Positions 1 to 64,000 of a stretch of 64,000 nt of DNA are shown piece by piece (the stretch's first letter is position 1; every line of letters begins with the position of its first letter). The position numbers and the translations under genes were made by a program. Location of the stretch: the IMG/VR virus record IMGVR_UViG_3300005529_000004, positions 1 to 64,000 of that record, one strand, 5' to 3'. Source of the stretch: a virus. The notes under the pieces are model-generated. The model saw only the letters and a list, made by a program, of their open reading frames with translations. It made no database searches and was not told the DNA's origin.

Positions 1-1
1 C

Positions 2-706
2 ACCGGAGGCGGGTCGGTCATCAACGCGAACGGAGTCGCGGGAGGCGCAGGAGGCACCAGCTCGTTCGGCGCCTACATCTTCGCCTATGGCGGCGGCGGT
101 GGCGGTGGCGGCACGACGTCCGGCAACAACAGCGGCGCAGGTGGAGGCGGCACCGGATCAGCAGGCGCGAACAGCGGCGGCGCGAACAGCGGCGGCGGGT
201 ACCCGCAGGCCACGAATACGTCATCGGCGGCAGGCTTCGGCGGTGGCGGCGGGACGTCAGCGGCGGCGAACACGACCAACGGCGGACGTGCGGCAGAGTA
301 CGGAGGTGCCTGCAGCTCGGCGACGCCGTCCGCCAACACCGGCACCTCGGGAGGTGGCTCCATCTGGGGTGGCGGAGCTGGTGGGTCGGGCGGCGGCATC
401 GACGCGGCCACAGCAACGCGGCGCGGAGGCGGTGCCGGAGGCCCGGCAGGGACGTGGACGGACCAGCCCGCAGCCGGAGGCGGCGCATCGCCGGGTCCGA
501 ACGACGGGCCGAATGGCAGCGCGGGCAACGGAGCCTACGGCGGAGGCGGAGGCGCGGGAGGCGGCTCCGACTCCGCACGTGGAGGCAACGGCGGAGCGGG
601 TGGTGCTCCGGGAGGCGGCGGCGGAGGAGGCGGAGCATCGACCGGCGGGGCCTCGGGCGCGGGCGGCGTCGGCGGTGTGGGCAAGGTAATCGTGATTGCG
701 TGGTGA
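2..706 (+). CDS. Glycine-rich virion protein, 5' truncated
   Basis: The frame is open from base 2 to TGA at 704-706 (234 codons) and its start lies before the window. About half the residues are glycine, in long runs broken by short segments such as TSSFGAYIFAYG. The protein ends GGVGKVIVIAW, much like the end of the next gene product (GAVYVYAW), so the two are probably paralogous at their C termini. Glycine-rich ends of this kind occur in phage tail-tip adhesins and fibres that contact the host surface; that role is inferred. The position directly before another fibre-like gene supports it. No enzymatic motif is visible. Confidence 0.75.
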   Translation, partial: TGGGSVINANGVAGGAGGTSSFGAYIFAYGGGGGGGGTTSGNNSGAGGGGTGSAGANSGGANSGGGYPQATNTSSAAGFGGGGGTSAAANTTNGGRAAEYGGACSSATPSANTGTSGGGSIWGGGAGGSGGGIDAATATRRGGGAGGPAGTWTDQPAAGGGASPGPNDGPNGSAGNGAYGGGGGAGGGSDSARGGNGGAGGAPGGGGGGGGASTGGASGAGGVGGVGKVIVIAW

Positions 707-710
707 TGGC

Positions 711-2399
711 ATGAGTCTCACAAAGGAGAAGTCCGGGCTGCAGGGAGCAACCGGCGCGACGGGTCCCCAGGGCAACACCGGCGCGACGGGACCCGGCACC
801 GGCGTCAACAAGACGACGTACCTCTCGGCGGCATACAAGTCTGCGGTTCTGGTCGATACGCCTTCGTCCTACTTCAGGATGGACGCGGCAGCGGGCACGG
901 TCGAGAACGACCTCGGCTCGCTGAACAACCCCGGCACCTACATCAACAGCCCAACACTCGGAGCTGCCGGAGCCACCGCAGATGGAGACGCGGCCGTCAC
1001 CTTCGTGGCGGCATCGAACCAGAAGCTGCAGATTCCCGATAACGACGCCTACTCCTTCGCGGCCGCATCGCTGACGGTCGAAGCGCTCTGCTCGATCGCG
1101 TCCGTCCCGGCTGGGTCGCAGTACATCGTCTCGAAGATGGCAGCGGCGAACTTCGAGTGGCATATCCAGATCCAGTCGAATGGCATCGTGCGCGCGCAGC
1201 TCTTTACGCTTGCAGGAGCTGCGCTTGCGACGGTCAACCTCGGGACTCCTTCTCTCGGCGTCTTCCACCAGTACGCCTTCGTGGTCGTCAACTCCGGCGA
1301 CACCTCGACGCTCATCGGGTACTTCGACGGGCAGCCGGTCGGCACGTCCACGTTCGCAACGGCATCCGCCGGAAACGGTACGGCGCATGTCAACGTCAGC
1401 CGCCGCGACGACAACACCGGCGCGCTGGACGGCACGGTGGATGAAGTGTCGCTCTACAACAAGGCGCTCTCGGCCGCACGCATCCTGGCGCACTACAACG
1501 CGATCAAGGGAGGCGGCATCTACACCGTCCCGTCTGCTGCTAAGACCGTGATGGTCCTGCTCTGGGGAGGCGGCGGAGGCGGCGGAGGCGGCACCTCGGG
1601 CGCGACTGGCACGAACCGGGGAGGAGGCGGTGGAGGTGGAGGAGGCGCTGCAAACGAGGCGACCTTCTCGACGTCGCAGCTCTCGTCGCAGATTCAGGTC
1701 ATCGTCGGCGCCGGAGGCGGAGGCGGAGTGGACGGCGCGGCTGGCGGTCCGGGCGGCACGTCATCGTTCGGCACCTACCTCTCGGCCTACGGTGGCGGAG
1801 GCGGTGCGGCCGGAAACTCGGCGTCCACCTCGGGAGGCGCGGGCGGCGGGACGGCATCGGCAGGAGGAAACGGAAGCACCTCGAACAGCACCGGCGGCAA
1901 CCCGTCCACCGGCGTCGGCCAGCCCGGCCGTGGCGGGGAGGGCGCGGGCGACAACCTGGCGAACGCCGGACGCGGTGCCGAGGATGGCGGGGCGTCGGGT
2001 GGCGCAGGTGGGTCGGGCGGGACGGATGGACTGAAGGGTGGCAGCTCGCTCTACGGTGGTGGCGGTGGCGGTGGCGGTGGCGGTCTCGGCACGCTGAACA
2101 ACAGCCAGGCCGGTGGCCAGGGCGGACCTCCTGGGACGTTCTCCAACCTGGCGACGAATGCTTCTGGCGGAGGCGCGGCGGCGGGCAATAACCCCGGCGC
2201 AGCGGGGACGGCGGGCAACAGCATCTGGGGAGGCGGTGGAGGTTCCGGCGGCGGGTCGTCCAGCACGCACGGTGGCAATGGCGGTGCTGGTGGATTCCCC
2301 GGAGGAGGTGGAGGTGGCGGAGGCGCCGGGATCAACACCTCCGGTGCCGGGCAGGGTGGCCAGGGCGCGGACGGCGCCGTCTATGTCTACGCGTGGTAA
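711..2399 (+). CDS. Tail fibre/adhesin-like protein: collagen-like, LamG-like and glycine-rich regions
   Basis: Product of 562 residues. It starts with a short collagen-like stretch (GATGATGPQGNTGATGPG), continues with a LamG/concanavalin-like beta domain (about residues 45-255: SYFRMDAAAG near its start, GTVDEVSLYNKALSAARI at its end, the usual closing motif of LamG-like laminin folds), and ends in roughly 300 glycine-rich residues closing with GAVYVYAW. I chose ATG 711, four bases after the previous stop, over an in-frame TTG at 696 that overlaps that gene. The domain set suggests a sugar-binding minor tail or fibre protein. Glycine-rich tips of other phage adhesins determine receptor range, so this one may too, but that is inference. 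Confidence 0.8.
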   Translation: MSLTKEKSGLQGATGATGPQGNTGATGPGTGVNKTTYLSAAYKSAVLVDTPSSYFRMDAAAGTVENDLGSLNNPGTYINSPTLGAAGATADGDAAVTFVAASNQKLQIPDNDAYSFAAASLTVEALCSIASVPAGSQYIVSKMAAANFEWHIQIQSNGIVRAQLFTLAGAALATVNLGTPSLGVFHQYAFVVVNSGDTSTLIGYFDGQPVGTSTFATASAGNGTAHVNVSRRDDNTGALDGTVDEVSLYNKALSAARILAHYNAIKGGGIYTVPSAAKTVMVLLWGGGGGGGGGTSGATGTNRGGGGGGGGGAANEATFSTSQLSSQIQVIVGAGGGGGVDGAAGGPGGTSSFGTYLSAYGGGGGAAGNSASTSGGAGGGTASAGGNGSTSNSTGGNPSTGVGQPGRGGEGAGDNLANAGRGAEDGGASGGAGGSGGTDGLKGGSSLYGGGGGGGGGGLGTLNNSQAGGQGGPPGTFSNLATNASGGGAAAGNNPGAAGTAGNSIWGGGGGSGGGSSSTHGGNGGAGGFPGGGGGGGGAGINTSGAGQGGQGADGAVYVYAW

Positions 2400-2402
2400 A
2401 GT
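2397..2402 (+). promoter_or_regulatory. -10 element TAAAGT of a leaderless promoter
   Basis: TAAAGT is followed by six bases and ATG 2409, so the expected +1 falls on the start codon. The TAA is also the stop codon of the preceding gene. Confidence 0.6.
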
Positions 2403-2408
2403 TTCGCG

Positions 2409-3551
2409 ATGCGCCTCCATCTCGTAAGTTTGCCGCACACCGAGACGACCGACGCGCACCTCACCTGCGCCTACACCCAGAAGGTCGTCAAGTTCTCGAA
2501 GATGATGACCGGCCTCGGCTACGAAGTCGTCATCTACGGCGGCGAGGAGAACGATGCCGAGTGCTTCGAGCACGTCCCGATCGTCTCCCGGCGCGAGCAG
2601 GTCAAGTGGTTCGGCGAGCACGACTTCAACCGGCTCTACCCTGACATCTGGGACCCGACGTCCGACTGGTGGAGGCTCACGAACAAGCGCGCGGTGAAGG
2701 CCATCCGCGAACACCGAGCCGACCATCACGATCTCGTTCTGCTCACCGGCGGCTGCTGCCAGGAGCTGATCGCCATGCGGCTCAAGGACATGACGAGCTG
2801 CGAGCCGTTCGTCGGCTACAAGGGCATCTTCTCTCGCTTCCGCGCCTTCGAGTCCGTGGCCTGGCGGCACTGGGTCTACGGCGACAAGCGCTGGGATGAT
2901 GGCGCCTGGTACGACGTCGTCATCCCTCCCTTCGTAGACGCCGACGACTTCGTCGCTCCGCCGGTCTCCAAGCGAGGCGACTACCTGCTCTTCCTCGGCC
3001 GCATCTGCTTCCGCAAGGGTCCCGACATCGCGTCCGAGATCGCCGAGGCTGCTGGGCGGCGCCTGATCATCGCTGGCAACGGCGGCGAGGTGTGGGAGGG
3101 TCGCATCCACTCGCTGGAGGGCAACAACCTCACCGACATCTCCATCGGACCGCACGCCGAGTTCTACGGCCCGGCGGACAAGGCGGCGCGGCGCCAGCTC
3201 ATGTCCGAGGCCCGCGCGCTCATCATGCCGACCCGCTTCATCGAGCCGGGCGGCAACGTCGCGATCGAGGCGATGATGTCGGGCACGCCGGTCATCGCGC
3301 CGGACTGGGGAGTCTTCACCGAGACGGTAGTGCCGGGATACACAGGTGAACGCTTCATGCGTCTGCCGGAGGCGGTCGAGGCGATCGACACCGTCGCGTC
3401 GCTGCGCCCGGCTGTGGTCCGCAAGTATGCGGTCGAGCGGTGGTCCCTGGAAGCGATCGGCAAGCGGTACGACCGCTGGTTCCGACAGCTCAACGGCGTC
3501 TGGGGCGGCGACTACGGCGCGGCGTTCGGCGGAGACTGGTACGGGCGCTAG
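2409..3551 (+). CDS. Glycosyltransferase, GT-B fold (GT4-like)
   Basis: 380 residues. The C-terminal half shows the GT4 layout: FLGRICFRKG (about residues 195-204) opens the nucleotide-sugar-binding Rossmann domain, LIIAGNG follows at 219-225, and EPGGNVAIEAMMSGTPVI (279-296) is the E-x7-E sugar-donor motif. The enzyme should transfer a sugar from a nucleotide donor. Acceptor candidates are the adjacent fibre proteins, a cell-surface glycan, or modified phage DNA bases; the sequence does not decide. The start is ATG 2409, preceded by a leaderless-type -10 and no Shine-Dalgarno. A second glycosyltransferase lies at the far end of the window. Confidence 0.88.
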   Translation: MRLHLVSLPHTETTDAHLTCAYTQKVVKFSKMMTGLGYEVVIYGGEENDAECFEHVPIVSRREQVKWFGEHDFNRLYPDIWDPTSDWWRLTNKRAVKAIREHRADHHDLVLLTGGCCQELIAMRLKDMTSCEPFVGYKGIFSRFRAFESVAWRHWVYGDKRWDDGAWYDVVIPPFVDADDFVAPPVSKRGDYLLFLGRICFRKGPDIASEIAEAAGRRLIIAGNGGEVWEGRIHSLEGNNLTDISIGPHAEFYGPADKAARRQLMSEARALIMPTRFIEPGGNVAIEAMMSGTPVIAPDWGVFTETVVPGYTGERFMRLPEAVEAIDTVASLRPAVVRKYAVERWSLEAIGKRYDRWFRQLNGVWGGDYGAAFGGDWYGR

Positions 3552-3556
3552 CCCGG

Positions 3557-3562
3557 TAGACT
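3557..3562 (+). promoter_or_regulatory. -10 element TAGACT of a leaderless promoter
   Basis: GGTAGACT followed by six bases and GTG 3569. This is a textbook member of the family of leaderless promoters seen across the window. Confidence 0.7.
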
Positions 3563-3568
3563 AGACCT

Positions 3569-3811
3569 GTGCCCAACTACACGGTGATCAACGGCGGTTC
3601 CGCGCTCGCCAACATCAACGCCGGGAACGTCGGCGTGGACGAGCTGACCTACAAGGATGGAGTCGCGCTCACCTCTACCGAGCTGACGACTCTGCTCGAC
3701 GGCGTGACCTTCCACAAGAACATCGCGGTGCTGTTCGACCTGACCGGATTCGCCGACGCGCAGCAGCTCAAGCGCGTGCTCGCTATCGCGGGCATGTACC
3801 AGTCCACCTAG
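3569..3811 (+). CDS. Small virion-region protein, unknown
   Basis: 80 residues with a GTG start, translated from a leaderless-type promoter. No family is recognised. The sequence is mixed alpha/beta, with a conserved-looking YKDGVALTSTELTTLLDGV segment and no cysteines or membrane segments. It sits among tail-type genes and reads like a small structural or decoration protein, which is inference from position only. Confidence 0.65.
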   Translation: MPNYTVINGGSALANINAGNVGVDELTYKDGVALTSTELTTLLDGVTFHKNIAVLFDLTGFADAQQLKRVLAIAGMYQST

Positions 3812-3823
3812 CGGGCGCCCGGC

Positions 3824-4852
3824 ATGGCCGGTCTGACTCCAGGGAAGCCCGCCGCCGGAGGCAAGGGCCGCATCATCATGACCGGCGCAGCCGGAGGCGG
3901 CGCCGGGTCAAGTGTAGGAGGTGAGCCGCCCGTCAACCCACCACAGTTCCTCGGCCTGGTTGGGTACGGCTCCGCCGACTTCTCGGACTCCTGCGTCATC
4001 ACTTCTCTGATCGACGTCCCACGCTGCTCGCCGACCGTGGGCCGGACGATCATCGTCTTCTGGATGTCGGCAGGAGCTGTGCACCAGCCATTCGTCAGCC
4101 TCACCGACAACGCCGTGCAGGAGACCTACTTCCACTGCATCAGCGCCAAAAACCTCTACACGCTGCTCGGCCCGGAAAACTCCGAGAGCCTCGGTGGGTC
4201 GATCTCTGCAGACAGCCAGACCTACTCCGCAGCGGTGCTGAACCGCATCCGCGCGGGCGACGAGATCACGCTGCAGTTCAGCGGGCCGTGGGACACGATT
4301 CGCGCCGTCGCGCTGGCCTACGAGGGCCTGCTCAGCGTCGAGCCGCTGTCCGTCCCGTCGCAGTGTCTGCTCATCCCGGACCTCTCCGGCGGTCCCGGCG
4401 GCGACTTCTCGGTCGTCTACCAGGATGTTCGAAACCTCACTGCGGTGCGTCCATCGACCGGACATATCTCTCCGGCGACCCAGGAAGGCGTCTGGAGCTT
4501 CGACAACCGTCTCGGCATTGCGCTCTACTTCACGACTGGCGTGATCGACCCGCAGACGACCTGGGTCTTCGATGACTCCGGCGTCATCGTCCGCGCAAGT
4601 GTCTTCAGCCAGGGCGCCGACAACGTGAGCTGGATCGTCGGCGAGCAGACACTGGCCGGACCGGTCGGGCCGTGGGTCGGCGACAACATCGAGTTCGGCG
4701 GGACCTGGAGCGGCGGCTTCACTAACGGCCAGAACACCTGGGGCGAGATCATCGGCCTGCAGGCAGGAGCAGGCCCGCCGCTCTGTGCGCGCGGCGTCAT
4801 CGTCGCCGACAACTTCAACGAGACGTGGCCGCGCCACCCGGTGGCTCCGTGA
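3824..4852 (+). CDS. Putative virion protein
   Basis: 342 residues. The N terminus (GGKGRIIMTGAAGGGAG) is short and glycine-rich and recalls the C-terminal ends of the glycine-rich fibre proteins upstream. The rest is beta-rich and low in charge, as in minor tail or base-plate proteins. ATG 3824 lies 12 bases after the preceding stop. The TGA stop overlaps the GTG of the next gene (GTGA), implying coupled translation. No catalytic motif is visible, so the function stays structural and hypothetical. Confidence 0.75.
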   Translation: MAGLTPGKPAAGGKGRIIMTGAAGGGAGSSVGGEPPVNPPQFLGLVGYGSADFSDSCVITSLIDVPRCSPTVGRTIIVFWMSAGAVHQPFVSLTDNAVQETYFHCISAKNLYTLLGPENSESLGGSISADSQTYSAAVLNRIRAGDEITLQFSGPWDTIRAVALAYEGLLSVEPLSVPSQCLLIPDLSGGPGGDFSVVYQDVRNLTAVRPSTGHISPATQEGVWSFDNRLGIALYFTTGVIDPQTTWVFDDSGVIVRASVFSQGADNVSWIVGEQTLAGPVGPWVGDNIEFGGTWSGGFTNGQNTWGEIIGLQAGAGPPLCARGVIVADNFNETWPRHPVAP

Positions 4853-5937
4853 GTCCGCAGGGCATCTTCATCCGCGCGAAGATCAAGGAGCTGCATCCCA
4901 GCTACAACGACCGCTTCGAGTACGCCGGACTGTTCAGCGCCGTCCCGAGCATCGACACGAGCACGCGCTGGATCGCGGGAGGCAACACCGTCGAGCCGGG
5001 CGAGCCGATGCCCAGCGCCGGTGACGTCTACCAGACCGTGTGGCTGGAGATCGAGCTGCCTGAAGGCGTCACGTCCTTCGGCTACTCGCTGAGCTTCAAC
5101 CGCAGCTTCGCCTTCGACGCCTACTCCTCCGACAACGGCGAAGTAGGTGGGCCGCTGAACCTGATCGCCGCTGCGTGGGAGGGCAGCTCGCTCGGTGCGC
5201 TCTCAGAGCTGGCGAGCGTCTTCGACGTCGCGCAGAACGGTCCGCTCAACTTCACGGTCTCGGCGGGCAACCGCTACTTCCTCCAGGTCGGCACGGCGCA
5301 GCCTGGGTCGAACGGAATCGTCATCATGGACTGCAGCGGCACCTCGGGTGGAGGCGGAGGCGGCGGAGGCGGCGTGCTCTGGAGCAACATGGACGTCAAG
5401 ATCAACGGCGTTGCCGCACCGACGTTCAACGCCGGAGGGCCGTTCTTCTTCGGCTACGTCCAGATCGGCTCCTACTTCTCCGGCAGCACGATCAACCACC
5501 ACGAGATTCGCAACCTCAAGATCGGGTCCACGCCGGGAGGCAACGACCTGTTCGATATGGGCAGCGGCAGCACGCTTGTCCCGCCCTTCCAGGCGGAGGT
5601 GCCGCCGGGATCGCCGGACATGACCATGAGCGGCGGCGTCGCCACGGTGGACAACATGGGCGCAGACGTCTACGCCACCTACGACTTCGGCACCAACCTG
5701 ACCATTCCGGTCTACATCCACTTCGAGGCGTTCATCGAGGCGGACGAGTACGCCACCGGCTTCGCGTCCGGCGACTTCCTTGACCTCGGGCAGACCGGCG
5801 GTGGGATTATCTCGGGCATCTTCTACGATCCGAGCGGTGCCTCGTCCTGGGTCTGCAACTTCACCGGGCCTGACCTGTCCGGCTGCCCACCCGCCGCAGC
5901 CGGGTCGTGGTTCACCTTCGACATCGAGCTGTCATGA
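4849..5937 (+). CDS. Putative virion protein with beta-sandwich-like domains
   Basis: 362 residues. The start is GTG 4849 in a GTGA overlap with the previous gene; the earlier in-frame codons lie inside that gene. The sequence is beta-rich. A central glycine run (GTSGGGGGGGGG, about residue 170) separates two domains, and the second resembles jelly-roll carbohydrate-binding modules in composition (FFFGYVQIGSYFSGS). It ends in an ATGA overlap with the large terminase gene. It is likely a tail or fibre component; no family is assigned. Confidence 0.72.
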   Translation: MSPQGIFIRAKIKELHPSYNDRFEYAGLFSAVPSIDTSTRWIAGGNTVEPGEPMPSAGDVYQTVWLEIELPEGVTSFGYSLSFNRSFAFDAYSSDNGEVGGPLNLIAAAWEGSSLGALSELASVFDVAQNGPLNFTVSAGNRYFLQVGTAQPGSNGIVIMDCSGTSGGGGGGGGGVLWSNMDVKINGVAAPTFNAGGPFFFGYVQIGSYFSGSTINHHEIRNLKIGSTPGGNDLFDMGSGSTLVPPFQAEVPPGSPDMTMSGGVATVDNMGADVYATYDFGTNLTIPVYIHFEAFIEADEYATGFASGDFLDLGQTGGGIISGIFYDPSGASSWVCNFTGPDLSGCPPAAAGSWFTFDIELS

Positions 5938-7352
5938 GCCGTCGCCGAGAGATCGACATCGACCCGAAGTACCTGGAGCACTTCCGCTCCAACGACGAGG
6001 CCCGTAACGAGCTGGTCGCGGCCGCGACATCCTTCCGGCAGTTCCTCAACCACTGGCGCTTCATCGATGGGCGCACGGGCGTCACGCGCATCCTGGGTGA
6101 GGAGCTGTGGCCCGCGCAGGAGGAGTGGGTCCGCATCGCCGAGGAGCATCCGTGGGTCTACTACCTCAAGGCGAGGCAGCTCGGCGAGACGACGATCGAG
6201 TGCGCGTTCGACGGCTGGGTGATGCGCTTCCGCGACACGCTCGCCCGCGTCCACATCATCGACCACCGCGATGAGGAGGCGATGGAGAAGCTGGAGGCCG
6301 TCAAGTTCGGTCTGACCCAGCTCCCCGAGGAGTGGCAGCTCCCGACGATCCGCGACACGAACCACGAGTACCGAATCGGCGTGGACGCAGCGCACCGGCG
6401 GATGATTCGCGCGTACCCGACGTCGCGCAACCCGGCCCGTGGCCAGGCTTGCACGCACGCGCACGTGGACGAGCTGGCCGCGATGGAGGGCAAGCAGCGC
6501 GCGGTCTGGAAGGCCGTCCAGCCGTCCGCGCACGGGTCGCTGCACATCCTCACGACCGGCGTCGGACCGCAGGACGAGTCGGCCACCATGTGGCGTCGAA
6601 CGATGGACGGCCGGATCATCGACCATCACGGACACCCGATGCACTCCTGCTTCATCGGCGCCCTGGAGCGCCCGGATCGCGACGAGAAGTGGCTGCGCGA
6701 GCAGCGCTCCGGCATGTCCGAAGAAGACTTCCGCCGGGAGTACGCTCTCACCTGGCAGGACGCGCTCTTCGGCGGCGGCGAGTTCGTGTTCAAGAGCGCC
6801 GAGGTGGACAAGGCAGCCGAAGACGCCTACGGCCTGCAGCCGCCGATCCCTGGCGCGAAGTACGTGAAGGCGTGGGACATCGGCCAGACAGACGCGGCGG
6901 TCGGAACGGTGCTGCGGCTGTCGAGCTACGACGGCGGCGCGATCGTCATGGACGTCGTCGCCTGGAAGCGACTGGTCGGTGCGAGCTACCCGCAGATGCA
7001 GGCGGAGATCGAGACGATGCACAAGACCTATCCCGGCCCGACCGCGATCGAGGACAACGCGATGGGAAAGGCCGTGCGCGAGAACCTCAAGCTGCCCGAA
7101 GATCAGGTTCACGGCTGGACGACGTCGAAGCCGAGTAAGGCCAAGATCATCGAGGGCCTGCGGCTCGGTCTGCAGCGCTGGTCGATCAAGTGGGACCCGG
7201 ATCAGGTGCCGCAGCTTGATGAGGAGGTTCGGGGCTACCAGATTCCCGACGACGCGATCCAGCAGGACGCCGTGATGAGCCTGGCTATCGCCATCGAGCA
7301 CGCACCGCTGGCCTACCAGACCGGGCGCATCGGCACGGTCTCCAACGTATAG
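5934..7352 (+). CDS. terL: Terminase large subunit
   Basis: 472 residues. This is the ATP-driven DNA-packaging motor and headful or site nuclease, acting at the portal of the prohead. Visible motifs: a Walker A-like KARQLGETT (79-87), Walker B HVDE (about 177-180), and RNase H-like nuclease residues in KAWDIGQTD (about 312-320), IEDNAMG (about 372) and DAVMSLAIA near the C terminus. The length is normal for the family. ATG 5934 overlaps the preceding stop (ATGA). The portal gene follows only after the tRNA arrays, and the likely small-terminase gene lies on the other strand near 16.6 kb, so the packaging genes are not contiguous. Confidence 0.93.
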   Translation: MSRRREIDIDPKYLEHFRSNDEARNELVAAATSFRQFLNHWRFIDGRTGVTRILGEELWPAQEEWVRIAEEHPWVYYLKARQLGETTIECAFDGWVMRFRDTLARVHIIDHRDEEAMEKLEAVKFGLTQLPEEWQLPTIRDTNHEYRIGVDAAHRRMIRAYPTSRNPARGQACTHAHVDELAAMEGKQRAVWKAVQPSAHGSLHILTTGVGPQDESATMWRRTMDGRIIDHHGHPMHSCFIGALERPDRDEKWLREQRSGMSEEDFRREYALTWQDALFGGGEFVFKSAEVDKAAEDAYGLQPPIPGAKYVKAWDIGQTDAAVGTVLRLSSYDGGAIVMDVVAWKRLVGASYPQMQAEIETMHKTYPGPTAIEDNAMGKAVRENLKLPEDQVHGWTTSKPSKAKIIEGLRLGLQRWSIKWDPDQVPQLDEEVRGYQIPDDAIQQDAVMSLAIAIEHAPLAYQTGRIGTVSNV

Positions 7353-7398
7353 GCGAAATCAGGCCGCGTGCGGCCACGTGTGCGCCTGTGTCGGCGCG

Positions 7399-7551
7399 CT
7401 ACGGCGTCTGCGACGGATCGGTCGCGGGCGGCTCATCGGACACAGGCGCGGGCCACCGCTCGTGGTGGTCGGCCAGGCGCCGAACGTGGTAGCCGAGGAC
7501 TCCGAGCCTCCACCAGATGGCGATGCCGATTCCGAGCCAGGCCCACTGCAT
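7399..7551 (-). CDS. Small membrane protein, putative
   Basis: 50 residues if started at ATG 7551. An N-terminal hydrophobic helix (WAWLGIGIAIWWRLGVLGY) is followed by a polar tail ending PPATDPSQTP. The start is supported by TACCTT six bases upstream, the same leaderless layout used elsewhere. The gene is alone on the minus strand between the terminase gene and the tRNAs, and the frame extends upstream to a GTG at 7605 without a Shine-Dalgarno. It is possibly a holin- or antiholin-type or superinfection-exclusion peptide; this is speculative. Confidence 0.45.
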   Translation of the reverse strand: MQWAWLGIGIAIWWRLGVLGYHVRRLADHHERWPAPVSDEPPATDPSQTP

Positions 7552-7557
7552 TCCGGT

Positions 7558-7563
7558 AAGGTA
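7558..7563 (-). promoter_or_regulatory. -10 element TACCTT, leaderless type
   Basis: On the minus strand TACCTT is followed by six bases and ATG 7551. It supports the small membrane ORF there. Confidence 0.4.
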
Positions 7564-7630
7564 GCTGATGATATGCGACGCCGCTGGCATCCGCAGCCGA
7601 ATCACCAGCCCGCCCAGGGCTGATACTCGC

Positions 7631-7703
7631 TGCGGGGTCTGACTAACCGGCAGGTCGCCAGGCTCTGAACCTGGAGGTAGAGGTTCGAATCCTCTCCCCG
7701 CAG
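7631..7703 (+). tRNA. tRNA-Gln (CTG)
   Basis: Acceptor TGCGGGG/CCCCGCA, discriminator G, T-arm AGAGG-TTCGAAT-CCTCT. Anticodon stem CCAGG/CCTGG holds loop CTCTGAA, giving CTG with U33 present. CCA is not encoded. Confidence 0.88.
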
Positions 7704-7717
7704 CCTCGCTTCACCGA

Positions 7718-7790
7718 CTGGGTGAAGGGGAGGTGGCGCCCCGCTCCGTTTGGGCCGGAGAGATGGCAGGTTCGAGTCCTGCCACCCAGA
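7718..7790 (+). tRNA. tRNA-Pro (TGG)
   Basis: Acceptor CTGGGTG/CACCCAG, discriminator A. D-stem GGGG/CCCC, anticodon stem CTCCG/CGGAG with loop TTTGGGC (anticodon TGG), T-arm GCAGG-TTCGAGT-CCTGC. Confidence 0.88.
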
Positions 7791-7791
7791 T

Positions 7792-7864
7792 TCCGACATA
7801 GCTCAGCAGGTAGAGCGCCCGGCTGTTAACCGGGAGGTCCCAGGTTCGATTCCTGGTGTCGGAG
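7792..7864 (+). tRNA. tRNA-Asn (GTT)
   Basis: Acceptor TCCGACA/TGTCGGA, discriminator G. D-arm TAGCTCAGCAGGTAGAGC, anticodon loop CTGTTAA in stem CCCGG/CCGGG, T-arm CCAGG-TTCGATT-CCTGG. All parts are canonical. Confidence 0.93.
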
Positions 7865-7866
7865 CT

Positions 7867-7933
7867 GGGCGTACCTCTGGGAGGCGGCGTGGCTCCAACC
7901 CTCGCCAGCTCGGTTCGACTCCGAGTGCGCCTG
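7867..7933 (+). tRNA. tRNA-Trp-like (CCA), reduced D-arm
   Basis: Acceptor GGGCGTA/TGCGCCT (with G-U pairs), T-arm CTCGG-TTCGACT-CCGAG, anticodon loop CTCCAAC giving CCA. At 67 nt it is short. The D-arm collapses to about CTC/GAG with a tiny loop, and the anticodon stem has a T-T mismatch. It may be a decayed gene. Confidence 0.55.
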
Positions 7934-7937
7934 TCGG

Positions 7938-8013
7938 CAGCGGCGTAGCATAATCGGCCTAATGCCCCTGGTCGTGAGCCAGGACGATGTCGGTTCGAAT
8001 CCGACCCCGCTGA
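7938..8013 (+). tRNA. tRNA-His (GTG), C33
   Basis: Acceptor CAGCGGC/CCCGCTG (last pair C-C), T-arm GTCGG-TTCGAAT-CCGAC, anticodon stem CCTGG/CCAGG with loop TCGTGAG. The anticodon is GTG but position 33 is C, not U. Discriminator A is followed by a genomic CCA at 8014-8016, unlike the other tRNAs here. Confidence 0.7.
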
Positions 8014-8017
8014 CCAT

Positions 8018-8072
8018 TTTCACTGAATCGGCCATCTTCACAGCGACGGTGAAGATGGCCGATTCAGTGAAA
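8018..8072. repeat. Perfect 24-bp inverted repeat with 7-base spacer
   Basis: Arms 8018-8041 and 8049-8072 are exact reverse complements (TTTCACTGAATCGG at the outer end); the spacer is AGCGACG. It lies exactly between the plus-strand and minus-strand tRNA arrays. The outermost bases are TTT and AAA, the reverse of the usual A-stem-T order of a bidirectional terminator. It may stop both converging transcripts, or be a protein or recombinase site. Confidence 0.85.
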
Positions 8073-8073
8073 G

Positions 8074-8148
8074 TGCCGGGCCTGGGATTCGAACCCAGAA
8101 GCACTCGGGTCTGAGCCGAGTAGGTTTGCCAGTTTCCGTCAGCCCGGC
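8074..8148 (-). tRNA. tRNA-Leu (CAG), short variable arm
   Basis: Acceptor GCCGGGC/GCCCGGC, discriminator A. The D-arm is Leu-like (TGACGGAAACTGGCA), the anticodon loop is CTCAGAC in stem CTCGG/CCGAG, and the T-arm is CTGGG-TTCGAAT-CCCAG. The variable region is only about five bases, whereas bacterial tRNA-Leu normally has a long arm. Confidence 0.8.
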
Positions 8149-8155
8149 AGGACGA

Positions 8156-8226
8156 ATGACCTCCTGGGAGTCGAACCCAGCGCGCCACGGTTTGCAGCCG
8201 TGGTCCTCGCCGACCGGTCGAGGCCA
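8156..8226 (-). tRNA. tRNA-Cys (GCA)
   Basis: Acceptor TGGCCTC/GAGGTCA with one G-U pair, discriminator U73 as expected for tRNA-Cys. Anticodon stem CACGG/CCGTG with loop CTGCAAA, T-arm CTGGG-TTCGACT-CCCAG. The D-arm is short. Confidence 0.82.
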
Positions 8227-8227
8227 G

Positions 8228-8299
8228 TGGGCGCGGCTCCACTCGAAGGAGAACCTGCGGGGTTACGGCCCGGCGTGCTTCCTCTTACACCACGCGCCC
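8228..8299 (-). tRNA. tRNA-Tyr-like (GTA), C33
   Basis: Acceptor GGGCGCG/CGCGCCC, discriminator A. D-stem GTGT/ACGC. The anticodon stem CCGGG/CCCGC has a mismatched outer pair and loop CCGTAAC, so the anticodon is GTA with C at position 33. The T-stem has one mismatch. No long variable arm. Confidence 0.65.
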
Positions 8300-8309
8300 A
8301 AGACGGGAG

Positions 8310-8327
8310 GCCAGCCCGAAGGCTGGC
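8310..8327. other. Short hairpin upstream of the minus-strand tRNA array
   Basis: GCCAGCC-CGAAG-GCTGGC-type hairpin (seven pairs, four-base loop) between the divergent minus tRNA array and the portal promoter. There is no T-tract on either side; function unknown. Confidence 0.4.
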
Positions 8328-8408
8328 TAGGCGAGGCGTAGATACAAACAGCGCCGCATCCGGTCCAGCTTACCGGGAAGACGCACTCCAGGCAAACTGC
8401 GTCGCCGG

Positions 8409-8414
8409 TAGACT
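8409..8414 (+). promoter_or_regulatory. -10 element TAGACT of a leaderless promoter (portal)
   Basis: CCGGTAGACT followed by seven bases and ATG 8422. No Shine-Dalgarno is present between them. The bases just before form an in-frame GTG (8419). Confidence 0.7.
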
Positions 8415-8421
8415 GGCAGTG

Positions 8422-10224
8422 ATGCCCGAGAAGACGACGCCGAAGCGCGCGACGCGCCGCCCTGCAGCATCCGCCGACAAGCCGCCGAACCTCGATGCGG
8501 CAGCGCAGGCCGTAGCGAAGGCCGTCCGCGAGGAGCCGGGGATCGGCCAGGGCCGCGTCATGAAGGTCCTGTACCTGGACGACCAGGGAAACCCGATCGG
8601 CGAGTGGGCCTCGCAGCAGCTCCCCGAAAACCCGTTCACGGGTCAGATGCAGGGACTGCAGGAGCCTCCCTTCCGCCTGGAACAGCTCGTCTACCTCGCC
8701 GAGAGCCACCCGGTTCACTCCGCCGCGCTGGAGCAGAAGACCGCCGACATCGTCGGTCGCGGCTGGGAGTGGGAGCCGGTGGATGAGCAGGAGGCGCCGG
8801 AGGAGCAGCGCGACGAGATGGCCGAGTGGTTCGAGAGCCTGGCGCCGGACGAGTTCGACATGCGCGAGGTGATCAACGCCGTCTGGCTCGACGTCGAGAC
8901 GACCGGCTGGGGCCTGTTCGAGGTGGCTCGCGATCCGTCCGGCGTGGCGCAGCGCATCTACCACGTCCCGGCGCATACCGTTCGCGCCCACCGCGCGGGC
9001 TTCAAGCTGGCGCAGATCAGGGACGCGCGCAAGGTCTGGTTCCGCCGCTGGGGAGCGGTCGAGGTGGACGGAGCGCCGGTCGAGGTGGACTCGCGGACCG
9101 GCAGCACGTCGAGCGTCAAGATTCCGGCCAACGACCTCTTCATCATCAAGCGCCCGGCGCGGCGCTCCACGTGGTACGGAATCCCCGGCTACGTGTCGTC
9201 GGTCGGCTGGATCGCGCTCGCACTCGCCGTCCGCGATGACAACCTGTTCTTCTTCGCCAACCGACGCGAGCCGCGCTGGGCGATCATCCTGAACAACATC
9301 GCCGACGACCCGAACCTGGAAGAGGACATTCGGCGCGCGTTCACGGTGGACCTGCGGCAGCCGCACCGGAACATCCTCATCCCGATCCAGGGCAACGGCA
9401 CGATCGAGTTCCAGCAGCTTTCGGGCAAGGCGCCACAGGAGGGCAGCTTCGAGAAGCTCGGCGACCGCGCCGACGCTGCGATCATGGTCTCGCACCGCGT
9501 TCCGGCGGAGCGCCTGGCGAACACGAAGACCGGACCGCTCGGCGGCAACGTCGCAGAGTGGGCGAACCGGGTCTACAAGGAGGGCGTGGTCGGGCCGGGC
9601 CAGGAGCTGCTGGCGTCGAGGCTCAACCGCTTCATCTCGGTCGAGTACGCGATTGCCACCGGCGCCAACGGCACGCGCCAGGCGAAGACGCAGAAGGCGA
9701 AGCTGAAGAAGGCACAGGCGTGGAAGCCCGCCTGGTTCATCCAGATGGACGATCTCGACATCGAGACCGACCGCGAGGAGCTGGACCTGGCCGTGATCGC
9801 TTTCCACGGAGACCTCATCACGCTGCGAGAGGCGCGCAACCGGCTGAAGCTCGGGCCGCTGATGGTCCCGAAGCAGGTGCCGATGGTAGACGAGCAGGGC
9901 AACCCGCTGCTCGACCCGGCCACGGGCGAGCCGATGGTCGGCCCGGATACTGGGACGATCGACCCGGCGACCGGCGACGTCATCGCGCCCGAGATGGTCG
10001 AGTCGCCGTACAACGACAAGCTCTTCACCGAGCTGCCGGGAGCCGCAGCGCAGGCCGGACAGCCCGGCGCCGTCCCGACTGGCTCCGGCGGGCTGCTGCA
10101 CAACGCTCGCGGCGATGGCCACGACCCGGCGATGGCGCTCCTCCTCGCGGAGACGCGCGAGTCGCTCGAAGCGTCGCGGAACATCGAGTCGCGAATCGCA
10201 GAGCTGGCTACGCGCGAGGAATGA
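8422..10224 (+). CDS. Portal protein
   Basis: 600 residues. It forms the ring at the capsid vertex through which the terminase pumps DNA and to which the neck attaches. The middle region has features of phage portals: HPVHSAALEQKTADIVGRGW, then RSTWYGIPGYVSSVG (the conserved YG.P segment) and SHRVPAERLAN. The C-terminal 120 residues are proline- and glycine-rich (DPATGEPMVGPDTGTIDPA). ATG 8422 is chosen because a leaderless -10 sits seven bases upstream; the frame is open much further upstream over the tRNA region. It ends in an ATGA overlap with the MuF gene, the usual portal-MuF order. Confidence 0.88.
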   Translation: MPEKTTPKRATRRPAASADKPPNLDAAAQAVAKAVREEPGIGQGRVMKVLYLDDQGNPIGEWASQQLPENPFTGQMQGLQEPPFRLEQLVYLAESHPVHSAALEQKTADIVGRGWEWEPVDEQEAPEEQRDEMAEWFESLAPDEFDMREVINAVWLDVETTGWGLFEVARDPSGVAQRIYHVPAHTVRAHRAGFKLAQIRDARKVWFRRWGAVEVDGAPVEVDSRTGSTSSVKIPANDLFIIKRPARRSTWYGIPGYVSSVGWIALALAVRDDNLFFFANRREPRWAIILNNIADDPNLEEDIRRAFTVDLRQPHRNILIPIQGNGTIEFQQLSGKAPQEGSFEKLGDRADAAIMVSHRVPAERLANTKTGPLGGNVAEWANRVYKEGVVGPGQELLASRLNRFISVEYAIATGANGTRQAKTQKAKLKKAQAWKPAWFIQMDDLDIETDREELDLAVIAFHGDLITLREARNRLKLGPLMVPKQVPMVDEQGNPLLDPATGEPMVGPDTGTIDPATGDVIAPEMVESPYNDKLFTELPGAAAQAGQPGAVPTGSGGLLHNARGDGHDPAMALLLAETRESLEASRNIESRIAELATREE

Positions 10225-13200
10225 ACCTCGCGGCTGCTCGCGAGCTGAACCGCGAGCACCACCGCATCCTTCGCCGTCGATTCGCCGTCGTCCAGAACGC
10301 AAGCCGCACGCACCGCACGCGGCAGGTGTCCGCCAAGCGGTACGCCACGCTCATCACACACGAGCGGGAGGTGTGGGGCGCTGGGCTGACGCGTATCTCG
10401 GACGACTTCCACTCGAAGCTCGACATCGACGCTGCGATCCAGTACTCCTACACGGAGCAGCGCCCCGGCGTCGTCAAGCGCCTGCTGCGTGCCATCCGCA
10501 AGGCCGACCCGAACCAGCCGCAGGACGGGACGCCGAACAGCCAGGAGGCGCGTGCTCGGCTGATGGCCCAGATCAACGAGGCATCGATGCTCGCCGGTGC
10601 GCTGCAGATGTACCTCGGGATGGCGATGCAGACTGACGCCGCCGCTGGGCAGATCAGCCTGGAGCATCTTGGCATCAACAAGACCTGGGCCTACGCGCAT
10701 CCGCAGAACATGGCGAACGCGCTCTACGCCGTGCGTGGGTCGAAGGTCATCCAGAACCTCTACGGCGACCACGTCGATCGCCTGACCCAGATCATCAACG
10801 AGGCCTGCGACCCACGCCACCCGTGGACGATTCAGCAGGTTCGTCAGAAGATCGCCGCCGAGTGGCCGCAGCTCCAGGCATACCAGGTGGACCGGATCGC
10901 ACGCACGGAGACGGCAGCGGTGTGGACGGCTACGTCGATGAACGCCTACGCCGCGAACGGCATCTCCGGCTGGACGTCCTCAATCGCCACCGGGCCGAGC
11001 ATCGGCATCGACAGCGAGGACCCCTGCGACGAGTGCGTGGAGGCTGCGGAGATGGTCCACACGATGGACGACGACATTCCGCCCTGGCATCCGAACTGCC
11101 GCTGCGAGGCGATCCCCGAGCTGACCGATCCCGAGACCGGGGACGAGTGGCTGCCGCCGGACGAGCCGTTCAATGGCGGAGGACCGGTCACGGTCGAGGG
11201 CACTCCTGCAGCCGACGAGTATGGGCCGCAGACGCAGGGGCCGATCCTGTCGCCGATGCCGGAGCCTGGCGCCCGCTACGCGTCCGGGCCGGGTAGCACG
11301 CTCTCGTCGTCGCCACGCAAGCTGCCGGATGGCTCGCGGGCTGCTGGATACGTGCCGACTTCGACACTCGTGGATGACCTCCGCGCTCAGCTCACGTCCA
11401 CGAACAACCGCATCTCGGGACTGAAGACCCGGCTGAAGAACCTGGACGAGTCGGACGCGCGCTATGCCGAGGTACAGGCGCGGCTGGAGAGCGAGTTTAA
11501 GAAGCGTCAAGAGCTGAAGGACCGGATCGCCGGGAAGACGCCGCCGGTCGAGCGTCCGCTGCCTCCCGAGCGCCCCGGCATTAAGACGGGACGGTCGCCG
11601 GAGGGCAGGCTCCGTAACTTCAAGGCGATGTCCGACGAGAAGCTCAAGGACGTCTGGGATCGCGTCGAGCACGAGGCGAACGATCCCGAGGCTGTCGCTG
11701 CGCTGCGTGCGGAGGGCAAGGCTCGCGGCCTGGATGATCCCTGGGGAGAAACGCCGCCTCCGCCTCCGCCTCCGCCTCCGCCTCCGCCTCCGCCTCCGCC
11801 TCCGCCGATCGAGCCGGTCACGATCGGCGACGACTGGAACGAGACGAAGTTCAACGCCGCGCTCGATCCGCTGGACGGCAACACCGTCCGCATCACGTAT
11901 CAGGGCGGTGGCCAGGTCGAGGGACAGCTCGTCAGGAGCGGGCCGTACTGGACGATCGACGGAGGAACACTCGGCAACGGTCTGGGCGTCGCGAAGATCG
12001 AGATGCGCGGGCCGGATGGCATCTGGCGCTCCGTCGCCGAGAAGCCGCCCGAGCCTGTGCTGCCACCCGAGCCGGACATGACGGCCGACGAGATTCGCGC
12101 CAAGATCACGACCCAGAACAACAAGATCAGCGGACTCAAGACGCGGATCAAGCGCCTGGAGTCGAACGGCGACCGGGACGGGAAGCTGCCCGAGGTGCGG
12201 CAGCGGCTGGCCGACGAGATCGCCGAGCGCGACCGGCTCAAGGGGCTGCTGGAGAAGGCTCCTCCGGCGCCGCGACCGGTCGTCCCGCCAGCGCCGGTGC
12301 CCGTGGCCGTGCCCGCGATGGGCGGCGACCTGTACCAGGCGACGATGGCTGTCCGCAGGCAGCTCATGGACCTGCATCAGGTCACGATCGATGACGCCGG
12401 ACTCGACAGCGTCATCGACCTCGGCACGAGGATTGACGACGCGATCCGCGACGCGATGCCAAAGGACGTCCAGTACGCCTTCGAGGATGCCCAGTCCGCC
12501 TACAACAAGGCCCTCGACGTCCGCGAGGAGACTATGGCGCCGATTGAGGCCGAGTACCGCGCCTCGCAGCAGCAGCTCAGCGCGCTCCATGACGCGACTA
12601 CCCTGCGGCTGTCAAACGGCAAGTACACCCGGTTCCGTGACGTGAGCATGTATCAGGAGCCAGAGCTGCGTCGGGCGATCCTCCACGACCCGGCTGTGGT
12701 GGAGCTGACCGACAAGACCACGGAGCTGAGCAGCGCGTTCTTCCGGCGCTCCCAGGATGAGTGGGCGAAGGTCAACGAGTACAAGGCGAAGGTCGATGCC
12801 ATCGAGGTGGACTACGTGAAGGCGCGACGGCAGGCCATCAAGGACGTCATGTCCCAGATCAGGGACATGGGCAGCGGCGCGGGCGTCCGCGTGAGGTTCG
12901 GGCACTTCCTCCGTGACTCGAAGTCTCGCGAGAGGATTGAGAAGCTGCTCACGAAGGCCCAGGAATACCTGCCCCGTGACTGGATCAGGGACATGCGTGA
13001 GATCGACGCCGGGTCAGCCCGGCGTGGCTACCACCGCAACCAGGGATCGTGGGCAGAGATCAAGGTCTCGAACAGCGACTCGCGGATCGCGGGTGACGGC
13101 AAGGGCCTCTCGACCGCGCTGCACGAGCTGGGGCACGAAGTGGAGGACATGAACTCGCTGGTCGTCCGCCTGGAACGTGCCTACTATCAGCGCCGGACTG

Positions 13201-13415
13201 AGGGCGAAGTGCTCAAGGGCGCTCCAGGCTATGGGCGTGACGAACGCTTCCGCGAGGACAAGTTCAGCGACATCTACATGGGAAAGTACTACGACGGCCG
13301 CAACTACGAGCTGCTGACGATGGGCCTGGAGTCGCTGTTCGAGACGGCGGGTCGCCGGAAGCTCATGGACCTGGATATGCGCCGGTGGCTGCTCGGCGTG
13401 CTGGCTGTCGGCTAG
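10221..13415 (+). CDS. MuF head morphogenesis protein with C-terminal HExxH metallopeptidase-like domain
   Basis: 1064 residues. Residues about 1-295 are a MuF domain: a helical region, ARTETAAVWTATSMNAY, then DPCDECVEAAEM (about 262) and HPNCRC (about 289), the cysteine/histidine pattern of the family. A linker follows, carrying two related coiled-coil segments (about 387-433 and 621-676, sharing NN.ISGLKTR) and a run of about 18 prolines (about 511-529). The C-terminal region has TALHELGHEVED with HELGH at about 968-972, a zinc HExxH motif, and glutamates in YELLTMGLESLF (about 1029-1040) that could be the third ligand. MuF proteins are injected or internal head proteins and are known carriers of polymorphic toxin domains; a delivered protease is an inference. 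Confidence 0.85.
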   Translation: MNLAAARELNREHHRILRRRFAVVQNASRTHRTRQVSAKRYATLITHEREVWGAGLTRISDDFHSKLDIDAAIQYSYTEQRPGVVKRLLRAIRKADPNQPQDGTPNSQEARARLMAQINEASMLAGALQMYLGMAMQTDAAAGQISLEHLGINKTWAYAHPQNMANALYAVRGSKVIQNLYGDHVDRLTQIINEACDPRHPWTIQQVRQKIAAEWPQLQAYQVDRIARTETAAVWTATSMNAYAANGISGWTSSIATGPSIGIDSEDPCDECVEAAEMVHTMDDDIPPWHPNCRCEAIPELTDPETGDEWLPPDEPFNGGGPVTVEGTPAADEYGPQTQGPILSPMPEPGARYASGPGSTLSSSPRKLPDGSRAAGYVPTSTLVDDLRAQLTSTNNRISGLKTRLKNLDESDARYAEVQARLESEFKKRQELKDRIAGKTPPVERPLPPERPGIKTGRSPEGRLRNFKAMSDEKLKDVWDRVEHEANDPEAVAALRAEGKARGLDDPWGETPPPPPPPPPPPPPPPPPPIEPVTIGDDWNETKFNAALDPLDGNTVRITYQGGGQVEGQLVRSGPYWTIDGGTLGNGLGVAKIEMRGPDGIWRSVAEKPPEPVLPPEPDMTADEIRAKITTQNNKISGLKTRIKRLESNGDRDGKLPEVRQRLADEIAERDRLKGLLEKAPPAPRPVVPPAPVPVAVPAMGGDLYQATMAVRRQLMDLHQVTIDDAGLDSVIDLGTRIDDAIRDAMPKDVQYAFEDAQSAYNKALDVREETMAPIEAEYRASQQQLSALHDATTLRLSNGKYTRFRDVSMYQEPELRRAILHDPAVVELTDKTTELSSAFFRRSQDEWAKVNEYKAKVDAIEVDYVKARRQAIKDVMSQIRDMGSGAGVRVRFGHFLRDSKSRERIEKLLTKAQEYLPRDWIRDMREIDAGSARRGYHRNQGSWAEIKVSNSDSRIAGDGKGLSTALHELGHEVEDMNSLVVRLERAYYQRRTEGEVLKGAPGYGRDERFREDKFSDIYMGKYYDGRNYELLTMGLESLFETAGRRKLMDLDMRRWLLGVLAVG

Positions 13416-13708
13416 GCGAGCGCGCCGCTTGGGATCGCCAGCTCGTCGGCGATTCCGACTGCGAGAGCCTTGCCCTGGTCATCCAGCTCGACCGTCGCAC
13501 GGCTGTCGAACAGCGAGAGCGCCGTCATGAAGGCATCGGGCGCGGGGCTGGCTGCCGCCTTCACCCAGGGGCCGGTGGGCGTCCAGGCGATCGACGCGCC
13601 CGTGTCCACGAGGTGCCGCGCATCGTCGGAGTCGAAGACGCCGTCCGCCCAGGAGACCTGGGCGTCGGCGCCGTTGATCTTGCCCTTGATCGTGAAGGCT
13701 TCGGCCAT
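13412..13708 (-). CDS. Small hypothetical protein
   Basis: 98 residues, acidic, mostly predicted beta (FTIKGKINGADAQVSW, then WTPTGPWVKAAAS). No family is recognised. The stop meets the end of the convergent MuF gene (4-base overlap on opposite strands). ATG 13708 is placed by TAGGCT seven bases upstream. That -10 overlaps the end of the preceding minus-strand gene, so it can be expressed separately from the operon. Confidence 0.65.
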   Translation of the reverse strand: MAEAFTIKGKINGADAQVSWADGVFDSDDARHLVDTGASIAWTPTGPWVKAAASPAPDAFMTALSLFDSRATVELDDQGKALAVGIADELAIPSGALA

Positions 13709-13713
13709 CAGGA

Positions 13714-14418
13714 TCAGCCTACCAGCTCGCCCGCGAGCAGCTCGGCGTCCTCGGGCAGCTCGGACTTCGCGTTCTCGGCGAGGATCGCGGCCAGCCGGTC
13801 AAGGCCCTCGGCGATCCGCTCGCCTTCGTGTCCGCCGATCAAGCGGGCGGCGCGTGCCTGCTCGCGGGCGCGTGCGGCGCGCTCCTGGCGTCGGGCGATC
13901 CGCGCGGCGTTCCGCTCGCGGCGCTGTTCGGCGGTGCAGATGGTCTCGGCGCCGTCGCGCCGCTCGTGCTGCGAGCCGGTGATCAGGCCGTAGCACTCGG
14001 GGCCGATGCCGCGCTCGATGCTGACCGGATCGGTGAGCGCCCGGCCGCAGCGTCCGCAGGAGCATTCCTCGTAGGCGACGAGGCCCGCCGGAAGCACCTC
14101 GCCTCGGGCGTAGCGGACGAGCTGCTTGGCAGCCCAGATGCGCGCGGGATCGGCGCCGGGCTGCGGGACGAATCCGCGTGCGCGGGTGAACTTGGCGATG
14201 CGGTCGTTCCAGCCGCCGCTCGCGTTGGGAACCTCGAAGAAGACGACGCTGGCCTCGGCGAGGTTGCTGCGCGTCCACCGGGCGCCTTCGCTCTCCGGCG
14301 CCTTCCGCGCCTTCGCGGTCACCGTGAGGTGCGTGCCGCTCGGCGAGAGGAAGGTGACCGTCAGCCGACCTTGCGCCAGCATCCGGCCTGGTCGGGTGTT
14401 CTCGTTGACCTGGAACAT
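13714..14418 (-). CDS. DUF6011-like zinc-binding protein
   Basis: 234 residues. The centre carries CSCGRCGRALTDPVSIERG followed by IGPECYG, the signature of DUF6011-type domains found in many actinobacterial phages, probably binding one zinc ion. A long basic, arginine-rich helix follows (RRERNAARIARRQERAARAR) and then an acidic tail. The start ATG 14418 follows GGAGGCCAC; the upstream ATGGAGACC at 14445 belongs to the transcript leader. That leader and its promoter are shared with two other genes (near 30.0 and 56.4 kb). Function unknown; a nucleic-acid-binding role is plausible from the basic helix. Confidence 0.75.
   Translation of the reverse strand: MFQVNENTRPGRMLAQGRLTVTFLSPSGTHLTVTAKARKAPESEGARWTRSNLAEASVVFFEVPNASGGWNDRIAKFTRARGFVPQPGADPARIWAAKQLVRYARGEVLPAGLVAYEECSCGRCGRALTDPVSIERGIGPECYGLITGSQHERRDGAETICTAEQRRERNAARIARRQERAARAREQARAARLIGGHEGERIAEGLDRLAAILAENAKSELPEDAELLAGELVG
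13716..13721 (-). promoter_or_regulatory. -10 element TAGGCT of a leaderless promoter
   Basis: Minus strand GGTAGGCT, seven bases, ATG 13708. It overlaps the stop codon of the gene ending at 13714. Confidence 0.6.
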
Positions 14419-14436
14419 TGTGGCCTCCGTTCGGTT

Positions 14437-14506
14437 GGTCTCCATACCCGGATTATCGGGCAGGGCACGACGGATTGTATCCCTCGAACGGGTAGAGTTC
14501 AAGAAC
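14437..14506 (-). promoter_or_regulatory. Repeated promoter cassette, copy 1
   Basis: On the minus strand: TACCCGTTCGAGGGAT, about 25 bases, GATAAT, CCGGGT, ATGGAGACC. This copy diverges from the other two in the spacer (for example ATACAATCC in place of ATGCGGTCC). The leader then carries GGAGGCCAC and the ATG of the DUF6011-like gene. Confidence 0.75.
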
Positions 14507-14738
14507 GGCGCGGGGAGGCCGAGATGAGCCGTTCCAGCTCCGACTCGACACGAGCGGTCTTCACGATCGCCGCACGATCGGCACCGTGCCTGCGCGCTCG
14601 CTGCTGCCGGACGTCCTCGTAGGCTTCCGCGAGCTGGCGCGAGATTGCCGCCACCTCGTTCTTCGCATCACCAGAGGCCCACAGCTCCTGACGCCGCCGG
14701 GACAGCCGGTCGATACGCGCTAGGAGATCGTCGCTCAT
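14499..14738 (-). CDS. DUF2630-like small coiled-coil protein
   Basis: 79 residues, largely helical. It matches the layout of DUF2630 proteins common in actinobacteria: an N-terminal RIDRLSRRRQELW helix, a second helix ending VRQQRARRHGAD, and a short C-terminal ARVESELERL segment. No catalytic residues are evident; function unknown. The start ATG 14738 lies seven bases after a perfect GGTAGACT on the minus strand, with no Shine-Dalgarno. Its last codons overlap the upstream end of the repeated promoter of the next gene. Confidence 0.75.
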   Translation of the reverse strand: MSDDLLARIDRLSRRRQELWASGDAKNEVAAISRQLAEAYEDVRQQRARRHGADRAAIVKTARVESELERLISASPRRS

Positions 14739-14745
14739 ACGGTCG

Positions 14746-14751
14746 AGTCTA
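14746..14751 (-). promoter_or_regulatory. -10 element TAGACT of a leaderless promoter
   Basis: Minus strand GGTAGACT, seven bases (CGACCGT), ATG 14738. Same architecture as the plus-strand members. Confidence 0.7.
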
Positions 14752-14782
14752 CCGAGCCTCCGGCGGCACGTTCTGCAACCAG

Positions 14783-14804
14783 GAAGGGCGCCGAAGCGCC
14801 CCTC
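14783..14804 (-). terminator. Hairpin terminator
   Basis: Minus strand GGGGCGC-TTCG-GCGCCC followed by TTCC, 13 bases after the stop of the holin-like gene and before the promoter of the next gene. Confidence 0.65.
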
Positions 14805-14816
14805 CCGTGTTGCTTG

Positions 14817-15101
14817 CTAGGCGGAAGGACCAGGCGGTCCCGGAGGACCCGGCGGTCCGGTCGGGCCAGGCGGACCCGGCGGTCCGGTCGGGCCTGGCAC
14901 CGGATCGGCCGGGGTCGGCGCCTCGGTGCCGAGGATCGGTGCGAGGTAGCCGCCCGCGAACGAGAGCACGACCGCGAACGCGGCCGCAACGTTCGTCGGC
15001 ACCGTGACCCAGTAGTGGATGGCCCAGAGGATGATCAGGGAGAGCGATCCGCTCAGACCTGCTCCGGCCACCTTCGGGTGGATGTTCAGCTTGCCGTTCA
15101 T
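14817..15101 (-). CDS. Holin-like membrane protein with collagen-like tail
   Basis: 94 residues. Two membrane helices (GLSGSLSLIILWAIHYWV and VAAAFAVVLSFAGGYLAPIL) are followed by about 30 residues of GPP-type repeats (GPTGPPGPPGPTG). ATG 15101 follows GGGGAGGTG at good spacing and overlaps the stop of the recombinase gene. Two-helix proteins of this size are common as phage holins, which open the inner membrane for endolysin. The triple-helix-forming tail is unusual. It is far from the lytic enzymes near 50-54 kb, so the holin role is inferred only. Confidence 0.7.
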   Translation of the reverse strand: MNGKLNIHPKVAGAGLSGSLSLIILWAIHYWVTVPTNVAAAFAVVLSFAGGYLAPILGTEAPTPADPVPGPTGPPGPPGPTGPPGPPGPPGPSA

Positions 15102-15754
15102 GCTTCACCTCCCCTGCGTGTGAGCTTGCGCCGCAGCGCCTCGTCGTGGACGTGTAGGTAGATGGCGGTGGTCTGGAGATTCGCGTGACGGAGCGCCTGC
15201 TGCACCTCCGGCAGAGTGTAGCCTTCCTCGATCAGGGACGTCGCGAACGAGTGGCGGAGGACGTGCGGCGTGCAGATGCCGATGATCCCGGCATCCTCCT
15301 TCGCCTTCTTCAGCAGCCGCTGCAGGTAGCGCGTCGAGACAGGCCTGCCGCTCCGCATCACGAAGATCAGGTTGCTGTTGCCAGCCCAGGCATCACGGAC
15401 CTGGAGCCAGCGGTCGAGCAGCGGCAGCACAATGTCCACGGCGAAGTAGGCGGTGCCGTCGCCGCCCTTCGCGTCGTACAGGCGGATCACACCCTCGCGC
15501 GAGACATCGCGCAGGGCGAGGTTGCAGACCTCTGAGACGCGCAGCCCGGCGTAGTACATGAAGGCGAGCATCGCGACGTTCCGCACGCCGTCCTTTTCAC
15601 TTTGCACAACCTGAAAAAGTCGCTCGGCCTCGACGCCGGAGATGACCTTCGGCAGCTTCCGCTTCTTCCGGCGAGCTGGCTCCCGTACGGTGACAAGATC
15701 GTCAAGCTCCCGTACGGTGACAAGCGGTGACGTCTTTTCGGTGTTCTGCGTCAT
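15098..15754 (-). CDS. Short tyrosine recombinase (XerC/D-like catalytic domain only)
   Basis: 218 residues. The catalytic set is visible: Arg in AGLRVSEV, TPHVLRHSFATSL (H-x-x-R), LRHANLQTT (second His) and the nucleophile Tyr in AIYLHV. The family usually has a SAM-like core-binding domain of about 100 residues in front. Here only about 40 residues precede the catalytic domain, and they contain a repeated TVRE peptide encoded by an 18-bp direct repeat. The start ATG 15754 overlaps the upstream gene. It could integrate the phage, resolve genome multimers, or act on an internal site such as the 24-bp inverted repeat at 8018; none of these is shown. Confidence 0.85.
   Translation of the reverse strand: MTQNTEKTSPLVTVRELDDLVTVREPARRKKRKLPKVISGVEAERLFQVVQSEKDGVRNVAMLAFMYYAGLRVSEVCNLALRDVSREGVIRLYDAKGGDGTAYFAVDIVLPLLDRWLQVRDAWAGNSNLIFVMRSGRPVSTRYLQRLLKKAKEDAGIIGICTPHVLRHSFATSLIEEGYTLPEVQQALRHANLQTTAIYLHVHDEALRRKLTRRGGEA
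15680..15724. repeat. 18-bp direct repeat inside the recombinase gene
   Basis: CTCCCGTACGGTGACAAG occurs at 15680-15697 and 15707-15724. The spacing keeps the reading frame, giving LVTVRE twice near the N terminus. It is most likely a small in-frame tandem duplication. Confidence 0.85.
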
Positions 15755-16224
15755 GGGCGAATGATCGGCGGCATCAGGAGGGCGACGTCGTACTGCAGCG
15801 CCGCCAGCTCGACGTGGCGTGCGAGGATCGAGTCGCCGGGAGGCTTGTAGAATCCGGCCGGGGTCGCGACGGTTCCTCGGTAGCCCTTCTCGTGACGGAT
15901 GACCTCGCCCCAGAGGTAGACCTCGCCGTAGACGAACTGGTGGCCGAAGAACTGCTCCGCGCGCGCCGGGACCTGCATCCCGAACACCGGGAAGTCGTAG
16001 GCGTAGATGCCGCAGGTGTGGATGCGCTCGCCGCCCTCGTAGACCGACCGGCGCGAGCGGCACTTGCACTCCGCCTCCAGCGGCTCACCAACCTGCCAGC
16101 GCGTCTCCTGGGCGTAGACCGACCGCAGCTCCGACTGACCGTCCCTGACGATGATCCTCCACCCTCGATACCCGACGATCGCGTCGATAACGGTGTCGCC
16201 GACGATGATCGGCGCACGCCTCAT
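15751..16224 (-). CDS. Hypothetical protein with paired cysteines
   Basis: 157 residues, no recognised family. ECKCRSRRSVYEGGERIHTC places cysteines that could bind metal, followed by aromatic-rich segments (EQFFGHQFVYGEVYLWGEVI). The gene overlaps both neighbours by a few bases, so it is part of the minus-strand operon between the small-terminase-like region and the recombinase. Confidence 0.7.
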   Translation of the reverse strand: MRRAPIIVGDTVIDAIVGYRGWRIIVRDGQSELRSVYAQETRWQVGEPLEAECKCRSRRSVYEGGERIHTCGIYAYDFPVFGMQVPARAEQFFGHQFVYGEVYLWGEVIRHEKGYRGTVATPAGFYKPPGDSILARHVELAALQYDVALLMPPIIRP

Positions 16225-16361
16225 GCCGGGACGAGGGCCGGGTCCTCGGCTGGCACTTCGACCGGGTCGAAGTCGGGCGCCAGGTCAGGTTCGGGCACCG
16301 CCTCGGGGAGAGGCTCGGGAGCGACAGTGATGCGCTCAATCTCCTTCCCGATCTCCGCCAT
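16221..16361 (-). CDS. Small acidic proline-rich protein
   Basis: 46 residues: EIERITVAPEPLPEAVPEP and similar acidic, proline-rich sequence. ATG 16361 has GGAGGTGGACCCGG directly upstream, and the gene overlaps the end of the gene before it and the start of the one after. It is too short and low-complexity to assign; possibly a disordered partner protein. Confidence 0.55.
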   Translation of the reverse strand: MAEIGKEIERITVAPEPLPEAVPEPDLAPDFDPVEVPAEDPALVPA

Positions 16362-16899
16362 CCGGGTCCACCTCCTCTGCGTCGCCTTCGATGATCTGAG
16401 CCTTGCCGTCTTCACTCAAGTGTACGACCAGCGTCGCGCTGGCCGCAGCTCCAGCGAGGGCGCCGGGCGTTTCGGCGACGGCCTGCTTGAACAGGGACAT
16501 CCCGCCGAGCGCGATGATGTGCTTCACGGCCTCCAGGCGCACGGTCCAGTTGGGCGTCTCGTTCTCGGGCATCGTCGCCTTCAGCGCCTCGCTCAGAAGG
16601 GACTGCGCCTCACGCAGCAGCTCGGCGTGACGGGCCTTGACGCCGGTGAGCAGCGGCTCGATCCGGGCCTGCTGCGCCAGCGCGCGTTCGTCGCGGTAGT
16701 CGCGGTAGTCCTCGCGGCTGCGGAGCACCGACACCTGCTCGCGACGGCACTCCACAGCCTCGGCAATCTCGTCACGGCTCATGCCCATCGCGTCCAGCTC
16801 GGCGATGAGCTTCGCCTGCGCCGTCAGCGGACGGTGCGGTTGAGCCGCGTAGGGCTTGCCCGACGCGGCCGGAAGCCGGTCGGTACGCTTGCGGGGCAT
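16336..16899 (-). CDS. HTH protein, candidate terminase small subunit
   Basis: 187 residues. An N-terminal helix-turn-helix (AELDAMGMSRDEIAEAVEC followed by REQVSVLRS) precedes a helical middle and an acidic C terminus (EEVDPDGGDREGD). Small terminase subunits are DNA-binding helical proteins of this size that recognise the packaging site. The match is to layout, not to a clear family signature, and it lies 9 kb from terL on the other strand. A regulator is the alternative. The start ATG 16899 shares a base with the stop of the upstream gene (TGATG). Confidence 0.6.
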   Translation of the reverse strand: MPRKRTDRLPAASGKPYAAQPHRPLTAQAKLIAELDAMGMSRDEIAEAVECRREQVSVLRSREDYRDYRDERALAQQARIEPLLTGVKARHAELLREAQSLLSEALKATMPENETPNWTVRLEAVKHIIALGGMSLFKQAVAETPGALAGAAASATLVVHLSEDGKAQIIEGDAEEVDPDGGDREGD

Positions 16900-18095
16900 C
16901 AGTACTCCTGCAGCTCCAGCGGAATCCACTCGGTCATGCCGCGACGCGGGTGGAAGACCAGGAGGTTCTGCGAGGCCGGTGACCCGGCACCGTACTTCTG
17001 GATCGAGTACTCGTCGGGACCCTTGACGGAGCCGTTGACGATGATGCGCTTGTTGTCCACCACGTTCGGCTGGTGGAAGTGGTGCACGAGGAAGTGGTCG
17101 ATACCGCCCGTGATCGCTTCGAACTGCCGCTCCAGCTCGCGCGTCCGGCGCTGCACGCCTCCCCAGGGGATGCCCGGCATGTTCGTCGGGATGCCATCGC
17201 CGTGGAGCATGAAGCAAGTCTGGCCCTGCACCTCGAACCAGGCGTAGGCGCTCTTGGGAATCGTGACCTCGACGCTCGGGTAGTTCGCGAGCTGCAGCTT
17301 GAGCAGGTGGTAGACCATCCAGTCGTAGTTGTCAAAGCGGTTCTTGGCGGTCGGCTTCCGGGTCGTGCGTCCGTGGTTGCCGGTCACGCCGTAGACGCGA
17401 ATCCGCTCGAACAGCGGGACGAGCCGCTCGATGAACCGGGCGCCGTCCATGCCCAGGTCGAGCGCCGTCTCCATGATGACCTTCTCGTTCGTGATCTTCA
17501 GCTCGTCGTGGATGTCGCCCGTGACCATGTCGCCGCCCATCGCGATCACCAGCTCGGGGATCGGGTACGGGCGGTTGCGCTTGAAGGACTCGATCGCGCG
17601 GATGATCTGGTCGTGGCGCCGGAGCATGATGCCCCAGTCGTACTCGTTGACGCCGCCCATCTGGTCGAGGAAGACCTGCTCGCCAGCGTGCAGGTCCGAC
17701 CATTGCAGGACGAATGAGTGCGGAGTGAACTTCGGCTCGTGCTTGAGCGGTGGCCGTGGCGTGTAACGCACCTCCAGCGCGGGGATGCGCTGCTCCAGCA
17801 GCCGAAGAATCCGCTCGTCACGGACGGCGCTCTTGCGCGCCTGGTTGAGCGACGCCAGCAGCTCCTGGTTCTCCTGCTGCAGCATCTCCTCGGTGTTGAC
17901 CTCGCCCTCGCGCACGCGCGACACACCGCCGGGTCCGCGAGGAGATGACCGCACGCGATTCGACGTCCGCTTGGCGCAGGCTGGCGAGTGGAACTTCTGC
18001 GTCGAGCGAGTCGGCGTGAAGGTCTCATCGCAGTCGGGCGCGGCGCAAACCTGCTGCGCCGCGCCCTCCGTCGATCCGCTAGAACGCGGGGTCAT
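16899..18095 (-). CDS. Calcineurin-like metallophosphoesterase with N-terminal zinc finger
   Basis: 398 residues. The N terminus has CAAPDCDETFTPTRSTQKF followed by HSPAC, a single zinc finger, then a coiled-coil linker. From about residue 130 it shows all metallophosphoesterase motifs: SDLHAGE (D-x-H), GGDMVTGD, GVTGNHGR (GNH), MLHGDG and VHHFHQP. These coordinate two metals for phosphodiester hydrolysis. Its place in a recombination operon, next to the ssDNA-binding protein and Sak4-like ATPase, suggests a Mre11/SbcD-like or DNA-end-processing nuclease. No SbcC partner is visible. ATG 18095 is preferred to GTG 18098. Confidence 0.85.
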   Translation of the reverse strand: MTPRSSGSTEGAAQQVCAAPDCDETFTPTRSTQKFHSPACAKRTSNRVRSSPRGPGGVSRVREGEVNTEEMLQQENQELLASLNQARKSAVRDERILRLLEQRIPALEVRYTPRPPLKHEPKFTPHSFVLQWSDLHAGEQVFLDQMGGVNEYDWGIMLRRHDQIIRAIESFKRNRPYPIPELVIAMGGDMVTGDIHDELKITNEKVIMETALDLGMDGARFIERLVPLFERIRVYGVTGNHGRTTRKPTAKNRFDNYDWMVYHLLKLQLANYPSVEVTIPKSAYAWFEVQGQTCFMLHGDGIPTNMPGIPWGGVQRRTRELERQFEAITGGIDHFLVHHFHQPNVVDNKRIIVNGSVKGPDEYSIQKYGAGSPASQNLLVFHPRRGMTEWIPLELQEY

Positions 18096-18831
18096 CACCA
18101 GTCACCGTACCGACTGCAGGCGCCTCGGCAACGGGCGCTACGGGCGCGGCCGGGGCCGGTGCCGCCGGAGCTACCGGCGCTGCGGCCGGAGCCTCGGGTG
18201 TAGGCGCCACAGGCGCCACAGGAGCCGCAGGTGCGGCCGGAGCGGGCGCAGCCGGGGCTGCGGGCGGCGGAGCCGCCACAACGGGCGCTGCGGGCGCTGC
18301 GACCGGCGCCGGGGCGGGCACCTCGGCAACCGGAGCCGGGGCTGCCGCCGGAGTCGCGACCGGCGTCGCGGTGACCGGCACGCCAGCGACGGGCGCCGGG
18401 AGTGCCGGAGCCGAGACGAGCTGGATGCCGCCGATGAGGAACTGGTTGGACTGCTTGTTCTTGTAGGTGTTGATCTCGACCTGGGCGTTGGCCTCGCGCC
18501 CTTCGAGCGCCTTCGCGACTGCCTGCAGGTACGCCTCGACCGAAGGCAGGGCCGCGTAGCCCGCCGCGACCAGGACGTCCTTCGACAGCCCGAAGCCCGC
18601 GAGGTTCTGGGCGAGGATGCCCGATGCCCGCGACGTCGCCGAGAGGTTGAAGTAGAGGAACTTCCCGGCGTAGGGGCCGTCGAGCACCTGGCACTTGAGC
18701 GAGATGTACGGACTCGCTCCGCCGTTGCCCTTCGCGCCCTTGACGATGAAGTGGTACGGGCCTACCGGAAGCACCTCGCGGGTGTCGTCGTACGCCTCCA
18801 GCAGCTCGTTGACGGTGACCGTGTCGGTCAT
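18079..18831 (-). CDS. DUF669-like ssDNA-binding protein with Pro/Ala-rich tail
   Basis: 250 residues. Residues 1-125 look like the DUF669 type of phage single-strand-binding protein found beside Sak4 ATPases (HFIVKGAKGNGGASPYISLK, then LYFNLSATSRASGILAQ). The remaining half is an Ala/Pro-rich low-complexity stretch ending TGDDPAF, an acidic-aromatic tip like the protein-docking tails of SSB. It should coat ssDNA and help annealing during replication or repair. AAGGAG precedes ATG 18831, and it overlaps the ATPase stop (ATGA). Confidence 0.75.
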   Translation of the reverse strand: MTDTVTVNELLEAYDDTREVLPVGPYHFIVKGAKGNGGASPYISLKCQVLDGPYAGKFLYFNLSATSRASGILAQNLAGFGLSKDVLVAAGYAALPSVEAYLQAVAKALEGREANAQVEINTYKNKQSNQFLIGGIQLVSAPALPAPVAGVPVTATPVATPAAAPAPVAEVPAPAPVAAPAAPVVAAPPPAAPAAPAPAAPAAPVAPVAPTPEAPAAAPVAPAAPAPAAPVAPVAEAPAVGTVTGDDPAF

Positions 18832-19583
18832 GCTGCAACTCCTTCCGTTGCCGCAGCGATAGGCTGCGGCTGGTTGCCGTTGCCGAGCAGCTCCATGAGC
18901 TGCGCGATGTTCGGGTTCGGGATGACCGGCCCAGGCAGCCGCCCGGTCCCGTCCTTCGCCACGAATCCCGGCTGCGGGTGGACCAGCAGGCTGCGCTGAT
19001 ACACCGGCTGCCCGTCCGTTCCTGCCACGGGCGCGACGTAGTAGTAGCCGACCACGTCGAGGTAGTAGGGAACCGTTGTCGCGAGCTGCCCCTGGAGCAG
19101 CGGCCGCTTCGTGCCGTCTGAGTCCTTCGTGCCGACGATGAACAGCACGCACTCGGCGTTGTCAGGCAGCAGGGTCAGGTCGCGGTAGCTGCGGACAAGC
19201 GACTCCAGGCGCCGCAGCAGCGTGCCCCAGTCCTGCTGGTCGAGCATGTTGACTCCGGCGACGGCATCGATGCAGCGCTTCTGGGCCTCCATCAAGGAGT
19301 CCATCACGACGCTCTTGAACGGATGCCGTCCCGACCGGAGCCAGGTGTAAATCCACTGCAGCGTGTCGAAGTCAGCGATCGTCGCCACGCACGTCTGCCA
19401 ACTCCCGTCGTAGACCGGCGGGTCGGCCGGTGGTACCCAGGCGATCTTCGGACCGCTGGGCGTGTACTGTGCGCGCCCCTCCAGGTCGAGGATCAGGCGC
19501 GGCGCCGGGGCGGTGTCCGCCAACCAGCTCTTGCCCACGCCAGACTCGCCGTGGATGAGGCCCGTCAGGGTAGTCCTCATCAT
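18828..19583 (-). CDS. Sak4-like RecA-fold ATPase
   Basis: 251 residues. Walker A is GESGVGKSW near the N terminus (about 11-19), LILDLEGRA is an early strand, and VVMDSLME (about 93) is the Walker B region. The RecA-like core without other domains is the Sak4/AAA_24 type, which promotes single-strand annealing in phage recombination together with a cognate SSB, here the next gene. The start ATGATG at 19583/19580 follows GAAGGAGGAG and overlaps the nuclease stop. Genes before and after (nuclease, SSB) form one recombination cassette. Confidence 0.82.
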   Translation of the reverse strand: MMRTTLTGLIHGESGVGKSWLADTAPAPRLILDLEGRAQYTPSGPKIAWVPPADPPVYDGSWQTCVATIADFDTLQWIYTWLRSGRHPFKSVVMDSLMEAQKRCIDAVAGVNMLDQQDWGTLLRRLESLVRSYRDLTLLPDNAECVLFIVGTKDSDGTKRPLLQGQLATTVPYYLDVVGYYYVAPVAGTDGQPVYQRSLLVHPQPGFVAKDGTGRLPGPVIPNPNIAQLMELLGNGNQPQPIAAATEGVAA

Positions 19584-20572
19584 CCTCCTCCTTCTCCCTC
19601 CATCCCCGCCTCCGAGGATAGCGCGAGCGCGTTCTCGTAGCGGGCCAGAGGATTGCGCTCGACGTACATGGCCGCGAGCGCGCCTTCGATGTCGGAACCG
19701 TCGTCGTTCATGACGCAGACCGGCAGGAAGGCACAGTCCCACGAGCAGTCGCGCGTGGGGTTCGGCGGGCACACCACGTGGTGGTCCGCCCCGGCGTCGA
19801 GCGCTGCGGTCGCCGCCTGAATCTCACGGCCGATCGCGACGACATGGCGCCAGTGGTTCCGCAGCTCGATGATGTTGTGCGGGACGTCCTCACGGCCGTA
19901 GAATGGCGGCTGCGCGCGAGCGGTCCGCTTCACCTTGCGGAGCATGTTGTAGAGGATGCCGTGGCACTGCTGCATGGCCTCCTCGGGCGTCGCGCCCTCC
20001 TCGATCGAGTGCAGGAAGCGCGCGAGGTGCTCCGTCAGGAGCTGCGTGTCCAGCTTGAGCAGCGGCATGTTCTGCTCCAGGGTCTGGACGGTCTTGTGTT
20101 CCAGGGCCAGCCGCATGCCGTCCGACTCACGGGTGACCGGCGCGTCGAGCTTCGAGATGAGCGTGATGCCCGGCTCCTCGACCTTGAGCGGCACCTCGAC
20201 GGTCCGCTCCGATCCCTCGACCCGCAGAGCCTGATCCGCGCCGGTCTCCTCCAGCCACTCCAGGTAGCCGACGACCATCGCGACGCACAGCTCCTTCTCG
20301 GACAGGATCGCCTTCTCCAGCGCGGGCATCCTCTCCAGCTTCGCAGCGGCGACCTGCTCGATGAAGGCGACCGGGTCGGGCCGCTTCCGCTTACGCGGAG
20401 GGAGCGGCTCGTAGTAGAGCGCGAGCGCGTCGTGGACGAGGTTGCCGATCGAGAGGCTTCCGCCCGGCTCCTCCTCCACGATCTTGCCCAGCCGCTTGTA
20501 GGTCGAGTAGTACCACTGCCTCCGGCAGCGCCGCCACTGCTTCATCTCGCTGTTGGACAGCCGCAGCGTCAC
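19580..20572 (-). CDS. RecB/Cas4-family PD-(D/E)xK nuclease
   Basis: 330 residues. Nuclease motifs: GNLVHDAL (His), LISKLDAPV (Asp) and LALEHKTVQ (E-x-K). A cysteine in CRRQWYYS near the N terminus plus three in the C-terminal RDCSWDCAFLPVC make the four-cysteine iron-sulfur cluster typical of Cas4/AddB-like exonucleases. It should resect DNA ends to create 3' single strands for the neighbouring Sak4/SSB pair. The start is GTG 20572 in a GTGA overlap. Confidence 0.85.
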   Translation of the reverse strand: MTLRLSNSEMKQWRRCRRQWYYSTYKRLGKIVEEEPGGSLSIGNLVHDALALYYEPLPPRKRKRPDPVAFIEQVAAAKLERMPALEKAILSEKELCVAMVVGYLEWLEETGADQALRVEGSERTVEVPLKVEEPGITLISKLDAPVTRESDGMRLALEHKTVQTLEQNMPLLKLDTQLLTEHLARFLHSIEEGATPEEAMQQCHGILYNMLRKVKRTARAQPPFYGREDVPHNIIELRNHWRHVVAIGREIQAATAALDAGADHHVVCPPNPTRDCSWDCAFLPVCVMNDDGSDIEGALAAMYVERNPLARYENALALSSEAGMEGEGGG

Positions 20573-20817
20573 GCCGGAACACCGACCAGGATGACCTTCG
20601 CTGCGTGGATGAACAGGGGCGTGCCGTCGAAGCGCTCCAGCTCGACCAGCATGTCCGGGCCGTTCACTGCGTCGTTAATCTTGCGCGAGACCTGCTCGAC
20701 GGTGCCCTTCACGATGACCCAGTGGTCGGGGCCGAAGTCCACCGCGCACTTCGAGCGCAGTCCTGCGCGCCCGCGCGGACGCGGGGACTGTCGTGTCGTC
20801 CGTGCCTTCGCAGTCAT
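20569..20817 (-). CDS. Small basic hypothetical protein
   Basis: 82 residues. A basic N terminus (KARTTRQSPRPRGRAGLRSK) is followed by a small alpha/beta region (DHWVIVKGTVEQVSRKIND, then AKVILVGVPA). No family is recognised. It overlaps both neighbours (ATGA with the kinase gene, GTGA with the nuclease gene), so it is translated as part of the replication-recombination operon. Confidence 0.7.
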   Translation of the reverse strand: MTAKARTTRQSPRPRGRAGLRSKCAVDFGPDHWVIVKGTVEQVSRKINDAVNGPDMLVELERFDGTPLFIHAAKVILVGVPA

Positions 20818-21410
20818 GCCTGCACCTCCGTGAAGCCGTGGGCGGCGACGATGATGTGCTGGAGCGTGGCTGCGACCTTCTCCTCCAGCTCCTCGATCGT
20901 GCCGTCGTTCTCGATGACGTAGCCGATCAGCGCCGGGTCCGGGTCAGCCTCCGATGCGTGTGTGTCAGAGTCGTCCAGGCCGGGCCGCTCGACCCGAATG
21001 TTGACGCCGCCCTTCGCGATGATCGCCGACAGCTCGTTGTCGAAGCGGGCGTCGGTGAAGCAGACGGCCTCGCCGTCTCCGGGCAGGTTCGCCATCGCGT
21101 AGTCCACCCAGAAGTCGCTGCCGAACACGTCCCGGTGCGCCTCCGTGCCGTAGCGCTGGAGAGCCTCGCGCAGGGTCATCGCGCGGACGATCTGATGCTC
21201 GGCGACGGTGATGCCGAAGATCGCGCCGGGGTCGCTCTTGAAGGTCTCGATGAACGCAACCGGCACGTCGAGCAGGGCCGCGAAGCTCCGCTTCAGCGGG
21301 TCGGCGAACGAGGCCGTCCTGAATCCGTGGTTGCGGGCGAGAATGTCGCCGACCGTGTTCTTGCCCGCGTACTTCTTGCCGTTGATGCCGATGAGCATGT
21401 CCTGGCCCAT
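20814..21410 (-). CDS. Deoxynucleoside monophosphate kinase
   Basis: 198 residues. P-loop LIGINGKKYAGKNTV at the N terminus, FADPLKR (the dNMP-site motif of phage T4 gp1-like kinases) at about 36-42, and a C-terminal lid-like region. The enzyme phosphorylates dNMPs to dNDPs for phage DNA synthesis, and T4 gp1 also handles hydroxymethyl-dCMP. ATG 21410 overlaps the stop of the HD gene (TGATG), which favours it over GTG 21413. It sits with an HD nucleotidohydrolase, giving a nucleotide-pool pair. Confidence 0.85.
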   Translation of the reverse strand: MGQDMLIGINGKKYAGKNTVGDILARNHGFRTASFADPLKRSFAALLDVPVAFIETFKSDPGAIFGITVAEHQIVRAMTLREALQRYGTEAHRDVFGSDFWVDYAMANLPGDGEAVCFTDARFDNELSAIIAKGGVNIRVERPGLDDSDTHASEADPDPALIGYVIENDGTIEELEEKVAATLQHIIVAAHGFTEVQA

Positions 21411-21967
21411 CACGCCTCCTCCTTGAGGGTTGCATACCGAGCGAGGAAGGTCCGCTCCGTCCGCTTCGGACTCCAGCCCACGATGCGCGCGGGCAGCGGT
21501 TCGACGTCCCGGTAGTAGGCCCAGTCGTCGGTGCCGTGCAGCAGGTCGCGGGCCTCGGTGACCAGCAGCCGGATGTCAGCTTCCTTGACCGGGCCGGGGA
21601 ACGGGAACGTCACACCGAAGACCTCGCCGATGACGGCCTCGATCCTCTGCTCTGCTCCGCGATACGCCTGGCCCAGGCGCGGGTGGTTCTTCAGCGGCTT
21701 CGCCATGTCCTGGAGGTACGCCTCGGCCGCGTCGTGCAGCAGCGCGTCGAGCGCGAACTCCGGTGGGACGATCCGCGAGGCCAGGACGCAGTGCTGCCCG
21801 ACCGAGTAGAAGTCCCGAAGATGTCCCGAGAACCGGCACTGGCAGGAGAGCGCGTGCGCGATGTCTTCGATGCAGACGTCCTCGGGCTGCAGGTCCAGCG
21901 GATCGACCATCCGGCCGCTGAACGTGTGGATGCGCGAGGGCATCCGCTCGAACTTCTGCTTGCTCAA
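21410..21967 (-). CDS. HD-domain nucleotidohydrolase (YfbR-like)
   Basis: 185 residues. SVGQHCVLAS (first His) and ALLHDAAEAYLQDMAKPLK (HD pair) are the metal-binding core of 5'-deoxynucleotidase-type HD hydrolases. The opening MPSRIHTFSGRMVDPLDLQP and HALSCQCRFSGHL segments are typical of phage members. It probably dephosphorylates dNMPs to steer the nucleotide pool, alongside the kinase immediately downstream. Confidence 0.82.
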   Translation of the reverse strand: MSKQKFERMPSRIHTFSGRMVDPLDLQPEDVCIEDIAHALSCQCRFSGHLRDFYSVGQHCVLASRIVPPEFALDALLHDAAEAYLQDMAKPLKNHPRLGQAYRGAEQRIEAVIGEVFGVTFPFPGPVKEADIRLLVTEARDLLHGTDDWAYYRDVEPLPARIVGWSPKRTERTFLARYATLKEEA

Positions 21968-22260
21968 CGATTCCTCCTCCTGCTCATCTTCGCCACCCTG
22001 TTGGCGGCTCGGCGGCGCCTCATCAAGCGGGCGCCGTAGGGCGTGCGGAGACCCGGAATGCCCAGGTCCGGCTGCCCTTCCTCCCCTGGAACGTAGTGCA
22101 GCTTGCGGCCAGTGTAGTCGCGCCGCCGAGCGAGCGGTGGCTCCACAGCCAGCCGCTTGATCGTCTCGATGAAGCGCGCCCGGCCGAATGCCTCCTGCAG
22201 CAGCCGCGCCTCACGCTTCGTGCCAGGCCGAGCCTGACCCTTCGGGTGATGTCTCTTCAC
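21964..22260 (-). CDS. Small very basic protein
   Basis: 98 residues, with about a third Arg/Lys, especially the C-terminal LMRRRRAANRVAKMSRRRNR. No family is recognised; nucleic-acid binding is likely from charge alone. The GTG 22260 start is in a GTGA overlap with the previous gene, and its stop overlaps the HD gene start. Confidence 0.65.
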   Translation of the reverse strand: MKRHHPKGQARPGTKREARLLQEAFGRARFIETIKRLAVEPPLARRRDYTGRKLHYVPGEEGQPDLGIPGLRTPYGARLMRRRRAANRVAKMSRRRNR

Positions 22261-22754
22261 TGCCGAACCTCCAGGCCGTGGAATGCCACGAAGTCCAAGA
22301 ACTCCTGGGGCAGCTTCGCGACTGGGTTGAGTGGCCACGTCTCCAGCCCCAGGTGTCGCCGCCACAGCATGTCACCCGCCCACTGGGTGTACTCGGCGGC
22401 TTTCGCCGTATCGGGCTTGAACTCATCGCCCTCTCCGAGCGGGATTCCCTGCTCGTCCATCTGACGACGGTGGTTGCCGGTGACGTCTGTGGAACGCCTC
22501 ACGTGGTCGCGAGCGCCTCGATCGTAGTTGTCCGGGCGCTTTCGGTGTCCGTAGCCGACAAGGTCTACGGCCTCGGCCAGCGACTGGTGTACCTGTACGA
22601 GTCGGCGCTCCTTCTCGGCGGTGCTGCGCCCGTAGAGCGGATCAACCGCGCGCTTCGCCGCAAGCTTCTCCGCCTGGCAGGTCCGGCACTCATTCCGTCC
22701 GTCCACAATCGGCTCGCCGTGGACCTCGCAGATGCGCTCTACTTCGCCAGCCAC
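22257..22754 (-). CDS. Hypothetical protein with N-terminal zinc motif
   Basis: 165 residues. The N terminus has RICEVHGEPIVDGRNECRTC, a C-x-x-H...C-x-x-C zinc knuckle, followed by a helical region and a conserved-looking phage segment (KAAEYTQWAGDMLWRRHLGL). GTG 22754 overlaps the end of the helicase gene; the upstream frame lies within that gene. No enzyme assignment. It may accompany the helicase. Confidence 0.65.
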   Translation of the reverse strand: MAGEVERICEVHGEPIVDGRNECRTCQAEKLAAKRAVDPLYGRSTAEKERRLVQVHQSLAEAVDLVGYGHRKRPDNYDRGARDHVRRSTDVTGNHRRQMDEQGIPLGEGDEFKPDTAKAAEYTQWAGDMLWRRHLGLETWPLNPVAKLPQEFLDFVAFHGLEVRQ

Positions 22755-24571
22755 CGCTTCAGCGTCTCCTGGTCGCGGACGATCTCCTCCAGCCGCGCTT
22801 CCTTGTCCATGAGGATCGCGTGGACGCGCTGCTCGATCGTGCCTTCGGTGATGACGTCGATGATCTCGGCGCCGTGCAGGTCGTTCATGCGGCCGTAGAT
22901 GCGGTCCTCCGCCTGGCTGTTCTTGATCAGGCTGAATGAGCGCTGCAAGAACACCGAGGTGTGCGCGGCGGTCAAGGTCAGACCCTCGCCACCGGCGCCC
23001 AGCGTCAGCAGGATCGCCTTGAGCTTGCCCGCCTGAAACTCGTTGACTACCGTTGCGCGGTCGAGCGCCGAGACGCCGCCGTGGATGGCACCGATGTTGT
23101 ATCCCGCCTTCACCAGGCGCGCGCTGCAGATGTCGAGGAGCTGCCGCGACTCCATGAACACGACGATCTGCTGGTCGCCGGTCTCGGCGATGATCTCTTC
23201 CAGGGCGTCGGCCTTGCACGACGGCTCCGACAGGATCAGCGGAGTCTGGTCTACGACCTCGATCTCGTGCCCGGCATAGGTCTGTGTCGCCCAGGACTCG
23301 GCCTGCTCGCGCGTCGGATGGGTCGGGGCGTTGATGAGCTGTCCGTTGACCTTGACGCCGAAGGCAGGCTCGCCCATGTCGCCGGAGCAGCTCGCGAACT
23401 GGAGCAGCCGGGTCATCTTCGTGAGCGGGTTCGTCGTCAGCAGCGTGCCGCTCTCCAGCTCGGCGACCATCTCCTTCCTGATCGCTTCGTAAGCGGTCTT
23501 CTGCTTGGCCGTCATCGTGACGGTGCGCGTGGTGTAGATCTTCGGCGGGAGCTGCGGAAGCACCTGCTGCTTGACCCGGCGCATCATGCGCGGGTCTACG
23601 ATCTTGAACAGCTCGTCCTTCAGCTCCTCGCGGATGCCGATGACCTGCATGAAGCCAAACACGTTCCAGCTCTGCAGCGCATACCGCTCGATGAACTTCG
23701 TCTTCGCCGGGAACTCATGCGGCGCGATGAAGCGCATCAGGCTCCACAGGTCCTCCGGCCCGTTGGCGACCGGCGTGCCGGTCAGTGCAAACCTGTTCTC
23801 GGCCTGGTAGCCCATGAACCACAGCGCGCGGGTCTGCTTCGCCTTCGGGTCCTTCGCCCGGTGCGCCTCGTCCGCGACGACGGTCTTGAAGACGACGTCG
23901 TTCAGCGGGCCGGGCGTCTTCTCCTTGTCGGTGAGGTTGATCGAGCCGTATCCCGCCAGACGCGTGAGCGTCCGCAGCTTCTCGTAGTTGACGACGGCGA
24001 CCTCGGCTTCGCCCGCGACGAGCGCGTCGATCTGCTTCTTGCGTGGTGCTGCGGTGTCGGCCAGCACGACGACCTCGCGGGCTGGCGCCCACTTGCGGAA
24101 CTCCTCGGCCCAGGTGTACCGCATGCTGTTCGGGCAGACGACCAGCGCCGGGTACGCCGCGTTGCCGATCGCCTCCATCGCCGCGATCGTCTGGATGCTC
24201 TTGCCGAGGCCCATCTCGTCGGCGAGCAGAGCCTGCCGCGCCGTGGACAGGAACTTCGCACCGGCGCGCTGGAACGGGTGGAGCGCGGTCATGATCGCGA
24301 AGTCGGGAGCGTCGTCGGCGTCGCGCAGCGCCAGGCAGGGCTGGATGCGGGACTCGATCTCGGCGCGCGCCCAGGCATTCAGCTCGGGGCCGATCGCCAG
24401 CTCGCTGCCGAAGACGCCGCGCGCCTGCACGCAGGCTGCCCAGCTCAGCGGGCACCACCAGGCCTCGATCCCGGCGTCCCACTTGATGCCTGGGATGAGA
24501 CCCACCTGCTGCCGCTCGCGATACTCGGTGTCGAAGACGATGCGGTCGCCCGCCCGTTCAGCTACTGCCAC
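22739..24571 (-). CDS. SNF2-family DEAH helicase
   Basis: 610 residues. Superfamily 2 motifs in order: LLADEMGLGKSIQT (I), VADEAHRAKD (II), FALTGTPVANGPEDLW (III), VVFMESRQLLD and GGEGLTLTAAHTSVF (V), QAEDRIYGRM (VI). The N-terminal 90 residues are a HARP/SMARCAL-like lead-in (IKWDAGIEAWWCPLS). Such phage proteins are annealing helicases or fork-remodelling translocases on DNA. Here the gene sits between a RuvC-like resolvase and the recombination cassette, fitting fork or junction processing. The length is complete. Confidence 0.9.
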   Translation of the reverse strand: MAVAERAGDRIVFDTEYRERQQVGLIPGIKWDAGIEAWWCPLSWAACVQARGVFGSELAIGPELNAWARAEIESRIQPCLALRDADDAPDFAIMTALHPFQRAGAKFLSTARQALLADEMGLGKSIQTIAAMEAIGNAAYPALVVCPNSMRYTWAEEFRKWAPAREVVVLADTAAPRKKQIDALVAGEAEVAVVNYEKLRTLTRLAGYGSINLTDKEKTPGPLNDVVFKTVVADEAHRAKDPKAKQTRALWFMGYQAENRFALTGTPVANGPEDLWSLMRFIAPHEFPAKTKFIERYALQSWNVFGFMQVIGIREELKDELFKIVDPRMMRRVKQQVLPQLPPKIYTTRTVTMTAKQKTAYEAIRKEMVAELESGTLLTTNPLTKMTRLLQFASCSGDMGEPAFGVKVNGQLINAPTHPTREQAESWATQTYAGHEIEVVDQTPLILSEPSCKADALEEIIAETGDQQIVVFMESRQLLDICSARLVKAGYNIGAIHGGVSALDRATVVNEFQAGKLKAILLTLGAGGEGLTLTAAHTSVFLQRSFSLIKNSQAEDRIYGRMNDLHGAEIIDVITEGTIEQRVHAILMDKEARLEEIVRDQETLKRWLAK

Positions 24572-25064
24572 CTGCCACCTCCTCCTCGGCGGAGGATAGC
24601 AAACTCGACGGTTCGAGCAAGCCGTTCCTCACCATGTAGGTCACGAGGTGCCTGGTGGCATCTCGCGCGTGGTCCTTCCCCGGCGTGTACCAGCCGAGCC
24701 GCTTCAACTTCTCGTCGGTCACGAACGCCTTAGCGTCGGACGGCGACTGCACGACGAACGGGATGGTCTTCCGCAGCTCGCCGTCTTCGTTGTGCTGGTT
24801 CGAGTAGGTGTGCGCGAGCCAGCGCAGGGCGCCGATGATCTCGATGGCGGTGTTCGACCCGCCGCGCGTCGCCTGCACCGTCCGCGAGGAGATCGTGAAC
24901 CGCTCCACGATCAGGACCTCCAGCTCGCCATCGTGCAGCTTCCCGTTGACGTACGTGACGGCGTCCATCGCGGACGGCTCCGCCCAGAAGTACGACTCGC
25001 CGGACTCGGTGTCGAACAGCGCGAAGCCGGTGGTCTCGCCCGGATCGACGGCCAGGAGCCTCAC
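24558..25064 (-). CDS. RuvC-like Holliday-junction resolvase
   Basis: 168 residues with an RNase H fold. LLAVDPGETTGFALFD carries the first Asp, VLIVERF the Glu, and KDHARDATRHLVTYM the C-terminal Asp, the RuvC arrangement. It should cut four-way junctions made during replication or recombination before packaging. It overlaps both neighbours (the helicase start downstream, the zinc protein upstream). Confidence 0.82.
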   Translation of the reverse strand: MRLLAVDPGETTGFALFDTESGESYFWAEPSAMDAVTYVNGKLHDGELEVLIVERFTISSRTVQATRGGSNTAIEIIGALRWLAHTYSNQHNEDGELRKTIPFVVQSPSDAKAFVTDEKLKRLGWYTPGKDHARDATRHLVTYMVRNGLLEPSSLLSSAEEEVAGGSS

Positions 25065-25651
25065 TCAGCCGTCCCGTCACAGTATCGGCAGAGCGGTCCG
25101 GCGTAGCCGTGAAGGTCGCGGCCGCACTGCGTGCAGCACGGATGAGCGCCGAACTCCGGCAGGTGCCGGGCGTCCGAGGAAAGCGGGCGGAATCCCCAAG
25201 CCGCGCGCTCCTGGTCCTCGGCGTTCAGCGGCGCGTGAACAACCGGGAAGGCCATCTCCCCGCGACAGCATCCGTCGCAGCCGTGGACGCCTTCGCCCTC
25301 GCGCCCGATCGAGGCGAGGTATTCCTGGTCATCCGGGTCTGGGTGACCGACGCCGTGCTTGCAGATGCGCTCCACGATCCGCCGATCGCCGCGCCAGTGG
25401 GTCGGCCAGTCCTTCATGTGGTGGTCGCTCGGGTGGTGGACGACGCATCCGCGTCCCTCGCACAGCTCAGGGTCGTGGACGTTCGTGATGACCTCGCCGG
25501 TGCCGGTCACCCAGACGCCAGCGAGCACCTCGTTGATCAGCGTCTCGACGTCGGACCGCCGGATGTAGGAGTACCAGCCGCTCCTCCCGTAGCCATCCTC
25601 GTCCGCCTTCGCCAGCTCCGCGCGCAGCCGGAGCGCCGCCTGGATGCTCAT
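25061..25651 (-). CDS. Cys/His-rich hypothetical protein
   Basis: 196 residues. Two metal-site-like regions are visible: CEGRGCVVHHPSDHHMKDWP with WRGDRRIVERICKHGVGHPD, a pattern seen in many actinobacterial phage proteins, and a C-terminal ribbon CCTQCGRDLHGYAGPLCRYC. No catalytic assignment. It sits in the replication operon between the resolvase gene and a small protein, with 4-base overlaps on both sides. Confidence 0.72.
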   Translation of the reverse strand: MSIQAALRLRAELAKADEDGYGRSGWYSYIRRSDVETLINEVLAGVWVTGTGEVITNVHDPELCEGRGCVVHHPSDHHMKDWPTHWRGDRRIVERICKHGVGHPDPDDQEYLASIGREGEGVHGCDGCCRGEMAFPVVHAPLNAEDQERAAWGFRPLSSDARHLPEFGAHPCCTQCGRDLHGYAGPLCRYCDGTAE

Positions 25652-25977
25652 GGCGTCTCCTTCCGCAGGACTTCGATCATCACCGAGTCGGGCATTGCCA
25701 TCACCGCGCAGTCCTTCGCATGTCCGGTCATCGCGAGCGCGCGCCCGAACGACTCCAGGGCGTGTCGGATGTCCTCTTCGTCCAGATGCGCCTCCGAGAA
25801 CTTGGCGATGACGATGTCGCCCGGCTGCAGCCGGAGAATCTCGACGCTCGGAAACTCGTCCGGCACGATGCTGATGCGGACGTCCTCCGGGTTGAGGACC
25901 GCGCGGAACTCCGGGCAGCCGGAGTCGTGCCCGTCCAGGTCCGTGTTGCGGAAGTCCGAACAGGTGCAGTCGGTCAT
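25648..25977 (-). CDS. Small hypothetical protein with N-terminal cysteines
   Basis: 109 residues. It opens TDCTCSDFRNTDLDGHDSGC, a possible metal site, followed by a beta-rich segment (PSVEILRLQPGDIVIAKFSE) and helices. ATG 25977 overlaps the DNA polymerase stop (ATGA). No recognised family. Confidence 0.7.
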   Translation of the reverse strand: MTDCTCSDFRNTDLDGHDSGCPEFRAVLNPEDVRISIVPDEFPSVEILRLQPGDIVIAKFSEAHLDEEDIRHALESFGRALAMTGHAKDCAVMAMPDSVMIEVLRKETP

Positions 25978-27845
25978 GCCGCCTCCTTCTCCAGCCACGG
26001 CGCCGGGGCCGTGGGAATATATGCCGGGTAGTCGTCCCGGTAGTGCTCGCCCCAGCGCGAGACGATGTCGCTGTCGATCTCCAGGGTCACGCCGGGCCAG
26101 TCGTCGCGGTCGGGCATGATCCGCTCCACGATGTCGCGGGCCGCAGCCGCGTGCTCGTTCGGCACCTCGAAGATCAGCTCGTCGTGGACCGAGAGCCGGA
26201 AGAACTCGCCCAGCTCGCCGCAGAGCTGGACCATCTTCTTCTTCATCGTCACGGCGCAACCGCCCTGGATGCGGTAGTTGACGCCGACGTACGCCTTCTG
26301 CAGCTCGACCGGCAGGCGCCTTCCGTCCTGGAGCCTAATCCAGCCCCACTTCCCATCGCCCGCACGATCGCGCACCTGCTGCGTGACGGCCTGCATGAAC
26401 GTGGCGACGCCGGGATAGAGCTGGTCGTAGCTGGTCAGGAACTGCTGCGCCGCCTCGACCGTGATCTTGGCGGTGGCCGCGAACTTCTCCAGCCCGGCGC
26501 CGTAGATCTTCGCGAAGCCTGCGTTCTTGCAGACGGTGCGCTGCGGCTTCGTGAAGCCCTCGCCGTAGAGCGCGAGCGCGGTGGCATCGTGAATGTCGCC
26601 GCCGCTGTTGAAGACGTCCAGCATCCGCTGCTCACGCGCCAGGCTTGCCAGCGCGCGCATCTCCATCCCGCTGAAGTCCGCCATCACGAAGCAGTGGTCA
26701 TCGTGCGGGATGATCGCGTCCCGGACGACCCGGCCGCGCGGGAGCTGCTGGAGCGGTGGATTAGCGACGCTCATGCGCCCCGTGCGCGCCTCCACGGGCC
26801 TCGTGCTGGCGTGGATGATCCCGTGGACGGCTGCGCCCCGCCCGGCCTGCTCGCCGAAGCCGTAGGGGTTCACAGGGCCGAGCTTGTAGAGGTAGTTGTC
26901 GAGCAGCCGCCGCGCGGTGCGCCAGCGGCGGACGATGCCCGCGACCGGGTAGCCGTGCTCGGCCAGCATGTCGAGCACGTCCTTGTCCACCGACAGGTTG
27001 CCCTTCTCGGTGAAGACCGCCCAGACCGCTCCCTGGGCGTGAAGCATGTCGATGATCTGGCGGTCGCTCGCCGGATTCTCGGCGGGAATCTGCGCGCGCA
27101 GCACGGCCGCGTCCTGCTCCAGTTTCTCGATGCACTGCTGACGGTAGGTCTCGTCAATAAGCAGGCCCGCGATCTCGGCCTCGCGCAGGCAGTGGATGAC
27201 GGCCATCTCCAGCTCGTAGGCTTCGCGGTAGGACGAGTGGACGGTGCCGAACACCTTGTCGGCCAGCATCGACGTCAGGCAGGTGTCGAGCGCGGAGTAT
27301 GTCCAGTAGGCCGGGACGTCGGTCGGGACCGTCGCCCAGGTCCAGCCGTGCTGCTGCATCGTCTGCCGGAGCAGGCCCTGCCCGATCTGCGCGCGACGGT
27401 CTACGTACATCGTGGCGAGGCCCTTCAGGTCCATCCGCGCGCTCGGGTCGAGCAAGTGGCCCATGACCATCGTGTCGTGTGCCAGGCGCTGCGGGATGTC
27501 GATTCCGTCCTGCTTCAGCATCCGCGAGTCGAAGAGGAGGTTGTGCGCGACCATCGGGCGGTCGTAGCCTTCGATTACTTCCTTGACGACGCCGCGCCAG
27601 TCCTTGTAGTCGATCGCCCAGCCGTGACGCGAATCGCCGAACTGCACCAGCCGGATGTAGTCGTGGCCGACGTTGAGGCCGGTGGTTTCAATGTCCACTG
27701 CGAGAAAGTCGCGCCGTTCGCCGAGCCACTGCTTGAGCGCATCGATGTCCTCCGATCGGTCGAGTCGGTGGAGCTGCAGGTCGCCCAGCCCGCCGCCTGC
27801 TGCGGGCCGGACGTCCTGCGCGTTGAGCTGCTGAGAGTCGTCCAC
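25974..27845 (-). CDS. polA: DNA polymerase I (family A) with 3'-5' exonuclease
   Basis: 623 residues. The exonuclease domain starts with AVDIETTGLN (Asp51/Glu53) and continues with MVAHNLLFDSRML. The polymerase domain has motif A VMADFSGMEMRALA, motif B RTVCKNAGFAKIYGAG and motif C VHDELIFEV. There is no 5'-3' exonuclease domain, as in T7-like replicative phage enzymes. GTG 27845 lies in a TAGTG overlap with the RNA ligase stop; the open frame continues upstream over that gene but shows no polymerase features there. Expected role: replication of the phage genome. Confidence 0.92.
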   Translation of the reverse strand: MDDSQQLNAQDVRPAAGGGLGDLQLHRLDRSEDIDALKQWLGERRDFLAVDIETTGLNVGHDYIRLVQFGDSRHGWAIDYKDWRGVVKEVIEGYDRPMVAHNLLFDSRMLKQDGIDIPQRLAHDTMVMGHLLDPSARMDLKGLATMYVDRRAQIGQGLLRQTMQQHGWTWATVPTDVPAYWTYSALDTCLTSMLADKVFGTVHSSYREAYELEMAVIHCLREAEIAGLLIDETYRQQCIEKLEQDAAVLRAQIPAENPASDRQIIDMLHAQGAVWAVFTEKGNLSVDKDVLDMLAEHGYPVAGIVRRWRTARRLLDNYLYKLGPVNPYGFGEQAGRGAAVHGIIHASTRPVEARTGRMSVANPPLQQLPRGRVVRDAIIPHDDHCFVMADFSGMEMRALASLAREQRMLDVFNSGGDIHDATALALYGEGFTKPQRTVCKNAGFAKIYGAGLEKFAATAKITVEAAQQFLTSYDQLYPGVATFMQAVTQQVRDRAGDGKWGWIRLQDGRRLPVELQKAYVGVNYRIQGGCAVTMKKKMVQLCGELGEFFRLSVHDELIFEVPNEHAAAARDIVERIMPDRDDWPGVTLEIDSDIVSRWGEHYRDDYPAYIPTAPAPWLEKEAA

Positions 27846-28585
27846 TACGAGGGCAGGTCGTGGCCCTTCAGCTTGAACATGACCCGGTGCCCACGGAAGT
27901 CGAACAGGTACGGGTCGGTCCGAGCGATGACTCCCTCGGGCACGGCGTTGCCGGTGCCCTCGGCGGCCGAGACGTCGCTGGTCAGCATCGACCGCACCAG
28001 CTCCTCCACCTCGGCGGTGGACGCATCGACCGCGAGCACGGGCGCCGTGTCGATGTCGAGCTGCGCCGCGACGGTCACGACGTCGTCCCAGGTCCTCCAC
28101 AGAGGCTTGGAGTACTCGTCCCCGTTCGTGACCCGGAAGGTCGCGACGTCGAACGCGCGGAAGCTCTTGTGGCTGGCGTAGTCGCCTCCGCCCTTCTGGA
28201 TGCCAGGTCCGTAGCCCTCGCCGAACACGATCATGGCCAGCTCGCCGATGCCCGATCCGTCTCCGTCGCCGGTGATGTCCGACAGACCGGAGGCGAGCTT
28301 GTTGGCCAGGCTGTCCTGCGACCAGTACGGGCTGCCGTCGTCTCCGAACGCGGAGTCCGCGAAGTCGCCCGGCAGGTTGGCCTTGTCGGTGCGGCCGCGA
28401 ATGTCCACGTGCGGGTAGCCGTTGTCCCAGGTCAGGATCAGCCGGATGTTCATGCCGTCGATCTTCTCGGTCACGTGCCAGCGATCGACCTGCAGGAAGT
28501 CGGGCCGCTTCGCGACACCGACGACCAGCTTGTGCGTCTCGTCGTCGCGGACGTAGAGGTTCTCGATCGACGGGTAGCTGAGCAT
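27845..28585 (-). CDS. RNA ligase (Rnl2/DRB0094-like nucleotidyltransferase)
   Basis: 246 residues. Ligase motifs: VTEKIDGMNIRLIL (K-x-D-G, lysine adenylated), HVDIRGRTDKANL (RG), IVFGEGYGPGIQ (motif IIIa/E), PEGVIARTDP (IV) and MFKLKGHD (V). There is no OB-fold extension. Such enzymes join 3'-OH and 5'-phosphate RNA ends, often repairing cleaved tRNA. ATG 28585 follows GGTGGAGG. It is a different family from the Rnl1-like ligase at 44 kb. Confidence 0.83.
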   Translation of the reverse strand: MLSYPSIENLYVRDDETHKLVVGVAKRPDFLQVDRWHVTEKIDGMNIRLILTWDNGYPHVDIRGRTDKANLPGDFADSAFGDDGSPYWSQDSLANKLASGLSDITGDGDGSGIGELAMIVFGEGYGPGIQKGGGDYASHKSFRAFDVATFRVTNGDEYSKPLWRTWDDVVTVAAQLDIDTAPVLAVDASTAEVEELVRSMLTSDVSAAEGTGNAVPEGVIARTDPYLFDFRGHRVMFKLKGHDLPS

Positions 28586-28704
28586 CAGCCCGCCTCCACC
28601 AGGATCGACACCACGCACGCCACGATGCCGAGGATGACTCCGGCGTTGCCGAAGCCGGTGAACGCGGCAACCGTGAACGGCACGAGGAAGATTGCAAACA
28701 GCAT
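28585..28704 (-). CDS. 39-residue membrane peptide
   Basis: Two short hydrophobic helices (LFAIFLVPFTVAAF and AGVILGIVACVVSILV). GGGGAGGTGGGAC provides a strong Shine-Dalgarno before ATG 28704, and the stop overlaps the RNA ligase ATG (TGATG). Possible membrane anchor or regulator; unknown. Confidence 0.6.
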   Translation of the reverse strand: MLFAIFLVPFTVAAFTGFGNAGVILGIVACVVSILVEAG

Positions 28705-28717
28705 GTCCCACCTCCCC

Positions 28718-28723
28718 AACCTA
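28718..28723 (-). promoter_or_regulatory. Candidate -10 TAGGTT for the membrane-peptide/ligase/polymerase operon
   Basis: Minus strand GTCTAGGTT directly before the GGGGAGGTG ribosome site, just after a terminator. It is the only hexamer with a TANNNT form in this gap and would start the large replication operon. Confidence 0.4.
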
Positions 28724-28769
28724 GACTTTGAACTACCTCCCGCGCCGAACATTACCACGAGGGCAGGAA

Positions 28770-28797
28770 GAGCGGAAGCCCGCCGGAGCGGGCTTCC
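28770..28797 (-). terminator. Hairpin terminator
   Basis: GGAAGCCCGC-CGGA-GCGGGCTTCC (read on plus), 32 bases after the zinc/OB gene stop. On the minus strand the hairpin is followed by GCTCTTCC. Confidence 0.75.
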
Positions 28798-28828
28798 TTC
28801 GCCGATGGAGACCAGGCCACCGGAGAAT

Positions 28829-29974
28829 CTAGGTGAGGCCCATCTCCCGCTCGTAGCGGTCGAAGGCCATGTCGTCGGCGGTGGGCGCCTCGGCTGCGAC
28901 CAGCCAGGCATTCTCCGCCTCGATCTCGCTGCGCTGCTGCTCTTCGGCGGCGCGGCAGTTCTCCTCGCCGTGGATCGGGCAGTCGAGCGCCTCGGCCGCA
29001 AACTGGTGCTCGGCCTGGTCGCAGGTGCAGCCGGTGCCGACCGGCGCGTCCAGCAGGTGCGCGTTGGTCGGACGGCTGAAGAATCCGAAGTGCTGGTCGT
29101 CGCGGCTGCGCTCGACCTTCGCGGTCATCGTGACCCGCTCGCCCCGGAATCCGTTGAGGCCGTCGCTGTTGCCCTTCGCCGCGAGCTGGCTCCAGAGTGC
29201 CTGCGCGATCGTGCCGTAGACCTTGTTGCCGTCGTCCTCGCGAACCAGCATCTTGAAGGTCTCGCCGTAGGTGCCGTGCGTCACCTTCGTGCTGACGATC
29301 TCGCCGGTGATCTCGCGGCGTCCCTCGGGGAGGGCCGGGGCGGTGGCGAGTGCAGCCTGCTCAGCGGCTCGGCGGGCGTCCCGCTCGGCCTGGCGCTGGA
29401 TCGAGCGCCGGGCTGCGGCGACCTGGGCCTCGCTCAGCTCGCCCTTGCTCGCGAGCTGCTGCTTGAGGCTGGTCAGGAAGTCGGCCTCGCCGTAGCCGTT
29501 GTAGCGATCCTCGACCGCTTCGAGGAAGGCGACGACGTCCTCGTTAGCTGCGCGGAAGGCGTCGCGCCGGAGCTGCTTCTCCAGGGCCGCTGCCTCGCGA
29601 GCCGCGCGGTCCTTGATGAACTTGGCGCGGAAGGCGTCGCGGCCGTTCAGGTCGCAGCGCTCAGCGCAAATCTCGCCGAAGGCGAGGAAGTCGCCGGAAG
29701 GGATGTACTTGACGACCGCCACCCAGCGGATGCCGGGATGCCCGCAGTGGTTGCACTGGTGGATCGAGCGGTGATCGTCGGCGCCGGTGCGCCAGTTCGG
29801 GAAGTACTGCCAGACCCGATCCTCCCAGCGCTGAACCGCTTGCCGGTATAGCTCGGCGGCTTGTGCGGAGAGCGCGAAGGTCGGCGGCTCGGGGCGGCGG
29901 TTGTCGATGTAGTCAACGACCTCGTAGTCGGCCGGATCGAAGTCGGCCGGGCGATGAACGTCGGTGCGGGGCAT
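28829..29974 (-). CDS. Zinc-ribbon and OB-fold-like protein
   Basis: 381 residues. CNHCGHPGIRWVAVVKYIPS followed by GEICAERC is a four-cysteine zinc ribbon (about residues 74-108). A long helical stretch follows, then an OB-like beta region (EITGEIVSTKVTHGTYGE, then FRGERVTMTAKVERS) and a second Cys/His cluster (CTCDQAEHQFAAEALDCPIH). It is probably a nucleic-acid-binding protein; no family name is certain. The start ATG 29974 follows AGGAGGCCAGA in the leader made by promoter cassette copy 2, which it shares in sequence with the DUF6011-like gene and the gene at 56440. Confidence 0.72.
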   Translation of the reverse strand: MPRTDVHRPADFDPADYEVVDYIDNRRPEPPTFALSAQAAELYRQAVQRWEDRVWQYFPNWRTGADDHRSIHQCNHCGHPGIRWVAVVKYIPSGDFLAFGEICAERCDLNGRDAFRAKFIKDRAAREAAALEKQLRRDAFRAANEDVVAFLEAVEDRYNGYGEADFLTSLKQQLASKGELSEAQVAAARRSIQRQAERDARRAAEQAALATAPALPEGRREITGEIVSTKVTHGTYGETFKMLVREDDGNKVYGTIAQALWSQLAAKGNSDGLNGFRGERVTMTAKVERSRDDQHFGFFSRPTNAHLLDAPVGTGCTCDQAEHQFAAEALDCPIHGEENCRAAEEQQRSEIEAENAWLVAAEAPTADDMAFDRYEREMGLT

Positions 29975-29996
29975 TCTGGCCTCCTGGTGGGTGGTG

Positions 29997-30066
29997 GTCT
30001 CCATACCCGGATTATCGCCGAAGGGGAGGACGGACCGCATCCCTCGAACGGGTAGTTCTTGAACTA
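29997..30066 (-). promoter_or_regulatory. Repeated promoter cassette, copy 2
   Basis: Minus strand CAAGAACTACCCGTTCGAGG, then GGATGCGGTCCGTCC, CTTCGGCGATAATCCGGG and TATGGAGACCA. It is identical over about 67 bases to copy 3 (plus strand, 56.36-56.42 kb). -10 GATAAT; the +1 is expected near ATGGAGACC. Confidence 0.82.
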
Positions 30067-30168
30067 CGATCTGAGCGGAGGGACGGCGCCCGTTGCGGGC
30101 CGGAAGGAGGAGGTTGTCCGCACCGCTCGAAGCCGAAGCTCGTTGCGGGCGACGTCCTCGCTCCGCTC

Positions 30169-30966
30169 TCAAGTCTCGGACGAGCTTAGCAGCTCCCGGA
30201 GACGGCGCAATGCTTCCCGCTGCCACGCCTGCACGGTGGTCGTGCTCTTGCCCACGTGCGCGGCGATCTCGCCCAGGCTCAGCGGCGGCTGGCCGTCGAA
30301 TCCGAAGCGCAGCCGGACGATCTCGCCCAGCTCCGGTGGAAGGTCGAGCAGGGCCGCGCGAAGATGCGTCGCGTCCCAGTGTCCCTCGCTCGGGTCGTCG
30401 GCGTGCGGGTCGGCGACCGTGTCCAGCAGGCTCTGGGAGTAGTCGTCATCGAGGTAGACCTCGCGGTTGAGGCTCGTCACGACCTCGGCTGCTTCGAGCG
30501 CGCGCCGAATCTCCTCCGGCTCGGCGTCCAGGTCCTTCGCGAGCTGCTCGATCGTCTTGTGCGGCTCGGCTGCGAGCGCGCCGCGCGCCTTCGCGCGATG
30601 CTCGGCGACCTGGGGAGGCAGACGGATCGTGGCCGCGTTCGCCGACAGGCCGGTGAGAATGTACTTGCGGACCCAGAGCGTGGCGTAGGTCGTGAAGCGG
30701 AAGCCCAGCTCCGGGTCAAACTTGCGCGTGGCGTGGTCGAGACCCAGCACGCCGTCCTGGACGATGTCCTCGTAGTCGCCGCGATGCCTGTAGCCGCGAG
30801 CGATGCTGAGCACGAGGCGCATATTGCACCGGATCAGCTCATGGCGCGCGCTCTCGTCTCCCCGCCCTGCTCGCCGCGCCAGGTCGCGCTCCTCCTTCGC
30901 GGTTAGCAGGCGGTGGTTGGCGGCGGAATCGAGGAACCGCTGGTGGCCCTCGTCCGTCGTTCTCAT
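30169..30966 (-). CDS. Phage-encoded sigma-70 family factor
   Basis: 265 residues with the layout of a group 2/3 sigma factor. Region 1.2 is ANHRLLTAKEERDLARRAGR. Region 2 includes LVLSIARGYRHRG, DYEDIVQDGVLGLDHATRKF (core binding) and FRFTTYATLWVRKYI (-10 recognition and melting). Region 3 is RLPPQVAEHRAKARGA. Region 4 is LRFGFDGQPPLSLGEIAAH with HVGKSTTTVQAWQREALRR (HTH). It should redirect host RNA polymerase to phage promoters, and the window has two conserved promoter classes that could be its targets. The gene has its own short-leader promoter after a terminator. Confidence 0.88.
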   Translation of the reverse strand: MRTTDEGHQRFLDSAANHRLLTAKEERDLARRAGRGDESARHELIRCNMRLVLSIARGYRHRGDYEDIVQDGVLGLDHATRKFDPELGFRFTTYATLWVRKYILTGLSANAATIRLPPQVAEHRAKARGALAAEPHKTIEQLAKDLDAEPEEIRRALEAAEVVTSLNREVYLDDDYSQSLLDTVADPHADDPSEGHWDATHLRAALLDLPPELGEIVRLRFGFDGQPPLSLGEIAAHVGKSTTTVQAWQREALRRLRELLSSSET

Positions 30967-30976
30967 GTTAGGCGAC

Positions 30977-30982
30977 AGGGTA
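30977..30982 (-). promoter_or_regulatory. Candidate -10 TACCCT of the sigma-factor gene
   Basis: Minus strand GTGCTACCCT, ten bases, ATG 30966. TG three bases upstream makes it an extended -10. The predicted leader is only a few bases, so it is near-leaderless. Confidence 0.5.
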
Positions 30983-30989
30983 GCACGAG

Positions 30990-31013
30990 AGAGGCCCGCT
31001 CATCGCGGGCCTC
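30990..31013 (-). terminator. Hairpin terminator
   Basis: GAGGCCCGC-TCATC-GCGGGCCTC, 28 bases after the stop of the HTH regulator gene and before the sigma promoter. Confidence 0.7.
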
Positions 31014-31040
31014 GCTCGGGGAATAACCGCCTTGTGCGGC

Positions 31041-31643
31041 TTAGCGCAGCTTGGCACGCTCCTCGGCGGTCAGCAACTCCAGCGCATCCTCGCGCCAGTC
31101 GTCCGTCTTCGGCACCGGCGGCAGCTCGCCCTCGCGCCGGAGCCGCTCGATCGCCCCGCAGACGCCGTGGTAGGTCCGCCCGAGCGCCTTCGCGATGATC
31201 TCAGCCGTGTGGCCCTCCTCGACCATCGTGACGATGAAGGTCAGGTCGTACTCGTCGTAGCGCTCGCCGCGATGCCGGGCGCGGGGAAGAGTCGCTGCCT
31301 GGGCCTTCTGCTCGAACTCGATCATCGCCCGCCGCTCAGCCTCGGTCGTGTAGCGGTGCCGGTACTCGTCGCGCCGCTGCGACATCGTGAGGCTGCAGTA
31401 GCGGTAGGCGTCCGCGACCGAGCAGTGGCGGTGACTGGCCAGGACGCCGGGCGAGCGGACGATCCCGTGCGCCGCCCAGCGGTTGACCGTGTCGCGGTTG
31501 ACCCCGAAGAGCTGCGCGAGCTGGACGCTCGGCAGGTAGGTGATCAACTCGCCCGTCTCCGGGTCGGGGATGCGGCGGATGACCATGCCGTGCTTGCGCC
31601 GGGCATCGTTCATCCGGCCGACCCGCTCGGCGACGGCGCTCAC
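31041..31643 (-). CDS. DNA-binding protein with two helix-turn-helix regions
   Basis: 200 residues. The N-terminal half has a MerR/excisionase-like HTH (SVQLAQLFGVNRDTVNRWAA). The C-terminal half has a second HTH-like segment (EEGHTAEIIAKALGRTYHGV followed by CGAIERLRRE). It is likely a transcriptional regulator, perhaps of the neighbouring sigma gene or of the replication operon. The start overlaps the stop of the small upstream gene. Confidence 0.75.
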   Translation of the reverse strand: MSAVAERVGRMNDARRKHGMVIRRIPDPETGELITYLPSVQLAQLFGVNRDTVNRWAAHGIVRSPGVLASHRHCSVADAYRYCSLTMSQRRDEYRHRYTTEAERRAMIEFEQKAQAATLPRARHRGERYDEYDLTFIVTMVEEGHTAEIIAKALGRTYHGVCGAIERLRREGELPPVPKTDDWREDALELLTAEERAKLR

Positions 31644-31822
31644 TGGAGCTTCCCGAGCAGGTCGCTGTACTCCTCCTGCTCCTGCCGGGCCGCGCGACGC
31701 TCGGCGGCGGGCAAGTCCGCGTTCCGAAGCTCGGCGCCGGTGATGGCGATGGCGCGCTTGAGGCCCCGCACCAGAACCGTCTGGTCTGAGGCGCTCATCT
31801 TGACGTTGACGGATACGTCCAT
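31640..31822 (-). CDS. Small helical protein
   Basis: 60 residues: a short beta N terminus (DVSVNVKMSASDQ) and a charged helix (AAERRAARQEQEEYSDLLG). AGCAGGAGGAGAAG precedes ATG 31822, a strong ribosome site. It overlaps the HTH gene by four bases. No family assigned. Confidence 0.68.
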   Translation of the reverse strand: MDVSVNVKMSASDQTVLVRGLKRAIAITGAELRNADLPAAERRAARQEQEEYSDLLGKLQ

Positions 31823-31872
31823 CTTCTCCTCCTGCTAGCCCGGTTCGTCCGGGTCGCGCTCACCGTACCACA

Positions 31873-31904
31873 AAATGACGCCTTTTGGCTCTTCTGCGTC
31901 ATTT
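31873..31904. repeat. Inverted repeat, possible operator
   Basis: AAATGACGC (31873-31881) and GCGTCATTT (31896-31904) are perfect arms around a 14-base T-rich centre, in the non-coding gap upstream of the small-protein/HTH operon and next to a plus-strand TAGAAT (31909-31914). Likely a binding site for a dimeric regulator. Confidence 0.55.
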
Positions 31905-32039
31905 CGGCTAGAATCGGAGCAACGGCGGCGCTCAGTCGTCGGCCGCGATCCCGGTGGAAGGCCGTGGACGACTAGTCGAACGAGGGCCGCTGGGCCTGGA
32001 GGTGGGCATGCCGCCTCGCCACCCGGCGGCTCTCGCGGT

Positions 32040-32261
32040 TCACGGGAGCCAGCCTCCGTCCTCGGGATCGTTGCGGTGCGGAGCGGTGGCGATGAGCGCC
32101 CGATGTCTGCGGCGCGCGTCACGTCGCAGGTAGCGACGGGTCTCCAGGGCATTCCGCGCGTTTCTCCCTGCACGCCAGAGCCAACGTCGCACGAACCAGG
32201 CGGTGTCGATCAGCACGACGATCGCTGCGACATCCCAGAGGAGATGCTCGTAGGGCTGCAC
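32040..32261 (-). CDS. Small membrane protein with basic tail
   Basis: 73 residues. One membrane helix (LLWDVAAIVVLIDTAWFVRR) is followed by a strongly basic cytoplasmic-type stretch (RYLRRDARRRHRALIATA). GTG 32261 is in a TAGTG overlap with the primase-helicase stop, the same junction type as RNA ligase-polymerase. It could tether replication proteins to the membrane; this is speculative. Confidence 0.65.
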   Translation of the reverse strand: MQPYEHLLWDVAAIVVLIDTAWFVRRWLWRAGRNARNALETRRYLRRDARRRHRALIATAPHRNDPEDGGWLP

Positions 32262-34831
32262 TAGATCGGCAGGTCGGGGTTGACGACGGCGTCGGCCTCG
32301 CCGGGAAGGTCGAGGCCCTCAATCAGGTGCGCGCGAACGGCCGTCGTGCTCATCGGCGGGCGGACCGGGTCGCCGCCGGAGACGACGAACCGCTCGCGGA
32401 AGTAGTCAAGCAGCGCGATCGAGCGTCCCGGCAGCTCGATGTCGGTCGAGCGCTCCGCCGCGCTGACGAGCGCGCGAGCGCGGACCCACGTGCCCTTGCC
32501 CTCGGTGTCGCGCCAGACCAGCGGGCGGTGGTTTGCGTCGGTCAGGGACAGACCCTCGATCAGGGTGACGAGGTAGATGTTCTCCTCCGGCGCCGCGTCC
32601 TCGTCCGCGTCGAAGCAGGACAAGTCGCAGACCTCGGGGATATGCGGCGGCTTCTGCCCGTGAGCCACGAGGTCGCCGATGAACGCGCGCAGCGTCTCCC
32701 AGCCCGCTTCGAGGATCATGCGGTTGTATTCGGGGCGGCTTGCGGCCGTGAGGCGCATCGTCGGCAGCCCGTCCGGGTTGGTCGCCAGCCAGGAGTGGAT
32801 GGCCGCGCCGATCTTCTGCAGCGGGACGTACTGGATCGAGGCGAGCGCCACCGGATTCTGCTCTCCGCGCGTCGGGTGGACCTGTACGATCCGCTCCCGT
32901 TCGCGGTCGAGCGCGAAGGTGTCCTCGCCTGCGACCATCGTCGGCGCGGTCAGCTCGTAGCGCACGGAGCTGAGGTCACTCTGGCCTCGCTCAGCAGTGC
33001 CGCGCGAGTAGAGCACCGGCACGAACCCCTGGAAGGCCTCGCGCGTGTCCTTGCGCGAGTGCCGCGTCCACTCGTCCACGAACACCGGCAGGCTGCGGGA
33101 GCTGGACAGGGCGCGGAGCAGCACGAACGGAGTCACCGTGCCCAGGTCCACTTCGATGCGCGATCCCGCTAGACGTGCGGTCATCCGGGCAAGCGTGCTC
33201 TTCCCCACGCCGGACGAGCCGCCGATGAACAGCATCGGGAAGTCGCGTGCCTCCGGGCGCCGCATCGCCGCCACGACCCAGGCCAGGAGCGGGTGGGTCA
33301 CGCGGCTGGAGCTGAGCTGCAGGAATGTCTCCAGCCAGCCCCAGTCCGGGTTAGGCTCGGCGGGCAGGTAGACCTGGCCGGTCACGTCCGAGGTGTGCTG
33401 CGTCGGGGCGTAGCGCCAGGGAAGATCGCCGTCGTAGTGACGATTCGGGTAGACGATCGTCGGCCCGGCGTAGGAATACTCCTTCGGCGGCTCGTGCATC
33501 CCGACGCGCGTGGTCTGGAAGATCTCGGGCGTCACGTGGCCGCGCGCCTTGACCCACTCCGCGAGCAGCCGCCGGTCGAAGTCCGTGCCCGTGAAGAGAA
33601 GACGCTGTCCGTTGGCCCAGCGGTTAAGGGCCGCGACGGATGCCATGTCCGAGAGCCGCAGCACCGCATCGGTGACGACTCCGGCGTGCTCAAGGGTCAC
33701 GTCGTAGCCGGGGTCGTCGCCTCCCGCGAGCTGCGCGACCGGCTCGACCGTCCAGTTCGTCACCTGCTCGGCATCGCCAGACTTGCGCGTGATCGCGTAG
33801 CCGTTCCGTTCCTTCGACACCAGCACCGGGTAGGGAAGCGGCCGGACGGCCGAACGCAGCAGGCGCGAGATGTCCGCGCGGGCTGAGCGCAGGTCCTTGC
33901 CGAGCGGCAGGATGCAGACGCGCACGTCCCAGGAGCTACCCGCCTGGCTGAAGAACTCCTCGATCCACCGCCGGGTCGCCTTCACGCCTTCCTCATCCGG
34001 GTCGAGGCCCAGGTAGATGTAGCGCGCGCCCCGGATGAAGTGAACCCAGCTCGCGTCGATCGCCTGCTGTGCGCCAGACGGCAGACCATAGACGTCGATC
34101 GGCTCGTTCTGCTGCGCGGCCATGTACGCCGCGTACGCCGTGTCGGTCTCGCCCTCGGCGATGAAGATGCGCTGGGTCTGACGCGGTCGCCAGCTCCCGT
34201 AGAGGTTCGGGAAGGAGCTGCCGGAGATGGCGCCCTTCGTTCCATCCGCGTGTCGCTTGTGCGCGCCGGTCAACGTTCCGTCCGGTCCCCAGTGAGGAAC
34301 GACGACGGTGCCGACCGGGTCGATGCCCCAGCCCCAGTTGTGGATCAGGTACTGGCCCCAGGCGGTGAGCACGCGCGGGTCGTCGCCGGGCGAGCCAAAC
34401 CCGCCACGGACGGCCAGCACGATCGGAGCGCCGGGGTCCTCGCGGGCGCGCTGCTGGGCAATCGCCACCTCGCCCGCCAGGTCCTCGGGACGGGCGCGAA
34501 CACGTCCCTGCACGGTCGGCTGGACGTAATCGGGCGGAAGCTCCAGCAGGAAGCGCCGAAGCGTGTCGAGGGCCTGACCGAAGTCCTGGTGCAGCTTCTC
34601 GCGGACGAGGCCGATGATGTCGAAGTCCTTGTCGCACGGCTTGCAGCCGATGCGCTGGCCGTCGTCTCCTTCCCAGACCTCCAGGCTCGGGCTGTGGTCG
34701 TCATGCCACGGGCAGAGCGCCCGCCCTCGATCGTCCAGCACGATCCCGAGCCGCGCGCAGACGTAGGCCATGCTGAGCGCCCGCTTCAGCTCCTGCGGTG
34801 TCGCCTCAAGGCCAGGAAAGGTCCCGCTCAC
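32261..34831 (-). CDS. Primase-helicase fusion
   Basis: 856 residues. N-terminal CHC2-type zinc site LCPWHDDHSPSLEVW with IGCKPCDK (Cys40, His43, Cys63, Cys66). The TOPRIM domain has RIFIAEGETDTAYAAY and YIYLGLDPDEEGVKA (about 220-275). The C-terminal ATPase has LFIGGSSGVGKSTLARM (Walker A) and LPVFVDEWTRH (Walker B). The enzyme makes primers and unwinds the fork. Two GTG starts exist; 34831 is preferred because GGGAGG lies five bases before it but only one base before GTG 34837. The gene begins at a 290-base intergenic region with iteron-like repeats. Confidence 0.9.
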   Translation of the reverse strand: MSGTFPGLEATPQELKRALSMAYVCARLGIVLDDRGRALCPWHDDHSPSLEVWEGDDGQRIGCKPCDKDFDIIGLVREKLHQDFGQALDTLRRFLLELPPDYVQPTVQGRVRARPEDLAGEVAIAQQRAREDPGAPIVLAVRGGFGSPGDDPRVLTAWGQYLIHNWGWGIDPVGTVVVPHWGPDGTLTGAHKRHADGTKGAISGSSFPNLYGSWRPRQTQRIFIAEGETDTAYAAYMAAQQNEPIDVYGLPSGAQQAIDASWVHFIRGARYIYLGLDPDEEGVKATRRWIEEFFSQAGSSWDVRVCILPLGKDLRSARADISRLLRSAVRPLPYPVLVSKERNGYAITRKSGDAEQVTNWTVEPVAQLAGGDDPGYDVTLEHAGVVTDAVLRLSDMASVAALNRWANGQRLLFTGTDFDRRLLAEWVKARGHVTPEIFQTTRVGMHEPPKEYSYAGPTIVYPNRHYDGDLPWRYAPTQHTSDVTGQVYLPAEPNPDWGWLETFLQLSSSRVTHPLLAWVVAAMRRPEARDFPMLFIGGSSGVGKSTLARMTARLAGSRIEVDLGTVTPFVLLRALSSSRSLPVFVDEWTRHSRKDTREAFQGFVPVLYSRGTAERGQSDLSSVRYELTAPTMVAGEDTFALDRERERIVQVHPTRGEQNPVALASIQYVPLQKIGAAIHSWLATNPDGLPTMRLTAASRPEYNRMILEAGWETLRAFIGDLVAHGQKPPHIPEVCDLSCFDADEDAAPEENIYLVTLIEGLSLTDANHRPLVWRDTEGKGTWVRARALVSAAERSTDIELPGRSIALLDYFRERFVVSGGDPVRPPMSTTAVRAHLIEGLDLPGEADAVVNPDLPI

Positions 34832-34837
34832 TCCCAC

Positions 34838-35124
34838 CTCCCGAATGATGCCGGTTCGTCGTTCCGCGCGGGCCTCCTACTCGCGCCCACGCAGCTTACC
34901 TCGTCATTCCACGGGCCGCTCATCGTTCCACGTCATTCCGTACAGCGGAATGATGAGGCCTCAAACCCGCATCGCTCCGCCACATTCTCCCCTTACTCGT
35001 CATTCCATCACTTCAGAGTAGAAGTAGGTACGTGTACGAGGCGCGGAGTGAAACGGGCGGAGACCCACGATTCTGTCAGGGGAGTGGGTCTCCACCGTTC
35101 GAATGACGGAATGACGATTCCGGG
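34838..35124. other. Intergenic region with seven GGAATGAC-like repeats; candidate origin
   Basis: About 290 bases without a gene. GTCATTCC or its complement GGAATGA(C/T) occurs at 34843, 34903, 34932, 34947, 34999, 35101 and 35108, in both orientations; two copies face each other around GTACAGC. The region is visibly less GC-rich than the flanks and lies directly upstream of the primase-helicase. It could be a replication origin with iterons, or the operator region of that gene. Confidence 0.55.
35059..35092 (-). terminator. Hairpin, terminator of the methylase gene
   Basis: GGAGACCCAC and GTGGGTCTCC form ten pairs around a 14-base loop, 33 bases after the methylase stop on the minus strand; GCCCGTTTCAC follows. 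Confidence 0.6.
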
Positions 35125-36534
35125 TCACTCGCCGAGCGGTCCAGGGCTGAAGTCGTGGCCCTCCTCGGGCTGCGCCTCGGCCTGCTCGCCGTAGCCCGCC
35201 TGCTCCCGCTCCGCCCGGTAGCGCGGGTAGCGCTGGCGGATGACGTCGGCGTAGCGCGGGTCCAGCTCGACCACGAACGCGCGCCGATCGGTCAGGTCGG
35301 CCGCGATCAGGGTGGAGCCGCTGCCCGCGAACGGGTCGAAGACCACGTCGCCTGGCACCGAGCTGTTCTCGATCGCCTGCGTGATCAGCTCGACGGGCTT
35401 CATGGTCGGATGCTCGCGGCTCGCACTTGGCGCGTCCACCTCGATGACCGAGGTGCAGTTGTCCGGGCCGAACCACCGCGTCGGAACCTCGCCGGAACGG
35501 TTTGCCGCGCTGTTCTCCATCTGGCTGATGCGGCCGGTCCGACGTCCAGGCGTGTAACCGTAGTAGACCGCTTCATGCCGCAGGTGGTAGTCCGAGTGCC
35601 CGAGGATCATCCGCTGCTTGACCCAGACGAGCATCTGGAAGTAGCGCCACGGCGTCTCCAGGTTCTCGAACGAGGTAATGAAGACGCCGCCGTTGCGATC
35701 GGTCGGGCCTGCGACGTAGAACGGCGCCGACTCCTGCATGATCGTCGCGCAGGCAGTCCAGGCATCGCGCAGCAAGGCACGCAGGCCAGCCTGGTCGCGG
35801 GCGTCGTTCTGGATCGTCATCGCGTTGCCCTCGACCTTGCCGACGTAGTCCACGCCGTAGGGCGGGTCGGTCCACATCATCGTGGCCTTGCCGCCTTCAC
35901 CGAGCATCGCCTCGATGCCGGTCTTCAGCGCGTCGGCGTTCGTGGCATCGCCGCAGAACAGCAGGTGCCGCATCGGGTCCTCGGCCGGGCCGATCCAGTG
36001 GAACGAGTTGGGCGGAGTCTCGGGCGTCTCCGGCAGCTCGGGCGCGTCGTTCGTGCCGGGGATGCTGGACTCGATCCGCGACTCCATGTCCTGGAGCGAC
36101 CAGCCATGCTCGGCTGCCTGGCCCAGCCAGTACTCCGCCTTCTCCGCTCCGTAGCGTCGGACACGGCTGAAGTGCGAGAAGCTGACGCCGGGATGTCCTT
36201 CGAACCGCGTCATGTGCCGAGCGCGCTGCTCGTGCGGGAAGAACGCCGACACCGCCGCGTAGACCTTGACCGTCTTCTGGTCGAGGCCACCGATCGGGCT
36301 GGGCCGGTCGATCCACTCCCGGTACTCGCGCGGGAAGTGCGCCTTGTAGAAGTTCGCGATGTCGCCGATCGCGAAGCACGTCGCGTCGGTGATGGCGCCG
36401 AGACCTTCCGCGAGGCTCAGCAGCTCCTGCTCGGATGCACCGGGCGCGAGCTGCAGACCAACCGTCGTCATGCGGGCGTGCTCGGAGAGCGCGACTCCCT
36501 GCCCGCCGAAGACGGCAATCTCAGTGCTGCTCAA
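35125..36534 (-). CDS. DNA methyltransferase, N4-cytosine/N6-adenine (beta class)
   Basis: 469 residues. Catalytic TDPPYGVDYV (about 215) precedes the SAM-binding motif DPFAGSGSTLIAADL (about 405), the order of beta-class amino-methylases. TMKPVELI is also typical. About 190 residues in front are not part of the methylase core and look like a ParB-like/helical DNA-binding module (ARHMTRFEGHPGVSFSHFSR). It probably protects phage DNA from restriction or marks replication sites; no cognate nuclease is nearby. TTG 36534 is chosen because AAGGAGG lies eight bases upstream; GTG 36543 falls within the ribosome site. Confidence 0.85.
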   Translation of the reverse strand: MSSTEIAVFGGQGVALSEHARMTTVGLQLAPGASEQELLSLAEGLGAITDATCFAIGDIANFYKAHFPREYREWIDRPSPIGGLDQKTVKVYAAVSAFFPHEQRARHMTRFEGHPGVSFSHFSRVRRYGAEKAEYWLGQAAEHGWSLQDMESRIESSIPGTNDAPELPETPETPPNSFHWIGPAEDPMRHLLFCGDATNADALKTGIEAMLGEGGKATMMWTDPPYGVDYVGKVEGNAMTIQNDARDQAGLRALLRDAWTACATIMQESAPFYVAGPTDRNGGVFITSFENLETPWRYFQMLVWVKQRMILGHSDYHLRHEAVYYGYTPGRRTGRISQMENSAANRSGEVPTRWFGPDNCTSVIEVDAPSASREHPTMKPVELITQAIENSSVPGDVVFDPFAGSGSTLIAADLTDRRAFVVELDPRYADVIRQRYPRYRAEREQAGYGEQAEAQPEEGHDFSPGPLGE

Positions 36535-36562
36535 GTATCCCACCTCCTTCTATGACTCCCGC

Positions 36563-36568
36563 ATTGTA
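36563..36568 (-). promoter_or_regulatory. -10 TACAAT of the methylase gene
   Basis: Minus strand GCGTACAATGCG, about 20 bases before AAGGAGG. Divergent from the leaderless promoter at 36617. Confidence 0.5.
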
Positions 36569-36616
36569 CGCGAACCGCGCCGTCTCCGCGAGCGGGGCTG
36601 CGCGTTCTCTGGCCGG

Positions 36617-36622
36617 TAGACT
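36617..36622 (+). promoter_or_regulatory. -10 TAGACT of a leaderless promoter
   Basis: GGCCGGTAGACT followed by seven bases and ATG 36630; no ribosome site. Confidence 0.7.
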
Positions 36623-36629
36623 CGAACCC

Positions 36630-38096
36630 ATGAAGCCAGACGATCTCTCCGGCGTCTACCTCGTGGAGGACGGCGACGCTGCCGCTTTCTCGTGGGGACC
36701 GGACGGCGCGCGGCACTCGTTCCGTGGCGTCGAGGACGGCGAGCGCGCACTCCGCAAGGCTGTCGCGCACGGGCTGGCGGTCGAGGAGATCGCGAAGATG
36801 TCCGAGTTCGAGCGCGCGGTAGCCCGTGAGCTGTCGGTCGGCGTCGGCGTCCGCAAGGACACCTCGGGCGCCGTGATCATCGGCTACTTCCCCTTCGACG
36901 GCAACGGCGACGAGGACGATGCCTTCGCCAGCCAGCTCTCGCAGCTCGGCTCCGGCTCCGTCGCCGCGACCGACATCCACCTGACCCTGCTCTACCTCGG
37001 CGAGCCGGACCCCGCCTGGGACCTGGACCTGATCGCCGCGTGCGTCAAGATCGCTTGCTGCACCGCGATGCCGATCAAGGGCTGCGTCTCCGGCCTCGGC
37101 CGCTTCGTCGGTCCCGAGGATCAGGACGTCATCGTCGCGCTCGTGGACGTCCCCGAGCTGGGACGGCTGCGTCACCAGATCAAGGACCAGCTCCTCTGCT
37201 ACGGCGCGCTGCCCTACACAGCGCAGTGCTTTCAGGAGGAGCACGGTTACCTGCCTCACTTCACGATCGCGTACGTCTCCAAGAGTGCAGCATCGCCGTC
37301 GCCGCTGACCGAGGTCGTGCCCTTCACGCTCGATTCCCTGGCGCTGGCTGCCGGGCCGAAGCGTGTGCAGTTCGACTTCTCCGGCGGCTACGACGTCGCG
37401 ACGAGCGATCCTGCACCGTACTACGCCGCGCGCCTGCAGAAGGAAGGGCGCGTGCTGCGCCAGGAGCACCTGGAGTGGATGGAGGACTCGATCGCGCGCA
37501 TGCAGGAGATCGTGGACAGGGAGCGCCGTCGCAAGAAGCCCGGCAACCCCGAGTCGAAGGAAGACGACTCCACCGGCGACGCCGCAGCGACGGGTGGCAG
37601 CGCCGCCCAGATGTCGCGCGACGCCGATGGCACCGAGGACCTGGCCTACACCGTCACGAAGGCGCTGGAGGAGGAGCGGTTCACGCTCGGCCCGCTCTAT
37701 GCGCCGGAGCGCAAGGACGCGCATGGCGAGTGGACCGACGCCGCGACGCTGCAGAAGGCTGTCTGGTCCTTCGTGGAAGAAAGTGCTGCAAATGGGCGAC
37801 TTCTGAACCTGCAGCACGGCGATCACGGCACGCAGACGGTCGGCGAGTGGGTCGAGGTCATGGCCTGGCCCTACGAGCACACGATCAAGGTCGCCACGGC
37901 TGGCGGCGAGGAGCGCGAGCTGGAGATGCCTGCGGGCACCGTCTACCTCGGCGCCAAGTGGTCGCCGGAGGCGTGGAAGCTCGTCAAGGCCGGGAAGCTC
38001 AACGGCTGGTCGCTCGGCGGCTCGGCTGTCCGTGTTGCCACCGAGGGCGACCTGCCGATGATGGGCGATGCCAAGATTCCGGCGGCGGTACGCTAA
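36630..38096 (+). CDS. Fusion of 2H phosphoesterase and XkdF-like prohead protease
   Basis: 488 residues. Residues about 85-260 hold the two H-x-T motifs of 2H phosphoesterases, DIHLTLLYLGEP and LPHFTIAYVS, which hydrolyse cyclic phosphodiesters of RNA or nucleotides. After a charged linker (about 280-345) comes a domain like the XkdF head-maturation protease: LYAPERKDAHGEWTDA, LNLQHGDHGTQTVGEWVE (with the histidine) and KLVKAGKLNGWSLGGSAVRV. The protease would process scaffold and capsid in the prohead. The 2H role is open: RNA repair, removal of 2',3'-cyclic ends, or cleavage of cyclic-nucleotide alarm signals. ATG 36630 is set by the leaderless -10. Confidence 0.75.
   Translation: MKPDDLSGVYLVEDGDAAAFSWGPDGARHSFRGVEDGERALRKAVAHGLAVEEIAKMSEFERAVARELSVGVGVRKDTSGAVIIGYFPFDGNGDEDDAFASQLSQLGSGSVAATDIHLTLLYLGEPDPAWDLDLIAACVKIACCTAMPIKGCVSGLGRFVGPEDQDVIVALVDVPELGRLRHQIKDQLLCYGALPYTAQCFQEEHGYLPHFTIAYVSKSAASPSPLTEVVPFTLDSLALAAGPKRVQFDFSGGYDVATSDPAPYYAARLQKEGRVLRQEHLEWMEDSIARMQEIVDRERRRKKPGNPESKEDDSTGDAAATGGSAAQMSRDADGTEDLAYTVTKALEEERFTLGPLYAPERKDAHGEWTDAATLQKAVWSFVEESAANGRLLNLQHGDHGTQTVGEWVEVMAWPYEHTIKVATAGGEERELEMPAGTVYLGAKWSPEAWKLVKAGKLNGWSLGGSAVRVATEGDLPMMGDAKIPAAVR
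38089..38094 (+). promoter_or_regulatory. -10 TACGCT of a leaderless promoter
   Basis: GGCGGTACGCT followed by seven bases and ATG 38102. It overlaps the last codons of the protease gene. Confidence 0.55.
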
Positions 38097-38101
38097 GCAC
38101 C

Positions 38102-38950
38102 ATGAGCGATCTCACCGAGGCAACGCGCAAGGCGTACCAGCTCCGTGACCCGCAGGAGGCGATGGAGATCGTCCACCGCACGGGTCCCGTGAGCGGCTTC
38201 GGGCTGCACGCCGACCTGACCGACACGGTCAGGGCGCAGGCGGAGCTGCACCGCATCTTCGGTACCGGCGGAGCGCTGCAGAAGGGAGTCTCGGACATCC
38301 GGGCGCTCTGGCTGTCTTCGCTCGCCTCGTCTTACTCGCTCCTGAACGACGCGCAGGCTGGCGCGATCGTCAGTGCCTGGAAGCAGGCATTCGGCGAGGA
38401 CCTGGACGCGCTGCCGCCTGATCAGGTCTACAAGGGCAACGGGCGCAACGTCGGCGACTCCGCGTCGCTGCTCGGCGTCCTGATGGAGGTCGTGACGAAG
38501 GCGTCTGACTCCTCGAAGCCCTACGGCAACGTCACCTACGCCGACCCCGGCTGGCAGAAGGACGGGAAGGCGCGCTACCCGCTCGACAGCGAGCAGCACA
38601 TCCGCGCCGCCTGGAGCTACATCAACCAGGCGAAGAACGCCGCGCTCTACACCGCCGCGCAGCTCGGCAAGATCAAGGCGAAGATCAAGGCAGCCATGCA
38701 GAAGATCGGCGCCGACGTCGCTGGCAAGTCCGGCGCTGGCGACGACGGCACGGCGCAGACCTCGGCATCCGGCAAGCCGGACGATCCGAAGGACCCGAAG
38801 CTCAAGACTCCGGCTGCAGTCGGGCTGCTCGCGAAGGCGAAGGCGAAGGGCGAGCCGCACGAGTACGACGGCGGCAAGGACGGAACCGGCCCTTGCACCT
38901 CCTGCGGCATGTCCAAGAGCGACGGCAACCACCTCCCCGAACCGAGTTAG
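38102..38950 (+). CDS. DUF6582-like phage head-region protein
   Basis: 282 residues. The middle has YADPGWQKDGKARYPLDSE, then AAWSYINQAKNAALYT and KIKAKIKAAMQKIGADV, the signature of DUF6582-type domains found in phage head-maturation and scaffold proteins. The N-terminal 90 residues are helical. The C terminus has GTGPCTSCGMSKSDGNHLPE, a small Cys/His end. It follows the protease gene and is probably a head-assembly partner. ATG 38102 lies seven bases after a TANNNT element. Confidence 0.72.
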   Translation: MSDLTEATRKAYQLRDPQEAMEIVHRTGPVSGFGLHADLTDTVRAQAELHRIFGTGGALQKGVSDIRALWLSSLASSYSLLNDAQAGAIVSAWKQAFGEDLDALPPDQVYKGNGRNVGDSASLLGVLMEVVTKASDSSKPYGNVTYADPGWQKDGKARYPLDSEQHIRAAWSYINQAKNAALYTAAQLGKIKAKIKAAMQKIGADVAGKSGAGDDGTAQTSASGKPDDPKDPKLKTPAAVGLLAKAKAKGEPHEYDGGKDGTGPCTSCGMSKSDGNHLPEPS

Positions 38951-38953
38951 CCC

Positions 38954-39316
38954 GTGGCGACCACGCCCGGCAACGGCAGCGGCGACCGCGTCGAGCTGAC
39001 GCGCGTCTCGATGTCGGTGGAGGTACTTCGCCAGGAGGTGCGCGCGGCCAACGCCGAGACGCGCGATGAGCTGAAGACCTACATCGACACGAAGCTGCAG
39101 CCGATCCTCGACAAGCAGGCGGCGGTGGATCGTGGCGACTTCACGATGGCGGCGACTCGCGCGATCAAGGCGCTGATCGCCAAGAGCTTCTCGCAGCGCG
39201 CCGCTGCAGGCTTCTCCGCCCGCGAGCGCAAGATCGCGCTGCTCGGGCTGTGCGCGGCGATGATCTCGATGGGCGCAGCCGTGTACGTCTCGATCCACGC
39301 AGCGCTGGGAGGGTGA
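38954..39316 (+). CDS. Small protein with coiled coil and C-terminal membrane helix
   Basis: 120 residues. A helical stretch (VEVLRQEVRAANAETRDEL) is followed by a basic region and a C-terminal hydrophobic helix (ALLGLCAAMISMGAAVYVSI). GTG 38954 is four bases after the preceding stop. With the next two membrane-protein genes it makes a compact three-gene cassette; holin-type or envelope functions are possible. Confidence 0.68.
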   Translation: MATTPGNGSGDRVELTRVSMSVEVLRQEVRAANAETRDELKTYIDTKLQPILDKQAAVDRGDFTMAATRAIKALIAKSFSQRAAAGFSARERKIALLGLCAAMISMGAAVYVSIHAALGG

Positions 39317-39321
39317 GCACG

Positions 39322-39753
39322 ATGAAGACACCGGAGCACTTCGAGGACGTCACCGACACCTTCCTCGGCATGACGAAGGTGAAGCTCGTCGGAGTCGTCG
39401 CCTTCCTCTCGATCGTCACCGCCGCGATCTCCACCGTCTCGCTCGGCTACGCCGTCAGCGCCAACCACCGCGCGGTCGAGTCGCAGAAGGCAGCGGTCGT
39501 GGAGGGCCACAAGGTCATCTGCGTGCTGATCCGCTCATCGCTGCAGACGTCGAAGAACCGCGTCTCGGCAGCGCAGTCCGCGAAGGACCTGAACGCGCTC
39601 GCCGACCAGCTCCCGAAGGGCAGCGTCGCTCAGCGCGCGGTGTACGACGTCGCGTCGCAGTTCGCAGTCTCGGGCAAGGGCGCCAAGAGCGGCGAGGCTG
39701 CGTTCTTCGCCGAGCTGCACAAGATCGGCTGCAACGTCAAGCCTCCCGCATGA
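39322..39753 (+). CDS. Single-pass membrane protein
   Basis: 143 residues. One strong membrane helix near the N terminus (LVGVVAFLSIVTAAISTVSL), then a periplasmic-type helical domain with two cysteines (VICVLIRS and HKIGCNVKP) that could pair. GGGAGGGTGAGCACG precedes ATG 39322. Rz-like spanins and holin regulators have this topology, but no signature is present. Confidence 0.7.
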   Translation: MKTPEHFEDVTDTFLGMTKVKLVGVVAFLSIVTAAISTVSLGYAVSANHRAVESQKAAVVEGHKVICVLIRSSLQTSKNRVSAAQSAKDLNALADQLPKGSVAQRAVYDVASQFAVSGKGAKSGEAAFFAELHKIGCNVKPPA

Positions 39754-40175
39754 CCGTCGAGGATCGCGAGCAGGCGATCTTCGGGTCGTTCGATGGTCTC
39801 ACGACTGGCATCGGCATCATCGCGGCGCTAATCCTCGCTGGGCACAGCAAGGCGGTGGTCGTCGGCGTCATGGGCGCGGCGGTCGCAGCGGCTGTCGGCA
39901 TGGGCGCGGGCAAGTGGCTGTCCACACCCGATCGCAACTACGGCACGGCTGGCGTCATGTTCATCGCCACGCTGATCGGCGGCGCAGCGCCGGGCATCCC
40001 GTTCACGTTCCTGCCGCTGCACTGGGCAGTCGCGGCTACGAGCCTCATCGCGGTCGGCGTCGCGCTGCAGATCGGCTGGTTCCGTGGCGCAGGGATTCGC
40101 GGCTACGTCGAGACGGCCGTCGTGCTCGTGCTGGTCACCGTGCTGACGGTGGCCACCGGCGCTGGCCTCGGCTAG
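39750..40175 (+). CDS. VIT/CCC1-like multi-pass membrane protein
   Basis: 141 residues with about five membrane helices. The opening EDREQAIFGSFDGLTTGIGI followed by AALILAGHS, then VAAAVGMGAGKWLST, resembles the first two helices of VIT1/CCC1 iron-manganese transporters (E-x3-GxxDGL and the small-residue SMAxGE helix). It is shorter than cellular VIT proteins (usually above 200 residues) and lacks an obvious metal-binding domain. ATGA overlap with the previous gene. It may move metal ions or be a holin that only looks similar. Confidence 0.6.
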   Translation: MTVEDREQAIFGSFDGLTTGIGIIAALILAGHSKAVVVGVMGAAVAAAVGMGAGKWLSTPDRNYGTAGVMFIATLIGGAAPGIPFTFLPLHWAVAATSLIAVGVALQIGWFRGAGIRGYVETAVVLVLVTVLTVATGAGLG

Positions 40176-40187
40176 AATCCGGCCATG
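40173..40187 (+). promoter_or_regulatory. TAGAAT -10 with a four-codon leaderless ORF
   Basis: TAGAAT (40173-40178), six bases, then ATG CGC TGT GAG TAG (40185-40199). The geometry is that of the leaderless genes, but the ORF has only four codons. It lies just upstream of tRNA-Phe and may be a leader peptide or just a transcript start. Confidence 0.35.
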
Positions 40188-40240
40188 CGCTGTGAGTAGG
40201 CGGGTGGGCACCGCCGAGGGGCAGCGAGCAATGCGGTGGG

Positions 40241-40246
40241 TAGATT
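40241..40246 (+). promoter_or_regulatory. Candidate -10 TAGATT for the tRNA-Phe/tRNA-Arg pair
   Basis: GGGTAGATT about 84 bases upstream of tRNA-Phe. The leader folds a small hairpin (GGAGCT-GCCA-AGCTCC, 40287-40302). Confidence 0.4.
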
Positions 40247-40329
40247 CTGCGACCGGGCTGCAGCCCGCCACCCGGCGGGACGAGGGAGCTGCCAAGCTCC
40301 GCATCTCGTCGGGTGAGGCCCGGAGACAA

Positions 40330-40401
40330 GGGCCGGTAGCTCAGGCGGTAGAGCTGCCGGGTGAAATCCGGCGCGCGCAGGTTCGATCCCTGCCCGGCCC
40401 A
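40330..40401 (+). tRNA. tRNA-Phe (GAA)
   Basis: Acceptor GGGCCGG/CCGGCCC, discriminator A. D-arm GCTC/GAGC, anticodon stem GCCGG/CCGGC with loop GTGAAAT (GAA, U33 present), T-arm GCAGG-TTCGATC-CCTGC. Confidence 0.92.
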
Positions 40402-40473
40402 TCGGCTGTAGCTCAGCGGAAGAGCACCGGGCGGCGAACCCGGAGGCCGCAGGTTCGAGTCCTGCCAGCCGAA
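40402..40473 (+). tRNA. tRNA-Arg (GCG), G33
   Basis: Directly abuts tRNA-Phe. Acceptor TCGGCTG/CAGCCGA, discriminator A, D-arm GCTC/GAGC, anticodon stem CCGGG/CCCGG, T-arm GCAGG-TTCGAGT-CCTGC. The loop CGGCGAA gives anticodon GCG with G at position 33 instead of U; every other part is canonical. Confidence 0.85.
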
Positions 40474-40483
40474 TCGAGGACAG

Positions 40484-40489
40484 TAGACT
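40484..40489 (+). promoter_or_regulatory. -10 TAGACT of a leaderless promoter
   Basis: ACAGTAGACT, eight bases, ATG 40498. It follows tRNA-Arg by ten bases. Confidence 0.65.
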
Positions 40490-40497
40490 TTGCCGGG

Positions 40498-40749
40498 ATG
40501 GACTGGTCCTTCCTCCCGCACCTCATCCACCCGCTGTCCGGCGACGGCTACCAGTTCTGGTCGGGCATCGGCTCGGACTTCGGTGAGGCGTCGATCCTGA
40601 CGGCGATCATCGTCGGCTTCCGGCACCGCAACTGCCACGTCCGTGGCTGCTGGCACCTCGGGCACGCCGATCCCGAGCACGGCTTCCCCGCTTGCAAGCG
40701 CCACCACTCGAAGCGGCACCTGCACGGGCTTGACCCGAACGCCGACTGA
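40498..40749 (+). CDS. Small Cys/His-rich protein
   Basis: 83 residues. An N-terminal amphipathic/hydrophobic part (DWSFLPHLIHPLSGDGYQFW, then ASILTAIIVGF) is followed by a Cys/His-rich end (RNCHVRGCWHLGHADPEHGF and PACKRHHSKRHLHG) that resembles a zinc-binding module. Such short HCx proteins with a membrane-type N terminus recur in actinobacterial phages; function unknown. ATG 40498 is fixed by the leaderless -10. Confidence 0.68.
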   Translation: MDWSFLPHLIHPLSGDGYQFWSGIGSDFGEASILTAIIVGFRHRNCHVRGCWHLGHADPEHGFPACKRHHSKRHLHGLDPNAD

Positions 40750-40754
40750 CGCGC

Positions 40755-40760
40755 TATATT
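40755..40760 (+). promoter_or_regulatory. -10 TATATT
   Basis: GCTATATT, about 20 bases before GAGGGAGGA and TTG 40791. A leadered promoter with a Shine-Dalgarno. Confidence 0.5.
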
Positions 40761-40790
40761 CTGAACTGTCAACGATCGAGGGAGGACCCT

Positions 40791-41135
40791 TTGAGCACCA
40801 TGTCTTCGTCGCTCCGGCGACGCAACCCACTCGACTTTCTGCTGTGGCCGATCGCCAAGCGCGACTGGAACGGTCGCCTGGTGCTGCGGGACGGCATCGC
40901 GGCGATGATCGTCGTCGGCGCCATCGTCGGCGCGGTGGTCGGGATCGTCTACGGCTGCATGCAGTGGGACATGTCGAACACCCGCGCCTACTGCTCGTCG
41001 CTGAACGGGCGCAGCGGGATGCCGACCGAGTTCATCCAGACCAGCGCCTTCGACTGGGACTGCTACGCGAAGACGCCGGGCGGGAAGCTCGTGCCCACCA
41101 GCCAGATCACCTACTTCGTCGGGAGGTCGAAGTGA
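40791..41135 (+). CDS. Small membrane protein
   Basis: 114 residues. A basic N terminus, one membrane helix (GIAAMIVVGAIVGAVVGIVY) and an outer domain with two cysteines (RAYCSSLNGRSG and WDCYAKTPGG) that could form a disulphide. TTG 40791 is chosen because AGGGAGGA ends four bases before it; ATG 40800 is the alternative. Probably co-transcribed with the next membrane protein. Confidence 0.66.
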   Translation: MSTMSSSLRRRNPLDFLLWPIAKRDWNGRLVLRDGIAAMIVVGAIVGAVVGIVYGCMQWDMSNTRAYCSSLNGRSGMPTEFIQTSAFDWDCYAKTPGGKLVPTSQITYFVGRSK

Positions 41136-41440
41136 ACTTCGTCAAGGGGACGCTCGGCCTCTTCATCGCAGTCGCGCTGCCGATCGCCCTGGCCCTGGTC
41201 TTCACCGGGCTGGGCCTCGGCTACGACCACCAGCACGTCAACGACCTGACGCTGATCAGCTCTGTCACTCCGGCTGGCGGCGGCGAGATCGACAGGTACG
41301 CGCCGCACTCCTTCTACCACAGCACGGGCGAGATCGTCGCGGTCTCCGGCGCCATCGCCCTCGGCTGGGTGGTCGTCTCGGCCCTCTGCATCTGGCTCGG
41401 GCTGACGATGTTCGTCAAGCGGAACGTTCGCTGGGACTAG
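41132..41440 (+). CDS. Two-helix membrane protein
   Basis: 102 residues. Helices LGLFIAVALPIALALVFTGL and AVSGAIALGWVVVSALCIWL flank an exposed loop (YDHQHVNDLTLISSVTPAGG). GTG 41132 overlaps the previous stop (GTGA), and GGGAGG is five bases upstream. It pairs with the preceding gene. No family recognised. Confidence 0.68.
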   Translation: MNFVKGTLGLFIAVALPIALALVFTGLGLGYDHQHVNDLTLISSVTPAGGGEIDRYAPHSFYHSTGEIVAVSGAIALGWVVVSALCIWLGLTMFVKRNVRWD

Positions 41441-41464
41441 GACGCGTAGCAGGCGGCAGGCGAG

Positions 41465-41482
41465 GCGCCGGGCGACCGGCGC
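41465..41482 (+). terminator. Hairpin terminator
   Basis: GCGCCGG-GCGA-CCGGCGC followed by TTCGTCGTT, after the two membrane-protein genes. Confidence 0.65.
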
Positions 41483-41492
41483 TTCGTCGTTG

Positions 41493-41498
41493 TATAAT
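41493..41498 (+). promoter_or_regulatory. Consensus -10 TATAAT
   Basis: TTGTATAAT, the best canonical -10 in the window. The leader of about 58 bases has a CCCTGC...GCAGGG hairpin and AAGGAGG before GTG 41563. It suggests strong host-sigma transcription of the secreted protein. Confidence 0.65.
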
Positions 41499-41562
41499 CC
41501 AGGCAACGCGTAAACCCCTGCCATCAACCTCTATAGCAGGGCGCGGTAATCAAGGAGGACAG

Positions 41563-42549
41563 GTGAAGCGCAAGCTCATCTTCCTGTCGGTGGCGATGGC
41601 GATGGCGGCGAGTGTCGCCTTCTCGTTCGCTCCGGCGGCATCGGCCTATGCAACGTGTACCGGCGTCGCGGTGGTTCCGCGCTGGCACGCAGGCCAGAAC
41701 CAGCAGACGAACCCGAACGGCTCGCTGACGCCGTACATCGACGGCTCCTGTAGCCAGGACGGGTTGAACGCAAACGTCTGCATCCAGTACAAGCTGGAGC
41801 CGTCGAACGGCTACAAGCTCGACCAGAACGGCAACCCGGTCCCGGACAACAACCCGTGGACGACCTACGTCTGCGGTGGGCAGCTCGGCAGCGGCGGCTA
41901 CCCGAATCCGCCGAACGGCACCGAGTTCGCAGGGCCGCAGCTCAACTGCGACAGCCTCTCATCGACGTATGCCGGTGCGACCTGGCGGACCTACGCCACC
42001 ATCACCTCGACCGATGGAGGAGGCACCGGCTACCTGACGTCGCCGCTCATCCAGGGCAACGGCGTCGGCTGCGCCGCACCGACCGGATCGTCGTGCAACG
42101 GGTCGGGCATCTGCATCCCGGACACCCAGGCCAACATCTTCGACACGTACTCCGGCCTTGCGCCGACCGAAGGTGGAGACGGCTACGAGCACTGCGGCGC
42201 CACGTACTACGGCTTCGACCCGCTCGGGGAGTTCGGCCAGAACCTGATCTTCGTCTACCCGGTCGCGTACGAGTGCGATGGGAACAGCCCGTACAACCAG
42301 GTCTGGATCAGCAACGCGCTTACGCGCGTCGGCTCGAACGGCGGTGCCTACAACGTCTGGAGCGCATCGGCTACCGAGAGCGGAGGCGCCGACCTGTCGG
42401 GCTTCCTGATCGGCGGCATTCACACCTGCGGCTGGTCGTCGGTCGCCAACCTGTTCTACAACACGGTCGATCTCACCCTTTCGTCGGTCTACGGCACGAC
42501 GGAGGACTCCACCGTGGACGACGTTCAGTACGTCCCGAACTGCTCGTAG
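41563..42549 (+). CDS. Secreted cysteine-rich protein
   Basis: 328 residues. A Sec signal peptide (basic MKRK, hydrophobic LIFLSVAMAMAASVAFSF, cleavage after APAASA) precedes a mature protein with about 12 cysteines in an even-numbered, disulphide-like spread and a Gly/Ser/Asn-rich composition (NNPWTTYVCGGQLGSGG, GSSCNGSGICIPD). No catalytic motif is seen. It has its own strong promoter, leader and terminator, so it is an independent unit resembling a moron gene. It could alter the host surface or act outside the cell. Confidence 0.75.
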   Translation: MKRKLIFLSVAMAMAASVAFSFAPAASAYATCTGVAVVPRWHAGQNQQTNPNGSLTPYIDGSCSQDGLNANVCIQYKLEPSNGYKLDQNGNPVPDNNPWTTYVCGGQLGSGGYPNPPNGTEFAGPQLNCDSLSSTYAGATWRTYATITSTDGGGTGYLTSPLIQGNGVGCAAPTGSSCNGSGICIPDTQANIFDTYSGLAPTEGGDGYEHCGATYYGFDPLGEFGQNLIFVYPVAYECDGNSPYNQVWISNALTRVGSNGGAYNVWSASATESGGADLSGFLIGGIHTCGWSSVANLFYNTVDLTLSSVYGTTEDSTVDDVQYVPNCS

Positions 42550-42565
42550 CTGAGCCGGGATGCTG

Positions 42566-42593
42566 CGGAGGGCCGGTTTCGACCGGCCCTCCG
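42566..42593 (+). terminator. Hairpin terminator of the secreted-protein gene
   Basis: Twelve perfect pairs, CGGAGGGCCGGT-TTCG-ACCGGCCCTCCG, followed by TCGTT. Confidence 0.8.
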
Positions 42594-42602
42594 TCGTTCA
42601 GG

Positions 42603-42608
42603 TAGACT
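42603..42608 (+). promoter_or_regulatory. -10 TAGACT, leadered
   Basis: AGGTAGACT, then AAAGGGAGGTGG and ATG 42630. The same -10 as the leaderless family, but here with a short leader and a Shine-Dalgarno. Confidence 0.6.
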
Positions 42609-42629
42609 AGGCCAGGAAAGGGAGGTGGC

Positions 42630-43160
42630 ATGACGCTCACCGAAGAGGAGCTGCTCGACAAGATGCGAGCGGCGGAAGTGCCGGACGGCCTCGGGACGTT
42701 CCGGCTCACGAAGGTGCAGGAGGACGGCGAGGGCCGGAAGGTCAAGCTCTCGCGGGTGTTCGAAATGCAGGAGGTCGAGGCCCGGCTGAAGGACGGCTGG
42801 GAGCCGGACGCTCCCGACGAGGCACCTGGCTCGGACGCGCACGTTCCGGCCTCGGGCTTCGCGGACGGCGACTATCGGCTGACGCGGGTCGTCACCGACA
42901 AGGAGGGCCGCGACGTTCCGATCACGAACGTGGTCGGGCTGGCCGACGTCCCTGCTCGGCTGGAGGCGGGCTGGAAGCCTGCCGACGCACGCACGACCGA
43001 TGCGCTGGTGGAGCGGGGCCTGATCGACGCCGACGCGGAGGACGCCGAGGTTCGGACGGAGGTCACGAAGCCGAAGACGCCACGGCGCACGAAGCCGAAG
43101 GCGAAGGAAGCGACACCTCCGGCGCCGAAGGTCGAGCCGAAGGCCGACAAGGACGAGTAA
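42630..43160 (+). CDS. Acidic protein with internal duplication
   Basis: 176 residues. Two repeats share the pattern F/YRLT(K/R)V...EGR.V.....V...V.ARL..GW.P (about residues 23-57 and 85-120). A Lys/Pro-rich tail follows (PRRTKPKAKEATPPAPKVEP). It ends in a TAATG overlap with the next gene. Phage head or tail accessory proteins often carry such repeats; no function is assigned. Confidence 0.7.
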   Translation: MTLTEEELLDKMRAAEVPDGLGTFRLTKVQEDGEGRKVKLSRVFEMQEVEARLKDGWEPDAPDEAPGSDAHVPASGFADGDYRLTRVVTDKEGRDVPITNVVGLADVPARLEAGWKPADARTTDALVERGLIDADAEDAEVRTEVTKPKTPRRTKPKAKEATPPAPKVEPKADKDE

Positions 43161-43600
43161 TGCGGGTCCGGCGGGCACCGGCAGCGACGGCCTCCGATCG
43201 GGAGGCTCTCGCTGCCGTTGCTCGGATCGAGGAGGCGCTGGCGCTCGTCGTCGCGGCGCTGGAGTCGGTGGCCCGTCGACTGACCGTCATCGAGGAGCAG
43301 ACCAAGCCGAAGCCACGCGCACCGCGCAAGCCTCGCGCCAAGCCTGCACCGAAGCCCGAGCCGGAGACGCTGCCAGCGAGCCTGGCCGTTGAGGATGAAG
43401 AGCCGGGTCCCTCGTCCGAGGAAGAGGACGTCCTCGCTGAGTTCACGCGGCGCTTCGAGGAGCTGGCGGACGGCGACGACGTTCCGTCAATCGAGGTCGA
43501 GGAGCAGCTTGCCCGTGAGTTCGCTGGGCGGCTGCCGCAGTTTCCTGCCGAGGAAGATTCCCGCGAGACGCGTCGTCGGCGCGCTGGCCGGGTATCCTGA
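43160..43600 (+). CDS. Helical protein with Lys/Pro-rich and acidic regions
   Basis: 146 residues. An N-terminal coiled coil (DREALAAVARIEEALALVVA) is followed by a basic Pro/Lys stretch (KPKPRAPRKPRAKPAPKPEP) and a long acidic region (DEEPGPSSEEEDVLAEF). The basic linker resembles the tail of the preceding gene product. Function unknown; possibly DNA- or scaffold-associated. Confidence 0.66.
   Translation: MRVRRAPAATASDREALAAVARIEEALALVVAALESVARRLTVIEEQTKPKPRAPRKPRAKPAPKPEPETLPASLAVEDEEPGPSSEEEDVLAEFTRRFEELADGDDVPSIEVEEQLAREFAGRLPQFPAEEDSRETRRRRAGRVS
43593..43598 (+). promoter_or_regulatory. Candidate -10 TATCCT
   Basis: GGGTATCCT about 22 bases before ATG 43621, with AAGGGAGGG between. 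It overlaps the end of the previous gene. Confidence 0.45.
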
Positions 43601-43620
43601 ACAACGAGAAGGGAGGGAGA

Positions 43621-43833
43621 ATGGCCCAGAAGACGATCGAGGAGAAGGTCCTGGCCGCGACTGGATCGGCGAAGTCGAAGACGACGCTCGCCGAGAAGTT
43701 CGACGTCAGCTACACCTACGTCTCGCGCACCGTCAACGCGCTGGTGAAGAAGGGCAAGCTCATCGCCATCACCGGCAAGCAGAAGAAGGGCGCGATCGGC
43801 AGGCCCGCGACGCTCTACAAGCGGGCGGCGTAG
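43621..43833 (+). CDS. Small winged-helix DNA-binding protein
   Basis: 70 residues. TTLAEKFDVSYTYVSRTVNA is a helix-turn-helix, followed by LVKKGKLIAITGKQKKGAIG and RPATLYKRA, the wing of a MarR/ArsR-like fold. It likely represses or activates phage genes; the target is unknown. AAGGGAGGGAGA precedes ATG 43621. Confidence 0.75.
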   Translation: MAQKTIEEKVLAATGSAKSKTTLAEKFDVSYTYVSRTVNALVKKGKLIAITGKQKKGAIGRPATLYKRAA

Positions 43834-43837
43834 GACG

Positions 43838-44035
43838 ATGGCGGAGAGCGAGCGCAGCTACGACCACACCGAGCGCATCCGCAAGCTGCGGAAGATGGTC
43901 GAGCGCGAGGAGAAGGCCGGGTCCGAGGACGAGGACCGGCTGGCGCCCGCGCAGACGTTCATCCACAAGCACGGCGATGGCGGTGTTGCCTCCACGCCAG
44001 GCGGAGGGCGCGAGCGCACGACGCGTCCTGGATGA
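43838..44035 (+). CDS. Small charged protein
   Basis: 65 residues. A charged helical N terminus (HTERIRKLRKMVEREEKAGS) and a Gly/Thr-rich tail. It starts five bases after the preceding stop and has no clear ribosome site, so coupling to the HTH gene is assumed. No family. Confidence 0.5.
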   Translation: MAESERSYDHTERIRKLRKMVEREEKAGSEDEDRLAPAQTFIHKHGDGGVASTPGGGRERTTRPG

Positions 44036-44037
44036 GC

Positions 44038-44120
44038 TAGACTCGGGCTTCATAGCGGCACCAAGCTGCCGCGCTGAGCTACCGGGGAGGGAGCCGCCGC
44101 AAGGCGGCTTCCTCGTTCTT
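44038..44120 (+). ncRNA. Candidate small RNA with tRNA-like fragment
   Basis: TAGACT (44038-44043) is followed by no start codon. About 70 bases later comes a hairpin GGGAGCCGCC-GCAA-GGCGGCTTCC and TCGTTCTT. The transcript would include TAGCGGCACCAAGCTG and CTGAGCTACC, which on the minus strand reads like a tRNA 5' half (GGTAGCTCAG). It is either a small RNA or the remains of a lost tRNA gene. Confidence 0.4.
44089..44120 (+). terminator. Hairpin terminator
   Basis: Ten-pair stem with a GCAA loop followed by TCGTTCTT, just before the promoter of the RNA ligase gene. Confidence 0.7.
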
Positions 44121-44131
44121 GAACCCTGCGC

Positions 44132-44137
44132 TATAGT
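44132..44137 (+). promoter_or_regulatory. -10 TATAGT of a leaderless promoter
   Basis: GCTATAGT, six bases, ATG 44144. Confidence 0.65.
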
Positions 44138-44143
44138 CCGCGC

Positions 44144-45238
44144 ATGGACATCTTCGACCTGATCGACCCGTTTGAGCTGGAGGAGATGATCGAGGCGGGA
44201 TACGTCTCCGCGCAGCAGCATCCACTGCTGCCGCTCACGATCCTCAACTACACCCACCGCTGCCAGTATGATCGCGCCTGGAACGCGACTACGATGAAGT
44301 GCCGTGGCATCATCTACGGCACGCAGGACGGCGTCATCTATGCGCGGCCGTGGGCTAAGTTCTTCAACTACGGCGAGCCGACGCCGGAGGGCCTCGTGCT
44401 CGACCCGGATGCGCTCGTGGAGGTCACCGACAAGCTGGATGGCTCGCTGGGCATCGGCTACTTCGACCCGACCTGGGGCGGGTTGTCGATCGCCACGCGC
44501 GGCTCCTTCACCTCCGACCAGGCTCTGCACGCATCGAAGCTCTACCAGCGCCGGTACGCGCACTGGATGCCCGAGGAGGGCTGGACGCCGCTGTTCGAGA
44601 TCATCTACCCGGAGAACCGGATCGTCGTGGACTATGGCGGCGAGGACGACCTGCACATGATCGGCCAGGTCAAGATCGAGACCGGCGAGCTGCGAGGCCC
44701 GTCGCTCGAATGGCCCGGACCGATGGCGGCGCTGCAGCAGGCGCTGACCTTCCGCGATGCGGTGGCGCTGCCCGAGCGACCCGGCAAGGAAGGCGTCGTC
44801 GTTCGGCTGCTGGAGACCGACGCGCTGGTCAAGATCAAGCAGGCCGACTACGTCGAGCTGCACCGGATCGTCACCCACCTGAATGAGCGCACGGTCTGGG
44901 AGGCGATCGTCGCCGACCGCTTCGAGGAGCTGATCGAGACGCTGCCCGACGAGTTCATGGTCTGGGCAGAGAACGTCCGACGCAACCTGCAGGCCGAGGC
45001 CGACTACATCGAGGCGCGCATCCGCGAGAAGTACGCGTCCGCGACGTCCTGGATGCAGGACCGGCACGGCTCCGACTGGTCGCGCAAGCAGTTCGCGGAG
45101 CTGGTCACCCGGCAGCCGGAATGGGCGCCGTACATGTTCCTGCTGCTGGACGGCAAGAACGTCCACGAGAAGATTTGGGCGTCGATCAGGCCGGAGGCGG
45201 CAAAGCCGCTGATGGACCGAGGAGAGGAGATCGCATGA
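44144..45238 (+). CDS. T4 Rnl1-like RNA ligase
   Basis: 364 residues. Motif I is EVTDKLDGSLGIGYF (adenylated Lys), then SIATRGSFTSDQA (RG), TPLFEIIYPENRIVVDY (motif IIIa), GKEGVVVRLL (IV) and DALVKIKQADYVELHRIV (V). The spacing and the FEIIxPxNRIVxxY signature are those of T4 RNA ligase 1, which reseals tRNAs cut in the anticodon loop. The C-terminal helical domain is present. A T4-like Pnkp gene lies 1 kb downstream, the same enzyme pair T4 uses against the anticodon nuclease PrrC. Leaderless start at ATG 44144. Confidence 0.9.
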   Translation: MDIFDLIDPFELEEMIEAGYVSAQQHPLLPLTILNYTHRCQYDRAWNATTMKCRGIIYGTQDGVIYARPWAKFFNYGEPTPEGLVLDPDALVEVTDKLDGSLGIGYFDPTWGGLSIATRGSFTSDQALHASKLYQRRYAHWMPEEGWTPLFEIIYPENRIVVDYGGEDDLHMIGQVKIETGELRGPSLEWPGPMAALQQALTFRDAVALPERPGKEGVVVRLLETDALVKIKQADYVELHRIVTHLNERTVWEAIVADRFEELIETLPDEFMVWAENVRRNLQAEADYIEARIREKYASATSWMQDRHGSDWSRKQFAELVTRQPEWAPYMFLLLDGKNVHEKIWASIRPEAAKPLMDRGEEIA

Positions 45239-45441
45239 GCGATAGCGACATCGTCGTGGAGGCCCTCAAGCAGAAGCTCGGCGACGTCCAGCGTCAGAAG
45301 GAGAACGCGATTACCGAACGCTCCAGCGCACTCGGAGATGTCGAGCTGTGGACGCGGGAGCAGGGCAAGTTTCAAGAGCAGGAGACGGCACTCATCAACG
45401 CGCTCGACGTCATGGCGCCGGGCTGGGAGGAGTCGGCATGA
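45235..45441 (+). CDS. Small coiled-coil protein
   Basis: 68 residues, nearly all helix (EALKQKLGDVQRQKENAITE, then FQEQETALINALDVM). ATGA overlaps at both ends link it to the RNA ligase gene and the next small gene. Unknown function. Confidence 0.65.
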   Translation: MSDSDIVVEALKQKLGDVQRQKENAITERSSALGDVELWTREQGKFQEQETALINALDVMAPGWEESA

Positions 45442-45566
45442 CCGGCAAGAAGAAGGACTACGTGTTGGCGAAGGTCATCGGCGCCGGGATCGGCCGCGCG
45501 CTGATCGGCGTCGAGTACGGGATGGGCGCCTGGATCGTGCTGCACCTGCTGGGGAGGCCGTGGTGA
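45438..45566 (+). CDS. 42-residue membrane-type peptide
   Basis: Basic N terminus (TGKKKDYVLAK) and a hydrophobic C-terminal segment (GMGAWIVLHLLGRPW). ATGA and GTGA overlaps at its ends and GGGAGGAG upstream support translation. Unknown. Confidence 0.58.
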   Translation: MTGKKKDYVLAKVIGAGIGRALIGVEYGMGAWIVLHLLGRPW

Positions 45567-45952
45567 CCGTCGAGGAGCTGACCGACCTGATCTACGTCCC
45601 GTTCGACCGCACGCCGGGTGAGGGGTCGTGGACGAGCGGCGGCTTCAATACCGTGGACGAGTCGAAGGTCGGCCCGTTCGGAAAGGAAGACGTTGCCGAG
45701 GTGCTCTACGGCGGTTCGTCGGGCGACGGGTGGGACGGCTGGGAGGCTGCCGTGATTCGCCTGAAGGACGGGCGGCTGGTGGCCTGGGCGTCGTTCTACG
45801 GGCCGACCGGCGATGGCTTCCACGAAGACGCCTATGGCGGCGACGCCGAGGTCTGGTTCTCTGGGCCGGACAACCTCTCGCTGCTGGTCAAGCAGGCGCT
45901 CGGCGACTGGCAGCGTCGCGGGCTGCGGATTCCCGAGGAGCTGTGGTCATGA
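45563..45952 (+). CDS. Hypothetical protein
   Basis: 129 residues, beta-rich and aromatic (TVEELTDLIYVPFDRTPGEG, then GWEAAVIRLKDGRLVAWASF, YGGDAEVWFSGPDNLSLLV). No family is recognised. GTG 45563 follows GGGGAGG in a GTGA overlap. Confidence 0.7.
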   Translation: MTVEELTDLIYVPFDRTPGEGSWTSGGFNTVDESKVGPFGKEDVAEVLYGGSSGDGWDGWEAAVIRLKDGRLVAWASFYGPTGDGFHEDAYGGDAEVWFSGPDNLSLLVKQALGDWQRRGLRIPEELWS

Positions 45953-46029
45953 GCCGCTTGAAGGTGGCGCTCGCCATCGTCGCCTGCCTGGGCCTCGCGG
46001 CCTACGGCGCGCGGGAGATGCTCTCATGA
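45949..46029 (+). CDS. 26-residue membrane peptide
   Basis: Basic start (MSRLK) and one hydrophobic helix (VALAIVACLGLAAYGA). ATGA overlaps on both sides. Real by context, function unknown. Confidence 0.5.
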   Translation: MSRLKVALAIVACLGLAAYGAREMLS

Positions 46030-46289
46030 GGGGCGCCGACTACATGGAGCCGCCGAGCGAGAGGCCGGTCGATCACAAGGCGGCGCTCAAGGCGGCGCAG
46101 CTCGACCACGACATCGCCGAGAAGAAGTCGCGGCTGCAGCGCAAGGCCGACCGTCGCGCTCGGCGCCGCTGCTTCTGGACGCGGCCGCGCGGCCACAACT
46201 GGGTCGGCTCGGCGCCGAGCGAGGCGAGCGACTTCCACTGTGCCAACTGCCCGGCGACCAAGACCGTGTCGGTGGACTATGGCTGGTAG
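46026..46289 (+). CDS. Small basic protein with C-x-x-C
   Basis: 87 residues. A basic helix (KKSRLQRKADRRARRRCFW) and a terminal HNWVGSAPSEASDFHCANCP segment with a possible zinc site. ATGA overlap with the peptide upstream. No family. Confidence 0.62.
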   Translation: MRGADYMEPPSERPVDHKAALKAAQLDHDIAEKKSRLQRKADRRARRRCFWTRPRGHNWVGSAPSEASDFHCANCPATKTVSVDYGW

Positions 46290-46295
46290 TTCAGG

Positions 46296-46301
46296 TAGGG
46301 T
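46296..46301 (+). promoter_or_regulatory. -10 TAGGGT of a leaderless promoter
   Basis: AGGTAGGGT, seven bases, TTG 46309; a rare TTG leaderless start. Confidence 0.6.
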
Positions 46302-46308
46302 GAGCGCA

Positions 46309-47238
46309 TTGACTCCTGAACTGATCGTCACTCGCGGCATCCCCGGCTCAGGCAAGACGACCTGGGCGAAGGCGTGGGTCGCCGATGACCCGGTCAACCG
46401 GGCACGCATCAACCGCGACGACCTGCGGCTGATGCTCTACAACCGGGGCTACCCGCTCGACCCAGACCCGAAGATCGCCCACCGGCTGGAGACCAACCTC
46501 TCCGCCGCGCAGCAGGAGGCGGTGCGCGGGTTGCTGGAGGCGAAGCGCTCGGTGGTCGTGGACGACACGAACATCTCCTCGCGCTACCTGCGGGCTTGGC
46601 GGGAGCTGGCGCAGGACGCCGGTGCCGACTTCTCGGTCAACGACGACTTCTGCTCCGTGCCGCTCGACCTGTGCATCGAGCGCGACCGCCACTACACGCG
46701 TGGGACAATGGTCGGCGAGGTCGCGATCCGGCAGATGCACGCGCGGCTGCAGAATGCGCTCGGCAACGAGTCGCGCGGCACCGTCTTCTACGAGGACGGC
46801 GGCTACCGCTACCAGCCCGACTTCCGCCTGCCCTCCGCCTTCCTGCTCGACCTGGACGGCACGGCGGCGCTGCACGTAGACCGCTCGCCCTACGACTACT
46901 CGCGGGTCAACACCGACGAGCCGAACCAGCCGGTCATCGACCTGGCGAAGCAGCTCGTCTCAGCGGGCTGGGTCTGCATCTGCCTCTCGGGTCGCCCGGA
47001 TTCGTGCCGGGACGCGACCGAGGAGTGGCTGCGCTGGTCGGGCGTCCCCTGGCACTCGCTCTACATGCGTGAGGAGGGCGACACGCGCAAGGACGAGATC
47101 GTGAAGCTGGAGATCTTCCAGCAGATGATCGCCGACTACTGGCACGTTCGGCTGGCGCTCGATGACCGGAACCGGGTCGTCCGCATGTGGCGCCGGATCG
47201 GTCTGCTCTGCGCGCAGGTCGCGCCGGGAGCGTTCTAG
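46309..47238 (+). CDS. pseT: T4-like polynucleotide kinase/phosphatase
   Basis: 309 residues, close to T4 Pnkp (about 300). The N-terminal kinase has TRGIPGSGKTTWAKAW (P-loop, about 8-23), INRDDLRLMLYN (catalytic Asp/Arg) and VVVDDTNISSRYL. The C-terminal acylphosphatase domain has FLLDLDGTAAL (D-x-D-G-T, about 178-188), ICLSGRPDSCRDATEEWL and LALDDRNRVVRMW. It removes 3' or cyclic phosphates and adds 5' phosphates so that RNA ligase can seal a broken RNA. The TTG start is supported by the -10 seven bases upstream. It functions with the Rnl1-like ligase 1 kb upstream. Confidence 0.92.
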   Translation: MTPELIVTRGIPGSGKTTWAKAWVADDPVNRARINRDDLRLMLYNRGYPLDPDPKIAHRLETNLSAAQQEAVRGLLEAKRSVVVDDTNISSRYLRAWRELAQDAGADFSVNDDFCSVPLDLCIERDRHYTRGTMVGEVAIRQMHARLQNALGNESRGTVFYEDGGYRYQPDFRLPSAFLLDLDGTAALHVDRSPYDYSRVNTDEPNQPVIDLAKQLVSAGWVCICLSGRPDSCRDATEEWLRWSGVPWHSLYMREEGDTRKDEIVKLEIFQQMIADYWHVRLALDDRNRVVRMWRRIGLLCAQVAPGAF

Positions 47239-47292
47239 GCGGGCAACGGCCCGCCGGAGAATCTCCGTCCAGAGAACCTTGCTGGCGGCTGG

Positions 47293-47298
47293 TAGACT
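47293..47298 (+). promoter_or_regulatory. -10 TAGACT, leadered
   Basis: CTGGTAGACT, then GAAAGGAGGG and ATG 47317. Confidence 0.55.
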
Positions 47299-47316
47299 GG
47301 TTCTGAAAGGAGGGCT

Positions 47317-47814
47317 ATGGACGAGGAGTTCGAGATCGAGGTCGAGTTGGACTGGAGCGGCCAGGAGACGGTGCGCTCATTGCTCCGGCGGATCGACCGC
47401 AAGCTCGACAAGGTCCTCAAGCTCCTGCAGCACGCCGGGTCGGGACGTCCGGCGAGCGGCAGCTTCTTCTTCACGTCCCATGACGGAAAGGTGAGCATGG
47501 CCGACTTCACTCTGAAGGACACGGACCCGGCAGGCGTCGGAGCCGTCTCCTACGTGGATGCGGACGGCGCTCCGGCTGCGGCTGGTGCGGCGCCCGTGTG
47601 GTCGGTGGACGACCCGACGATCCTGGCGGTCACTCCCGCTGCGGATGGCCTGTCGGCGTCGATCGCACCGGCCCAGCCGCCGAAGCTCGGCACGGCCACC
47701 GTCACGGTCACCCTGACCAACCCGGACGGCTCCGTCGTCACGGTGTCGGCACAGGGCGCGGTCGTCGGCGGCGAGCCTGCCAGCGGCACGTTCGCGTTCA
47801 CGCCGGGCGCGTAG
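47317..47814 (+). CDS. Coiled-coil plus Ig-like protein; internal start likely
   Basis: 165 residues. Residues 1-45 form a charged helix (VRSLLRRIDRKLDKVLKLL). From about 60 on there is a bacterial Ig-like (Big2-type) beta domain (WSVDDPTILAVTPAADG, then TATVTVTLTNPDGSVVTVSA). An in-frame ATG at 47497, preceded by GGAAAGGTGAGC, would give the Ig domain alone (105 residues), so two products are possible. Ig-like domains decorate phage capsids and tails. The stop TAG is the first base triplet of a tRNA-like remnant. Confidence 0.7.
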   Translation: MDEEFEIEVELDWSGQETVRSLLRRIDRKLDKVLKLLQHAGSGRPASGSFFFTSHDGKVSMADFTLKDTDPAGVGAVSYVDADGAPAAAGAAPVWSVDDPTILAVTPAADGLSASIAPAQPPKLGTATVTVTLTNPDGSVVTVSAQGAVVGGEPASGTFAFTPGA

Positions 47815-47852
47815 CTCGGCAAGGCCTCCCGGTTCGAATCCGGGTCGCGCTA
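47806..47852 (+). pseudogene. tRNA remnant lacking the anticodon arm
   Basis: GGCGCG-TAGCTCGGC, then an intact T-arm CCCGG-TTCGAAT-CCGGG, then CGCGCT that pairs with the 5' end. About 47 bases; the rest of the D-arm and the whole anticodon arm are missing. It overlaps the last codons of the Ig-like gene. Probably a deletion derivative of a tRNA gene. Confidence 0.6.
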
Positions 47853-47890
47853 CGGCGCGGGAACCAGGTGATTCAGGCGCCCTGGCAGCA

Positions 47891-47912
47891 AGAGCCTCCC
47901 TCGGGAGGCTCT
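47891..47912 (+). terminator. Hairpin terminator
   Basis: AGAGCCTCC-CTCG-GGAGGCTCT, just before the next promoter. Confidence 0.65.
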
Positions 47913-47924
47913 GCTGGTGCTGGG

Positions 47925-47930
47925 TAGAGT
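47925..47930 (+). promoter_or_regulatory. -10 TAGAGT of a leaderless promoter
   Basis: TGGGTAGAGT, six bases, GTG 47937. Confidence 0.65.
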
Positions 47931-47936
47931 TGGAGT

Positions 47937-48461
47937 GTGGGATACGCGCCGGTCAGCCTCATCACGATCGGGCCGGAGCCGCCGGGGTCGGGCAGCGGAG
48001 AGCTGACCGTCACCGAGGGCGAAGGGCCGAAGTTCTCCGCCGCTCCGTGGAAGGGCCTCGTCTGGCCGACGAACGACATCCCGCAGCTCGGCGTCAATGC
48101 CTGCGAGATCGAGGTCAACAACGTCAACGGAGACGTGCTGTCCTTCGACCGCGACGACCCGACGATCGACATCCACGCCGGGCTGCAGGTCGCCGAGATT
48201 CAGGCCATCCCGCTGCACGGGATCGGTGGCTCGATCACGCTGTCTGCCGTGTTCGCTTCCGCGAGCGGACCGTACACCGCGCTCCTGCGCTCGCCGTCCG
48301 GCTCGCTGTCCTCCCCGGCGGCTGTCGATGGCGGAGCCGGGAGCGCCTGGTACGGCTTCGCGCCGAACCGCAGCGGCACCTGGGCGTTCCAGTTCGAGGA
48401 CTCGCTCGGCGACCGCTCTCCCGAGCAGGAGTTCTTCGTGCCCTTCGTAGGCACGGAGTAG
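47937..48461 (+). CDS. Putative virion protein
   Basis: 174 residues, beta-rich and low in charge (APVSLITIGPEPPGSGSGEL, then GITLSAVF-type strands, and SGTWAFQFEDSLGDRSPE at the end). The composition matches small tail or head-completion proteins. Leaderless GTG start. Its stop codon TAG starts the -10 of the next gene. Confidence 0.68.
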   Translation: MGYAPVSLITIGPEPPGSGSGELTVTEGEGPKFSAAPWKGLVWPTNDIPQLGVNACEIEVNNVNGDVLSFDRDDPTIDIHAGLQVAEIQAIPLHGIGGSITLSAVFASASGPYTALLRSPSGSLSSPAAVDGGAGSAWYGFAPNRSGTWAFQFEDSLGDRSPEQEFFVPFVGTE

Positions 48462-48464
48462 GCT
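48459..48464 (+). promoter_or_regulatory. -10 TAGGCT of a leaderless promoter
   Basis: GAGTAGGCT, six bases, ATG 48471. The TAG is the preceding stop codon. Confidence 0.65.
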
Positions 48465-48470
48465 GACAGC

Positions 48471-48851
48471 ATGGGCCGCGTCCAGATTCCTGTCGCCCGC
48501 GTCACGCGCTCCGGCATCGGAGGCTCGGCGTTCGTCCAGGGCGACGACCAGAACAAGATGTACTTCGCCAACAACGCCGGGAACACCTGGCTTCTGGCGG
48601 TCAACGACGACGCGGCCGACGCCTACGTCGGCGCCGAGTTCGCTACGCCGCAGCTCGACACGGTTCCGACGCCGGACCGCCTGGCCACGGTGCCCGCAGG
48701 CGGCTCGGCCTGGATCGGGACCTTCCCGCGCATGTGGTACAACCAGGACGACAACAGCGTCTGGATCAACCCCGGCACCGGCCCGGCCCATCCGACCACG
48801 CCGACCTGGGTCAACCTCTGGTTCAAGGCCTTCGACTTCCAGGACATCTAG
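48471..48851 (+). CDS. Putative virion protein
   Basis: 126 residues (QIPVARVTRSGIGGSAFVQG, NKMYFANNAGNTWLLAVNDD, WINPGTGPAHPTTPTWVNLW). It looks like a compact beta protein such as a capsid decoration or head-tail joining protein; this is inference from composition and place. The TAG stop overlaps the next GTG (TAGTG). Confidence 0.68.
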   Translation: MGRVQIPVARVTRSGIGGSAFVQGDDQNKMYFANNAGNTWLLAVNDDAADAYVGAEFATPQLDTVPTPDRLATVPAGGSAWIGTFPRMWYNQDDNSVWINPGTGPAHPTTPTWVNLWFKAFDFQDI

Positions 48852-49267
48852 TGGCAGACGAGATCGTCAACGTTCGAGGATGCGCGCGCTGCGGTGGGAC
48901 GCACGATGGGCTGGCGTTCAAGAGCCTCGATGCGCCGATCGTGGAGTCGGACGGCACGATCCTCACCCACTCCGCGCCCTGCCCGAAGACGGGTCGCGCG
49001 ATCCTGCTCGGGACGGCGCCGGTCGGCAAGGCGAACAGCATCCCGGCGGCGGTCAACTATCGCCCGGCCAGCGCGCCTGGCGAGTCGTGTGCGACCTGCG
49101 CCTACTTCGACGTCGAGACCGCGCGCTGTGCCATGTTCGACGTCACCGTCTCGCCGAAGTACGTCTGCGACAAGTGGAGCGACGTCGTGAAGCGCATCGT
49201 GCGCGGAGTCGCACAGGCAACCGAGTTCAAGCTGGCGAAGCTCAGAAAGGCGGCGCGCTGTGGCTAG
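48851..49267 (+). CDS. Cys-rich hypothetical protein
   Basis: 138 residues. Two metal-site-like regions: GCARCGGTHDGLAFK with a later HSAPCPKTGR, and SCATCAYFDVETARCAMFDV with KYVCDKWSD. The second resembles the CxxCxxF...C...CdxW pattern of small HiPIP-like or zinc domains in phage genomes. GTG 48851 in a TAGTG overlap. Function unknown. Confidence 0.68.
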   Translation: MADEIVNVRGCARCGGTHDGLAFKSLDAPIVESDGTILTHSAPCPKTGRAILLGTAPVGKANSIPAAVNYRPASAPGESCATCAYFDVETARCAMFDVTVSPKYVCDKWSDVVKRIVRGVAQATEFKLAKLRKAARCG

Positions 49268-50303
49268 CCCTGTTCCGCATCCCCTGCCCTCGTGGTGGGA
49301 CGAGGCGTGCGACTACCGCTACGGCATCCTGCCGAGCAAGCCGCGCCCGAAGGACATCCCGCACCTCACTCGCCCGCAGTACGACTGGTGCTTCGAGCAG
49401 TGGGCCGAGTTCGACGCGTGGAACACCTGGAAGGACAAGGGCGGACCGCGTCCGGCGGTCTGGCACCTCGTCCCGCTGTGGGCGTGGCGCCTGCGGCACG
49501 AGCTGCTGCACGCGCATCCGAAGCCGCCGAAGCCTCCGCCTGCTCACCCGGAGCCGGTCAGCATCTGGAAGAACCCGCCCTGGAAGGGGCGTGGCATCCA
49601 CATCGCCTGGGGCTTCGAGTCGGGCGACTGGACACCGGCGCAGATTGCCGCGCGCCTGCACAAGGCTGGCTTCTCGTGGGCCGCGCTGGAGGGCAGTCCG
49701 GCGCTGCAGAACGAGCAGTTCATGGCCGACTTCGTGGCGGCGCAGCACGAGCTGGGCATGAAGGCGATCCTCTGGGAGCGCAGCGACGTGCAGAAGGACT
49801 ACCCGGAGCCGCGCCTCGACCACGTGACCCGGCTGCTCACGACCTACGGCTTCGACGCGTATGGCGCCGACATCGAGGAGTTCCCGATCGACACGCCGGA
49901 CTTCCCTACGGCCTTCGCCAACGCTCACCCGACCTTCCCTCGCGTCACGCTGTGTGCGGGCATGGCCGACGCGGTCTACTACCAGACCTGGATCGCAGCG
50001 GGCTGGGACTGCATGACCGAGGCGTACTCGGGCATGGCCGGTGTCGCGCCGGGCGTCGGGATCGCAGGCGCGATGGACAGCGACGCCTTCTGGCGCGGCT
50101 TCCCTCGCAACGCCGTCCCGAAGCCTGGTCTCTGGGGAGGCAACGGAACGGGGCCGCACACGTGGCCGATCATCGAAGTCAACGCCGAGAAGAACCCTGG
50201 TCTCGCTCCGCAGCTCAGCGCCGTCGCTCCCTGGGGCGACAACTACTCCATCTGGGACGCCGAGCAGATGCAGGACGCGGACTGGGCCGTCTACGGTGCT
50301 TGA
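49260..50303 (+). CDS. TIM-barrel glycoside-hydrolase-like protein
   Basis: 347 residues. A 90-residue N-terminal part with a WxxxxxxRHELLHAHP segment and a Pro-rich linker precedes a barrel-like domain starting GRGIHIAWGFESGDWTPAQI. It carries strand-end acidic residues in AYGADIEEFPIDTPDF and EAYSGMAGVAPG, as in GH25- or GH18-like folds. The gene lies in the lysis-type region, so a peptidoglycan or surface-glycan hydrolase is likely, but the exact family is uncertain. GTG 49260 overlaps the previous gene. Confidence 0.66.
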   Translation: MASPVPHPLPSWWDEACDYRYGILPSKPRPKDIPHLTRPQYDWCFEQWAEFDAWNTWKDKGGPRPAVWHLVPLWAWRLRHELLHAHPKPPKPPPAHPEPVSIWKNPPWKGRGIHIAWGFESGDWTPAQIAARLHKAGFSWAALEGSPALQNEQFMADFVAAQHELGMKAILWERSDVQKDYPEPRLDHVTRLLTTYGFDAYGADIEEFPIDTPDFPTAFANAHPTFPRVTLCAGMADAVYYQTWIAAGWDCMTEAYSGMAGVAPGVGIAGAMDSDAFWRGFPRNAVPKPGLWGGNGTGPHTWPIIEVNAEKNPGLAPQLSAVAPWGDNYSIWDAEQMQDADWAVYGA

Positions 50304-51345
50304 TGCGCGGCTGTTCTCCGTAGGGAAGAACGTCGTCCCGCCACCCGAGTGGCGTCCGACCGCCGCGATCGACTTCGACGGCGTGCTGCACCACTACACC
50401 GGCGACGGCGCCACGACGCCGGTCGCGGTCGATGATCCGCCCGTCGAGGGCGCGATCGAGTGGCTGACGGCGATGCGCGAGATCTTCGACGTCGTGGTTT
50501 TCAGCTCGCGCGGCCGGGACACCGGGGACGTGCTCACGGTGCAGCGCTGGTTGGAGGCGCACGGGCACGGCGACATTCCGGTTACCGCGATCAAGCCCAT
50601 CGCGCACGTCTACGTGGACGATCGGGGCTGGCGCTTCGAGGGGCCTGGTAAGTTCCCCGACCCGCAGGTCCTGCTCAGCGCCCGTCCGTGGTGGTCGGAG
50701 GCCGACACGGGCGCGGACGCGCTCGCACGGGGCCTCTACCGCGAAGCCGTGCGGCACGAACCGGAGACCACCGCGTTTATGGAGCAGGCGGCGCGCGCCA
50801 CGGGCGGCTATCTCGGCGGGCTGGAGTTCCGCTGGAAGGACCCGACGACGCTCGCGGCCAAGATCAAGGCGGTCGCCGAGCGCGACGACTCGACCCTGGA
50901 GGACGCGGCCGGGCATGTCTACGACGCGCTCCGCTACACGCTGATCTACCCGACGATCGACTACACGGACGGCGTTCGAGCGGCGCTCGCGGACCTGCCG
51001 CTCACGGTCCAGCGACTCCGCAACTACTGGACAGGCACGCCGGGCAGCCAGCGATTCCTGCCGGGCACCTACGTCGGAATCAACGCTGTTCTCAGAACCG
51101 ACGACGGATTCCCGGTTGAGCTGCAGTTCCACACGCCGGAGGGCCGCGCCGCCAACGGCGCCAACCAGCTCCTCTACCAGATGGTCGATGACGCGTCGCT
51201 GACGCCGGAGGACGCTCAGCGAATCGGCGACGAGATGCGGGCGAACGTGGACGCCGTGCCGAGGCCCGAGGGAGTGCAGAATATAGGCGCGACCGCTAAG
51301 CTCGCCGCAGCCCTGCTCAGCGTGCCGGGGCCGACCACGCTCTGA
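50296..51345 (+). CDS. Fusion of HAD phosphatase and RelA/SpoT-like domain
   Basis: 349 residues. Residues about 18-130 are a HAD-type phosphatase: TAAIDFDGVLHHYTGD (motif I, D-x-D), DVVVFSSRGR (motif II) and IAHVYVDDRGWRF (motif IV). Residues about 150-335 resemble a RelA/SpoT-like nucleotidyltransferase of the polymorphic-toxin type: LEFRWKDPTTLAAKIKAVAE, YDALRYTLIYPTIDY, then TYVGINAVLRTDDGFPVELQ with FHTPEG, the YxGxN...E-x-Q-F-H-T core. RSH enzymes transfer pyrophosphate to GTP, GDP or other acceptors. Pairing with a phosphatase suggests nucleotide signalling or an effector. GTG 50296 overlaps the previous stop. Confidence 0.72.
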   Translation: MLDARLFSVGKNVVPPPEWRPTAAIDFDGVLHHYTGDGATTPVAVDDPPVEGAIEWLTAMREIFDVVVFSSRGRDTGDVLTVQRWLEAHGHGDIPVTAIKPIAHVYVDDRGWRFEGPGKFPDPQVLLSARPWWSEADTGADALARGLYREAVRHEPETTAFMEQAARATGGYLGGLEFRWKDPTTLAAKIKAVAERDDSTLEDAAGHVYDALRYTLIYPTIDYTDGVRAALADLPLTVQRLRNYWTGTPGSQRFLPGTYVGINAVLRTDDGFPVELQFHTPEGRAANGANQLLYQMVDDASLTPEDAQRIGDEMRANVDAVPRPEGVQNIGATAKLAAALLSVPGPTTL

Positions 51346-51391
51346 GGCGCGGACCCGCAAGGTGTGGTTGGATTCGGCCGCGCGCCCGTGG

Positions 51392-51397
51392 TACGCT
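51392..51397 (+). promoter_or_regulatory. -10 TACGCT without a following start codon
   Basis: GTGGTACGCTGAG: TANNNT form, upstream of a structured non-coding stretch that ends in a terminator. Confidence 0.45.
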
Positions 51398-51403
51398 GAG
51401 CAG

Positions 51404-51518
51404 TCCTATACCCCGAGCTGGAAGGAGGACCCTCCGAGGCAGCCGCTAGCCGGGAAGACCCGGACCCTAGACAGGTCGGACAAGAAACCGAGGCCCGCGC
51501 AAGCGGGCCTCCCTTCTT
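51404..51518 (+). ncRNA. Candidate structured small RNA
   Basis: A 115-base gap between the HAD/RelA-like gene and the next leaderless gene. It starts about seven bases after TACGCT. It holds a GGAGGACCCTCC-type hairpin, a stem CTAGCCGGG-AAGA-CCCGGACCCTAG, and ends with the terminator GAGGCCCGC-GCAA-GCGGGCCTC-CCTTCTT. No ORF with a credible start is present. Promoter, internal structure and terminator together suggest a stable RNA; no known family is recognised. Confidence 0.5.
51490..51518 (+). terminator. Hairpin terminator
   Basis: Nine GC-rich pairs with a GCAA loop and CCTTCTT. Confidence 0.78.
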
Positions 51519-51537
51519 CCGGCACGGATGGCGCCGG

Positions 51538-51543
51538 TAGACT
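51538..51543 (+). promoter_or_regulatory. -10 TAGACT of a leaderless promoter
   Basis: GCCGGTAGACT, seven bases, GTG 51551. Confidence 0.7.
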
Positions 51544-51550
51544 TCCTCCC

Positions 51551-51817
51551 GTGAGCATCACGATCAACAAGGTCAACCGGGCGGACGGCACGTACGACGT
51601 GTCGGCAACCGGCGCGGACGACACGGCCCTGGCAGCGCTCAACGGCGAGGCCACCGGACCCGGCGATGCCGGGCGCAACGACGGCGAGTTCTGCGAGCTG
51701 ATCGGCACCAGCCGGTACCTCGTGACCGCCGGAGTGCTTCGGGCGCAGGGCGTCTCGGGCTTCGCCGCCCCGCAGTACACCGGCGACGCTTCGGCCTACT
51801 CCTTCAAGGGAGTCTAG
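51551..51817 (+). CDS. Small beta protein, member 1 of a tandem family
   Basis: 88 residues (SITINKVNRADGTYDVSATG at the start, RYLVTAGVLRAQGVSG near the end). Genes at 52035 and 52293 have the same order of features: a (N)RADxTYxV start, then a final I/VSRA..A..LG-type helix. The three are probably tandem paralogues. Virion accessory role is inferred. The upstream frame is open, but GTG 51551 is placed by the leaderless -10. Confidence 0.68.
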   Translation: MSITINKVNRADGTYDVSATGADDTALAALNGEATGPGDAGRNDGEFCELIGTSRYLVTAGVLRAQGVSGFAAPQYTGDASAYSFKGV

Positions 51818-51821
51818 GCTC

Positions 51822-52025
51822 ATGCCGCAGGTGGACTACCCGGTCCTCGCGGGGTCCGCAGCCGACACCGCGCTCCAGGCGAAGACGCCGACGACCGGCG
51901 GCTTCAAGGTGCAGGTCACGAAGTCCGCGCATGCGGACGGCCTCGACACCTTCAACGAGCAGCTCATCATGAGCTACGAGCGCGCCCGCAAGCACCTCCA
52001 GGCTGGCACCGGCGAGCTGCTCTAG
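51822..52025 (+). CDS. Small hypothetical protein
   Basis: 67 residues (PQVDYPVLAGSAADTALQAK, then EQLIMSYERARKHLQAGTGE). Helical end. GGGAG lies nine bases before ATG 51822. It lies between members of the tandem beta family but does not share their pattern. Confidence 0.6.
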   Translation: MPQVDYPVLAGSAADTALQAKTPTTGGFKVQVTKSAHADGLDTFNEQLIMSYERARKHLQAGTGELL

Positions 52026-52034
52026 GGACCTGGC

Positions 52035-52283
52035 ATGACGCCGTCCCTGGTCAAGTTCAACCGGGCCGACAACACGGCTCTCGTCACCGGCGCCTACGGG
52101 GACTTCTCGGGCTACAAGCACTCGACCGACTACCCGGCGGCGCAGTACGTCTCAGCGTTCTGGGCGGACGAGGTGGACGGCGAGGCGGTCATCGAGGACG
52201 TGGACGGCTCGGTGCTGCCGGGCACGAATCCTGCCTGGGTCATCAGCCGGGCGCTCGCGGTCAACCTCGGCCTGACCAACTAG
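52035..52283 (+). CDS. Small beta protein, member 2 of a tandem family
   Basis: 82 residues (PSLVKFNRADNTALVTGAYG at the start, AWVISRALAVNLGL at the end). Similar in layout to the products of 51551 and 52293. No Shine-Dalgarno; ATG 52035 is ten bases after the previous stop. Confidence 0.64.
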   Translation: MTPSLVKFNRADNTALVTGAYGDFSGYKHSTDYPAAQYVSAFWADEVDGEAVIEDVDGSVLPGTNPAWVISRALAVNLGLTN

Positions 52284-52292
52284 GCGGCGGGC

Positions 52293-52544
52293 GTGCCGAT
52301 CACGCTGGTGCGGATCGACCGCACCTACAACGCGTACTGGGTCACGGCGTCGGGCGCAGAGGAGGCGCAGCTCCAGGCGATGGACGGCTACGTCGATTCG
52401 ACGGCTGCGTCTGGCTCGGAGGGCATCGCGGACGGATCGAAGCAGTGGGTGGACCAGGGCAGCAACCGCTCGCTGGGATCGCAGTACCGGATCAGCCGCG
52501 CAGCGGCCGAGGCGATGGGCGTCATCGCCCCAGGCACGCCGTAG
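52293..52544 (+). CDS. Small beta protein, member 3 of a tandem family
   Basis: 83 residues (PITLVRIDRTYNAYWVTASG at the start, QYRISRAAAEAMGVIAP at the end). GTG 52293. The conserved ends and equal lengths suggest duplication of one ancestral gene. Confidence 0.64.
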   Translation: MPITLVRIDRTYNAYWVTASGAEEAQLQAMDGYVDSTAASGSEGIADGSKQWVDQGSNRSLGSQYRISRAAAEAMGVIAPGTP

Positions 52545-52555
52545 CAGCGAGCCGG

Positions 52556-52561
52556 TAGACT
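52556..52561 (+). promoter_or_regulatory. -10 TAGACT of a leaderless promoter
   Basis: AGCCGGTAGACT, seven bases, GTG 52569. Confidence 0.7.
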
Positions 52562-52568
52562 CTCAGCC

Positions 52569-53330
52569 GTGCAGCTCTGGCGGACGATCAAGCTCGGGAC
52601 GACCGGCGCCGACGCGAAGGCGGCGAAGCGTGCGCTCGCGCGTGCAGGCTACGGTCCCGGCAAGCTTGCGGGCCTGACGCCGGTGTTCGGGCCATTCTCC
52701 GTGCGCTGGCTGAACCAGTGGAAGAAGACGGTCAGCCTGCCGCAGAACGGCCAGATTCAGCAGCCCGCGCTCGATGCGCTGTGGCCCTGGTTCGACGCCT
52801 ACGCGCGCAAGCTCTACGCCAGCTACAAGCCTCCGGCGGTGTACGTCAACCCGTTCGCACACTCGAAGGGCCTCGTACCCGAGCGCACCGACGACGGCGT
52901 GGACTACGGCGGCAACGCCGGGTCGCCGATCGGAGCGCTGGGGCGTTCGAAGATCATCGAGGCGACGACCGATTCGCACTGGCCGGGACCCTACGGCAAC
53001 CCGTCCGGCTTCAACGGACACGGCGGGCTGATCCACGGCGTCTTCCTCGACGGCCCGAACGCTGGTGAGGAGTGGTACCTGGCGGAGTACATCCACGTGG
53101 ACTGCGGTGTGGGTGACGTCGTCCTGCCGGGCCAGCAGATTGCTCGGTTCTACCACGACGCGAACACGGGCGTCGGTATCGAGTACGGCTTCGGGATCGG
53201 CGGCGACCACCAGTCCGCCACCGAAGCAGGTAAGGCGTGGGCGCGGCTGCTGCTCTCCACCGGCGCTCCGGTCCGCGACGATCCGGGTCCTGGGTCGTCT
53301 CTGTCCCCGTTCGGAAAGGTGGTTCAGTAA
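52569..53330 (+). CDS. Peptidoglycan-binding and M23-like protein, altered metal site
   Basis: 253 residues. Residues 1-75 look like a peptidoglycan-binding domain (TIKLGTTGADAKAAKRALAR, FGPFSVRWLNQWKK). Residues about 95-245 resemble the M23/LytM beta fold: TDDGVDYGGNAGSPIGALG, EYIHVDCGVGDVVLPGQQI and GVGIEYGFG. In true M23 enzymes the first motif is H-x-G-x-D; here it is D-D-G-V-D, and the second is not H-x-H. It may bind rather than cut the cell wall, or use another chemistry. It stands next to a holin-size gene and a lysozyme-like gene. Confidence 0.75.
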   Translation: MQLWRTIKLGTTGADAKAAKRALARAGYGPGKLAGLTPVFGPFSVRWLNQWKKTVSLPQNGQIQQPALDALWPWFDAYARKLYASYKPPAVYVNPFAHSKGLVPERTDDGVDYGGNAGSPIGALGRSKIIEATTDSHWPGPYGNPSGFNGHGGLIHGVFLDGPNAGEEWYLAEYIHVDCGVGDVVLPGQQIARFYHDANTGVGIEYGFGIGGDHQSATEAGKAWARLLLSTGAPVRDDPGPGSSLSPFGKVVQ

Positions 53331-53419
53331 TGCTCGCCGACATCACCATCTCGTTCTGGCAGCTCATCCTGGGCATCCTCGCGGTGCTGGCGATCATCTG
53401 GTTTGTGAGGCACCTCTAG
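53330..53419 (+). CDS. 29-residue membrane peptide, holin-like
   Basis: Almost entirely one membrane helix (FWQLILGILAVLAIIWFV) with a short basic end (RHL). TAATG overlap with the M23-like gene and TAGTG overlap with the lysozyme-like gene. The place between two wall-active proteins suggests a lysis role. Confidence 0.58.
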   Translation: MLADITISFWQLILGILAVLAIIWFVRHL

Positions 53420-54105
53420 TGCCGTTCGCCGGGCCGCAGCTCATGCCGCGCGTCTTCGCCAAGTACGCGGCGAAGCACTGGGGAGGCATCGGCCTGATCA
53501 AGGCCGTGGCCACGGCGCACTCCGAGTCGCAGCTCTACGTCGGCGCATGGCACGACAATCTCGACGCGAACGGCAAGGTCGTCTCGCGCGACTGCGGCAT
53601 CTTCCAGATCAACATCCCGGCCTCCCAGATCGGCACGCCTGCCGAGGCAGCGCTGCGGACCGAGAGCACCGACCCAGCCATCTGGGTCCCGGTGGTCGAG
53701 AACAGCGTCGAGGCAGCGCTGAAGCTCTACGACCAGCCCTGGACGCGCGACGGCAAGCCCGACCTCCGCAAGTGGGAGCCGTGGTACGGCTACACGCTCG
53801 GCTACGCGACCTGGGCGGAGTGGTGGGTCTTCCACCAGGAGCCTGCGCCACCGCACTGGTTCTACACCGGGAGGCACGTCCAGAAGGCCATCCCCGGCGT
53901 CGCCAACTACCACCTCCTGATCGCGGCCGACTGGTCCGGCGAGGAGGCGCTCGCCTTCGCGAAGAAGATGCAGGGTGTCTTCAGGATCGAGGGCACGCTG
54001 AAGCTGACGGACAAGGGCGTAACCTGGGGCAGCTTCCCTGCCGAGCCGACTGCACCACCGGCAGACGGTGTCGGCCCGAAGCCGACGCCGAACGACGGCG
54101 CCTAG
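53419..54105 (+). CDS. Lysozyme/transglycosylase-like protein
   Basis: 228 residues. AVATAHSESQLYVGAWHDN carries a likely catalytic Glu, followed by SRDCGIFQINIPASQIGT, the GxFQIN motif of SLT/goose-type lysozymes, and WTRDGKPDLRKWEPWYGYTL. It should cleave the glycan backbone of peptidoglycan. The C terminus is Pro-rich. GTG 53419 in a TAGTG overlap. Endolysin or virion-associated lysin; the lack of a signal peptide fits either. Confidence 0.78.
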   Translation: MPFAGPQLMPRVFAKYAAKHWGGIGLIKAVATAHSESQLYVGAWHDNLDANGKVVSRDCGIFQINIPASQIGTPAEAALRTESTDPAIWVPVVENSVEAALKLYDQPWTRDGKPDLRKWEPWYGYTLGYATWAEWWVFHQEPAPPHWFYTGRHVQKAIPGVANYHLLIAADWSGEEALAFAKKMQGVFRIEGTLKLTDKGVTWGSFPAEPTAPPADGVGPKPTPNDGA

Positions 54106-54434
54106 TTCTGCCAGACTGGGTACAGCTCGACAGCCCAGTCGTCTTCGTCGTACTCGCGACCCCAGAGCCTGCAGCACTGCCGCAGGCGTGACTCGATCGT
54201 CTGCAGGGCGAGGTTCCGGGTCGGCGCAACGAGGGCGCCAAACTCCAGCCGCGTCGGGACGAACGTCCCGAAGGCCGGAGGGCCGGTGACGTCCGCACGC
54301 CAGTGCGGGCAGGCGATGGAGATGATCGCGCAGAGCTGGTCGTAGTCCATCAGCAGCCGAGGCGTACCATCCCACTCGGAGATCGGCGCTTCGGTCCGCT
54401 CCGGGTTGAAGAAGCTGTCGGGCCAGTCGCTCAT
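54102..54434 (-). CDS. Hypothetical protein, convergent
   Basis: 110 residues (SDWPDSFFNPERTEAPISEW, DYDQLCAIISIACPHWRADV, CCRLWGREYDEDDWAVELYP). No family. ATG 54434 overlaps the stop of the small minus-strand gene before it (ATGA). Its stop meets the stop of the lysozyme gene. Confidence 0.68.
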   Translation of the reverse strand: MSDWPDSFFNPERTEAPISEWDGTPRLLMDYDQLCAIISIACPHWRADVTGPPAFGTFVPTRLEFGALVAPTRNLALQTIESRLRQCCRLWGREYDEDDWAVELYPVWQN

Positions 54435-54559
54435 CGCTTCGGTCGCTTCCGCTTCTTGCGCGGGTCTGCGCTGCTGAGCGGCTGGACGTTGCCCGACTGG
54501 TCGATCGACACGTTGGGCAGGTCCTGCACGCTGAAGACGGATGCGGGCGCGTCGGCCAT
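54431..54559 (-). CDS. 42-residue protein, leaderless
   Basis: MADAPASVFSVQDLPN start, basic end (DPRKKRKRPKR). ATG 54559 lies seven bases after a perfect GGTAGACT on the minus strand. Short, unknown. Confidence 0.6.
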   Translation of the reverse strand: MADAPASVFSVQDLPNVSIDQSGNVQPLSSADPRKKRKRPKR

Positions 54560-54566
54560 CACTCGG

Positions 54567-54572
54567 AGTCTA
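54567..54572 (-). promoter_or_regulatory. -10 TAGACT of a leaderless promoter
   Basis: Minus strand CCGGTAGACT, seven bases, ATG 54559. Back-to-back with the plus-strand promoter at 54602. Confidence 0.68.
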
Positions 54573-54601
54573 CCGGCGCTGGCGTGTTCCGCCAGTTCAG
54601 G

Positions 54602-54607
54602 TATGAT
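54602..54607 (+). promoter_or_regulatory. -10 TATGAT of a leaderless promoter
   Basis: CAGGTATGAT, seven bases, ATG 54615. It begins the long overlapping small-gene operon. Confidence 0.65.
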
Positions 54608-54614
54608 TCGGTGC

Positions 54615-54761
54615 ATGAAGCGAAAGGACGGAGCCGAGTTGGGATTCTGCGAGCGCTGCTTCCGTATGCGCTGGCTGCGCGCGTCCTCGGTCACGAAGCG
54701 AGTCGGCGACGTGCCGTATGGCACCTGCACCGGCTGCGAATCGGAAGGGAGCGCTCCATGA
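54615..54761 (+). CDS. Small zinc-ribbon protein
   Basis: 48 residues. LGFCERCFRMRWLRASSVTK and YGTCTGCESE give C-x-x-C...C-x-x-C. Leaderless ATG. ATGA overlap with the next zinc protein. Confidence 0.65.
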   Translation: MKRKDGAELGFCERCFRMRWLRASSVTKRVGDVPYGTCTGCESEGSAP

Positions 54762-55024
54762 GAGCCGACGACTACCCGATGCGCTGCACCGGCTGCGACC
54801 GCTACGTCTACGAGGATGCGGATTCGCCGCCCTGCCCTAACTGCTTCCCTGGTTTGGCGATGACCCGACGCGAGGCGGAGGATGCTGGCCTGTCGGAGGA
54901 GAAGATCGCCGAGGAGTTCGGGCAGGTCGCTGCCCGTAGGCGGGCGCCCGCAGCAGATGACCCAGACGAGTCCCGAGGGACGGAGGGCGCTGCGGGCACT
55001 CGCACTTCTGGAAGGGCCGCATGA
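54758..55024 (+). CDS. Small zinc-ribbon protein
   Basis: 88 residues. MRCTGCDRYVYEDADSPPCP then NCFPG forms a four-cysteine ribbon, followed by a helical EDAGLSEEKIAEEFGQVAAR and a charged tail. ATGA overlaps at both ends. Unknown partner. Confidence 0.65.
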   Translation: MRADDYPMRCTGCDRYVYEDADSPPCPNCFPGLAMTRREAEDAGLSEEKIAEEFGQVAARRRAPAADDPDESRGTEGAAGTRTSGRAA

Positions 55025-55191
55025 GCTTCGGCAAGCGCTGCGAGGACTGCGGCGGCATCGCCGCCATCCACCGCGTCGCGATCAAGAGGAAGCTGCCCAC
55101 ACACAGCCGCTTCATCCGCGAGGCGATCATCGAGTGCTGGGCCTGGTTCTGCGGCGCGTGCTACATGCGCCGGGCGCCGTGGCGCTCGTAG
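55021..55191 (+). CDS. 56-residue zinc-ribbon protein
   Basis: MSFGKRCEDCGGIAAIHRVA at the start and ECWAWFCGACYMRRAP near the end give two C-x-x-C pairs. ATG 55021 overlaps the previous stop, and its end overlaps the next GTG by 13 bases. Confidence 0.6.
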   Translation: MSFGKRCEDCGGIAAIHRVAIKRKLPTHSRFIREAIIECWAWFCGACYMRRAPWRS

Positions 55192-56354
55192 AGTTCATCG
55201 GCGGTCCATTCGACGGCCAGACCGAGCTGGTCCACCCACCTGTGCCCGGTGGGGAGATGCCGGAGCAGCTCGCCTACGTCTACCGGCAGCCGACGATCGC
55301 GGTGCTGCTTCCCGTCGATCGTGAGGAGCCGATCGCGATTCCGGCGAACGCGCTCTTCTACACGCGCATCGAGGCGACCGACCGCGCGTCGGACGGCGCC
55401 GAGATTACCTACTACGCCGCGCTGCACGAGCTGGACTGGGATGAGGAGCCGCTCCAGGTTCACGACGAGCTGATCTTCGAGACGGGATCGCGTGACATGA
55501 CGATGGAGGAGTATGCGGCCGTGCTCGACATCGGGCGGGACCTCGGCCGAAGCTACACCGAGATGAGCGCGCTCGTCGGCGACTCGATCCGTGAGATGGG
55601 CGAGGCGGTTGCCGAGTCCGCTCGCGCGATGCGGCCGATGCAGTTCGCCACCGACATCTTCGGCAACCGGCACCGGGTCGAGAACGACCGGCCGCTGGCG
55701 GGCACGGTGCCTCCTCCCGGCTCGACGCACCTGCCGCCGGAGTCGAGCGACCGGCGCTACTTCGGGTTCGACGTCGCGTCCGCCATCGACAATACGGTGC
55801 CTCCCTACACCGCCGAGCTGCGTGGGCCGGACGGCAACGTCATCGGGACAATCTCGAACATCGAGATGACCACCCGGCTGGGCGAGGCGGTCGAATGCAC
55901 TTTCACGCTGCGACCCGATCAGGCTGCTGTTCTCAGTCCTGGCGACCTGCGCGGCTACTCGATCGCCACGCGTCGAGGCGCCGACGAGCCACGTCGCGAG
56001 ATCGACAACCTACACCTCCAGTCGATTCGAGCCGAGCCGCCGGTGGTTCAGGCGGTTGACCTCGTGGGCGGGCCATACCTGGCAACGGTTCCCGGCCCGA
56101 CCGAGTTCCGGGTCACGGCGCAGCAGGCACCTCCACCGCGCCCGGTCGTCCGCGACGTCTGGCGCGACCCGCGTGCAGGCAACTGGACGGTGCGCTATGC
56201 GGACGGATCGCTGCGGTACGTGAACGACGAGGTGATCGAAGAGCCGAACCGCGAGCTGCTCGACCGCACGCTGGCGGAGATCGGGCTGCGCGTCGGCTAC
56301 ACCGCTGAAGGCTTCGAGACGATCGAGGGCATCGAAGAGGACCCCGGATTCTAG
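55179..56354 (+). CDS. Hypothetical multi-domain protein
   Basis: 391 residues. It opens VEFIGGPFDGQTELV, the GGPxDG segment shared with many small phage proteins and with the product of 59096. A helical middle with MTMEEYAAVLDIGRDLGRSY follows, then beta-rich regions (YTAELRGPDGNVIGTISNIE, DVWRDPRAGNWTVRYADGSL). No enzyme family. GTG 55179 is the first start after the zinc gene in this frame that limits the overlap. Confidence 0.62.
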   Translation: MALVEFIGGPFDGQTELVHPPVPGGEMPEQLAYVYRQPTIAVLLPVDREEPIAIPANALFYTRIEATDRASDGAEITYYAALHELDWDEEPLQVHDELIFETGSRDMTMEEYAAVLDIGRDLGRSYTEMSALVGDSIREMGEAVAESARAMRPMQFATDIFGNRHRVENDRPLAGTVPPPGSTHLPPESSDRRYFGFDVASAIDNTVPPYTAELRGPDGNVIGTISNIEMTTRLGEAVECTFTLRPDQAAVLSPGDLRGYSIATRRGADEPRREIDNLHLQSIRAEPPVVQAVDLVGGPYLATVPGPTEFRVTAQQAPPPRPVVRDVWRDPRAGNWTVRYADGSLRYVNDEVIEEPNRELLDRTLAEIGLRVGYTAEGFETIEGIEEDPGF

Positions 56355-56356
56355 AG

Positions 56357-56424
56357 TGCAAGAACTACCCGTTCGAGGGATGCGGTCCGTCCTCCCCTTC
56401 GGCGATAATCCGGGTATGGAGACC
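56357..56424 (+). promoter_or_regulatory. Repeated promoter cassette, copy 3
   Basis: Same 67 bases as copy 2 (29997-30066, opposite strand): CAAGAACTACCCGTTCGAGG through GATAAT (56404-56409) and CCGGGTATGGAGACC. The leader continues ACAAGGAGGCCACG to ATG 56440. Confidence 0.82.
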
Positions 56425-56439
56425 AACAAGGAGGCCACG

Positions 56440-56751
56440 ATGAACGCACTAAGCGCACCGCTGCCCAGCGCGATCGACCCGAGCTTCCCCGCGAAGAAGA
56501 ACGCGCGGCTAGCCGCACGGCTCGCCTACGCGCGGGAACAAGGCCAGGGCTACCTGACCTGCTCGATCGGCCACGGCAACGCCGTCCACGCCGCGATCAA
56601 GACCACGCGCGGCTGGGGCGGGCACGACCATCCCCGCGCACTCTGCCAGCCGCACTCGCCGCGCTTCTTCGCGGTCGAGCACGACCCGGTCGGCGACGAC
56701 CGCGCGGTCACCTGCCAGCGCTGCTTGGCGGGTCTGGAGAAGCGGTCATGA
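56440..56751 (+). CDS. Small Cys/His-containing protein
   Basis: 103 residues. YLTCSIGHGNAVHAAIK, GGHDHPRALCQPHSPRF and VTCQRCLAGLEKR supply cysteines and histidines for a metal site. It is expressed from promoter cassette copy 3, like the DUF6011-like and zinc/OB proteins, so all three cassette genes encode metal-binding-type proteins. ATG 56440 follows AAGGAGGCCACG. Confidence 0.7.
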   Translation: MNALSAPLPSAIDPSFPAKKNARLAARLAYAREQGQGYLTCSIGHGNAVHAAIKTTRGWGGHDHPRALCQPHSPRFFAVEHDPVGDDRAVTCQRCLAGLEKRS

Positions 56752-57278
56752 CGCGCCACCTCTACTTCGCCTTCGGGATGAACATGGACCCGGAGACGAT
56801 GGACTACCTGCCCGGACCGCCGATCCCGCTCGGCCGCGCCTGCCTGCCCGACTGGGGCTTGCGGATGCGGGCCTTCGCGGACATCGAGGAGGCGCCGGGC
56901 GAGGTCGTCTACGGCGTCCTTTGGGAGCTGACCCCGGAGGCTCTGCTGCGGCTGGATCAGCGCGAGGGCTACCAGCCCGGAGGCTTCGGCATGTACGACC
57001 GCCGCGAGGTCACCGTGCTCGATCGCGACGGCCAGCCCGAGAAGGCGATCGTCTACTTCATGACGGATCGCTCGCGCGAATGGACGCAGCGACCGGCATC
57101 GGAGCACTACCTCGGCATGCTCCGCCAGGGCTACGCGCACTTCGGCCACGGGCCGGAGGCGGTCGCCTCGATGGAGAAGGCGCAGGCCGATGCCACTCCG
57201 CCCCGGACATTCTGGGACGACTTTCACGACCACTACCCGGATGGCCTTGCGCGCCACCCGGACGCAGAGGAGGACTGA
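56748..57278 (+). CDS. Gamma-glutamylcyclotransferase-like (AIG2/GGCT) protein
   Basis: 176 residues. YFAFGMNMDPETM is the (Y)xxYGSNL-type phosphate-binding loop; EVVYGVLWELTPEALLRLDQ followed by REGYQPGGFGMYDR holds the catalytic Glu and the closing aromatic pattern of GGCT folds. Such enzymes cyclise gamma-glutamylamines. Phage members are common but of unknown purpose; a T4 relative (Alt-like inhibitors aside) is not established. ATGA overlap with the previous gene. Confidence 0.8.
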   Translation: MTRHLYFAFGMNMDPETMDYLPGPPIPLGRACLPDWGLRMRAFADIEEAPGEVVYGVLWELTPEALLRLDQREGYQPGGFGMYDRREVTVLDRDGQPEKAIVYFMTDRSREWTQRPASEHYLGMLRQGYAHFGHGPEAVASMEKAQADATPPRTFWDDFHDHYPDGLARHPDAEED

Positions 57279-57514
57279 TGAGCAAGATCGTAGACCTGGC
57301 CCAGCGGCGCTTGAAGCGCAAACTGCTGAGCGACGACACGCGGCGCCTGCGCCGTCTGATCGCCGCGCTGAAGGAGGCGGGCGACCGCGCGCACCACGTC
57401 GCCCGTCGCGCCGAGGCGCAAGGCGCCACCGAAGGCGCTCGCTACGAGCGGGAGCTGGCGGATGACCTGTTCGCCATCGCCTCGATGCTCGAAGAGGAGC
57501 TGGTGGGCCGATGA
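57278..57514 (+). CDS. Small helical protein
   Basis: 78 residues, all helix (SKIVDLAQRRLKRKLLSDDT, RYERELADDLFAIASMLEEE). TGATG overlap upstream, ATGA overlap downstream. Unknown. Confidence 0.62.
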   Translation: MSKIVDLAQRRLKRKLLSDDTRRLRRLIAALKEAGDRAHHVARRAEAQGATEGARYERELADDLFAIASMLEEELVGR

Positions 57515-57705
57515 AGGCGTACCAACGGACCATCCGGCGGATCGCCGCCGAGCTAGGCTTCACCGTCGAGGAGGGCAAGAAGCACCTCCGCATCATGGAC
57601 GGAGAGGAGCTGGTTGCAGTCGCGCCGCGATCCTGGACCGAGCGGGGTCGCGGCCACAAGAATCTGGTGGCGGCGCTGCGACGCGCCGCCGAGAGGAGGT
57701 CGTGA
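57511..57705 (+). CDS. HicA-like small protein
   Basis: 64 residues. MKAYQRTIRRIAAELGFTVE, EGKKHLRIMDGEELVAVAPR and RGHKNLVAALRRAAER fit the dsRBD-like fold of HicA mRNA interferases (helix, beta with a His, helix). No HicB-like antitoxin gene follows, so a solitary phage version with another task is likely. Confidence 0.5.
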   Translation: MKAYQRTIRRIAAELGFTVEEGKKHLRIMDGEELVAVAPRSWTERGRGHKNLVAALRRAAERRS

Positions 57706-57848
57706 TGGTCTGCCCGGTCTGCGGGAAGGAAGTCCGGCTCACGAAGGCGGGCAAGGTCGGCGCTCACAAGCGGTTCCGGCCGTGGGGCAGGTCCGGCAGC
57801 GGGATGCCGTCGCGCAGCCGCTGCGAGGGCACCGGGAGGAAGCCGTGA
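57705..57848 (+). CDS. 47-residue zinc protein
   Basis: MVCPVCGKEVRLTKAGKVGA with a downstream HKRFRP and SRCEGTGR: C-x-x-C plus H and C. TGATG and GTGA overlaps. Unknown function. Confidence 0.6.
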   Translation: MVCPVCGKEVRLTKAGKVGAHKRFRPWGRSGSGMPSRSRCEGTGRKP

Positions 57849-58309
57849 AGGACACGCTTGGAGTCGAGGTCGGCAGCCGCTGGATCATCTGGCGTGGCGT
57901 TCGCCGCGTCGAGGAGTTCGCCGAGCTGCCGCACAAGGGACCGGGCCTGTACGTCCGGGCCGTGCGAGAAGGCAACCACCCGGAGACCGGCAAGCCCCAC
58001 AAGCCGCACTGGACGGACTGGTTCCCCTTGCGGGCACTCGTCTCGCACGGTGAGCCGCTGGCCGAGGGCGCCGAGGCGCCGAAGGAGCCGGTGCGCTCGT
58101 CGCTGGCCGACGCGATCAAGGCCGAGATGCCGAAGGTCAGCAAGAGGCCGATGACGCCGAAGCGCCGCGCGCAGAACCGCGTCACGTCCCTGCGCTACAA
58201 GATCAAGCATCCCGAGAAGCACGGACGCTCGAAGTGGTCGAAGGCCGAGGTGCAGGAGCTGGCGAACGACCTGGCGGAGGCCGAGGCCGAGCTGGAGGCG
58301 CTGCGCTGA
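57845..58309 (+). CDS. Hypothetical protein with charged helical tail
   Basis: 154 residues. The N-terminal half is beta-rich (GSRWIIWRGVRRVEEFAELP, KPHWTDWFPLRALVSHGEPL); the C-terminal half is a basic coiled coil (TPKRRAQNRVTSLRYKIKHP, ELANDLAEAEAELEALR). GTGA overlap upstream and TGATG downstream. Confidence 0.62.
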   Translation: MKDTLGVEVGSRWIIWRGVRRVEEFAELPHKGPGLYVRAVREGNHPETGKPHKPHWTDWFPLRALVSHGEPLAEGAEAPKEPVRSSLADAIKAEMPKVSKRPMTPKRRAQNRVTSLRYKIKHPEKHGRSKWSKAEVQELANDLAEAEAELEALR

Positions 58310-58575
58310 TGCCACGCCCGGCCGGGACGATGCTGGTCGTGCTGGAAGGCGGGCCTCCCGAGTGGGATGGCAAGCACACCGCGATCTCGAAGACCGGCGG
58401 CGGCGAGATGGAGCGCTGGTGCCACACGGCCGACGCCGCCTACGTCTGGCGCCGGACCGAGCGCACGCGCGAGGTCGAGGTTGAACATGAGCGCCGTTCA
58501 GGTATTGTGCGACTCATGGAGGAAGCGACCATCTACGAGGCAGTCGGCTACCGGGAGGATCATCCCCGTGCCTAG
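58309..58575 (+). CDS. Hypothetical protein with internal -10-like element
   Basis: 88 residues (GTMLVVLEGGPPEWDGKHTA, GGEMERWCHTADAAYVWRRT). At 58503-58508 TATTGT is followed by seven bases and an in-frame ATG (58516), so a 19-residue C-terminal peptide could also be made leaderlessly. The gene shares seven codons of DNA with the next gene. Confidence 0.58.
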   Translation: MPRPAGTMLVVLEGGPPEWDGKHTAISKTGGGEMERWCHTADAAYVWRRTERTREVEVEHERRSGIVRLMEEATIYEAVGYREDHPRA

Positions 58576-58966
58576 ACCGCGCCAGGCACGCCGGGCGACC
58601 TTCGTCAACGCGGGCAAGCCGCGCCGAGAGCGCACGCGCCTGGGCACGCAGCTCAAGCCGCAGCGCAAGCTGCCGGGCGGGATCACCCGGAAGTGGACAC
58701 GCTACGACCTGCTCACGAACCAGGGCCGCTGGTGGGTTGATCGCCACGGCGTTTGGCACGACGTCACGAAGATCGACCGCGACTATCAGGAAGCGCTCCT
58801 GCACTACTTCCGGGTCAACGCTTCTCGGCTGCAGCTCGGCTGGCTCTTCAACCGGCCCATCTACCCGTACCGCGACGATTTCGAGGAGATGGAGTACGCC
58901 GATCCGCAGGAGTGGATCATGGCGCAGCCGCTCGTCAAGGCGCTCGTGGAGGCCCTCGGTGCTTAG
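58568..58966 (+). CDS. Hypothetical protein
   Basis: 132 residues. A basic N terminus (PRPRQARRATFVNAGKPRRE) and an aromatic C-terminal half (NQGRWWVDRHGVWHDVTKID, LGWLFNRPIYPYRDDFEEME). GTG 58568 follows GGGAGGA by nine bases and overlaps the previous gene. No family. Confidence 0.63.
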   Translation: MPRPRQARRATFVNAGKPRRERTRLGTQLKPQRKLPGGITRKWTRYDLLTNQGRWWVDRHGVWHDVTKIDRDYQEALLHYFRVNASRLQLGWLFNRPIYPYRDDFEEMEYADPQEWIMAQPLVKALVEALGA

Positions 58967-59099
58967 ATGGCTCGCCGTGACCCTTGCCGCCTACGCGGTC
59001 GGCGGGCTGTGGCTCGGGACGCAGATGCGCCCGGCCGTTGCCCGCTACGAGAACATGATCGTGCAGAATATCTCCGGCGTCACGTCGGCGCTGCGATGA
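58959..59099 (+). CDS. 46-residue membrane protein
   Basis: MLRWLAVTLAAYAVGGLWLG is one membrane helix, followed by a short outer part (YENMIVQNISGVTSAL). GTG 58959 overlaps the previous gene; ATGA overlap with the next. Confidence 0.55.
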   Translation: MLRWLAVTLAAYAVGGLWLGTQMRPAVARYENMIVQNISGVTSALR

Positions 59100-59587
59100 G
59101 TGTGGTCAAGCACGCCGAGGATTGCTCCTGTCGCGACTGCGTGGCACAGCGGAACGAGCCGGTCACTGAGTCTTGCTCCGCCTGTCGCAAGCGCCGGAAG
59201 TGCAAGATCGACGTGGCGATGTCTCGCGATCCGCTCACCGGCAAGGTGCCATCCTGGGCGCCGCGCTTCTGCTCGGAGTGTCTGCCGCTCTCCGTCGAAG
59301 AGCGCAGGGCGAAGACCGCCGAGGCGAAGACGAAGCGCCGCGAGGAAGAGCCGCCGCTGGCCTGGCCGTGCATCGGAGGTCCGCTTGACGGCAAGTACGC
59401 TGTTCCTCTCGACTTCTACGATTCGCACTGGGCCGATCGAAAGCGCGGTCGCTATGCCGAACACCAGGGCGAGTACGAGATGTACAACGGAGCGAGCGGC
59501 GGCTACAAGCGCATCGGCCACCGTCCGACGATGGTCTTCATCCACCGCTCCCTGCTCAAGCCGATGATCCGGGGACGTGACCGTTGA
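59096..59587 (+). CDS. Zinc-ribbon protein with GGPxDG segment
   Basis: 163 residues. CSCRDCVAQRNEPVTESCSA, CRKRRKCKID and RFCSECLPLS supply eight cysteines for two zinc sites. The C-terminal half has PCIGGPLDGKYAVPLDFYDS and KRIGHRPTMVFIHRS, similar to the start of the product of 55179. Unknown function. It ends in a TTGA overlap. Confidence 0.65.
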   Translation: MSVVKHAEDCSCRDCVAQRNEPVTESCSACRKRRKCKIDVAMSRDPLTGKVPSWAPRFCSECLPLSVEERRAKTAEAKTKRREEEPPLAWPCIGGPLDGKYAVPLDFYDSHWADRKRGRYAEHQGEYEMYNGASGGYKRIGHRPTMVFIHRSLLKPMIRGRDR

Positions 59588-60180
59588 CCGCGCAGCAGTT
59601 CGAGAAGCGCTGGTGGGGCGATGCCTGCTGGACGTACGGCGAGGAGACGAAGCAGCTCACCTACGCGCGGCTCATGGGACTGCGGTGGTACGAGGATCAG
59701 GGGCGCTGGCCGGTCTACGACTTGGCGGGCAGCCGCGTGCTCGACATCGGCGGCGGGCCGGTCTCGATGCTACTCAAGACCACCGGCGGGCGCGAGAAGC
59801 GAGTGGTTGATCCGCTGCCGATCCCGACATGGTGCAAGGCGCGCTACCGGGCGCACGGCATCGTCTACGACCGCGCGCCCGCCGAGGGCTACCGCGCTGA
59901 GGGCACGCCGAGACGGTTCGATGAGGCGTGGATTTACAACTGCCTCCAGCATGTCCGCGACCCGGAGGCGGTCATCGCTACGGCGAGACGTCACGCCCCG
60001 ATCCTGCGCCTGTTCGAGTGGATCGACATCCCGGCGCACGAGGGACACCCGCATGAGTTGTCCGAGCGGCAGCTCGCCATGTGGCTCGGCGGAGACCGCC
60101 GCGCCGGAGGAAGGTCGGAGTGGCTGAACGAGAACGGCTGCGTCGGCCACGCCTACTTCGGCGTCTTCCGCCTGGACTGA
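59584..60180 (+). CDS. SAM-dependent methyltransferase
   Basis: 198 residues. Motif I is RVLDIGGGPVSMLL (SAM loop), and EAWIYNCLQHVRDPEAVIAT is the post-motif strand and helix of class I methylases (the N-C-L-Q-H segment is common in small-molecule or sugar methylases). The substrate is unknown: nucleotide sugar, cell-wall sugar or a small molecule. TTG 59584 is in a TTGA overlap. Near the window end it is followed by capsid genes under separate promoters. Confidence 0.8.
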   Translation: MTAQQFEKRWWGDACWTYGEETKQLTYARLMGLRWYEDQGRWPVYDLAGSRVLDIGGGPVSMLLKTTGGREKRVVDPLPIPTWCKARYRAHGIVYDRAPAEGYRAEGTPRRFDEAWIYNCLQHVRDPEAVIATARRHAPILRLFEWIDIPAHEGHPHELSERQLAMWLGGDRRAGGRSEWLNENGCVGHAYFGVFRLD

Positions 60181-60189
60181 TTCGCGCGG

Positions 60190-60195
60190 TAGTCT
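60190..60195 (+). promoter_or_regulatory. -10-like TAGTCT
   Basis: GCGGTAGTCT ten bases after the methylase stop; no start codon at leaderless distance. It would add a leader of about 70 bases to the scaffold transcript. Confidence 0.4.
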
Positions 60196-60258
60196 AAGCC
60201 CTGCCCGCACCTGGGGCGGTCTCGGCGTGCCTACTTAAGGCGGGACTGACCAGCGGGG

Positions 60259-60264
60259 TAGTGT
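60259..60264 (+). promoter_or_regulatory. -10 TAGTGT of a leaderless promoter (scaffold/capsid)
   Basis: GGGGTAGTGT, eight bases, ATG 60273. It overlaps an alternative in-frame GTG at 60261. Confidence 0.6.
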
Positions 60265-60272
60265 CGTCTGAG

Positions 60273-61220
60273 ATGGCGACGCTCTCGAAGTTGGAGAAGC
60301 TGCTGATCGGTGAGGTCTCCGGTGTGGACTTCGGAGCCAACCTGATCGACGGCTGGATGATCGCGAAGTCGCGTGACGGCGCCGATGCCGACGCGCTCTC
60401 CTTCGTGGTCGGTCCCGAGCAGCCCTGGGTAGTCGGAGAGGCGGAGGCCCGCGTGCGGGCAGCCACCGGCGCCGAGGACGGGCCATCGCCGAAGTACGCC
60501 GCCTGCTTTCTCTGGCAGGATGGCGAGGCCGAGCTGACCGAGGACGGTGTCCCGGCTAGCTACGGCGCGTACAAGTTCCTGGTGGCGGACGTGATCGACG
60601 GCCAGCTCGCGGTCATGCCGAAGGCACTGGAGGCGGTCAAGGACCGGCTCGAAACCTCGTCCCTGACGGACGAGGCGAAGGCCGATGTCGCGAAGACCGT
60701 GTCCGCGCTGGAGGTCGTGACGAAGAGCGCGTCGCAGAGCGCTGGTCAGCAGGACGCTCCCTCGATTCTGGACCGGCTCCGCAAGGTGCTGGACGGAAAG
60801 GACGAGATCGAAATGACGCAGGACGAGCTGAACGCCGCCCTCGACGCCCGCATGGGCGCGCTGGGCGACGAGCTGGTCGAGAAGCTGCGGAAGTCGGTCG
60901 AGGCTCCCTCCGCCGAGGGCGCTCCGGCTGTCGAAGCAGCTCCTGCGGTCGAGCCTGCAGCCACGCCGGAGACCCCGGCCGAGCCGCAGCTCTCGATCGA
61001 GGACGTCACGAAGGCCATCGAGGAGGGCATGAAGCCCTACCACGACATCTTCGAGGCGGTCATCGACCGCGTGGGCAACATCGAGACTGCCCTGGGCATC
61101 GCCGCCCGCAAGAGTCTCGACGGTCAGGAAGGCGAGGCACGCGGCGAGGAGCCGCAGGCCCCGACGACCCAGACCGCCATCGCGAAGGCCCTGCAGGGCC
61201 ACCGGGTGACGCTGCGCTAG
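60273..61220 (+). CDS. Scaffold / prohead core protein
   Basis: 315 residues. EVSGVDFGANLIDGWMIAKS near the N terminus is the EVSxVDxxAN segment that ends prohead-protease domains and begins head scaffolds. YKFLVADVIDGQLAVMPKAL recalls the same region. The remainder is helical and acidic with a Pro/Ala-rich linker (EGAPAVEAAPAVEPAATPE), the composition of scaffolds that fill the prohead and are then cut away. The major capsid gene follows directly. ATG 60273 is placed by the leaderless -10; GTG 60261 is the alternative. The matching protease is encoded 24 kb away (36630). Confidence 0.8.
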   Translation: MATLSKLEKLLIGEVSGVDFGANLIDGWMIAKSRDGADADALSFVVGPEQPWVVGEAEARVRAATGAEDGPSPKYAACFLWQDGEAELTEDGVPASYGAYKFLVADVIDGQLAVMPKALEAVKDRLETSSLTDEAKADVAKTVSALEVVTKSASQSAGQQDAPSILDRLRKVLDGKDEIEMTQDELNAALDARMGALGDELVEKLRKSVEAPSAEGAPAVEAAPAVEPAATPETPAEPQLSIEDVTKAIEEGMKPYHDIFEAVIDRVGNIETALGIAARKSLDGQEGEARGEEPQAPTTQTAIAKALQGHRVTLR

Positions 61221-61257
61221 CGCGCTGCGGACCGGGCAAGGAAAGGAAGGGAACGAA

Positions 61258-62250
61258 GTGCTGAGCACGGAAGAGCTGCTCCGCAAGGCCGTTCTCTCCG
61301 ATTCCGACGGGACCGCCGGTGCCTTCGCAGGTTCCGGTGGCGACTTCGGCGGAGCGGGCCAGGCGCCGATCAGCATCGAGCAGGTCACTCAGTTCATCGA
61401 GCTGATGGCCGCATCCCAGGTCTTCCTGGGCGATGTTCGAACGGTCACCTCGGCCTCGGCCAAGTGGCAGGAGAGCATCATCAACTTCGCCTCGCGCATC
61501 GCGCGCCCCGGCGTCGAGGCCACGCGCCTCGGCACCACGGACCGCGTGAAGCCGAGTACCGGCATCGTGGAGATCTCCACCGCGCTGATCCGTGGTGAGA
61601 TCCCCGTGTCGGACGAGGTCTTCGAGGACAACGTCGCGGGTCAGAACCTGACCCAGTCGCTGGAGCGGACGATCGCCGACCGCTTCGGCTTCGACATCGA
61701 GGACCTGATGGTCAACGGCGACAAGGCCTCGGGCGACACGTACCTCGCGCTGCTCGACGGCTGGGTGAAGCAGGTCAAGACGTCCGGCAACGCCGTGGAC
61801 GCCACGACCTACGCGCAGGACTACCAGGAGATCTTCCGGGTCGTTCTCGCCAACATGCCCAAGAGGTTCCTGCGGAACCTCGTCCAGAACGGGCGCTACT
61901 ACGTCCCCGTGACCCTGGAGCAGAAGTACCGCGACATCCTCGCCTCGCGCGGGACGCCGCTCGGTGACCTGATGCTCACGGGCACGAACGAGCTGCGCTA
62001 CCAGGGCATCCTGATCAAGGGCTGCCCGTCGCTGGACGCGGGCATCGTCAGCGGTTCGCCGGACACGTCCAGCGTCCTGCTCACGAACCAGAACAACCTC
62101 TACGCGGGCTACCACCGCGCGATGAAGTTCGAGACCTGGCGCGATCCGCGCGAGGGAGCAACGTCCTTCATCGTGACGGCCAGGGTGGACGCGAAGGTCG
62201 CCGTTCCGAGCGCGGCCGTCGTCGCCTACAACGTCAACGTCGAGGTCTAG
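61258..62250 (+). CDS. Major capsid protein, HK97 fold
   Basis: 330 residues. RTVTSASAKWQESIINFASR, STALIRGEIPVSDEVFEDNV (E-loop to spine helix signature of HK97-type proteins), ADRFGFDIEDLMVNGD (P-domain), and ILIKGCPSLDAGIVSGSPDT with RAMKFETWRDPREGATSFIV near the end. It builds the icosahedral head. A delta domain is not obvious because scaffold is separate. GTG 61258 follows AAAGGAAGGG. Confidence 0.9.
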   Translation: MLSTEELLRKAVLSDSDGTAGAFAGSGGDFGGAGQAPISIEQVTQFIELMAASQVFLGDVRTVTSASAKWQESIINFASRIARPGVEATRLGTTDRVKPSTGIVEISTALIRGEIPVSDEVFEDNVAGQNLTQSLERTIADRFGFDIEDLMVNGDKASGDTYLALLDGWVKQVKTSGNAVDATTYAQDYQEIFRVVLANMPKRFLRNLVQNGRYYVPVTLEQKYRDILASRGTPLGDLMLTGTNELRYQGILIKGCPSLDAGIVSGSPDTSSVLLTNQNNLYAGYHRAMKFETWRDPREGATSFIVTARVDAKVAVPSAAVVAYNVNVEV

Positions 62251-62262
62251 GAGGGCGGCGCA

Positions 62263-62502
62263 ATGACGTACTCGAACCTGACCCAGGAGGCTCAGATCGC
62301 GGCGTTCTGCTACCTGATCGCAACGCTGGATTCAGGTGTGCAGACGTTCCTCGACGGCCTCCCGCTCCCCGACTTCTCGCAGGTCGAGGAGACGAAGGCT
62401 CTCTGGAGCACGCGGGCACGGGTCGAGGGCGGAACCACTCCCGGCTCCGCATACGTCGTCAGCGCCGAGGCGTACAAGTACGTGAAGGCGCACCGCTACT
62501 AG
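62263..62502 (+). CDS. Small protein downstream of the capsid gene
   Basis: 79 residues (TYSNLTQEAQIAAFCYLIAT, SQVEETKALWSTRARVEGGT, VSAEAYKYVKAHRY). AGGAGGGCGGCGCA precedes ATG 62263, 12 bases after the capsid stop. It could be a head-completion or decoration protein by position; unknown. Confidence 0.66.
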   Translation: MTYSNLTQEAQIAAFCYLIATLDSGVQTFLDGLPLPDFSQVEETKALWSTRARVEGGTTPGSAYVVSAEAYKYVKAHRY

Positions 62503-62532
62503 CGGCGACGCCCTCCTCGATCGGCCCTCCCT

Positions 62533-62558
62533 GAAGACCCGGCGCAAGCCGGGTCTTC
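62533..62558 (+). terminator. Hairpin terminator after the capsid operon
   Basis: GAAGACCCGGC-GCAA-GCCGGGTCTTC followed by TCGTTG. Confidence 0.8.
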
Positions 62559-62587
62559 TCGTTGCCCGATTTGCTAACCTGCCGTCC

Positions 62588-62662
62588 AGCGGAGTAGAGC
62601 AGTCTGGCCAGCTCGCAAGGCTCATAACCTTGAGGTCGCGGGTTCGAATCCCGCCTCCGCTA
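62588..62662 (+). tRNA. tRNA-Met (CAT), elongator type
   Basis: Acceptor AGCGGAG/CTCCGCT, discriminator A. Anticodon stem CAAGG/CCTTG with loop CTCATAA, T-arm GCGGG-TTCGAAT-CCCGC. It lacks the three G-C pairs of initiators, so elongator (or Ile2 if modified). Confidence 0.88.
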
Positions 62663-62684
62663 TCACAACCCAGGGAGGGTAGGC

Positions 62685-64000
62685 GTGCATCAACAGGAAG
62701 GGGCGACTCCACCGTCGATCGAGCCAGGGCCAGCTCCGATCGAGAGCGATCGAGAGCTGAGGCCCGGAGTCGAGTCGGTCGAGGACGTCCCGCAGGCCGA
62801 TGTGCTGGCAGCCCGCCCCGAGGACTCGTTCTTGGAGAACGACGATCGCACGCCGATCATGTGGCACTCGAACGCGCCGTGGGTCGGCTCCGGCTATGGC
62901 ACGCAGACCGGCCTGTTCGGTCCGCTGCTCGACACGCAGCTCGGCTATGACGTCGCCTTCAGCGCGTTCTTCGGGTTGCAGGGCGCGCGCCAGGGCTGGG
63001 TCGCGCCGAACGGCCGTCCCTACGTCGTGTACCCAAGCGGCCGCGACGGGCACGGCAACGACGTCCTGGGCGCACACACGAAGCACTGGTTCCGAGGGCG
63101 CGGTGGCTACTGCATCCTGCTGACGGACCCGTGGGTCATGCAGCCGAAGATCATTCAGCGGCTGCCCTGCCTGGCCTGGGTCCCGGTGGACCACGACCCG
63201 ATCATGCCGCGCACACACCACTGGTTCAACGAGTCCGGTGCTATCGCCGTGGCCATGAGCCGCTTCGGGCAGCGCATCCTGGAGGAGGCCGGGCACGAGG
63301 ACGTCCAGTACGTCCCGCACGGGTTCAACCCACGTACCTTCCGGCCGATCGACCGTGGCGAGGCGAGGAAGGCGCTCGGGCTGCCGCAGGACGCTTTCGT
63401 GGTCGGGATGGTCGCGGCCAACCTCGGCTTCCCGTCACGCAAGAGCTTCTCGCAGGCATTCCAGGCATTCGCCCGGCTGCAGGAGAACCACAACGACTGC
63501 ATCCTCTACCTGCACACCTGGATGGAGAATCCTGACGGCGAGCCGCTCTCTGACATGTGCGACGGCCTCAAGATCAGGCCGTGGGTCGCGGACCAGTACG
63601 GACTGACGCTCGGCATCCCCGACAAGGTCGTCGCGGCCACGCTCAACGCCTTCGACGTGCTGCTCAACCCGAGCACGGGCGAGGGCTTCGGCGTCCCGCT
63701 GCTGGAGGCGCAGGCGTGCGGCACGCCCTGCATCACGACCAACTTCTCCTCGATGCCGGAGGTCGCGCCGGTCGAAGCAGGCAACTGGTGCGTTGGAGGC
63801 CAGCCGGTGTACACGCCGTTTGAGAGCTGGCAGCTCACGCCGAGCGTCGAGGAGCTGGTCGAGTGCCTGGAGGAAGCCTACGCCGACGACGAACAGCAGC
63901 GCCTCCGGCGCCGCGCTTCTACTTGCGCGTGGGCCTCGCAGGAGTACCTCGCGGACGAGATCGTGGAGAAGCACTGGAAGCCGGTGCTGGACTGGGCCGC
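62685..64000 (+). CDS. Glycosyltransferase, GT-B fold, 3' truncated by the window
   Basis: 438 codons to the window end, still open. After about 58 acidic, proline-rich residues the enzyme domain begins IMWHSNAPWVGSGYGTQTGL, a GT-B N-terminal sugar-acceptor lobe (W.G.G.g.vt). The donor lobe has VVGMVAANLGFPSRKSFSQA and LLNPSTGEGFGVPLLEAQAC followed by GTPCITT, the EGFGxPxxEAxAxGxP motif of GT4. GTG 62685 follows AGGGAGGG at good spacing, just after tRNA-Met. It is not closely similar to the enzyme at 2409, so two different sugar transfers are likely. Confidence 0.87.
   Translation, partial: MHQQEGATPPSIEPGPAPIESDRELRPGVESVEDVPQADVLAARPEDSFLENDDRTPIMWHSNAPWVGSGYGTQTGLFGPLLDTQLGYDVAFSAFFGLQGARQGWVAPNGRPYVVYPSGRDGHGNDVLGAHTKHWFRGRGGYCILLTDPWVMQPKIIQRLPCLAWVPVDHDPIMPRTHHWFNESGAIAVAMSRFGQRILEEAGHEDVQYVPHGFNPRTFRPIDRGEARKALGLPQDAFVVGMVAANLGFPSRKSFSQAFQAFARLQENHNDCILYLHTWMENPDGEPLSDMCDGLKIRPWVADQYGLTLGIPDKVVAATLNAFDVLLNPSTGEGFGVPLLEAQACGTPCITTNFSSMPEVAPVEAGNWCVGGQPVYTPFESWQLTPSVEELVECLEEAYADDEQQRLRRRASTCAWASQEYLADEIVEKHWKPVLDWA

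What the first reader, a model, noticed from the sequence alone, without database searches (positions are those of the whole stretch)
12900..13415. MuF head protein fused to an HExxH metallopeptidase-like domain
Seen: a MuF domain with its Cys/His set at the N terminus and TALHELGHEVED at about 965-976, followed by YELLTMGLESLF, in one 1064-residue protein. Known: MuF proteins can carry C-terminal toxin modules and travel into the host with the DNA. Inference: an injected protease that could attack a host defence, transcription or cell-wall protein, or process head proteins. The linker has an 18-proline run and two related coiled coils.
Basis: partly seen in the sequence, partly recalled or inferred. 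Interest (0 to 1): 0.72.

Follow-up and report, generated by a model that had tools for sequence, protein, structure and literature searches.

The report
Phage head protein carrying a protease
A virus of bacteria has a zinc-dependent protein-cutting domain joined to one of its head proteins, and in related viruses this cutter is paired with a small neighbouring gene that probably keeps it in check, so it looks like a weapon with its antidote rather than a shell-building tool.

Summary
Window 10221-13415 (+) encodes a 1064-aa MuF protein with one HExxH (H968-H972) and a downstream Glu1030. The C-terminal ~180 residues belong to a broad phage zincin family that has no Pfam or NCBIfam model. All 57 aligned rows keep both His, both Glu and several further residues, and the domain is nearly always at the extreme C terminus. 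A confident AlphaFold model shows the zincin order of helices and strands.

New here: 54 of the 57 other representatives carry a short gene (72-105 aa) directly after the protease gene. Most fall into four families that track the protease tree, and 45 of 53 end in [VILM][YF] (controls 1 of 43). In near-identical Lactococcus phages that form plaques, the protease-plus-small-gene cassette is swapped for an unrelated one or deleted. Solo copies of the small gene occur in bacterial chromosomes. This fits an effector with its immunity protein and argues against head maturation. In the window the probable partner (13412-13708) lies convergently on the minus strand; its homology is suggestive only. 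MuF-metallopeptidase fusions were already reported in 2017 (PMC5576092), so the kind is known. Delivery, target, proteolysis and inhibition are untested.

The parts
10221..13415 (+). MuF-zincin gene, 1064 aa
   Evidence: single open frame from ATG overlapping the portal stop; codon-position G+C typical of the phage's genes
10833..11138 (+). MuF (SPP1 gp7-like) domain, residues ~205-306, with the Cys/His set DPCDEC...WHPNCRC
   Evidence: phrog_115 E 2e-11, phrog_4728 E 3.5e-10, TIGR01641 E 5e-4 below cut-off; Pfam PF04233 only 0.036
11373..11519 (+). first coiled-coil segment, residues ~385-433
   Evidence: self-alignment with the second segment
11754..11807 (+). 18-proline run encoded by a (CCGCCT)n repeat
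   Evidence: sequence; no run of this length in other family members
12087..12236 (+). second coiled-coil segment, residues ~623-672, related to the first
   Evidence: self-alignment
12876..13412 (+). C-terminal zincin domain, residues 886-1064
   Evidence: tblastn, PHROG, relatives and AlphaFold model pLDDT 85.7, pTM 0.85
13122..13136 (+). HELGH (His968, Glu969, His972), predicted zinc ligands and general base
   Evidence: invariant in 57 of 57 aligned rows
13308..13310 (+). Glu1030, predicted third zinc ligand
   Evidence: invariant in 57 of 57 aligned rows, at the start of the second helix
13412..13708 (-). 98-aa gene, probable cognate partner, convergent with the MuF gene (stops overlap by 4 nt)
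   Evidence: best of 1143 window frames for the partner-family D profile, E 0.024 (next 2.6) (0.043 with one more member); coding-type codon-position G+C 0.67/0.53/0.90
8200..10224 (+). portal protein gene, directly upstream
   Evidence: phrog_12 portal E 3.6e-14; Pfam PF04860 E 1.8e-6, below its cut-off
5907..7352 (+). terminase large subunit
   Evidence: phrog_2 E 3.6e-19

Best explanation
The gene encodes a virion-borne effector of the MuF polymorphic-toxin type. The MuF part places a few copies in the phage head (inferred from family knowledge); the long coiled-coil and proline linker holds the C-terminal zincin; on infection the protein, or its C-terminal part, is expected to enter the cell and cut a host protein of unknown identity (inferred). 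The zinc-protease assignment rests on an invariant HExxH and downstream Glu and on the predicted fold (shown by sequence and model, not by assay). In relatives a small neighbouring protein is the cognate partner and most likely the immunity protein that holds the protease in check in the producing cell or lysogen. That the partner exists, tracks the protease and moves with it is shown by sequence; that it inhibits is inferred. Its conserved C-terminal hydrophobic-aromatic tail is the likely contact with the protease (inferred).
For: Invariant HExxH...E and R935, R992, E1008, D1013, Y1019, G1021 in 57 of 57 rows. AlphaFold secondary structure: helix, three strands, HExxH helix, Glu helix, the core order given for zincin-like peptidases in PMC5512222. 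MuF (PF04233) in 36 and Phage_min_cap2 in 6 of 51 full-length members. Short gene from -13 to +16 nt of the protease stop in 53 representatives, plus an unannotated one in Bacillus phage 125 (E 2.5e-12). Shared tail in 45 of 53 against 1 of 43 controls. Partner families track the protease tree: 9 changes against a shuffled mean of 33.7. Cassette replacement between portal-MuF (98.7-99.8% identical DNA) and scaffold (98.4-99.2%) in Lactococcus phages: zincin plus 72-aa gene in 62503 and 50902, a DUF3626-like domain plus another small gene in 58502 and P1045, a remnant in BM13 and 62502, deletion in Q33. Solo partner genes and orphan protease fragments with partners in Bacillota genomes. Precedents: MuF toxins Apk2 and Bxa are blocked by adjacent small immunity proteins (PMC12226406, PMC11699363).
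Against: No toxicity, proteolysis, delivery or inhibition has been tested. In the window itself no partner follows on the same strand; the convergent 98-aa gene is only weakly similar to family D (E 0.024-0.043) and ends in Ala, not Tyr/Phe. The read-through model of protease plus partner gave confident domains but pTM 0.65, so no confident interface. The closest solved folds are weak (best E 0.021, TM about 0.3).
Confidence: 0.65

Rival explanations
1. A self-processing or head-maturation protease: the zincin cuts the MuF protein or other head proteins during assembly, and the small gene is its chaperone or timing inhibitor.
For: It sits in the head gene cluster; the zincin of phage P1 DdrB is proposed to cut its own protein before packaging (PMC5512222).
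Against: Lactococcus phages Q33, BM13, 62502 and 58502 have no zincin but keep the same portal, MuF N terminus, scaffold and head genes; Q33, 58502, 62502, 62503 and 50902 were all scored for plaques (PMC5301393). Flavobacterium phage pippi8-1 has a separate annotated ClpP-type protease. Solo partner genes lie in chromosomes away from any head genes.
Confidence: 0.15
2. An injected helper protease that removes a host defence or regulatory protein to aid infection or lysogeny, without being a toxin; the small partner is a regulator or packaging chaperone rather than immunity.
For: Fits the view that moderately toxic MuF domains such as peptidases could steer lysis-lysogeny or counter defences (PMC5576092) and the polyvalent-protein model (PMC5512222).
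Against: Exchange with an unrelated C-terminal domain plus its own small gene, orphan partner genes and repeated partner copies in Ligilactobacillus ruminis look more like toxin-immunity.
Confidence: 0.17
3. A catalytically inactive structural or binding domain that only looks like a zincin.
For: No significant match to a solved protease; some HExxH folds are not proteases.
Against: Absolute conservation of all predicted zinc ligands and the general base across deep divergence (24% mean column identity).
Confidence: 0.03

Closest known systems
MuF polymorphic toxins (Jamet et al. 2017, PMC5576092)
   Same: N-terminal MuF head protein next to portal and terminase, C-terminal enzymatic domain, small gene next to it; 20% of their 191 MuF toxins had a metallopeptidase domain and 89% were followed by a small ORF.
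   Different: The main text does not say which metallopeptidase families they saw and supplements could not be read; this family has no Pfam or NCBIfam model. In the window the small gene is convergent, not downstream.
Apk2-IapK and Bxa MuF toxins (PMC12226406, PMC11699363)
   Same: MuF fusion with C-terminal enzyme and adjacent small immunity protein; IapK works by occluding the active site.
   Different: Enzymes are an alarmone synthetase and an ADP-ribosyltransferase, not a protease; both also have an enzymatic immunity protein.
Zincin-like metallopeptidases of polyvalent phage proteins (Iyer et al. 2017, PMC5512222)
   Same: Phage-borne zincin core with HExxH and a Glu in the second helix.
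   Different: Here the domain is terminal, usually the only enzyme in the protein, and has a cognate small gene. Their 12 clades could not be compared here.
PPEP-1/Zmp1 and lethal-factor-like zincins
   Same: Top, weak fold matches (PPEP-1/Zmp1 E 0.02; LF E 1.5); gluzincin-type HExxH...E.
   Different: No sequence match to solved structures; one of 51 members touches Pfam ATLF at E 0.008. Not a member by any test here.
PHROG families 19443, 8561 and 33618
   Same: The same C-terminal domain (E 5e-7 to 2e-14 for the whole protein), in minor head proteins.
   Different: Whole-protein clusters annotated as minor head protein or unknown; the protease and its partner are not described there.

Membership tests
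MuF polymorphic toxin | N-terminal MuF domain | tested here: met
   phrog_115 E 2e-11 and others; Pfam and TIGR01641 below their cut-offs
MuF polymorphic toxin | gene lies with terminase and portal | tested here: met
   terminase 5907-7352, portal 8200-10224, MuF from 10221
MuF polymorphic toxin | C-terminal domain exchanged between close relatives | tested here: met
   met for family members in Lactococcus phages; for the window only identical contigs were found
MuF polymorphic toxin | small immunity-type gene adjacent | tested here: inconclusive
   54 of 57 other representatives yes; in the window only a convergent, weakly similar gene
MuF polymorphic toxin | carried by a temperate phage | tested here: inconclusive
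   integrase-type recombinase at 15101-16069, E 6e-34; lysogeny not shown
MuF polymorphic toxin | C-terminal domain toxic, neighbour protects | not testable with these tools
   needs expression assays
zincin-like metallopeptidase | HExxH and a downstream Glu ligand, conserved | tested here: met
   57 of 57 rows
zincin-like metallopeptidase | N-terminal helix, three strands, HExxH helix, Glu helix | tested here: met
   AlphaFold secondary structure, pLDDT 85.7
zincin-like metallopeptidase | significant match to a solved zincin | tested here: inconclusive
   best PDB match PPEP-1/Zmp1 at E 0.021, TM about 0.3
zincin-like metallopeptidase | proteolysis | not testable with these tools
   needs a biochemical assay
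PPEP / lethal-factor (ATLF) peptidases | sequence-family membership | tested here: not met
   no Pfam hit for the window domain, no PDB sequence hit
phage head-maturation protease | needed for head assembly | tested here: not met
   sister phages lacking the domain form plaques; tested in Lactococcus phages only

The most novel reading that the evidence does not exclude
A widespread phage system in which a capsid-borne zinc protease is paired with small inhibitor proteins of several dissimilar families that share one C-terminal hydrophobic-aromatic tail. The tail would reach the protease active site as a product-like plug, a common inhibition mode across phages of Bacillota, Spirochaetota, Bacteroidota and other hosts.
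Probability: 0.35. Interest if true: 0.75.

Novelty: new variant of a known kind. Interest (0 to 1): 0.55.

Why it matters
MuF toxins studied so far are an alarmone synthetase and an ADP-ribosyltransferase; a protease branch with a recognisable partner would give a third enzyme class and a route to its bacterial target. The Lactococcus phages that are near-identical around this cassette are ready-made natural knock-outs for asking what MuF effectors do for a phage. The shared tail of otherwise dissimilar partners is a clear hypothesis that one structure or one truncation can test.

Tried and rejected
Head-maturation role: rejected as the main reading because of natural deletions. Chance HExxH: rejected. 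Membership in the ATLF or PPEP families: not supported. Profiles of the diverged partners could not be scanned in viral contigs because no stretch is conserved enough. Close relatives of the window's MuF part and of its 98-aa gene: only identical contigs found. Single-sequence phmmer of partners found no window frame; only the family D profile did. Folding protease and partner as one read-through chain in an in-frame relative: confident domains, no confident interface (pTM 0.65), coordinates not available, and its PDB search gave nothing significant. The proline run as a substrate: not supported, since no other family member has such a run.

Full report
What is there. The finding lies in a 1064-residue protein encoded at 10221-13415 (+), directly after the portal gene and behind the large terminase. 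The record is an 89,259-base virus contig. The motif TALHELGHEVED is at residues 965-976 as stated, is the only HExxH in the protein, and about 0.025 would be expected by composition. The MuF part is divergent: Pfam and TIGR01641 stay below their cut-offs, while PHROG minor-head and head-morphogenesis families match at 1e-10 to 1e-11. The linker holds two related coiled coils and an 18-proline run encoded by a CCGCCT repeat. Two other contigs in the virus collection are 100% identical over the stretches compared.

The C-terminal domain is a real family. It has no Pfam or NCBIfam hit and no sequence match to a solved structure, but tblastn finds it in phages of Bacillus, Streptococcus, Lactococcus, Planktothrix and Flavobacterium. 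Profile-guided scans returned 22 loci in bacterial and archaeal genomes and 80 in viral contigs. Every relative that is not truncated keeps HExxH, and in all but one the protein ends 96 to 125 residues after the start of HExxH, so the domain sits at the C terminus. The scan pattern was a different motif (DxFxxPYxGK), so HExxH conservation was not built in. In 57 aligned rows H968, E969, H972, E1030, R935, R992, E1008, D1013, Y1019 and G1021 never vary. Of 51 full-length members 36 match PF04233 and 6 match Phage_min_cap2; a few are stand-alone or attached to other modules.

Fold. AlphaFold with the 57-row alignment gives pLDDT 85.7 and pTM 0.85, with a helix, three strands, the HExxH helix and a later helix that starts at the conserved Glu. 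That is the core order described for zincin-like peptidases of phage polyvalent proteins (PMC5512222). Best solved matches are PPEP-1/Zmp1 but weak (E 0.021); in the viral library the significant matches include head-morphogenesis proteins and uncharacterised phage proteins. I could not inspect coordinates, so the geometry of the zinc site is untested.

A cognate small gene. Among 58 representatives (one is the window's own phage), 53 others have an ORF of 72-105 aa beginning between 13 nt before and 16 nt after the end of the protease gene. Bacillus phage 125 has one that is not annotated (profile E 2.5e-12). They form four sequence families plus three singletons. Despite their difference 45 of 53 end in [VILM][YF], against 1 of 43 other small ORFs that follow long ORFs in the same loci. 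The partner families follow the protease tree: 9 label changes against a shuffled mean of 33.7, with families A and B each one clade. In a read-through model of protease plus partner from a relative, the partner is a small alpha/beta domain followed by an extended C-terminal stretch, but the docking is not confident (pTM 0.65).

In the window. No such gene follows on the plus strand. On the minus strand, its stop overlapping the MuF stop by 4 nt, is a 98-aa gene (13412-13708) with coding-type base composition. It is the best of 1143 window frames for the family D profile (E 0.024, next 2.6), with the match concentrated in the first ~20 residues. I regard it as the probable partner, convergently placed. 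It ends in GALA, close to GAVI, GAIC and GAIV of family D members, but not aromatic.

Natural exchange. In Lactococcus phages of genus Vedamuthuvirus the portal and MuF N terminus are 98.7-99.8% identical in DNA and the region from the scaffold gene onwards 98.4-99.2%, but what lies between differs completely: zincin plus 72-aa gene (62503, 50902), a DUF3626-like C terminus plus an unrelated 73-75 aa gene (58502, P1045), a shortened remnant of the latter (BM13, 62502) or nothing (Q33). Enterococcus phage phiFL4A has an ADP-ribosyltransferase domain at the same place. Q33, 58502, 62502, 62503 and 50902 were all scored for plaques (PMC5301393), so the zincin is not needed to make an infectious virion there. 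In 247 genomes of the family of Lactococcus chungangensis, partner family B had 8 places: 5 next to a complete zincin, 1 next to a C-terminal zincin fragment and 2 alone. Ligilactobacillus ruminis has repeated partner copies and orphan zincin fragments. Such exchanges, orphans and solo neighbours are the usual signs of toxin-immunity modules.

How it most likely works. Shown: a conserved zincin-type active site on a MuF head protein, a co-inherited small partner with a shared tail in relatives, exchange as one cassette, and dispensability for the virion in Lactococcus phages. Inferred: packaging of a few copies, entry into the cell, cleavage of a host protein, and inhibition by the partner. 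The target is unknown. The closest experimental precedents are Apk2 with IapK, which occludes the active site, and Bxa with its two immunity proteins.

Novelty. Jamet and colleagues (PMC5576092) reported in 2017 that 20% of 191 MuF toxins carry a metallopeptidase domain and that 89% have a small ORF behind them. The kind is therefore known. I found no description of the invariant pattern of this family, of its partner families with the common tail, or of the Lactococcus exchange, within the papers I could search; subscription papers and supplements were not available.

Noticed in passing
L104:1894-6309: One 1472-aa frame holds a portal domain, an intein with a LAGLIDADG homing endonuclease, a MuF domain and the zincin.
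   Followed up: no
L081:2995-6255: MuF-zincin protein of 1087 aa with three helix-turn-helix (HTH_17) matches and an AbiEi-like stretch in the linker.
   Followed up: no
L007:5308-7553: Planktothrix phage PaV-LD and its relative L105 have the zincin without MuF; PaV-LD's protein starts with a Cys motif (SYNCGxxCI), and in L105 the gene after the zincin starts with the same motif.
   Followed up: partly
L004:6444-6725: Bacillus phage 125 has an unannotated partner gene between MuF and the next annotated gene, with no obvious ATG start.
   Followed up: yes
L123:5059-5292: Solo partner-family B gene directly behind an integrase in a chromosome of the Lactococcus family, with no zincin nearby: possible stand-alone immunity gene.
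   Followed up: partly
L119 and L120: Ligilactobacillus ruminis carries several partner genes and orphan C-terminal zincin fragments, like orphan modules of other polymorphic toxins.
   Followed up: partly
11754-11807: The proline run is a CCGCCT hexamer repeat, a candidate for length variation; the contigs seen have the same length.
   Followed up: partly
61258-62247: A head protein (phrog_1623 E 8e-67, weak major-head match) lies about 50 kb from terminase, portal and MuF, with replication genes on the minus strand in between.
   Followed up: no
30172-30966 and 36435-38093: The phage carries an RNA polymerase sigma factor gene (E 4e-52) and a 553-aa protein with RNA-ligase-type matches (E 3e-45).
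   Followed up: no
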